A stretch of 24,478 nucleotides of DNA from a virus, in IMG/VR virus record IMGVR_UViG_3300043427_003010, positions 1 through 24,478 of that record; one strand, written 5' to 3'. Positions 1-24,478 of this stretch are shown here, piece after piece (within the stretch, counting starts at the first letter, position 1; each line of letters opens with the position of its first letter). The notes under the pieces are model-generated. The model made no database searches and was not told where the DNA came from. It saw only the letters and a list, made by a program, of their open reading frames with translations. A program made the position numbers and the translations under genes.

Positions 1-222
1 GCAAGGATGTGCCTCCTCGTCTATAAGATAGAAAGAGTTCTTATATAAATCTTCTGGTTCAAATGTTCTGTACTTGTCCGCTGTTCTACAGAGTTCTTGG
101 TCATATAAGTGCCCGTCTGGGAGCTCATCAAATGTGAAAGGGATTTCAGAAATAAAATACATCAATACAATTTGAGATCCATTATTATACCAACAATATG
201 CTTTGGTAATTTTGTAAGACAT
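1..222 (-). CDS. Unknown protein, N-terminal part (runs off left edge)
   Basis: An open frame starts with ATG at 222 on the minus strand (MSYKITKAYCWYNNG...) and continues for 74 codons to the window edge without a stop, so the C-terminus lies outside. I do not recognise the family. The visible part is mixed hydrophobic and acidic (FDELPDGHLYDQELC, then DLYKNSFYLIDEEAHPC) with no signal peptide or membrane helix. A match to the T4-type late motif (AATAAATA, 243-250) lies 20 bases upstream, directly behind the UAA-anticodon tRNA, which supports this as a real, independently transcribed gene. There is no strong Shine-Dalgarno sequence. Reality of the gene is likely; function is unknown. Confidence 0.6.
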   Translation of the reverse strand, partial: MSYKITKAYCWYNNGSQIVLMYFISEIPFTFDELPDGHLYDQELCRTADKYRTFEPEDLYKNSFYLIDEEAHPC

Positions 223-242
223 ATGTGTATTTCAATATCTTA

Positions 243-250
243 TATTTATT
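243..250 (-). promoter_or_regulatory. Candidate T4-type late promoter (AATAAATA)
   Basis: The minus strand reads AATAAATA here, which fits the NATAAATA form of the T4 late promoter (TATAAATA) reported for cyanophages. It ends 20 bases before the ATG at 222 and sits between the tRNA and the truncated gene. The motif is short and the genome AT-rich, so position is the main support. Confidence 0.45.
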
Positions 251-254
251 TTAA

Positions 255-327
255 TAGGCGTGAGTGGATTCGAACCACCGCTGGAAACATTTTAAGTGTT
301 CTGTCTCTTCCGCTGGACTACACGCCC
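255..327 (-). tRNA. tRNA with anticodon UAA (Leu-type), short variable loop
   Basis: Read on the minus strand, this 73-base segment folds as a cloverleaf. The 7-bp acceptor is GGGCGTG with CACGCCT and the discriminator base is A. The D-stem is GTC/GAC with GG in its loop, the anticodon stem is GAACA/TGTTT with loop CTTAAAA, and the T-arm is GGTGG-TTCGAAT-CCACT. CCA is not encoded. U33 is in place, so the anticodon is UAA, which decodes UUA leucine codons. The variable region is only 5 bases, whereas leucine tRNAs are normally class II with a long variable arm, so the amino-acid identity is less certain than the fold. Confidence 0.82.
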
Positions 328-364
328 GTGTATGAGACTATTATAACTCAAAGAATCATAATAG

Positions 365-988
365 TCAAGTGCTGAGGGAATAATGTTTTTCTAGAAACCT
401 ATTAACTTGCGCTCTAGAAACTCCCCAGTCATTAGCAATTTTAGTCTTTGTTCCTCTTTTTGTCAAGTCAACATTCTTAAGATATTCTAATCTATACTTG
501 TTTCTTTCATCAAAAGATTCCATATATTCATCCCAACTTCTTCCATATCTTTTTCTTTTTTTCTTTTTAACTTTACCTGCTACCCAACCATCAGGTAATA
601 TTTCTGTTTTTAATATTCTTTTATTTTGTATTCCATCATTTATCCACATAGATTGAGACATATATTTTCCTGCCTTTTTACCTCCTTTTGAGGATGCTAT
701 TTTCTTTTCTTCAATAGAAAGAGCAAACAAACCAGTTTTATTTTCATACGACCTTTTACCAGTCATACTTGATATTTCTTTTATTATTTCTTCTTTTGAT
801 ATTTGAGATGCTAATCCCCGATAAGCAATATAATCTTCTTTGTTTCCCCATAACTTCCAATTACAATAATGAAACATAGTATGGCAAGTTCGAGAAATAG
901 TAATCACATTGTCAAATTCATCAGTACCTCCTTTATATTTCGGTACTATATGGTGCTTATCAAATAAACCTTCTTTTATGCAACTCAT
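365..988 (-). CDS. HNH homing endonuclease (free-standing)
   Basis: A 207-aa HNH nuclease. The HNH core is near the N-terminus: H12-H13, the loop with N27 (DEFDNVITIS) and H36/H40 (CHTMFH). A NUMOD3-like DNA-binding stretch lies at about 94-109 (IASSKGGKKAGK). A WINDG...LPDGW segment at about 115-139 is of the type repeated in phage homing endonucleases. A basic linker follows (KKKKRKRYGR), and then a helix-turn-helix at about 178-201 (KIANDWGVSRAQVNRFLEKH). Such enzymes cut an allele lacking them and spread by recombinational repair. It lies between tRNA genes, 37 bases from the UAA-anticodon tRNA and 48 bases from tRNA-Met, with no disrupted gene beside it, so it appears intergenic. A late promoter motif and a palindrome precede the start. 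Confidence 0.85.
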   Translation of the reverse strand: MSCIKEGLFDKHHIVPKYKGGTDEFDNVITISRTCHTMFHYCNWKLWGNKEDYIAYRGLASQISKEEIIKEISSMTGKRSYENKTGLFALSIEEKKIASSKGGKKAGKYMSQSMWINDGIQNKRILKTEILPDGWVAGKVKKKKRKRYGRSWDEYMESFDERNKYRLEYLKNVDLTKRGTKTKIANDWGVSRAQVNRFLEKHYSLST

Positions 989-994
989 ACTTTT

Positions 995-1011
995 AATAGG
1001 ACTGTCCTATT
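995..1011. promoter_or_regulatory. 17-bp palindrome before the HNH gene
   Basis: AATAGGAC-T-GTCCTATT is a perfect 8-bp inverted repeat around one base, lying 7-23 bases upstream of the HNH start at 988. As DNA it resembles an operator. As RNA it could form a 7-bp stem with a 3-base loop covering the AGGA nearest to the start codon. The expected late transcription start (about 1006) falls inside it, so late transcripts would lose part of one arm. Confidence 0.5.
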
Positions 1012-1019
1012 TATTTATA
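1012..1019 (-). promoter_or_regulatory. Late promoter, perfect TATAAATA
   Basis: The minus strand reads TATAAATA, identical to the T4 late consensus, in the short gap between tRNA-Met and the HNH gene and 23 bases before the HNH ATG. The promoter would let the endonuclease be expressed late, independently of read-through from the early tRNA transcript. Confidence 0.6.
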
Positions 1020-1036
1020 TGAGTTTTTATTAAAAA

Positions 1037-1111
1037 TGCTCGTTGCGGGGATCGAACCTTCGCCTTCTATCTGTTATGAGCAGATCGCCTTCACCAGAGG
1101 GCCAAACGAGC
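1037..1111 (-). tRNA. tRNA with anticodon CAU (Met or Ile2), T-stem insertion
   Basis: On the minus strand the acceptor is GCTCGTT with AACGAGC and the discriminator is A. The D-stem is GCC/GGC. The anticodon stem ATCTG/CAGAT encloses CTCATAA, giving anticodon CAU. The variable loop is AGAAG. The T-arm reads GCG-AA-GG, TTCGATC, CCCGC, so all five T-stem pairs form only if two adenines are bulged. Length is 75, two more than the expected 73. The gene may encode elongator tRNA-Met, or tRNA-Ile2 if C34 is modified to lysidine. The bulge could reflect decay, a tolerated variant or a sequence error. Confidence 0.72.
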
Positions 1112-1115
1112 AATA

Positions 1116-1201
1116 GGAGAGATTCATACAGTGAAACAGAAAGCACTCATAAGTTATAGGTATGTTTCTTACCAACTTATGAGCAGGGCTTTTCACTCTC
1201 C
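1116..1201. ncRNA. Putative structured RNA between tRNA genes
   Basis: An 86-base element is closed by GGAGAG (1116-1121) and CTCTCC (1196-1201). Inside is a perfect 10-bp stem, CTCATAAGTT (1146-1155) with AACTTATGAG (1174-1183), continued by GGTA/TACC (1159-1162 with 1170-1173) around a 7-base loop. GTGAAA (1131-1136) can also pair with TTTCAC (1191-1196). It begins four bases from tRNA-Met and is probably co-transcribed with it on the minus strand. It is tRNA-sized but has no TTCRA loop or readable anticodon, so it may be a decayed tRNA or a separate RNA. Strand and function are undetermined. Confidence 0.45.
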
Positions 1202-1225
1202 TTTTTTCAAATAGGTTTCCTGTTG

Positions 1226-1262
1226 TGCTTACCCTAAAAACCCATTACAAAATAGGTAAGCA
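1226..1262. repeat. 8-bp inverted repeat next to class-II tRNA
   Basis: TGCTTACC (1226-1233) and GGTAAGCA (1255-1262) are perfect inverted copies around a 21-base A-rich loop, ending two bases before the 3' end of the neighbouring tRNA. It may be a processing hairpin; there is no U-run that would make it a clear terminator. Confidence 0.4.
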
Positions 1263-1264
1263 AA

Positions 1265-1352
1265 TAGTCGCCCAGGGTATCGAACCCTGCCAAAGGCCCT
1301 AATCTGGGGCAAAGGACTTATAAGATCCCTCTGAACACCTGTTCTGACGACC
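1265..1352 (-). tRNA. Class-II-like tRNA, anticodon read as UAU
   Basis: The minus strand has a strong T-arm (CAGGG-TTCGATA-CCCTG) and a 7-bp acceptor, GGTCGTC with GGCGACT including two G-T pairs, with discriminator A. The best anticodon stem is GGGAT/GTCCT around CTTATAA, which gives UAU (isoleucine, AUA codon). A 23-base variable region contains its own stem (GCCC/GGGC), giving a class-II length of 88, as expected for Leu, Ser or Tyr but not Ile. The D-arm is short (GAAC-AGGT-GTTC or GAA-CAGGTG-TTC). The fold is credible at both ends; the anticodon and identity are tentative. Confidence 0.6.
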
Positions 1353-1358
1353 ATAAAA

Positions 1359-1405
1359 GTTGCCTTGAAGCAACTTATAAGTCTCATATGTTGCCTTGAA
1401 TCAAC
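1359..1405. repeat. Two copies of a 16-base mini-hairpin
   Basis: GTTGCCTTGAAGCAAC (1359-1374) and GTTGCCTTGAATCAAC (1390-1405) differ by one base, start 31 bases apart, and each can form a 4-5 bp stem with a CTTGAA-type loop. On the minus strand the second copy transcribed is followed by TTTTA just before the tRNA. The first contains the stop codon of the Phd-like gene. They may be weak terminators or RNA-processing signals. Confidence 0.4.
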
Positions 1406-1568
1406 AACCTTCTTCGTGGTCCGTGTGTATTCGTATGAGGTCGTCGTCTGCAGGAATCATCATAGCATCTCCGTGTTCGCTATGAATCATAAAAGACTCT
1501 CCGTTCTCTACTCTACTCATAAGAGAATCAAAGTCCGATTGAAATTCTTCTACGGTAAACTCTTCCAT
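1401..1568 (-). CDS. Phd/YefM-type antitoxin-like small protein
   Basis: A 55-aa frame, MEEFTVEEFQSDFDSLMSRV followed by ENGESFMIHSEHGDAMMIPA. The pattern of an N-terminal strand, an EEF..DFD..M.RVENGE helix-turn, and a G-(D/N)-A-(V/M)-M-(I/V)-P strand is that of the Phd/YefM antitoxin fold, which binds palindromic operators as dimers. Known members are about 70-90 aa, with a C-terminal toxin-binding tail. Here only the DNA-binding core plus an acidic, His-rich end (RIHTDHEEGC) remains. It starts 3 bases after the 61-aa gene and no toxin follows, since a tRNA comes next. Fold assignment is by motif; a role as transcription regulator or anti-toxin decoy is inference. Confidence 0.65.
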   Translation of the reverse strand: MEEFTVEEFQSDFDSLMSRVENGESFMIHSEHGDAMMIPADDDLIRIHTDHEEGC

Positions 1569-1571
1569 TTA

Positions 1572-1757
1572 TCAAAGGGGATCAGAATACGCAAGGCAAT
1601 CATCACTTACCTGAGCACGAACCACTTCAAGAACATTCATAAACTGGTCTACGGTCTCACAATTTACAACTCGTTCACCACCTTCATTAGAATACAGGTA
1701 GAACTTACGAGCAAGCGTATCGACAACACAGCGGGTCAGGGTCTCTTCGGCAGGCAT
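1572..1757 (-). CDS. Conserved small phage protein, 61 aa
   Basis: First gene behind the sigma70 promoter at 1784-1812 and 3 bases upstream of the Phd-like gene, so the two form an operon. The sequence (TRCVVDTLARKFYLYSNEGG, then a QFMNVLEVVRAQ helix and acidic end CLAYSDPL) has the look of small cyanophage proteins of unknown function. It does not resemble Doc, YoeB or other known toxins. No clear ribosome-binding site precedes the ATG; a GAAGAG lies a few codons inside, so the true start may be slightly downstream. Base composition is visibly more GC-rich than in the fibre genes. Function unknown. Confidence 0.65.
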   Translation of the reverse strand: MPAEETLTRCVVDTLARKFYLYSNEGGERVVNCETVDQFMNVLEVVRAQVSDDCLAYSDPL

Positions 1758-1801
1758 CAGGCGTTTCGTTTGATTACCTAGGTATTATAGGGCATCAGGC
1801 G
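1753..1801. repeat. 11-base direct repeat flanking the promoter core
   Basis: GGCATCAGGCG occurs at 1753-1763 and again at 1791-1801. On the minus strand one copy carries the stop of the 89-aa gene and the other the start of the 61-aa gene, so the -10 element and start site lie between two identical 11-mers. Confidence 0.6.
1775..1784. promoter_or_regulatory. Operator-like palindrome TACCTAGGTA
   Basis: A perfect 10-bp palindrome sits immediately downstream of, and touching, the -10 hexamer, covering the expected transcription start near 1777. A protein bound here would block the promoter. The Phd-like protein encoded in the same operon is an obvious candidate; this is inference. Confidence 0.45.
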
Positions 1802-1812
1802 GGTGGTGTCAA
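1784..1812 (-). promoter_or_regulatory. Consensus sigma70 promoter (early type)
   Basis: On the minus strand TTGACA (1812-1807), a 17-base spacer and TATAAT (1789-1784) match the bacterial housekeeping promoter at every position. The -35 lies inside the end of the 89-aa gene and the start site would be about 1777, twenty bases before the 61-aa ATG. It marks the switch from late structural genes to a host-polymerase-driven segment carrying small proteins and tRNAs. Confidence 0.8.
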
Positions 1813-2064
1813 GGGGTCTTGGGAATCAAATTCCTCTTGCCGTTCTCTGGCAGATTTGATGGGTGCGGCAAGAACTATGTCCTCTTTTGTTCCTGAAAGT
1901 TCTCCGCCTTGTGAGGTAATTCTTTCTACCTCTAGTGCGACTATTTCATCAATCGCAATACGAGCACGGTTGATTACTGCGTTTGTAATCCAATCGTTTA
2001 CGTCAGTGGCAATATATTCCATTGCCTTATTTTCTGCTTCGGTTAAAGTGATTGTATAATCCAT
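1795..2064 (-). CDS. Conserved small protein of marine phages, 89 aa
   Basis: An 89-aa acidic, mostly helical protein: MDYTITLTEAENKAMEYIAT, then NDWITNAVINRARIAIDEIV and a polar, disordered-looking tail. The ITLTEAEN...W..NA..NR.R.AI.EI pattern is one I recall from small cyanophage proteins found beside tail-fibre genes; no function has been shown to my knowledge. An AAAGGA lies about 10 bases before the ATG, a good ribosome-binding site. It follows the last short fibre by 26 bases and is the final gene before the sigma70 promoter, which overlaps its 3' end. It may be an assembly factor of the fibre cassette or an unrelated accessory gene. Confidence 0.7.
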   Translation of the reverse strand: MDYTITLTEAENKAMEYIATDVNDWITNAVINRARIAIDEIVALEVERITSQGGELSGTKEDIVLAAPIKSARERQEEFDSQDPLTPPA

Positions 2065-2090
2065 AAAATTTTATATCCTTTGAGTATTTG

Positions 2091-2582
2091 TTATCCTACT
2101 AAGTAACCAGAAAATCCACTAAATGGTTGTCCATATATTCTCATATTACCAAATCTAGCAAATAAACTAACATAATCATTTGTAGATAATGAAAGAATAA
2201 TACTATTCGATCTACCTCTTTCAGCAGACATATATGCTATACCGCCATTAAGAGCATCGATACCATTAATACAAAACGATATACCTCCAACTTGATCAAT
2301 CTCCGTTATACAGGTAGCGGTAAAATGATATATTCCAGTAATTGGAGCCGTAAATCTACACGTTGTTGTATTATAATGATTTCCTACATTAAATAATGTG
2401 GAAGTAAATTTTGTTATTTCAGTACCATTATTATAAGTTGTATAAGTTGCGTCACCATAAGATGCAAATGCTGGTCTATTGGAATTTAAAACTCTTCCAC
2501 TTGCATCAATAGTTAAAGCAGTATTTCCGGTAGTACTTTTAATGAAGTTTGTTTGAACTTCACCTACATTTAGGATACTCAT
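2091..2582 (-). CDS. Short tail fibre with C1q/TNF-like head
   Basis: A 163-aa protein. The N-terminus (MSILNVGEVQTNFIKSTTGN, TALTIDASGRV) is the short attachment segment seen in many marine phage fibres. From about residue 35 the sequence has C1q/TNF-like jelly-roll character: PAFASYG, an FNVGNHYNTTTCRFTAPITG segment, GIYHFTATC, and a hydrophobic C-terminus FSGYLVG. Such domains trimerise and bind receptors at the cell surface. It overlaps the upstream 101-aa gene by ATGA, so translation is coupled. Unlike the two fibres upstream, no chaperone-like partner follows; the 89-aa gene comes next. Confidence 0.72.
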   Translation of the reverse strand: MSILNVGEVQTNFIKSTTGNTALTIDASGRVLNSNRPAFASYGDATYTTYNNGTEITKFTSTLFNVGNHYNTTTCRFTAPITGIYHFTATCITEIDQVGGISFCINGIDALNGGIAYMSAERGRSNSIILSLSTNDYVSLFARFGNMRIYGQPFSGFSGYLVG

Positions 2583-2884
2583 AAGTTTTCTGGTTTTGGA
2601 TATTTATTTTTCACTTCATCAATTACTGATTTCCAACCATCATAACCTTGATGATATAAAGTATCTAGTTGGTCTTGAATTGAAGGATAAGCAACAGCAC
2701 GATCTCTTTGATACTGGTTATGCTCATATTCTACTTGAAGTCTTTCTCCTTCTGCTTGTATTTCTTCTTCCGTTGGAGGTGGTAGTTCGTTTTCATCGTA
2801 CCATACTAGATTATTGTAATCATTGCCAGTTACCGAAAACTTTGCATCGGGTCTTATAGAACGAATTGTATTAAAAATATCCAT
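2579..2884 (-). CDS. Chaperone-like partner of short fibre, copy 2
   Basis: A 101-aa, strongly acidic protein. It begins with a short Ile/Asp-rich segment, then an aromatic WYDENELPPPTEEE linker. The C-terminal half shares YQR.RA..YP...D.LD...K.KYPKP with the 112-aa gene upstream. The YP..(D/G)DQLD.L element is widespread in small proteins encoded next to phage tail-fibre genes, including XkdW-like proteins, and is thought to be involved in fibre assembly or attachment. It is coupled to both neighbours: TAATG with the preceding fibre and ATGA with the following one. Paralogy with 3456-3794 is visible; the chaperone role is inference from context. Confidence 0.65.
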   Translation of the reverse strand: MDIFNTIRSIRPDAKFSVTGNDYNNLVWYDENELPPPTEEEIQAEGERLQVEYEHNQYQRDRAVAYPSIQDQLDTLYHQGYDGWKSVIDEVKNKYPKPENL

Positions 2885-3456
2885 TATCCCGAAACCTCCA
2901 TTAAAGTTAGAGTAGAAACTGGGGTAGAGTCATGACTAGGAGGAACGTTCTGAAATACTCTTGATCTATTTACAAAAACATCAGGAGCACTAGTCCATCC
3001 ACCCATTTCTATTTGATATGTTAAAGAGGATATTGATGTTGGAGAGTCATAATGAGTTCCACTGAGAACAAACACATTATATTGATTACCCTGACCATCA
3101 GTATTGTACATATTGATCATTCCAGTAGAAGCAATTCTTCCTCCTTCACCAGCACCCACTAAAATAGGAGTTCCATTTCTTTTAATTCTAAAGTGTTGCT
3201 GATAACCTGGTGATCCCCCAGCCGATGCTCCAACATACATATGAGTCAGTATTAGTATTTTACTAGTTGTAGAGGTTGGTGTTATAGTTGCACTTAATCC
3301 GGGCACATTAACATAGAGACCACTGCCAGTTTGTACTGAAGTTCCGGCAAAAGAAGTTGTTAAAGGTGTATGAACAACCTGTATAATACTTCCGGTGCTA
3401 TTGAGAATTGGTTTTCCGGCAACCGTTGTGATTGTATCAGTTCTTAAAGTACTCAT
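2884..3456 (-). CDS. Short tail fibre, copy 2 (MSTL family)
   Basis: A 190-aa protein whose first 28 residues (MSTLRTDTITTVAGKPILNS, TGSIIQVV) nearly match those of the 177-aa fibre upstream, so they probably form a common virion-attachment segment. The body has beta-rich jelly-roll character with shared blocks ATITPT..TSKILI..H and a terminal LT.ME. The middle (GGSPGYQQHFRIKRNGTPILVG and YDSPTSISSLTYQIEMGGW) differs fully between copies, as expected of receptor-binding domains. Start and stop codons overlap by one base with both neighbours. Family recognised from marine phage genomes; receptor unknown. Confidence 0.75.
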   Translation of the reverse strand: MSTLRTDTITTVAGKPILNSTGSIIQVVHTPLTTSFAGTSVQTGSGLYVNVPGLSATITPTSTTSKILILTHMYVGASAGGSPGYQQHFRIKRNGTPILVGAGEGGRIASTGMINMYNTDGQGNQYNVFVLSGTHYDSPTSISSLTYQIEMGGWTSAPDVFVNRSRVFQNVPPSHDSTPVSTLTLMEVSG

Positions 3457-3794
3457 TACTCTACACCTTCTGGTTTAGGATATTTTGCCTTTACCGCAAG
3501 ACACGCATTTATATATGTCTGTATTTGTTCTTGGTCATTTTTTACAATACCATCAAGATAATCAGCCATCGGTGGATATTCTGCTGCTCTAAGGCGTTGA
3601 TATTCGGTATTGTCCCACTCTCTTTGAAGTCTTATTATTTCTGCGTCTACTTCTTCTTTTGTGGGTTTCTTTTGACCACCTTCCCACACTGGTTTTTCTA
3701 ACCACTTAATTTGATAGTAATCACCATTTGGCATTTTCCACTGTGCCTGTGGACATAACGAATTAATTGCATCTGATATTGTTGCAGTTCTCAT
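3456..3794 (-). CDS. Chaperone-like partner of short fibre, copy 1
   Basis: A 112-aa protein with an N-terminal SDAINSLCPQAQWKM segment, a W-rich stretch (IKWLEKPVWEGGQKKPTKEE), an acidic helix (IIRLQREWDNTEYQRLRAAEY) and a C-terminal YPPMADYLDG...KAKYPKPE. The second half matches the 101-aa gene downstream at YQR.RA..YP, D.LD and KYPKPE. It overlaps the preceding fibre by ATGA and the following one by TAATG. Together with the alternating order this suggests a fibre plus partner module that has been duplicated. XkdW-like or fibre-assembly family is the best guess. Confidence 0.65.
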   Translation of the reverse strand: MRTATISDAINSLCPQAQWKMPNGDYYQIKWLEKPVWEGGQKKPTKEEVDAEIIRLQREWDNTEYQRLRAAEYPPMADYLDGIVKNDQEQIQTYINACLAVKAKYPKPEGVE

Positions 3795-4324
3795 GCTAAT
3801 ATCTCCATAGCAATAATACTTGTAAGAGATGTCATATCTAGATTAGCGCCGGGGGAAATTCGATTGTTAATGATAAGTGGATATATTGCTCCATTCCAAC
3901 TAGAACAGGCAGTTGGTGCATAAGTTATAGGAGATGTTGTTCCGGCAGTATCTTGATATTGATAAGTTGTAGAAGTACACCAATTACCCGCACTATCAGT
4001 GCCAGTTCCAAAATAAGCCATTGCGATTGTATTTGTACTATTAAGATTAGTATTGCCGCCAATATTTACTCCATTTTTAGCAAATCCAAAACTAGCCACG
4101 TATCGAGCATTATGAACAACATGAGCAATCAGAAGTATTTTACTTGTACTTCTTGTTGGAGTTATTGTAACAGAACAATTTTCAATAACAGAGTTATTTT
4201 GTGTTTCTATCTGGTCATAATTAGACCCCATATCACCATAAACAACTTGAATTATACTTCCAGTAGTATTCAATAATGGAAGACCATCAACTGTCTGAAT
4301 TGTATTAGTCTTTAGTGTACTCAT
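3791..4324 (-). CDS. Short tail fibre, copy 1 (MSTL family)
   Basis: A 177-aa protein starting MSTLKTNTIQTVDGLPLLNT-TGSIIQVV, the attachment segment shared with copy 2. The blocks SVTITPTRSTSKILLIAHVV and LTSIIAMEIL line up with copy 2, while the central part (FGFAKNGVNIGG, WCTSTTYQYQD, SSWNGAIYPLIINNR) is different. It is predicted to be an all-beta trimeric receptor-binding head. It follows the 93-aa gene by 8 bases and overlaps the 112-aa gene by 4. Divergence in the centre with conserved ends suggests host-range diversification. Confidence 0.75.
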   Translation of the reverse strand: MSTLKTNTIQTVDGLPLLNTTGSIIQVVYGDMGSNYDQIETQNNSVIENCSVTITPTRSTSKILLIAHVVHNARYVASFGFAKNGVNIGGNTNLNSTNTIAMAYFGTGTDSAGNWCTSTTYQYQDTAGTTSPITYAPTACSSWNGAIYPLIINNRISPGANLDMTSLTSIIAMEILA

Positions 4325-4332
4325 AGTTTATC

Positions 4333-4614
4333 TCAAATAATAACCCAATTGCCACCTGAACTTACGGTTACTGTGACGCCACTATTTATTGTGATTGGTC
4401 CAACACTCATTTCATTATAAGATGGACCGATTGTATAGTCCGCAGAAATTGTTGGACCAGTTCTAAAAAATGGAGTATTACTTGCCGTAATCGTTCCGTT
4501 TACATCCAAAGCAGATGATGGACTAGTTGTTCCAATTCCCAATCTATCATTTGCAATATCAGCAAAGGCAATTCCGTCAGAAACAAAATTACCAGTATCT
4601 CTTGCCTTTCCCAT
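4333..4614 (-). CDS. Small fibre protein, 93 aa
   Basis: A 93-aa protein with the IANDRLGIGTTSPSSALDVN motif (the V/LGIGTT.P..LDV.G. type found in phage fibre shafts), and an ending ITINSGVTVTVSSGGNWVII that is common as the terminus of small marine phage fibres. It is the first gene after the late-promoter match at 4638-4645 and so opens the short-fibre cassette. It may be a minimal fibre or an adapter for the fibres that follow. Confidence 0.7.
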   Translation of the reverse strand: MGKARDTGNFVSDGIAFADIANDRLGIGTTSPSSALDVNGTITASNTPFFRTGPTISADYTIGPSYNEMSVGPITINSGVTVTVSSGGNWVII

Positions 4615-4637
4615 TTCAGTTTAAATCTTTATTTTTA

Positions 4638-4645
4638 TATTTATT
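4638..4645 (-). promoter_or_regulatory. Candidate late promoter (AATAAATA)
   Basis: The minus strand reads AATAAATA, ending 23 bases before the ATG at 4614 and overlapping the stop codon of the upstream 128-aa gene. It lies in the largest gap of the fibre region (30 bases), where a new transcript for the short-fibre cassette would be expected. Confidence 0.5.
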
Positions 4646-5031
4646 TAATGTAATAAGATATTGTTAGTTATAATCCACTCTAGAGTTTCTTCATTCCACA
4701 AGACAATCTCATCAGAATTAATATCTGGTTTTGGAATTGGTGCTTCCCAATCGCAAGTTTCTGAATTCAATATCCAACTTGGATAAGGTTTTGGTATGAG
4801 AAAGGCATTTGAGATTTCATCATAGGAATCTCCAATAGCAGGATATCTTTTTCTAATGTTTCCATTATAACTTGCTTGAATCCAATTAGTATCTTCTCCA
4901 AATAATTGCTTACAAAAAGAAATACCAAGTTCCTCATTTTCATTTCCATTTTCATCGATGATTACTTCGTTATTGACAACAATAACTTCTATCACTATAT
5001 TATTTTCATCTAGTTTAGCAAAATGTGCCAT
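4645..5031 (-). CDS. Conserved fibre-associated protein of marine phages, 128 aa
   Basis: A 128-aa protein, MAHFAKLDENNIVIEVIVVN, then an acidic stretch, ISFCKQLFG, NWIQASYNGNIRKRYPAIGD, and PYPSWILNSETCDWEAP. I recognise this pattern (AKLDENN.V..VIVV, F....G, QTSYNGNIRK.YAGIG, PYPSW.L....C.WE.P) from many cyanophage and pelagiphage genomes, where it accompanies fibre or adhesin genes. It has never been assigned a function that I know of. Its start overlaps the stop of the glycine-rich protein by one base (TGATG), so the two are probably translated together; a chaperone or capping role for that adhesin is possible. Confidence 0.75.
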   Translation of the reverse strand: MAHFAKLDENNIVIEVIVVNNEVIIDENGNENEELGISFCKQLFGEDTNWIQASYNGNIRKRYPAIGDSYDEISNAFLIPKPYPSWILNSETCDWEAPIPKPDINSDEIVLWNEETLEWIITNNILLH

Positions 5032-5957
5032 CAGAAAGTTATACTACCAGAACCGTTAAATGTATATATTCGGAACCCACCAGTTACCGTTACATTTGGT
5101 GAACCTGTAGTTGATGATGCCGCAGCAAAAGTATCTGCATATCTAAAAATGACAACTCCAGAACCACCAGATCCAGACACAGCAGTTCCTTCCCCAGCCG
5201 TATCCCCACCGCCGCCACCGCCAGTATTTGATGTACCATTTCGTGATGCTCCACCGCCACCACCGCCAGATCCTCCAGTAGCATTGTTCTTAGAAGCACC
5301 ATCACTAGTCATTCCAGAACCACCACCACCACCACCACGAGTTACGGCAGATCCGGTGATACTTGAAGAAGAACCCGCTCCACCAGTTCCTCCAGCCTGT
5401 CCGATAGCATTTGTTCCGACGGCCCCAGCACCGCCACCACCACCGCCACCACCAGCAGACGAAGTTGCAGCACTTCCAGTTCCTCCATTATTTCCTTGCC
5501 CAGATGTTCCAGTGCCTCTGGCACCCGTCGTGATAAGAGCAACCCCAGAATAACCACTACCACCACCACCTGATCCGCCACTATTTGCTGCCGAAGGAGG
5601 ATACTCAAATATAGTATTTCCATCATCAAAATATCCACCAGCACCACCGCCACCACCTCCACCAGTAGAAGTCACAGAAAATGCCGAAGAGTTTACTCCA
5701 TTTCCTCCTGTTTGTCCTCCATTCTCAAATACGGCAGATCTACTTGCTCCTCCGCCACCAACAGTAATTGTATAAGATGTTCCGGCAGTTACAGAAGCAG
5801 TTCCAGTCAAATATCCACCGGCACCGCCTCCACCAGATCCTCCAAGACCACCGGCACCACCACCACCGCCGCCTGCAAGAATAAGATACTCTACAGAAGT
5901 CGGTGCAGTTAGGATACCGGTATCGTATGATAATAATAACGCTTGTGTAATTGCCAT
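5031..5957 (-). CDS. Glycine-rich tail-tip adhesin-like protein
   Basis: A 308-aa protein. The N-terminal 25 residues lead into VEYLILAGGGGGGAGGLGG, followed by about 200 residues of many short polyglycine runs separated by Ser/Thr/Ala/Asn-rich loops. The C-terminal segment GSGGSGVVIFRY...GGFRIYTFNGSGSITF is the hallmark ending of a phage glycine-rich domain family. In the gp38-type adhesin of phage S16, runs of this kind form a bundle of polyglycine-II helices with hypervariable loops at the fibre tip that contact the receptor; a similar architecture is inferred here. It follows the collagen-like fibre with a TAATG overlap, so it may sit at that fibre's tip. Confidence 0.78.
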   Translation of the reverse strand: MAITQALLLSYDTGILTAPTSVEYLILAGGGGGGAGGLGGSGGGGAGGYLTGTASVTAGTSYTITVGGGGASRSAVFENGGQTGGNGVNSSAFSVTSTGGGGGGGAGGYFDDGNTIFEYPPSAANSGGSGGGGSGYSGVALITTGARGTGTSGQGNNGGTGSAATSSAGGGGGGGGAGAVGTNAIGQAGGTGGAGSSSSITGSAVTRGGGGGGSGMTSDGASKNNATGGSGGGGGGASRNGTSNTGGGGGGDTAGEGTAVSGSGGSGVVIFRYADTFAAASSTTGSPNVTVTGGFRIYTFNGSGSITF

Positions 5958-8900
5958 TAACTTAGTCCTGCTCCACTGATTACAAAGGTATTAGACGCAA
6001 CACATAAAATAGTTGCTAGTCCATACTGTGCTAAGGTTCTATTACCGGTGTTTGCAGTTCCAGCCTGCCTTAGGGTGACAGATACTCCTTGTGTGATAGT
6101 CTGACTACTACTGTTATTGTTAAAGATTGTAACTACATCTCCTACACTAAAAATTGATGCTGGAACTGTAACCCCACCACTTGTTATTGATATATGCTTT
6201 CCAATATCAGATAAAGATAATATGTATGCCGATGTTTGTGAGTTTTGTGGAATTACTGGTGGACCAAAAGTACCTTGAGTACCTTGAAGACCTTGAGTAC
6301 CTTGACCAGCATATAACCCATCTAATCCTTGAGTACCCTGTAGTCCTTGAATACCTTGAATACCTTGAGAACCTTGAGAACCTTGAAGTCCCGCAACATA
6401 ATTACCCAAGTCAAAATATACAACCTCAATAATATCTCCAGCAGATGCACCAACGGTAAGAACAACTGTAGAACCATCAGTTGCGGCATAGTCTACAGAT
6501 TCTTGTAAATGAGAACCATTTAGATATACAAGAATATATTGAACACCATATGCTACTGAGAATGTTGTTTGCCCAGCAGTAGCAGTAAATGTTGATTTTG
6601 TAATTGTTGATGGAGTTGAAGCTATTAACCCACCAGGAATTCCTTGAGTACCTTGTAGACCTTGAGTTCCTTGAAGACCCTGAGCACCCTGAAGACCTTG
6701 AGTACCTTGTAATCCTTGAGTACCTTGTAATCCTTGAGCACCCTGAAGACCCTGAATACCTTGCAATCCTTGAGTGCCTTGAGGTCCACGAATCTGTCCA
6801 ACATTATCCCAGTCCGTCCCAGTATAAACCCATAAATCTCCAGTACTTTCTTCAATAACGCCATCACCAGTAGATGGTGGATACCAAGAGAATCCTGTAT
6901 CATCATTAGTTAATGTGGTATGTGGTTCAGAAGTAGTAACTGCAATTACAGTCCCAACAATACTTACAGATGTTCCGTCAGTTCCACGGATTCCTTGAGT
7001 ACCCTGTAATCCTTGAGTACCCTGAAGTCCTTGGGAACCTTGACGACCTTGAGTACCCTGAAGTCCTTGAGAACCTTGAGCAGCAGATTCTCCTTTTAGT
7101 CCTTGAGTACCCTGAAGACCTTGGGAACCCTGAGCAGCAGATTCTCCTTTTAGTCCTTGAGTTCCTTGAGCACCTTGGAGTCCCTGAGTACCCTGAAGAC
7201 CTTGAGAACCTTGAGCAGCAGATTCTCCTTTTAGTCCTTGAGTTCCTTGAGTTCCTTGAAGACCCTGAAGACCTTGAGAACCCTGAGCAGCAGATTCTCC
7301 TTTTAGTCCCTGAGTACCCTGAAGACCTTGAGAACCCTGAAGACCTTGAGAACCCTGAAGACCCTGAGTGCCTTGACGACCTTGAGTACCTTGAAGTCCC
7401 TGAGCACCCTGAAGTCCCTGAGTACCCTGAAGACCTTGAGAACCCTGAGCAGCAGATTCTCCTTTTAGTCCCTGAGTACCCTGAAGACCTTGAGAACCCT
7501 GAAGACCTTGAGTTCCTTGTAATCCTTGTCTACCTTGTAATCCTTGAGTGCCCTGAAGACCTTGAGAACCTTGAGTACCCTGAAGACCTTGAGAACCTTG
7601 AGCAGCAGATTCTCCTTTTAATCCTTGAGTGCCCTGAAGACCTTGAGTTCCTTGAGTACCCTGAAGACCTTGGGAACCCTGAGCAGCAGATTCTCCTTTT
7701 AGTCCTTGAGTTCCTTGAGCACCCTGAAGACCCTGAAGTCCTTGAAGACCCTGAGTGCCTTGAAGACCCTGAGTGCCTTGACGACCTTGAGCACCCTGGA
7801 GTCCTTGAGTACCTTGAAGACCTTGGGAACCCTGAGCAGCAGATTCTCCTTTTAGTCCTTGAGTTCCTTGAGTACCCTGTAGTCCTTGAGCACCTTGCAA
7901 TCCTTGAGTGCCTTGAGTTGTTCCTGCAAGACCCTGAAGTCCCTGAAGTCCTTGAGTACCCTGAAGTCCTTGAGTACCTTGCAATCCTTGAGTGCCTTGG
8001 CGACCTTGAGTACCTTGCAATCCTTGAGCACCCTGAAGACCTTGAGCACCCTGAAGACCTTGAGCACCCTGAAGACCTTGAGTTCCTTGAAGACCCTGAG
8101 CACCCTGAAGACCTTGAGTTCCTTGAAGACCCTGAACACCCTGAAGACCTTGAGTACCTTGCAATCCTTGAGCACCCTGAAGACCCTGAGTGCCTTGACG
8201 ACCCTGAAGTCCTTGAAGTCCTTGAGTACCCTGTAGTCCTTGAGCACCTTGCAATCCTTGAGTGCCTTGAGTTGTTCCTGCAAGACCCTGAAGTCCCTGA
8301 AGCCCTTGAGTACCCTGAAGCCCTTGAGTACCCTGGAGTCCTTGAGTACCCTGAAGACCTTGAGTTCCTTGACGACCCTGAGTACCCTGGAGTCCTTGAG
8401 TACCCTGCAATCCTTGAGTACCCTGGAATCCTTGAGAACCTTGAGTACCCTGCAATCCTTGAGAACCTTGAGTACCCTGAAGACCTTGAGTACCCTGAAG
8501 ACCTTGAGTACCCTGTAATCCTTGAGTACCCTGAAGACCTTGAGTGCCCTGAAGACCTTGAGTACCTTGAGTACCTTGAGTACCTTGAGAACTTTGTATT
8601 CCTTGAGTTCCTTGAGCACCCTGAAGACCTTGAGCACCCTGAAGACCTTGAGCACCCTGAAGACCTTGAGTACCCTGTAGTCCTTGAGTACCCTGTAGTC
8701 CTTGAGTACCCTGAAGTCCTTGAGTACCTTGACGACCCTGAAGTCCCTGAAGTCCTTGAGTACCTTGCAATCCTTGAGTTCCTTGACGACCCTGAAGCCC
8801 TTGAAGTCCTTGAAGTCCTTGAGTACCCTGTAGTCCTTGAATACCAGCAGCAAATGGAGTAACCCAACTAACTCCAATACCAGTAGAAATTAAAACACTA

Positions 8901-10369
8901 CCAGCAACACCTACATTTCCATAATAATCTTCTACAGTTGAAGTAATACCAATTTTACCGCCAACATAAAGATTTTTTTCAATTCCAACACCACCTTCAG
9001 TAACGATTGAACCAGTATTTTTATTGTTGGATTCTGTGGTGCTATTTACATAAACAGAATCATTAATTTGGGTAGTTCCTCCACTTGAATCTAGAATAAG
9101 ATTTCCACCATCAATTGTACTGATAGTATTAGTATCAAGTTTAATATTGTCAAATGTTCCTACACCGGTAACATTTAAATTATTAATATTAACCTGAGAA
9201 TCAAAGGTTGAAATTCCACTTACTTTTAAGCGATTAAGTGTTGTGAGACCAGTAACACCTAAATCACTATCAATATATACTAATTTTTTGAATGTAGAGA
9301 ATCCAGTTACATATAAATCAGTTACATCAAGTGCTCCAACAAACTTTGATGCTGTTACAATACCCGTAAAATAAGCACTTGTTCCTGTAACAAATCCAAC
9401 TGTTGTAACTCCAGTAACTTGAAGATTTCTAGTTGTTGTGGTTCCTGTTACTCCAAGAGTTCCAATTGTCGATATTCCGGTTACTGTAAGATTATCAATA
9501 GAGGTTCCGCCTTTAAAACTAGATATTCCCAGAACATCTAGTAAAACTTTTGGTCGAGTACTACCAATACCAACACGACTATTAACTTCATCAAATACAA
9601 AGTTTGAAGCTCCATCAACTAGTCCAACAGAATTATGAAATTGAACTTGCTGATATGTTCCTCCTGCTCCTGCTCTAATTGTATCTTGATTTGCCCAAAT
9701 TAACCCACCAAGATTATTTTTAATTAAAATTTGAGTATCATTTCCCGGTTGATTCAGATAGTCATAAATTGTTCCGGTAAGTCTAATATCTCCTCGAACG
9801 TGCAATTCTTGTGTCGGATTTGTGGTCCCTATACCAACCAGTCCAGTTGGTTGTACATTAAAAAATGTTGTTCCGCTTCCAACATTCAACCCATTTCCAA
9901 TTGTTAAAATACCAACAGAACTATTAAAGACTAAATTAGAAGATGTTGCAAAGTCATTATTTTCTTTAAATAAAACTCCACCATTATTTCCCGGAGGAGA
10001 TACTGTTATTGTGGCAGCAATTCCAGGAGACCCATCAGGATTTAAATAACCCTGTACCGTAATAGCACTTCCCTTAAAATTAAGTTGACTAATACTACTA
10101 ACTCCTCCAGGCGGAGTTATAACACCTTCCTCATAAACACTAATTGCTCCGGGAATTAATCCTCCACCAACAGGAATCCAATATCTTTCTCCCGGTCTTT
10201 CAAGAAGAGATATGACTTGATATTGAGTTCCTACTGGTATTGTTGGTCCCGGTACAGCAGGATCTCCAAGATTTGGTTCTGCCTGGTCAAGATCCAAATA
10301 CCTATATCTATCAGTAGATAGTGAACCCTGCGGAGTTCTTTTGACTCTATTACTAAGGTATCTTGGCAT
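5957..10369 (-). CDS. Long tail fibre with collagen-like stalk
   Basis: A 1470-aa fibre protein. Residues 1-505 are a virion-proximal region with VGIGTTNPTQELHVRGDIRL and VGIGSTRP-type repeats and a series of LTVTG(I/V)STIG-type beta repeats. Residues 509-1134 form a collagen-like stalk of 208 Gly-X-Y triplets, mostly GLQ, GTQ, GAQ, GRQ and GSQ. A globular insert follows (about 1135-1194, with DGVIEESTGDLWVYTGTDW), then a second 51-residue collagen block, then a domain at about 1250-1320 (FTATAGQTTFSVAYGVQYIL...VYFD) known from marine phage fibres, a third short collagen block and a beta-rich C-terminus. Phage collagen-like segments form triple helices in fibres. The Gly-rich adhesin and 128-aa protein follow in overlap. 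Confidence 0.85.
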   Translation of the reverse strand: MPRYLSNRVKRTPQGSLSTDRYRYLDLDQAEPNLGDPAVPGPTIPVGTQYQVISLLERPGERYWIPVGGGLIPGAISVYEEGVITPPGGVSSISQLNFKGSAITVQGYLNPDGSPGIAATITVSPPGNNGGVLFKENNDFATSSNLVFNSSVGILTIGNGLNVGSGTTFFNVQPTGLVGIGTTNPTQELHVRGDIRLTGTIYDYLNQPGNDTQILIKNNLGGLIWANQDTIRAGAGGTYQQVQFHNSVGLVDGASNFVFDEVNSRVGIGSTRPKVLLDVLGISSFKGGTSIDNLTVTGISTIGTLGVTGTTTTRNLQVTGVTTVGFVTGTSAYFTGIVTASKFVGALDVTDLYVTGFSTFKKLVYIDSDLGVTGLTTLNRLKVSGISTFDSQVNINNLNVTGVGTFDNIKLDTNTISTIDGGNLILDSSGGTTQINDSVYVNSTTESNNKNTGSIVTEGGVGIEKNLYVGGKIGITSTVEDYYGNVGVAGSVLISTGIGVSWVTPFAAGIQGLQGTQGLQGLQGLQGRQGTQGLQGTQGLQGLQGRQGTQGLQGTQGLQGTQGLQGTQGLQGAQGLQGAQGLQGAQGTQGIQSSQGTQGTQGTQGLQGTQGLQGTQGLQGTQGLQGTQGLQGTQGSQGLQGTQGSQGFQGTQGLQGTQGLQGTQGRQGTQGLQGTQGLQGTQGLQGTQGLQGLQGLAGTTQGTQGLQGAQGLQGTQGLQGLQGRQGTQGLQGAQGLQGTQGLQGVQGLQGTQGLQGAQGLQGTQGLQGAQGLQGAQGLQGAQGLQGTQGRQGTQGLQGTQGLQGTQGLQGLQGLAGTTQGTQGLQGAQGLQGTQGTQGLKGESAAQGSQGLQGTQGLQGAQGRQGTQGLQGTQGLQGLQGLQGAQGTQGLKGESAAQGSQGLQGTQGTQGLQGTQGLKGESAAQGSQGLQGTQGSQGLQGTQGLQGRQGLQGTQGLQGSQGLQGTQGLKGESAAQGSQGLQGTQGLQGAQGLQGTQGRQGTQGLQGSQGLQGSQGLQGTQGLKGESAAQGSQGLQGLQGTQGTQGLKGESAAQGSQGLQGTQGLQGAQGTQGLKGESAAQGSQGLQGTQGLKGESAAQGSQGLQGTQGRQGSQGLQGTQGLQGTQGIRGTDGTSVSIVGTVIAVTTSEPHTTLTNDDTGFSWYPPSTGDGVIEESTGDLWVYTGTDWDNVGQIRGPQGTQGLQGIQGLQGAQGLQGTQGLQGTQGLQGAQGLQGTQGLQGTQGIPGGLIASTPSTITKSTFTATAGQTTFSVAYGVQYILVYLNGSHLQESVDYAATDGSTVVLTVGASAGDIIEVVYFDLGNYVAGLQGSQGSQGIQGIQGLQGTQGLDGLYAGQGTQGLQGTQGTFGPPVIPQNSQTSAYILSLSDIGKHISITSGGVTVPASIFSVGDVVTIFNNNSSSQTITQGVSVTLRQAGTANTGNRTLAQYGLATILCVASNTFVISGAGLS
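6635..6787 (-). repeat. Second collagen-like block (17 triplets)
   Basis: Fifty-one residues from GPQ to GIP in perfect Gly-X-Y register, separated from the main block by a 60-residue globular insert. Unlike the main block it has proline at both ends. Confidence 0.8.
6968..8845 (-). repeat. Main collagen-like repeat tract (208 triplets)
   Basis: A 1878-base tract encoding residues 509-1134. The basic unit is 18 bases, two triplets such as GLQ-GTQ. The Y position is almost always Gln and no proline is visible. Eight GLK-GES-AAQ modules replace one Gly by Ala, one SSQ replaces Gly by Ser, and two GLA-GTT-Q elements each add one residue (626 = 3 x 208 + 2). Third codon positions vary freely between units, so this is an old protein-level repeat with some recent DNA-level duplication. 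Confidence 0.9.
7865..8302. repeat. Exact 84-base in-frame duplication in collagen tract
   Basis: Bases 7865-7948 are identical to 8219-8302, an offset of 354 bases (118 codons). Similarity continues beyond the first mismatch. Each copy contains one register-breaking GLA-GTT-Q element, so the second kink arose by duplication of the first. Confidence 0.75.
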
Positions 10370-10371
10370 AA

Positions 10372-11040
10372 TTATGTCGTACTATTTTCTAGAATGCTAC
10401 AAATAAATTCCATATGTAGTGGTCCAACTTGTCCACCACTTACATAAGTATGAGCAATACCAACAACCACACCAGAATTAGTTACAAAAGTTTTGGAAAT
10501 ACCGACATCGCCAATTATAGAATCAATAACAAAAGATTGTTGAGGTGAAGGAAAAATTGATGTGGTTAGTCCAAATGACCCACTACAAGTAAATGCCAAT
10601 CCACTCATCGTAACTTCATCATTTACATTAAAATTATGTGGCGTAAGTGTTGTTATTGTAGTAATTCCTGTTGAATTATCATACAGACAATTACTAACCG
10701 TAACAATACCTGATTGAGTTCCTTGAATTACAATAGAATCATTAATTACGGCATTTCTTTCTAGGACTAATCTTCCGTCAACGATTACTACTGCATCATT
10801 TGGTGGTACTTCTACGTCTTTAATGATTCTAATATCTCTAGTATTTCCAGAAGTTCTTGCTGATGTACTCTTTCTTCTATGAGTAAGAGATACCGTTGGA
10901 TAAGTATTGACGCCCACATTTGCAACCTGTGCATAAAGAAGAATTGCAGAAACTCCAACAGGAGTTGTATATACTGTCTGTTCTCCTGGAGCAACTGGAA
11001 CTGCTATAGTTAAAAATTTATTAAGTGGTGCGACTGCCAT
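10372..11040 (-). CDS. Virion structural protein, 222 aa
   Basis: A 222-aa beta-rich protein. The first ~100 residues (FLTIAVPVAPGEQTVYTTPV, SAILLYAQVANVG, TVSLTHRRKS, DIRIIKDVEVPPNDA, VVIVDGRLVLERND-like) read as a beta-sandwich. The second half has an ITTLTPHNFNVNDEVTMSGL motif followed by TCSGS and IGISKTFV. The PHNF..ND.V...GL element recurs in cyanophage structural proteins. Its spacing of 2 and 3 bases from two large fibre genes suggests that it joins the fibre to the baseplate or forms a fibre hinge. Exact role unknown. Confidence 0.72.
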   Translation of the reverse strand: MAVAPLNKFLTIAVPVAPGEQTVYTTPVGVSAILLYAQVANVGVNTYPTVSLTHRRKSTSARTSGNTRDIRIIKDVEVPPNDAVVIVDGRLVLERNAVINDSIVIQGTQSGIVTVSNCLYDNSTGITTITTLTPHNFNVNDEVTMSGLAFTCSGSFGLTTSIFPSPQQSFVIDSIIGDVGISKTFVTNSGVVVGIAHTYVSGGQVGPLHMEFICSILENSTT

Positions 11041-11043
11041 ATC

Positions 11044-14000
11044 TTATCTCAATGCAAGTATGAGTGGTGTAACTTCTGCCTGTATTGCTTTACTGAAATC
11101 TCTTCCTCTAATTACTGCGGATGGTTGATTAATTTGAAATCCTTCACCGATGTCAAAATTACCTTTTTGGTCTGTGCTTGTAAATGGAATTTGTGCTCCG
11201 TCTAAAGCAACAATCTCATTTTCTTTAATAGAAACTCCACCTTTAAACGGTGTTGATGTATTTATGTCCGTGCCAGTACCGATATATTCAAAAGAATGAG
11301 AGCTTGTAAGTATGCGACTGATTCTCTTTAATGAAACTTCTTCTCCACCAAATAGTTCATATGGGATAAATTCGGTAAATGTAACTGTGGTAATTCCAGT
11401 GACAGATGCTGTCTCTGTTGCAGAATCAATTGCATAATAAATTGGTTGAGTAACAACATCTGCACTAGCGGTTCCTCCATCAATAAAAACTTTAAGATCT
11501 TGCGTTGGTAAATAATTTCTTCCACTATTTACAATATCTATTGCCGTAATTGCACCTGATACTTCATCAATTGTTGGACTTAATTCGGCAATAATTCCTT
11601 GAGGTCCTTTTGGTTGTTGAGATTGATCAACATTATCATAAACAAATATTGTTGGAGGTGTTGCAGGACTATATCCAGACCCACCATTTGTAACTTTAAT
11701 TGATTGAATTTGAACCATTGGTTCTTGAAGTATTCCGGTTCCTTGAGCATCTGGATAATTATCTAAATTAATCTTAAAGAAAAGTGCCTGACCATCATAA
11801 GGTCTTCTTTCAAGTCCACCACCATCTTTCATATCAGCAAATGTAACTTTATCACTTCCGGCATCAACTCCGGGTTGAGTTCTAGTTGGGGGATAGGTGC
11901 TTACAATTCCAGTAAATTCGGTAGAACCTAATCCAACGGCAACTAATCCAAAATTACCAAATGATGAGTTAGAGTTTGTTAAATCACAAGAACCACCTGT
12001 ATCAGCATAAATCGCAATATCGCAGTTGATTGTGAAAATAGAAACTAACTGAGCATATCCATTATTGGTAATTGATACTCCAATTCCTGCCTCATTATAT
12101 TGGGTAAAGGAGTCACAAACCATACACTTTAAATCATTACCAATTGTTGAGGCAGTTGCGTGGTCTCCATTAATTTTCATACCAATACTGCCACTCATAA
12201 AGTTAGTACAGTTACGAATGTATGGAGACCTCCATCTTCCAGTAGGTCCTTCCGTAGCAGGACCCGGATCTAAATATCCAGTTCTAGCTCTTGAAATTCC
12301 TGCTGGTGGTGGAAATGCCACTGCCGCACCTTTAATAGAAATTGGTGCTGCAGCATCAAATGGATTTTTACTGTAAGCAAAACTTAAGTTCTCAATTAAA
12401 CATCCTCTTCTCACATAGAATACGTCATCATCATTTTGTGGGCATATTGTTACAAGTCTTAAATCTTGACCGCTAACAGTAACATCAGTTCTCAGTCCAA
12501 TTGGATTATTTTCAAAATAAACACCAGAACGAACCATAATAGTATCGCCTGGTTGTGCAACATCTGCTGCTGCACCAATTGTAAGTTTTGCTGCACCTTC
12601 TGTTCTTCCGTTGTTATCATCATTTCCATACTTAGAAACATAAATGATATTCTTAGAGTCTGCACCGGGAGGAGACCATACTATCTTTCCGTCTGGATAT
12701 GTAGTTCTGGGAGAAGCAGAAGGTCCATTTCCAATAATTGTGGTTACAATTCCTGCACAAACAGTAATTGCAGAGACAACATTTGAACAACCATTAATAT
12801 TTGTATTAGACCCAACAACAGGATCATCTGCTAAAGTTAAATCTTTAATTTGAGGAAAACTAGATCCTACACTTTGATATGATTTTGGAAGAGGTGCATT
12901 ATTAATTACATATCTTGCAATTTGTGCTGCAGTTGTAATGGCGACAATTGTGGCATCTTTTACCGAATATCCATTTATATCATTTCCTGTAATATGAATT
13001 AGTGAAGGTCCATTATAATAAGATAGACCGGCACCAACAGACCTAGAGTTTCCACCTCTTGTAATATCATAGGTAATCGCTTTAAGAATACTCTTAATAT
13101 CATCTTTACAATTTACGGGATCGGTTGCAATTCCCGAAGAATTGACAATAGTAAATGCAGGACTCTTATAATCGGTACTTGTTAAGAATCCAATTGTTTC
13201 ATTTGCAATAAAATCTAGATTAAGTCTTATAAGATTTGCGGCATCAAAAAATCTACCGGGTATAATACTTCCGGATGTGTCAACTCCAACAGTAGTTAAG
13301 ACATTTCTTGGAACTTGATACTGTTCAGATCTGAAACCAACATTTTCATTTGTATCGTATATTGCTCCACCATCAAAGAAAACATCTTTTTCTTTGAATT
13401 GAATGTCTCTTCTTGGATTATTTGTGCCAAATCCAACAGATCCTATTCCAGTCGTTGTGATTACGGTTCCTGCCGTACCAACTTGAAGTGTTGTTTGAAG
13501 AGTCGTGGCACTATCAACATTTAAAGTTCCGTCAACATCTAAGTTTGCCTGAACATTTACTAAATTAGTTGCAGAATCAAGAATTAAGTTTCCAGTTCTA
13601 GTATTAATATCTGCTACTCCTGCAGATCCAATTGTTAGCTCACTAATATAGGCATTCGTAAATGCTGTTGAATTATTACCCAAATAAGCACTTTTATCAG
13701 AATCAGGAATTATTCCAGTATTTACCTGAACTTGACCAACTAAAGTTGATGTTGAATCAACATTTAGAGTTCCGTCAACATCTAAGTTTGCCTGAACATT
13801 TACTAAATCAGTTGCGGCATCAAGAATCAAGTTTCCGGTTGCAGTATCAATAGTATTATCATTAGCACCATCGGCAATTCTAATTTCTCCGATATGTGCA
13901 TCAGAAAATGGTAATGCCGCAGTTCCCAGATATGCACCTTCATCAGAGTCTGGTACAATACCAGTATCAACGGTTACTAGTCCTCCCAATCTTGAAGTTA

Positions 14001-14895
14001 AATCAACATCTAAAGTATCATTGAGAGTAGTGGCACCATCAACATTTAAAGTTGAGTCAAAATCAACCGCACCAGTTGCGTGAAGAGTTCCGGTAATATC
14101 TAAAGTTGATGTTGGATTATTATTTTGAATACCAACATTTGTCATTCTGTAGATATTTCCACCAGCAGTAAATCCCCATAAATCTTGGGATTGTATATCT
14201 GCAATAAGAGTTGGGTTACTAGGACTTGGAATAGGAATAATTGTATCTGTTCCCAATCCAAGACTATTAATTTGTTTAAAGTTTAAAATTGAAAAAGACT
14301 GTGCCGCACCGGCAATAGGTATGTAAGAACCTTCATCTTGGATAAAAATTCCCTCACTAAAAGCTGGTTCAAAAGTAACCCAACGAATACCATTTTCATC
14401 TCTATTTAAGAAAGAACCACTAAATCCGGGAGAGTTTGTTGAATCGTAAATAAATTCATCAATTTTAATACTACCAATAATATCTAATTTTTGTTCTGGA
14501 AAAACACTATTAATCCCTACCTTACCAGTTAAACCACTTGCAGATATAACCGTACTACCAATACCTACACCAAAATATTCAGAAACATTAAGTCTTTTTG
14601 CAAATATATCATTATTAAACGTTGAAATTCCCGTAAATAAAGAATCTCCAGGAACAGTAAGCTTTTCGGTAACTGTTAGTTCTTTAAAAATTAATGGATT
14701 ATTAAACTCAACATTATCATTAAAAACTGCTGGTCCGTTGAATGTTGCCGTACCATTTATTTCAACGTCGCCAAATATCTCCTTAGTGTTGGATTCAAAC
14801 TGGTAATAAAGAGTTCCATAAATGTAAACGTCCTTAAAGAACTTAGCATCTTCATTAAAATATGCTTGTTGTCCAGTTACATTAATATTGGACAT
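11044..14895 (-). CDS. Large fibre/baseplate structural protein with beta-helix
   Basis: A 1283-aa protein. Residues 1-~130 are fibre-like (TGQQAYFNEDAKFFKDVYIY, repeats of GTATFNGPAVFNDNVEFN). Residues ~130-500 contain VGIN and LDITGTL motifs and two 81-residue repeats ending NLDVDGTLNVDS. Residues ~745-985 look like a right-handed beta-helix of the pectate-lyase type: YVSKYGNDDNNGRTEGAA, AQPGDTIMVRSGVYFE, then N/D-rich turns with stacked VSIFTINCDIAIYAD-type rungs. A GGSGYSPATPPTIFVYDN bead follows, and the C-terminus is GEGFQINQ...AEVTPLILAL. A carbohydrate-binding or depolymerase role for the helix is possible but catalytic residues cannot be assigned. Confidence 0.78.
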   Translation of the reverse strand: MSNINVTGQQAYFNEDAKFFKDVYIYGTLYYQFESNTKEIFGDVEINGTATFNGPAVFNDNVEFNNPLIFKELTVTEKLTVPGDSLFTGISTFNNDIFAKRLNVSEYFGVGIGSTVISASGLTGKVGINSVFPEQKLDIIGSIKIDEFIYDSTNSPGFSGSFLNRDENGIRWVTFEPAFSEGIFIQDEGSYIPIAGAAQSFSILNFKQINSLGLGTDTIIPIPSPSNPTLIADIQSQDLWGFTAGGNIYRMTNVGIQNNNPTSTLDITGTLHATGAVDFDSTLNVDGATTLNDTLDVDLTSRLGGLVTVDTGIVPDSDEGAYLGTAALPFSDAHIGEIRIADGANDNTIDTATGNLILDAATDLVNVQANLDVDGTLNVDSTSTLVGQVQVNTGIIPDSDKSAYLGNNSTAFTNAYISELTIGSAGVADINTRTGNLILDSATNLVNVQANLDVDGTLNVDSATTLQTTLQVGTAGTVITTTGIGSVGFGTNNPRRDIQFKEKDVFFDGGAIYDTNENVGFRSEQYQVPRNVLTTVGVDTSGSIIPGRFFDAANLIRLNLDFIANETIGFLTSTDYKSPAFTIVNSSGIATDPVNCKDDIKSILKAITYDITRGGNSRSVGAGLSYYNGPSLIHITGNDINGYSVKDATIVAITTAAQIARYVINNAPLPKSYQSVGSSFPQIKDLTLADDPVVGSNTNINGCSNVVSAITVCAGIVTTIIGNGPSASPRTTYPDGKIVWSPPGADSKNIIYVSKYGNDDNNGRTEGAAKLTIGAAADVAQPGDTIMVRSGVYFENNPIGLRTDVTVSGQDLRLVTICPQNDDDVFYVRRGCLIENLSFAYSKNPFDAAAPISIKGAAVAFPPPAGISRARTGYLDPGPATEGPTGRWRSPYIRNCTNFMSGSIGMKINGDHATASTIGNDLKCMVCDSFTQYNEAGIGVSITNNGYAQLVSIFTINCDIAIYADTGGSCDLTNSNSSFGNFGLVAVGLGSTEFTGIVSTYPPTRTQPGVDAGSDKVTFADMKDGGGLERRPYDGQALFFKINLDNYPDAQGTGILQEPMVQIQSIKVTNGGSGYSPATPPTIFVYDNVDQSQQPKGPQGIIAELSPTIDEVSGAITAIDIVNSGRNYLPTQDLKVFIDGGTASADVVTQPIYYAIDSATETASVTGITTVTFTEFIPYELFGGEEVSLKRISRILTSSHSFEYIGTGTDINTSTPFKGGVSIKENEIVALDGAQIPFTSTDQKGNFDIGEGFQINQPSAVIRGRDFSKAIQAEVTPLILALR
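13526..13808. repeat. 40-base repeat marking an 81-codon duplication
   Basis: Bases 13526-13565 and 13769-13808 are identical, 243 bases (81 codons) apart, encoding the block around LVNVQANLDVDGTLN in the 1283-aa protein. The surrounding 81-residue units (IPDSD..AYLG...NLILD) are also similar, which indicates in-frame tandem duplication of a shaft module. Confidence 0.75.
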
Positions 14896-14896
14896 T

Positions 14897-15505
14897 TTAT
14901 AAACCTATAATTGAAGTTACATTACCACTAATACCAATATCACCACTATCAACAAAGACATCAGCAATATTAAATGCTTCATCAAGAACATCAGAACCGA
15001 CAAATGTTCCGGCAAAGACTTGAGCACCCCAATTAGTATTTTTTGGTGTTAGATTTCCGGTTAGTGCATCACAGTCTGCTTTATTTGCTTTGAGTAATAT
15101 TCTTCCCGAACCAGAATCTAATGTAATATTTCTTCCCGCTTTAATATCAACATCTTCATCTGCATCAATCATAATATTTTGAGCACGAATTCTTACTCTT
15201 CCGTTTTTTTCTGCAGTTATACAAACATCTCCATTTCTTCCACTAATAATAATATCTACGCCATTTGACTCACTTTTTTGCCCGGCAATAATTTCTATTG
15301 ATCGATCATTATATAGTCTATAATTTCCACCTTCAGTCAATCCAGTAAGACAGACATCATTATTATCAGTTACCGCATAAAGATTATAAACTTCAGTACC
15401 GTTACAACCCATCTGAGGGTTATTCATATCTATTCTAAATTTTGGTCCAAAACTTGCTAAACTTCTACCCTGCCAGTTTTGTTTATCAAAAGGTCTTTCT
15501 GCCAT
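14897..15505 (-). CDS. Baseplate central spike tip, beta-helical (gp5 C-domain-like)
   Basis: A 202-aa protein. After an N-terminal MAERPFDKQNWQGRSLASFG segment it has repeated short strands at regular intervals: GVDIIISGRNGDVCITAEKN, GRVRIRAQNIMIDADEDVDI, KAGRNITLDSGSGRILLKAN. This alternation is that of the intertwined beta-helix of the gp5 / VgrG spike. Two Asp/Cys-bearing segments follow. The gene is 1 base downstream of the gp5-like gene, whose product carries the OB-fold but no beta-helix, so the two probably form one spike complex. An alternative would be a gp5.4-like spike tip, but the helix repeats favour the needle itself. Confidence 0.75.
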   Translation of the reverse strand: MAERPFDKQNWQGRSLASFGPKFRIDMNNPQMGCNGTEVYNLYAVTDNNDVCLTGLTEGGNYRLYNDRSIEIIAGQKSESNGVDIIISGRNGDVCITAEKNGRVRIRAQNIMIDADEDVDIKAGRNITLDSGSGRILLKANKADCDALTGNLTPKNTNWGAQVFAGTFVGSDVLDEAFNIADVFVDSGDIGISGNVTSIIGL

Positions 15506-15506
15506 T

Positions 15507-17564
15507 TTATGTTACACAATCGATTACTTGTTTTACTTCACCTTGGAACTCTGCTGGTACTATGTCCAGTAAAGGTCTTAATATTGCACCAGAACCAGTA
15601 TCAGATGTAATTACAATTACTGGAAGATCATTTACAATAACTGTAGTATTTATTGGTTGAGCATTAATGATAGAACCCTCAAATATTTGAATAGAATATT
15701 CATTACCAAATTGATCGATTGCCTTATCTCCATCAATATAATTTTGTCCGGGATTTTGAATAAGAATTTTATTCACAATATAATTTCTGGCAATTAATGA
15801 TTGTGTTTGATTCTCGGTTGAACTATTAATTACAGTATCTGCAGTTGTAGATGTTGAATTATCATATAAGTCTCCTGTTGGATAATTTTCACCTTCGGAT
15901 ACGATATAAATTGAATCAACTTCTCCGGCATCATTAATGGTTGCTCTGGCAACGGCACCGTATCCTTGATTGCAATTATCTCTAATCTCCACGAATGGTG
16001 GGAATCTATATCCAGAACCTCCATCCGTTACTTTTGCACCAATAATACTTCCTGTTGAACCAGAAATTGCTCCAATTAGTGGAATTGCAGTAGCACCAGA
16101 TCCACCACCACCAAAAATAGTCACAACAGGGGCACTACAACTTAATGGTGGTCCAGTATAACATCCACCAATTTGATTTGGAATATTGTTTATTGCACTA
16201 AATGCACCCGCAACCCCACCAACAGCACCTTGTATACCACCTAATAAATCACTGCCAGTTGCTATTGCATTAGTAACATTTGCATTTTCTAAAATTTCAT
16301 CAAAATTAGGTGTAGGTGCATTCGTGGGTCCGCAACCAATTATCCATTCATTAACAATACCATCTGCCTTTCCTGTACTCTGGTTACAATCAAATAGTCC
16401 AACAAGACCTTTGATTGAATCTATACTGTTACGCAAAAATCCATCAACACTAAATGATGGTACAAATTCTAAAATTGTTTGAATTCCTCCAAGTGAAGCA
16501 CTCAATCCACTTGATATTTTACCAATAATATCATTAACGAGAACTCCAGTAAATTGACTTGCGGCACAAGAAACAAAATTTTGAACATTATCAACTACAG
16601 AATTAAGTATCTCTTCTATAAGACTGCCAAGACCACCGATGATTGCACCGGCAACACAAGGCATCGCTTCTTCTACTGCCTTAATTGGAAAAACCATCGC
16701 AGTTTGTGCTTCCACTCCCGCCAAATGTGCCGCCGCAGGATTTCCAGTTGATGCTAAAGTTATACTAAAAACTGAGTTATAAAGTAATTGAAGACCACTA
16801 TTCAATATTGGTATCATACCTTTATATAATCCATTAACCATATTACCCACAAGACCGTTTGTAATTGCCTGTATCTTGTCGGTTACGCGAGTAATTTCAT
16901 TTGCAATATCCGTAAAGATTGCGGGTGCCTTAACCTTATTCAGTAAATTACCAACCTCAGTAGATATTTTACCAATAATAGTATTGTTTACTGTGTTTCC
17001 AAGTTGGATTTTATCACCAATTGCACTAAAAGAGGAAATCTCATCATCCGCAATTGCTTCTGCTTGTTGTGGTGAGACACTTCTTGGAGATTTTTGAGCA
17101 TCTGCATTTTGTTCAAGTGATTGGTCGGGTTTAAGTGTACCATTTGGTTTTTTAATCTTACCGGTATATCCAGTAAAAGGTTGAAATGGTCCGGCATAAT
17201 CTCCGGAAGGCACTTGTGAAGTTCTTCCAAAACATCCCATAATAACTGGAATCTGAGCATTATCACCATCTAAGAAGAATCCAAATACAGTATCTCCGGG
17301 AGATACTTTTACTGTAGTTGCATTATTTCCAGCTCCAGTACCTGAGGTTGTTGGAAGTAAGCACTGAGCCCATGGCAAATCTTCATTCGAAAGTTCTACC
17401 GTATTATAAGGATGATATCCCATAATACGAACTTTAAATCTATTTCCCCACCCTGCCCCATTTATTTGTCCACCATGAGACGATTCTGGTGGAATCTGAC
17501 CTATCCACCAACGGAATCCATCTCTTCCTATAAAATTACTTTTGAGTAATGATTCGTCTATCAT
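15507..17564 (-). CDS. Baseplate hub/spike protein, gp5-like, without lysozyme
   Basis: A 685-aa protein. Residues ~15-115 form the gp5/VgrG OB-fold: FRWWIGQIPPES, NRFKVRIMGYHPYNT, LPWAQCLLPTTSGTG, VSPGDTVFGFFLDGDNAQIP, VIMGCFGR. Residues ~180-465 are helical and hydrophobic with several cysteines (PCVAGA, FVSCAAS, LFDCNQ, IIGCGP). From ~470 come beta modules with a GGSGYRFPPFVEIRDNC bead and a terminal VIVITSDTGSGAILRPLLD. T4 gp5 has OB-fold, lysozyme and beta-helix; here no lysozyme motif is visible and the beta-helix is in the next gene. The lysozyme lies in the 618-aa protein. Its start overlaps the gp27-like gene by 4 bases. Confidence 0.85.
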   Translation of the reverse strand: MIDESLLKSNFIGRDGFRWWIGQIPPESSHGGQINGAGWGNRFKVRIMGYHPYNTVELSNEDLPWAQCLLPTTSGTGAGNNATTVKVSPGDTVFGFFLDGDNAQIPVIMGCFGRTSQVPSGDYAGPFQPFTGYTGKIKKPNGTLKPDQSLEQNADAQKSPRSVSPQQAEAIADDEISSFSAIGDKIQLGNTVNNTIIGKISTEVGNLLNKVKAPAIFTDIANEITRVTDKIQAITNGLVGNMVNGLYKGMIPILNSGLQLLYNSVFSITLASTGNPAAAHLAGVEAQTAMVFPIKAVEEAMPCVAGAIIGGLGSLIEEILNSVVDNVQNFVSCAASQFTGVLVNDIIGKISSGLSASLGGIQTILEFVPSFSVDGFLRNSIDSIKGLVGLFDCNQSTGKADGIVNEWIIGCGPTNAPTPNFDEILENANVTNAIATGSDLLGGIQGAVGGVAGAFSAINNIPNQIGGCYTGPPLSCSAPVVTIFGGGGSGATAIPLIGAISGSTGSIIGAKVTDGGSGYRFPPFVEIRDNCNQGYGAVARATINDAGEVDSIYIVSEGENYPTGDLYDNSTSTTADTVINSSTENQTQSLIARNYIVNKILIQNPGQNYIDGDKAIDQFGNEYSIQIFEGSIINAQPINTTVIVNDLPVIVITSDTGSGAILRPLLDIVPAEFQGEVKQVIDCVT

Positions 17565-18904
17565 TTTCTCTCCTTATTATTAACTCCAAAAGTATCTCTC
17601 AGCAATTTCATCGAAGTATAGGAATTATTGACATTAAAATGGTGACAAAGTTCCTTAATCATATATAGACCACTTGTTTCTGAATCGTGTTCGCTTTTAT
17701 CCGATTTACTATTATTTGGAAATAAGCACTCGATGACATCACCCGCCCTTAAATCAGTATTTACAGGAATCATTACACTCAAAGATTGTGTAAAAAGAAT
17801 ATTGTATCTCATTAAAGATTGAGATTGATATAATGATGGATCTGCGTTTTCAGATTTTGATACTTCTTTTTCTACGGTTCCAATATCTAGAATGGCAGTA
17901 ATAATTCTTGAAGGAGCATCTCCGAGAGATAAATCAGATCCCTCTGATATTTTAGGAAGTCTTAAATCTGTACCACCAAGATTTTCTGTTTTATTGGCAT
18001 AATCTTGTAATTTAAAAAGTCCTTTTGTAGGATCGGTAAATGTAAAATCTAAAGGATTGAAGAATGTTCTTTGACTTGCATAAGTACCAAGACGAAGTTT
18101 CTCAATTAAATTTTGATTTTTCTGTGTACTATAATTCAGAATCTTAAATTCATTATCAACTTTTTCATTATTATCATTATAAGAAACTGTTGTTGGACTA
18201 TAAGTGTATGTTGCCTTTGATTTTTGAGAGATTAAATTATCAATTGCACGAAACTGAAATCCGTCCTGAGTTTGATAAAATACAAATCCGGCAGTTGCAT
18301 CTCCGGAAACTACTGGAACACCTTTAGATGCTAACCAAATTAATGTTGTGAAAGGTTTTCTCATATTTCCAATAAATCCATACTTATTGGAAGTCTCGTC
18401 AATTGTTCCGATGCTATCAGTTTTTAGAACATCTGTTAAGATTTTACGAACTGACTCACTAATCTTTGATGATGTTGAATATTTTCTCGATACTCGTGAA
18501 GTTTCGTTCGTGATTGCCTCTCTTGAAACTAGATTTAGAGTGAAACTTTCTTGCTGTGCTTCTGAGATTACATCGGTAATACTAGAAACATAAAGATATT
18601 TTTTTGGATTATTTGAGAAGTCCAAAGATTCTCTTCCCGGAACATTTCCGGCAATTTTCATCGAGAGTCTTTCACCACCACGAAGAGGAAGACCATTATA
18701 AATTGATTGCTTTTCTCCATCCTCATCCTTGTAAGATGATATTGTGTTTCCGGTATTGACCACCTTGACTCTGGCAGTAATTGTTGGGGAGAAAATATCC
18801 TCAAAATATTCTAGTGCAATCGCACCATTTTTAATATCAACCGTCCTTTTCTGGTCGTTTGATTCAAGAACTAATTCTTCATATATGGATTTACTAATTG
18901 ACAT
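17561..18904 (-). CDS. Baseplate hub ring protein, gp27-like
   Basis: A 447-aa protein, the size range of T4 gp27 (391 aa) and gpD-type hub proteins. It starts SKSIYEELVLESNDQKRTVDI-like and continues with ALEYFEDIFSPTITARVKVV, a typical hub first domain. YLYVSSITDVISEAQQESFT, LNLVSREAITNE, an ISESVRKILTDVL helix and NKYGFIGNMRKPFTTLIWLA follow, matching the two-barrel gp27 layout. Near the end are SVMIPVNTDLRAGDVIECLF and LYMIKELCHHFN, the typical hub C-terminal part. It lies between the lysozyme gene and gp5, the place and partner expected for the trimer that holds the spike. Assignment is from pattern and context. Confidence 0.78.
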   Translation of the reverse strand: MSISKSIYEELVLESNDQKRTVDIKNGAIALEYFEDIFSPTITARVKVVNTGNTISSYKDEDGEKQSIYNGLPLRGGERLSMKIAGNVPGRESLDFSNNPKKYLYVSSITDVISEAQQESFTLNLVSREAITNETSRVSRKYSTSSKISESVRKILTDVLKTDSIGTIDETSNKYGFIGNMRKPFTTLIWLASKGVPVVSGDATAGFVFYQTQDGFQFRAIDNLISQKSKATYTYSPTTVSYNDNNEKVDNEFKILNYSTQKNQNLIEKLRLGTYASQRTFFNPLDFTFTDPTKGLFKLQDYANKTENLGGTDLRLPKISEGSDLSLGDAPSRIITAILDIGTVEKEVSKSENADPSLYQSQSLMRYNILFTQSLSVMIPVNTDLRAGDVIECLFPNNSKSDKSEHDSETSGLYMIKELCHHFNVNNSYTSMKLLRDTFGVNNKERK

Positions 18905-20760
18905 TATAGGTAAGCGAGGTCGAGTAGAAGTTTATTTTTTATAAAATTATTTAACAAGGCAAAATCACTTATTGGTGAAGACTCTCCACCAGAAGATCCT
19001 CCACCACCAGAAGATATCATTTGTTGTGCTGGTGATGAAGGATTTTGAGAAACAATTACCGTTGGTCCAGTTCTTTCTGGTGCTAGTGATTGACTTATTT
19101 GTGGATTTTGAGGAGTACCTGTTGGTGTTATTTGTGCTGGGGCTGGGGTTTGTGATTGTGCTGTTGCTGGTGCTGTGGTCGATTGTGGTGTTGCTGATGC
19201 TAAAGTTGATGAACTTCTAAGAAACGCTATTGGGTCAAGACTATTCTCAAATCCACCTTCTATTTTTTTTCTAATTTCATAGTGAATAACTCCCGTATTG
19301 CTTTCTCCTTGAGCAACTAAATCTCCAGGTTTAATTGTTTGTCCCGGTTTAACCACTATTTTTGCAGCTTCGGCAATTCTTTCATATACCTTCAATTCTT
19401 TGTTGTAAATATCTATTGCCCACCCATCCGCACCAAACCTAAAAGGACTTCCAACAACAACTCCACCAATTCTACTATAAAACTTCGCATTAGGACCATT
19501 AATGTCAAAATCAACTCCAGCGTGTTTTCTTTTTCCATTATCTCTAGAAGCACCATATCTCTGAACTCCACCTGAGAGAGTATCAGTTGGCGGTAAGGGA
19601 GGTAATGTAGACTGTGATGGTGCTTGTGCTGACGATTGTTGAGGTGATTGTGATTGAGAACTTCCTGGACCAGATTTTCGCAAATGCTGTAATGCTACTT
19701 CAGAATATTTCCATCTTGCGCCAAGATCCCCCCACACAATATAATCATAAGAAGCCTTTTTAAGTTGTTCGTCAGTTGCATTTTTATCTTGGAATGTTTT
19801 AAGAACCCCATATTGCTTCATTTCTTCTTTAATCCAATCAATCTGTTCACTTGCAGTTGCAGTTTCTAATGGTTTACCCAAGAATTTTTCTGCTGCAGTT
19901 ATTCTAGTTCTATTCCAACTAATTAAACCTTTGTTTGTGCCAGCACCATCACTTAAAATCCAAGGTTTTCTCATCGCATTCCAACCAGATTCTTGTTGAA
20001 TATTTCCAGCAAGATATGCAGCACCCTTTTCTGAAAATCCCTTTCTCATTAAAAGTTGCGCTCCACTCTTTAAATCTTTTGGATTTTCTCCGCCACTACC
20101 ACTATAAGGTGCCGATGTTTCATAGGCACCCTCATTAGTATTTTCAGTTCCGGTTGGTCTGGCATTCTCACCAGAAGCAATACCCTCACTTAATGGAGTT
20201 GTGAGTAATTTGATTGCATCCTCAAAGTCAGTACCCCAATTTTCCACACTTAAATTTAATTCATCAAAAGCAGTACTAACTCTTCCAGAAGTATCAAGAA
20301 AATCAAATGTCATTAAATTTGTTAAAGTCGCACCCAAAAGTCTTGTGAAATCTTTAAATATATCAGTACTGTTTACAATAAAACCTCCAAGTATCTTACC
20401 CATTTGTTGAGTTCTGGCAATAAACTCCTTACCCATCGAAATCCAGGTGGGTAGATTATTAACTATCCATCCTGCAGTCAAATAACCTAGAAATCCTATT
20501 AATCTATCAAAAAATCCTTTGGCACTACCAGCAATTAACTGTGAAGGACCTCTAACTGTTCTTACAAGATTCGGTGCCTCAAGTTCATCCTCTCTTTGTT
20601 TTCTTCTTTCATTTTCTTCCCTACGACTTTGTAAGATTGTTTGCCTCTGGAATATTTCTCGTTTAACTTTTGTCCTATTGAGTAAAATACCCTGTAACTT
20701 TTTTATCGTCCTTGCCGAACCTGTAGGAACTTTTGATTGAAGTGGTGATGAGATTGCCAT
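18904..20760 (-). CDS. Hub protein with tail lysozyme and M23-like domain
   Basis: A 618-aa protein. Residues 20-60 are a basic coiled coil; 83-106 are a hydrophobic FFDRLIGFLGYLTAGWIVNN segment. Residues ~233-362 form a phage tail lysozyme domain: GAAYLAGNIQQESGWN with probable catalytic E257, then GLISWNRTR. A Ser/Gln/Pro linker follows. Residues ~398-515 resemble a LytM/M23 peptidase: H413-x3-D417 and H493 keep the zinc-ligand pattern, but R461 and V491 stand where the two catalytic histidines should be. The tail is Pro/Ala/Gln-rich and ends NNFIKNKLLLDLAYL. It would open peptidoglycan during injection, the task done by the lysozyme domain of T4 gp5. Confidence 0.82.
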   Translation of the reverse strand: MAISSPLQSKVPTGSARTIKKLQGILLNRTKVKREIFQRQTILQSRREENERRKQREDELEAPNLVRTVRGPSQLIAGSAKGFFDRLIGFLGYLTAGWIVNNLPTWISMGKEFIARTQQMGKILGGFIVNSTDIFKDFTRLLGATLTNLMTFDFLDTSGRVSTAFDELNLSVENWGTDFEDAIKLLTTPLSEGIASGENARPTGTENTNEGAYETSAPYSGSGGENPKDLKSGAQLLMRKGFSEKGAAYLAGNIQQESGWNAMRKPWILSDGAGTNKGLISWNRTRITAAEKFLGKPLETATASEQIDWIKEEMKQYGVLKTFQDKNATDEQLKKASYDYIVWGDLGARWKYSEVALQHLRKSGPGSSQSQSPQQSSAQAPSQSTLPPLPPTDTLSGGVQRYGASRDNGKRKHAGVDFDINGPNAKFYSRIGGVVVGSPFRFGADGWAIDIYNKELKVYERIAEAAKIVVKPGQTIKPGDLVAQGESNTGVIHYEIRKKIEGGFENSLDPIAFLRSSSTLASATPQSTTAPATAQSQTPAPAQITPTGTPQNPQISQSLAPERTGPTVIVSQNPSSPAQQMISSGGGGSSGGESSPISDFALLNNFIKNKLLLDLAYL

Positions 20761-20761
20761 A

Positions 20762-22540
20762 TTATATTACCACATTATAGTTTAATTGAGAATAGAGAAC
20801 ATAAAAATTATCAGGATTAGAAGAACTAATCAAAGGAGTATCAGTTCCATTCGTTGGTGCCGGTGAAATAGAGGATTGTTGATTATTACCTTGACCCGAT
20901 GGCATTATTACCACATTCGGTGCCGGTTCGGCAAGTTCTCCTACATTTTGAGTGGGTTTAGGAAGTGGTTGAACCTGTGCCGATGGTAGTGGTACTGCCT
21001 GAACCGCCGAAGGTTTTTCAGTCAACTTCATTTCAGTCCAATCATATCCTTTTGATTTTGCCCAGATTTTTGCCTGCTGTTGCTGCTCAACGGTCATATT
21101 GTTCCAGGCAGACTCAATTCTGCCTCTTGCTAATCCATTATTCCTATAATCCCAAGCCATCTGAAACTGTTTAGTCATTTCAGGACTTGGTGGAGGAATT
21201 GCTGGTGTTTGTGGTTGTATTGCTGCTGGTTCTGGTGATGCCGCAGGTGTTTGTGCCGCTGGTGTTGGAAGTATAGAATTTTGCGGTTCAACTGATGGTT
21301 GTGAAGATATTTTTGCGTCTGCCTCTGCAGGTGCCATTATTGTTGGTGGCGGTGTTTCTGGTTCTGGTTTTGAATCTCCTGCCTTAGGAGTTGTTGGTGA
21401 GACTTTTGCCTGTGGAGTTTCTGATTTTCCAAAAAATTTGTCATACATTCCCTTTCCAAAATTTTCACCTGGTCCATAAGCAAGTGCTCCAGCAGCCACT
21501 CCCGTTAGAGGAATGGGGATTAAAGAACCAAGAGCGAATGCCCCAGTACTTGCAGCCATTCCACCTGCAGCACCAGCAATTGCTCTTCCTGGGTCTTCTC
21601 CTTGTGCTATATCAAGTCCGGTTAATGCGGTTCCTGCCAATAGAGGTAATCCCAAACCTCTTACAAAATTTCTCGCTCCCCTTAATATACCAGCGGCACC
21701 ACCAGGTTTTGGTCCAGGTTTTGGACCACCAGGTTTTGGATCACTAAAACGAGGTCCTATAAAAGGAACGGCTTGAAGACCTTTTCTTATAAGATTTAGA
21801 GGAGCTGTAGCAAGTTTAAGTACAAGACCACCGATTTTTCCGGTAAGTCCGGTAATAGTCTTAATTATTAAATTAAATCCTATTTTAATTGCGGCAAAAG
21901 CCCCTATGGCATATCCAATATGTTTAAGAACATTATCTTTAATTTCTTCTAATTTGTTTTTATTTCCTTCTGATTCTGCTTTAAGTGCCTCAATTCCTTG
22001 ATTCGTCAACCATCCTGCAAATAATATAGTTAAAGCCTCTCCAATTCTTCCAAATATATTACCAACTTTCTTCTGCAGAGCCTGAACAGGTTTTGCCAGG
22101 GCATTTGTAATGTTTTGCTCTAGTTGAGACTCTTTCCCCAGTCTAATATTTCTTTCTAGAAGTTTTCTTTCGCTTTCTGCTTCTGCCGCTGCCTGTTGTT
22201 TTTCTAAAGCACTATCTTGCTGTATTAGATTAGAAACAGTTCCAAGACCATTATTTAAGGTTGCAGTTTCCGTTCGTAAAGCATCTACTGTACCTCTAAG
22301 AGCAGAAATCTCTTGAGTTTGTTGAACATTTTGAACGGTCTGGACTTCTAGATTTCTTTCAACATTAACTAAACTTGCCTGAGGTTGTACGGCAAGAGCA
22401 CCACCTCTTCCTCCTCCGCCGCCTCCACCACCACCAGGAATACCACCACCTCCACCGGCACCACCACTTATGACAGAACGAGAAACTGTTCTTGCCACAA
22501 CATCTATAGTGGGTCCGATTGGAGATGATAGACTAGCCAT
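20762..22540 (-). CDS. Hub or tape-measure candidate, coiled coil and glycine zipper
   Basis: A 592-aa protein. Residues 26-48 are polyglycine; 55-160 form a long Gln/Glu/Ala coiled coil (VQTVQNVQQTQEISALRGTV...). FGRIGEALTILFAGWLTNQG at 163-182 resembles the hydrophobic segment of the 618-aa neighbour. Residues 207-245 and 296-355 are hydrophobic and Gly/Ala-rich. Residues 375-450 are Pro-rich; 453-505 form a compact helical module with W463, W479, W493 and W501; the end is DNFYVLYSQLNYNVV. T4 has gp29 (tape measure) in the hub; coiled coil plus membrane-active segments fit that role, but the length cannot be checked against tail length here. It overlaps gp51 by 8 bases. Confidence 0.68.
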   Translation of the reverse strand: MASLSSPIGPTIDVVARTVSRSVISGGAGGGGGIPGGGGGGGGGRGGALAVQPQASLVNVERNLEVQTVQNVQQTQEISALRGTVDALRTETATLNNGLGTVSNLIQQDSALEKQQAAAEAESERKLLERNIRLGKESQLEQNITNALAKPVQALQKKVGNIFGRIGEALTILFAGWLTNQGIEALKAESEGNKNKLEEIKDNVLKHIGYAIGAFAAIKIGFNLIIKTITGLTGKIGGLVLKLATAPLNLIRKGLQAVPFIGPRFSDPKPGGPKPGPKPGGAAGILRGARNFVRGLGLPLLAGTALTGLDIAQGEDPGRAIAGAAGGMAASTGAFALGSLIPIPLTGVAAGALAYGPGENFGKGMYDKFFGKSETPQAKVSPTTPKAGDSKPEPETPPPTIMAPAEADAKISSQPSVEPQNSILPTPAAQTPAASPEPAAIQPQTPAIPPPSPEMTKQFQMAWDYRNNGLARGRIESAWNNMTVEQQQQAKIWAKSKGYDWTEMKLTEKPSAVQAVPLPSAQVQPLPKPTQNVGELAEPAPNVVIMPSGQGNNQQSSISPAPTNGTDTPLISSSNPDNFYVLYSQLNYNVVI

Positions 22541-22706
22541 TCTGTTGGTTCTTTAGATTTTGCTCTTCAATATATTGAGAAAGAAGAGTAATATAAACCT
22601 CTTTTTCCCAAGGTAACATATTTTCTAACTCCGTTAATGAATATTTATGATGCTGCATTAACTGAAAGGTAGTCTTATAGTATGACTCCAACGAAGTGTG
22701 AGCCAT
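22533..22706 (-). CDS. Baseplate hub assembly protein, gp51-like
   Basis: A 57-aa protein: MAHTSLESYYKTTFQLMQHH, KYSLTELENMLPWEKEVYIT, LLSQYIEEQN. The YY...F.LMQHHKY....LE.MLPWE.E.Y..LL..Y.E.E pattern is one I recall from cyanophage and other T4-like genomes for the small protein after gp26, equated with T4 gp51, which is needed to build the hub but is not kept in the virion. It starts two bases after gp26 and overlaps the 592-aa gene by 8 bases. The AGGA directly abuts the ATG, so a start a few codons downstream is possible. Confidence 0.75.
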   Translation of the reverse strand: MAHTSLESYYKTTFQLMQHHKYSLTELENMLPWEKEVYITLLSQYIEEQNLKNQQNG

Positions 22707-22708
22707 TC

Positions 22709-23428
22709 CTAGGCGAAAAAAGATGTTAATCCCTCCAGTACTACTTCACTTTCCACACCAGTATTCGGATTCTTTAATTTAATAGTATAAGAAAGTTTAG
22801 GCATCGTCTCAAAAAACTTCTCAATTTCCTTAAACTGATTAGTGGTAAGTTGTTCCAGAAACTCATTTAATTCTTTTTTAGTTGAATCAGAAGCATTCCA
22901 AGATTCTTCTTCACTATAAATCTGCTCTACACAGGCAGAAATCATCTCAAAAGTATCGTCCACACTCACAGATTCATTATTATTAAAGTTATTCTTAATA
23001 AACTCCTGCATAGATGGATATTTCATACGAAGAGTCAAAACATCATCGAGTTTAATATCCTTAGAATGATTTTCATCTGCATTTACTTTAATTTCGTCCA
23101 GATTAATTGAAACTGGAACTTGTGTGGTTCCATCATCGGGGCAGGTAATTAAAACATCCACCGACTCTCCAACTGACTTTCCACGAACATTCAGGAACAA
23201 ATATTCAATATCAAAAGTTGATAATTGCTCTACCTTAATTCCTTTCGTAATAATACAATTTGAAATTACGGTTTTTACTGCTTCTGCGATTTGCTTCGTA
23301 TCCTCACTTTCCATCGCAATAATTAAAACCTTTTCTTCTTTAACCAAGAAAGGTCTGTATTTAATATTCTTTTTTAATGAGGGTATTTCCAACTCATATG
23401 TTGGCACCGCAATTTTTGGTAATGGCAT
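22709..23428 (-). CDS. Baseplate hub assembly chaperone, gp26-like
   Basis: A 239-aa protein close in size to T4 gp26 (208 aa) and its family (T4 baseplate protein). Landmarks are LPKIAVPTYELEIPSLKKNI, KYRPFLVKEEKVLIIAMESE, the SNCIITKGIKVEQLSTFDIE segment followed by YLFLNVRGKSVGE, and LRMKYPSMQEFI. The FLVKEEK...AMES and FLN.R.KSVGE blocks are typical of this family in marine T4-like phages. It acts in assembly of the baseplate hub. A CCTAAATA late-promoter variant precedes it by 28 bases; the gene is followed by gp51, as in T4. Confidence 0.85.
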   Translation of the reverse strand: MPLPKIAVPTYELEIPSLKKNIKYRPFLVKEEKVLIIAMESEDTKQIAEAVKTVISNCIITKGIKVEQLSTFDIEYLFLNVRGKSVGESVDVLITCPDDGTTQVPVSINLDEIKVNADENHSKDIKLDDVLTLRMKYPSMQEFIKNNFNNNESVSVDDTFEMISACVEQIYSEEESWNASDSTKKELNEFLEQLTTNQFKEIEKFFETMPKLSYTIKLKNPNTGVESEVVLEGLTSFFA

Positions 23429-23456
23429 AATACTTGAATAAAAACTTCATTAAGGA

Positions 23457-23464
23457 TATTTAGG
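23457..23464 (-). promoter_or_regulatory. Candidate late promoter (CCTAAATA)
   Basis: On the minus strand, CCTAAATA lies in the 36-base gap upstream of the gp26-like gene, ending 28 bases before its ATG. It keeps the TAAATA core of the T4 late consensus and has the CTAAATA form also seen at both divergent promoters near 24300. Confidence 0.45.
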
Positions 23465-24274
23465 TCAATTATTTAAAATCGTAGGAAGCACACTTCCCGG
23501 ATTAGTAATTGTAGCCCTTACTCCACTTTCATTCCCAAGAGATTGTCCAGTTCGATAAGTTACGGGAAGATTATCTGATGAAGTTCTTGGAGTTCTTGCA
23601 TTTGTTACTGAATTATTATTATTATTGCCAATAATTTCATTCAAACTTAATGACTTACCTGCAATATAACGATCATACTCAAAAGTCACCGACATCTTAA
23701 GAATATCTGACGAATTATAACTTACAGGGATTGATGATATTGCCGATGGAAATAGCCCAATAAAGGTATATTCTATTTCTTTATTATAGTCTCTATCAAA
23801 CTTTGTGATTGTCGTTCTATCAGATTTATAATATTCTGGATATTGCATTCTGTAAATATAATCCTTACGATTCTGCCCTATTGGAGCAAGATTACTTCCA
23901 ATAGGATTATTAGAACCACTTGCAATAAACTCCATCCAACTTTCTATAAATTTAAGAGCATTATAATTTTTATCCACATAAAATTCAAGTCCAATTGCAG
24001 AATATTGTCTTGTGTGTGCAAACTTTTCCGTTACCCCCATAAAGTTTCCACTAATATTTGTGGTTGCCAAAGAAGTAGTTGGAAGAGATGCATTAAAGCA
24101 AAGTAATCCGGCATCTTCGGCAATAAATCTTTGACTAATTCCTTTACGAAAAAGATATGCCATTAATGGTCCCCCAAGAGGTCCTACACCACCAAATTTT
24201 ACTTCATAATGAGAAGTTTGAGCCAGATTCGTAAATAAGGGTTTAAAATCAGATATTCTGCGGATACTAGGCAT
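23465..24274 (-). CDS. Baseplate tail-tube-fold protein (gp54/gp48-like)
   Basis: A 269-aa protein with the tail-tube (gp19-like) pattern: MPSIRRISDFKPLFTNLAQT, SHYEVKFGG, LCFNASLPTTSLATTNISGN, the QYSAIGLEFYVDKNYNALKF segment followed by IESWMEFI, and a TFIGLFPSAISSIPVSYNSS stretch before ILKMSVTFEYDRY. The long insert and Ser/Thr-rich C-terminus fit the baseplate tube initiator or cap (T4 gp54 or gp48) better than the tube protein itself. Choice between gp54 and gp48 cannot be made here. It is the first gene of the baseplate block. An AAGG lies about nine bases before the ATG. Confidence 0.72.
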   Translation of the reverse strand: MPSIRRISDFKPLFTNLAQTSHYEVKFGGVGPLGGPLMAYLFRKGISQRFIAEDAGLLCFNASLPTTSLATTNISGNFMGVTEKFAHTRQYSAIGLEFYVDKNYNALKFIESWMEFIASGSNNPIGSNLAPIGQNRKDYIYRMQYPEYYKSDRTTITKFDRDYNKEIEYTFIGLFPSAISSIPVSYNSSDILKMSVTFEYDRYIAGKSLSLNEIIGNNNNNSVTNARTPRTSSDNLPVTYRTGQSLGNESGVRATITNPGSVLPTILNN

Positions 24275-24282
24275 TCTAAATA
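24275..24282 (+). promoter_or_regulatory. Late promoter for gp4 (TCTAAATA), mirror pair
   Basis: TCTAAATA on the plus strand starts one base after the start codon of the leftward baseplate gene, and ends 33 bases before the gp4-like ATG at 24316. It is the exact inverted copy of the motif at 24309-24316. Confidence 0.55.
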
Positions 24283-24308
24283 CCTTTTATGAGTCTTATT
24301 AGTATAAG

Positions 24309-24316
24309 TATTTAGA
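24309..24316 (-). promoter_or_regulatory. Late promoter for baseplate block (TCTAAATA), mirror pair
   Basis: On the minus strand TCTAAATA ends 34 bases before the ATG at 24274. It overlaps the first base of the gp4-like start codon on the other strand. Spacing is the same, to within one base, as for its mirror copy. Confidence 0.55.
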
Positions 24317-24478
24317 TGTCTTATAAAGGAAAATTCAAACCATCATTTCCTGAAAAATATGTTGGAGACCCCACCAACATCATCTATCGGTCTTTATGGG
24401 AATTGAAGTTTCTAAAATATTGTGATACGAATGAAAATATTTTAGAGTATGCTTCAGAAGAACTTGCGATTCCATATC
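24316..24478 (+). CDS. Head completion protein, gp4-like (N-terminal part)
   Basis: The frame starts with ATG at 24316 and stays open for 54 codons to the window edge. It reads MSYKGKFKPSFPEKYVGDPT, NIIYRSLWELKFLKYCDTNE, NILEYASEELAIPY. This is the N-terminal half of the T4 gp4 family: YKGKF.P..P.KY.GDP..I.YRS.WE.KF..YCD....I..W.SEE..IPY. T4 gp4 (with gp50) completes the DNA-filled head before tail joining. The motif around the conserved Glu of SLWE recalls a PD-(D/E)xK nuclease fold; the rest lies outside the window. This is the only plus-strand gene, divergent from the baseplate block. Confidence 0.85.
   Translation, partial: MSYKGKFKPSFPEKYVGDPTNIIYRSLWELKFLKYCDTNENILEYASEELAIPY

Follow-up and report, generated by a model that had tools for sequence, protein, structure and literature searches.

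The window, a complete virus record of 24,478 bases, contains a tandem array of five overlapping minus-strand genes in which short fibres alternate with small partner proteins. The array probably consists of modules of a fibre and its intermolecular chaperone, functionally like gp24/gp25 of cyanophage Pam3 and gp26/gp27 of Alteromonas phage V22, which are exchanged out of register with the gene boundaries. Gene order, overlaps, a translational coupling signal, the head fold, covariation between fibre and partner, exchange tracts and domain fusions are shown here. Fibre–chaperone pairs as such are already known (Pam3, V22/A5 and Mu); in the open-licence literature, no account came up of arrays in which members of this partner family are tandem and overlapping.

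The gene order and protein sizes given in an earlier note on this DNA were reproduced on the minus strand: fibre 1 (177 aa, 3791..4324), partner 1 (112 aa, 3456..3794), fibre 2 (190 aa, 2884..3456), partner 2 (101 aa, 2579..2884) and fibre 3 (163 aa, 2091..2582). The four junctions overlap as ATGA or TAATG, again as described there, by 4, 1, 1 and 4 nt: GC-ATGA-GA (fibre 1/partner 1), G-TAATG-AG (partner 1/fibre 2), A-TAATG-GA (fibre 2/partner 2) and TT-ATGA-GT (partner 2/fibre 3). Fibre 1 comprises a conserved N-terminal 28-aa segment (4324-4241) and a variable TNF/C1q-like head (4240-3794), and ends in SIIAMEILA. Partner 1 has a variable N-terminal part up to W31 (3794-3702) and a conserved C-terminal half of slot-1 type (3701-3456). 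Fibre 2 repeats the layout, with a conserved 28-residue N terminus (3456-3373), a variable head (3372-2884) and the C terminus STLTLMEVSG, as does partner 2, with a variable part up to W28 (2884-2801) and a conserved C-terminal half of slot-2 type (2800-2579). Fibre 3 carries a C1q-type head and has no recognised partner downstream.

Upstream on the minus strand lie long-fibre, collagen-like and glycine-rich genes, followed by the five overlapping ORFs; the layout is best explained by an array at the end of a long-fibre operon. The window also encodes a collagen-like fibre of 1470 aa (5957-10369) with long GLQGTQ-type repeats. Higher window coordinates hold long-fibre, baseplate-hub and tail-tube genes, and the hub region matches the Kyanoviridae phage S-SRM01 (Serangoon Reservoir) at 73% identity over 61% of the query. 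These genes and the hub match identify the window virus, as far as sequence can, as T4-like and cyanophage-like. For the baseplate genes, no sequenced phage is closer than S-SRM01, a reservoir cyanophage, so the window phage may come from fresh water, and the marine setting assumed in the earlier note is doubtful. Elsewhere in the window, an HNH/homing-endonuclease-like gene (365-988) lies between genes for tRNA-Leu(TAA) (255-327) and tRNA-Met(CAT) (1036-1112).

Fibres 1 and 2 had been described as sharing their N-terminal 28 residues and their ends but not their centres. The N-terminal segments are indeed common (75% identity, z 14.5). The heads keep 30% identity (z 7.7), so the centres have diverged rather than being unrelated, and the similarity of the ends is confined to a weak ME(I/V) motif. 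For fibre 2, AlphaFold2 (pLDDT 87) predicts a TNF/C1q jelly-roll head, with Foldseek matches to the TNF-like domains of Pgp3 (C-terminal domain, 5e-7) and of the BC2L-C and PLTL lectins (about 1e-4). For fibre 1, which matches phrog_7459 (6.6e-24), a head of the same class is assigned solely through the family alignment; the fibre-family profile, which was built from 78 relatives, hits a phage protein of solved structure, 9efk_AE, in its C-terminal domain (6e-25). Chain AE of PDB 9efk is 'orf22', a protein of 658 aa. Fibre 3 shows no similarity to fibre 2 (z -1.2), and its head is placed in the TNF/C1q class by its match to Pfam PF00386 (C1q type, E=1.7e-14). The fibres are presumably trimeric.

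The partners share their C-terminal half, as had been noted (41% identity, z 12.4), and their N-terminal parts are also related (29%, z 7.2). Both match phrog_9114 (5.7e-18 for partner 1 and 4.3e-28 for partner 2), as do 92 of 92 aligned partner relatives; PHROGs annotates this family as "unknown function". Partner alignments show a variable N-terminal part up to a Tyr..Trp motif, followed by a conserved C-terminal half of one of two slot types. The AlphaFold2 model of partner 2 (pLDDT 96.3) shows a helix-strand-strand unit and then three helices. A profile search of PDB sequences gave chance matches only, with no significant sequence match between the family and any PDB chain, and Foldseek found no significant match of the model in the PDB. 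Against BFVD, the model retrieved mostly uncharacterised phage proteins and one 'Phage tail assembly chaperone protein' at an E value of 0.026, which is too weak. The window partners match neither PF16778 (Phage_tail_APC) nor PF09636 (XkdW); XkdW is matched by 9 of the 92 family members at E<=0.1 (best 6.3e-13), the singly inspected members falling below the curated cut-off. The Tfa/gp38 family PF02413 is not matched by the window proteins and is absent among the 25 families listed for the 92 relatives. For one partner relative there is a match (4e-4) to phrog_8746, which is annotated 'tail fiber assembly protein'. No single-ORF fibre–partner fusion was found among long partner ORFs. An alignment of 11 partner sequences was too divergent for scanning the collection.

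A survey of relatives showed that fibre–partner adjacency recurs far beyond chance. Loci gathered through the partner alone, through the fibre and from annotated phages numbered 231 (L numbers below) and yielded 181 distinct modules. With two exceptions, every partner away from contig ends comes immediately after an ORF on its own strand that is at least 100 aa long, at a spacing of -20 to +60 nt. Overlaps of exactly 4 or 1 nt occur in 111 of the 181 modules (61%), compared with 335 of 1125 other neighbour pairs (30%). In 133 of 181 modules the protein encoded before the partner has the C terminus E(V/I/L/F)x1-3, which occurs in 173 of 1604 other proteins. The partner family occurs in phages of Prochlorococcus, Synechococcus, Pelagibacter, Methylophilales and Limnohabitans, and Methylophilales phage MEP402, a member of another phage family, has the identical order of fibres and partners in gp59-gp55. 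The C-terminal half of partner 1 (window 3456-3701) aligns with OP830907 (MEP402) positions 37983-38192 at 51% aa identity, and about 77% nt identity over 116 nt, which suggests transfer between very different phages.

Partners do not follow every fibre. Leaving contig ends aside, there are 215 distinct fibre-like ORFs, of which 134 precede a partner, 45 precede another fibre and 36 precede an ORF outside the partner model or none, some of these 36 being followed by small ORFs with a Phage_tail_APC C terminus. Some heads therefore either need no recognised partner or use one in common with another head. P-SSP7 (L002 2113-4833) and Lederberg (L005 472-2452) have several fibre-like genes in a row and a single recognised partner. 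At L022, fibre 2 is overlapped by 1 nt by a 152-aa ORF outside the partner model (5824-6282), possibly an unrelated helper, which lies where a partner would be expected. Small ORFs that follow TNF-like fibres at L213 (2774-3100), L203 (1100-1480) and L230 (5558-5884) combine a Phage_tail_APC-type C terminus with differing N-terminal parts; judged by their domains, they form a second family of helpers that parallels the partners in position.

Translational coupling of fibre and partner, proposed earlier, is supported by codon usage at the fibre end. The terminal Met-Glu codons of the fibres, ATGGAG, place a GGAG 8 or 11 nt ahead of the partner start. This Shine-Dalgarno-like site lies at 3803..3806 (minus strand) in fibre 1, 8 nt before partner 1, and at 2896..2899 (minus strand) in fibre 2, 11 nt before partner 2. 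GAG encodes the terminal Glu in 93 of 102 modules with an overlap, but in only 4 of 25 spaced ones; elsewhere in these fibres it accounts for 83 of 383 Glu codons. We first read the fibre ends as a binding motif; this was dropped, as spaced modules retain the residues without retaining the GAG codon. The loss of the codon where the residues are kept means that codon choice is explained by a Shine-Dalgarno site. The Met-Glu residues themselves are probably structural.

The part of the partner that covaries with the fibre is its N-terminal ~30-40 residues. In 42 related modules, similarity of the upstream head was correlated with similarity of the partner N-terminal part, given the C-terminal half (partial r=0.35, P=0.0005). 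For the C-terminal half, covariation with the upstream head was not significant (P=0.12). In the 28 modules with fibres on both sides, the N-terminal part followed the upstream head (r 0.45, P=0.002) and not the downstream head (r 0.03, P=0.43). Across 162 modules, those with the nearest heads but dissimilar C-terminal halves reached the 0.81 percentile of N-terminal similarity, compared with a null of 0.50 and a maximum of 0.71 in 500 permutations. This pattern points to a partner specific to the preceding fibre; since head and N-terminal part adjoin physically, part of the covariation could reflect linkage rather than function. Two exceptions involve the window itself: fibre 2 compared with L022 (head 63%, partner N-terminal part 46%) and fibre 1 compared with L043 (65% and 39%).

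Two candidate helpers of fibre 3 were considered. Partner 2 was rejected, because downstream heads do not covary with partner N-terminal parts. An 89-aa ORF at 2064-1795 shows 82% conservation in L011 although the fibre-3 head is not conserved there, which makes a cognate role unlikely. The proposal that each fibre brings a cognate chaperone is supported by the covariation as regards pairing with the preceding fibre, and by the Phage_tail_APC fusions described below as regards a chaperone role; it does not hold for every fibre, fibre 3 included.

Comparison with related arrays revealed alternating variable and conserved blocks whose borders fall within genes. The first variable block (3702..4240, minus strand) spans the fibre-1 head and the partner 1 N-terminal part; its nt identity to L011 is 42-49%, compared with 95-96% in the flanks. 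It is followed by a conserved anchor (3373..3701, minus strand) made of the partner 1 C-terminal half (96% nt identity to L011) and the 28 opening codons of fibre 2 (92%). The second variable block (2801..3372, minus strand), fibre-2 head plus partner 2 N-terminal part, has 66% and 52% nt identity to L011 and 44% and 52% to L018, and the second anchor (2463..2800, minus strand), partner 2 C-terminal half plus the N-terminal 40 codons of fibre 3, has 85% and 88% to L011. In nine two-module arrays, mean identities for fibre N-terminal 28 residues, head, partner N-terminal part and partner C-terminal half were 0.79, 0.32, 0.47 and 0.82 in module 1, and 0.74, 0.34, 0.48 and 0.80 in module 2. For the first anchor this corresponds to mean pairwise aa identities of 0.82 and 0.74; the fibre-3 N-terminal 28 residues are less conserved (0.40).

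Individual pairs of loci capture such exchanges. L011 and L018 share a tract of about 730 nt with a single difference, which starts 20 nt ahead of fibre 1 and runs to about codon 57 of partner 1; on both sides of it they are ~86% identical. Slot 2 of L116 resembles slot 1 of L115 in the head (81%) and partner N-terminal part (79%), but not in the C-terminal half (42%), indicating a move between slots. L033 and L028 have fibres that are 86% identical and identical partner N-terminal parts, and the C-terminal half of L033 is PF16778 (3.6e-11), the "tail assembly chaperone" family Phage_tail_APC. The same joining of a fibre and N-terminal part of the window family to a PF16778 C-terminal half occurs in L176 (1.2e-12) and L173 (1e-11); in hybrid relatives, PF16778 matches cover the C-terminal 60 residues (1.3e-19 to 3.6e-11). 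As judged from these alignments, the exchanged unit is the fibre head plus the partner N-terminal part, with the tract ending inside the partner gene, and we infer exchange by homologous recombination. The idea of a duplicated, shuffled cassette is thus upheld by the cross-slot moves and exchange tracts, with the correction that the unit is not gene plus gene.

A close functional parallel is Pam3, in which the variable N domain of gp25 binds the TNF-like head of fibre gp24 and the C domain is conserved and helical (PMC9608196). The window modules share its short fibre with a TNF-like head, its adjoining helper gene and a helper with a variable N-terminal and a conserved helical C-terminal part. 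Pam3 has a single pair and a larger, Tfa-related helper (162 aa) with a beta-sandwich N domain, whereas the N-terminal part of the window partner is modelled as a small helix-strand-strand unit. In V22, gp27 is a downstream chaperone essential for fibre gp26 (PMC7289586). As in V22 and in A5 (gp8/gp9), the helper lies directly after a receptor-binding fibre, and helper and fibre together are common to distant phages; the V22 and A5 helpers are of DUF4376 type with beta-hairpin features and form one pair, with no tandem array reported in the accessible parts of these papers (PMC7289586, PMC10579305). Mu has two fibre genes in one locus, each with its own assembly gene (S-U and S'-U'), as in the window, but its pairs lie inverted in a Gin-switched segment and one is expressed at a time, whereas the window array runs in one direction with overlaps (PMC4406740). 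XkdW (PF09636) has a similar N-terminal layout, and XkdW-like genes adjoin tail genes (PMC8190038).

From sequence and from these analogies, the partner is very probably a folding helper of the preceding fibre. A full module would comprise a short, presumably trimeric fibre with a TNF/C1q-like head, then a two-domain intermolecular chaperone. The variable N-terminal part of the chaperone would bind and recognise the head encoded just upstream, and its helical C-terminal half would perform a generic trimerisation or assembly task, as in Pam3 gp25, that a Phage_tail_APC domain could take over. Overlapping genes and the Shine-Dalgarno site in the last fibre codons would couple translation of the two proteins. 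Fibre head and partner N-terminal part would form one cassette exchanged between slots and phages, for which the conserved block of partner C-terminal half and next fibre N terminus would provide homology. The partner, acting as a chaperone, would be removed before virion maturation.

Compatible with the chaperone reading, though in our view rather doubtful, is that the array serves as a genetic reservoir or transitional state in which one fibre dominates on the virion. Most distinct loci have one consecutive module (81, with 17 having two and 12 having three; short contigs bias these counts down), and Mu also expresses one of its two pairs at a time (PMC4406740). However, the window modules form a single overlapping run with a common orientation, so one message could serve for the translation of all of them, and slot-specific C-terminal halves and fibre N termini are maintained. 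Improbable is a partner that remains attached to the finished fibre, capping it or acting as a second adhesin, and itself contributes to host recognition. Its N-terminal part does vary with the head, and Mu Tfa and S16 gp38 are reported to remain fibre-bound (PMC7289586), but the functional parallels Pam3 gp25 and V22 gp27 are absent from the final fibre complex (PMC9608196, PMC7289586), and the partner is small (~100 aa) and predicted to be mostly helical, with no lectin-like fold in its model. We regard as very improbable that the partner is a small tail gene of the same variable island with no fibre-specific role, its C-terminal half being recombination homology only: the non-significant C-terminal covariation would fit, as would XkdW-like proteins, similar to some partner relatives, of unknown function in marine phage variable islands (PMC3909814), but the upstream head is the only one with which the N-terminal part covaries, fibre codons preserve the Shine-Dalgarno site of the partner, and recombination homology alone does not predict that sequence-unrelated C-terminal halves swap while the N-terminal part stays with its fibre.

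Extending the chaperone reading, we tentatively suggest a socket system, in which the slot-specific fibre N terminus and partner C-terminal half would fix position and assembly, while cassettes of head plus chaperone N-terminal part would fit any slot. One virion might then carry several heads, and host range might evolve by swaps between slots, phages and chaperone backbones.

These results give a testable function, that of a fibre-specific chaperone, to the widespread unknown family phrog_9114 and the overlapping phrog_2687, 1787 and 8886. Natural hybrids, in which the same fibre occurs with two different chaperone C-terminal halves, are ready-made experiments on the role of each half. A host-range exchange unit can cut across gene boundaries, and gene-by-gene annotation therefore misses it. 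Swapping a fibre head together with the front of its helper offers such phages a way of altering their host recognition.
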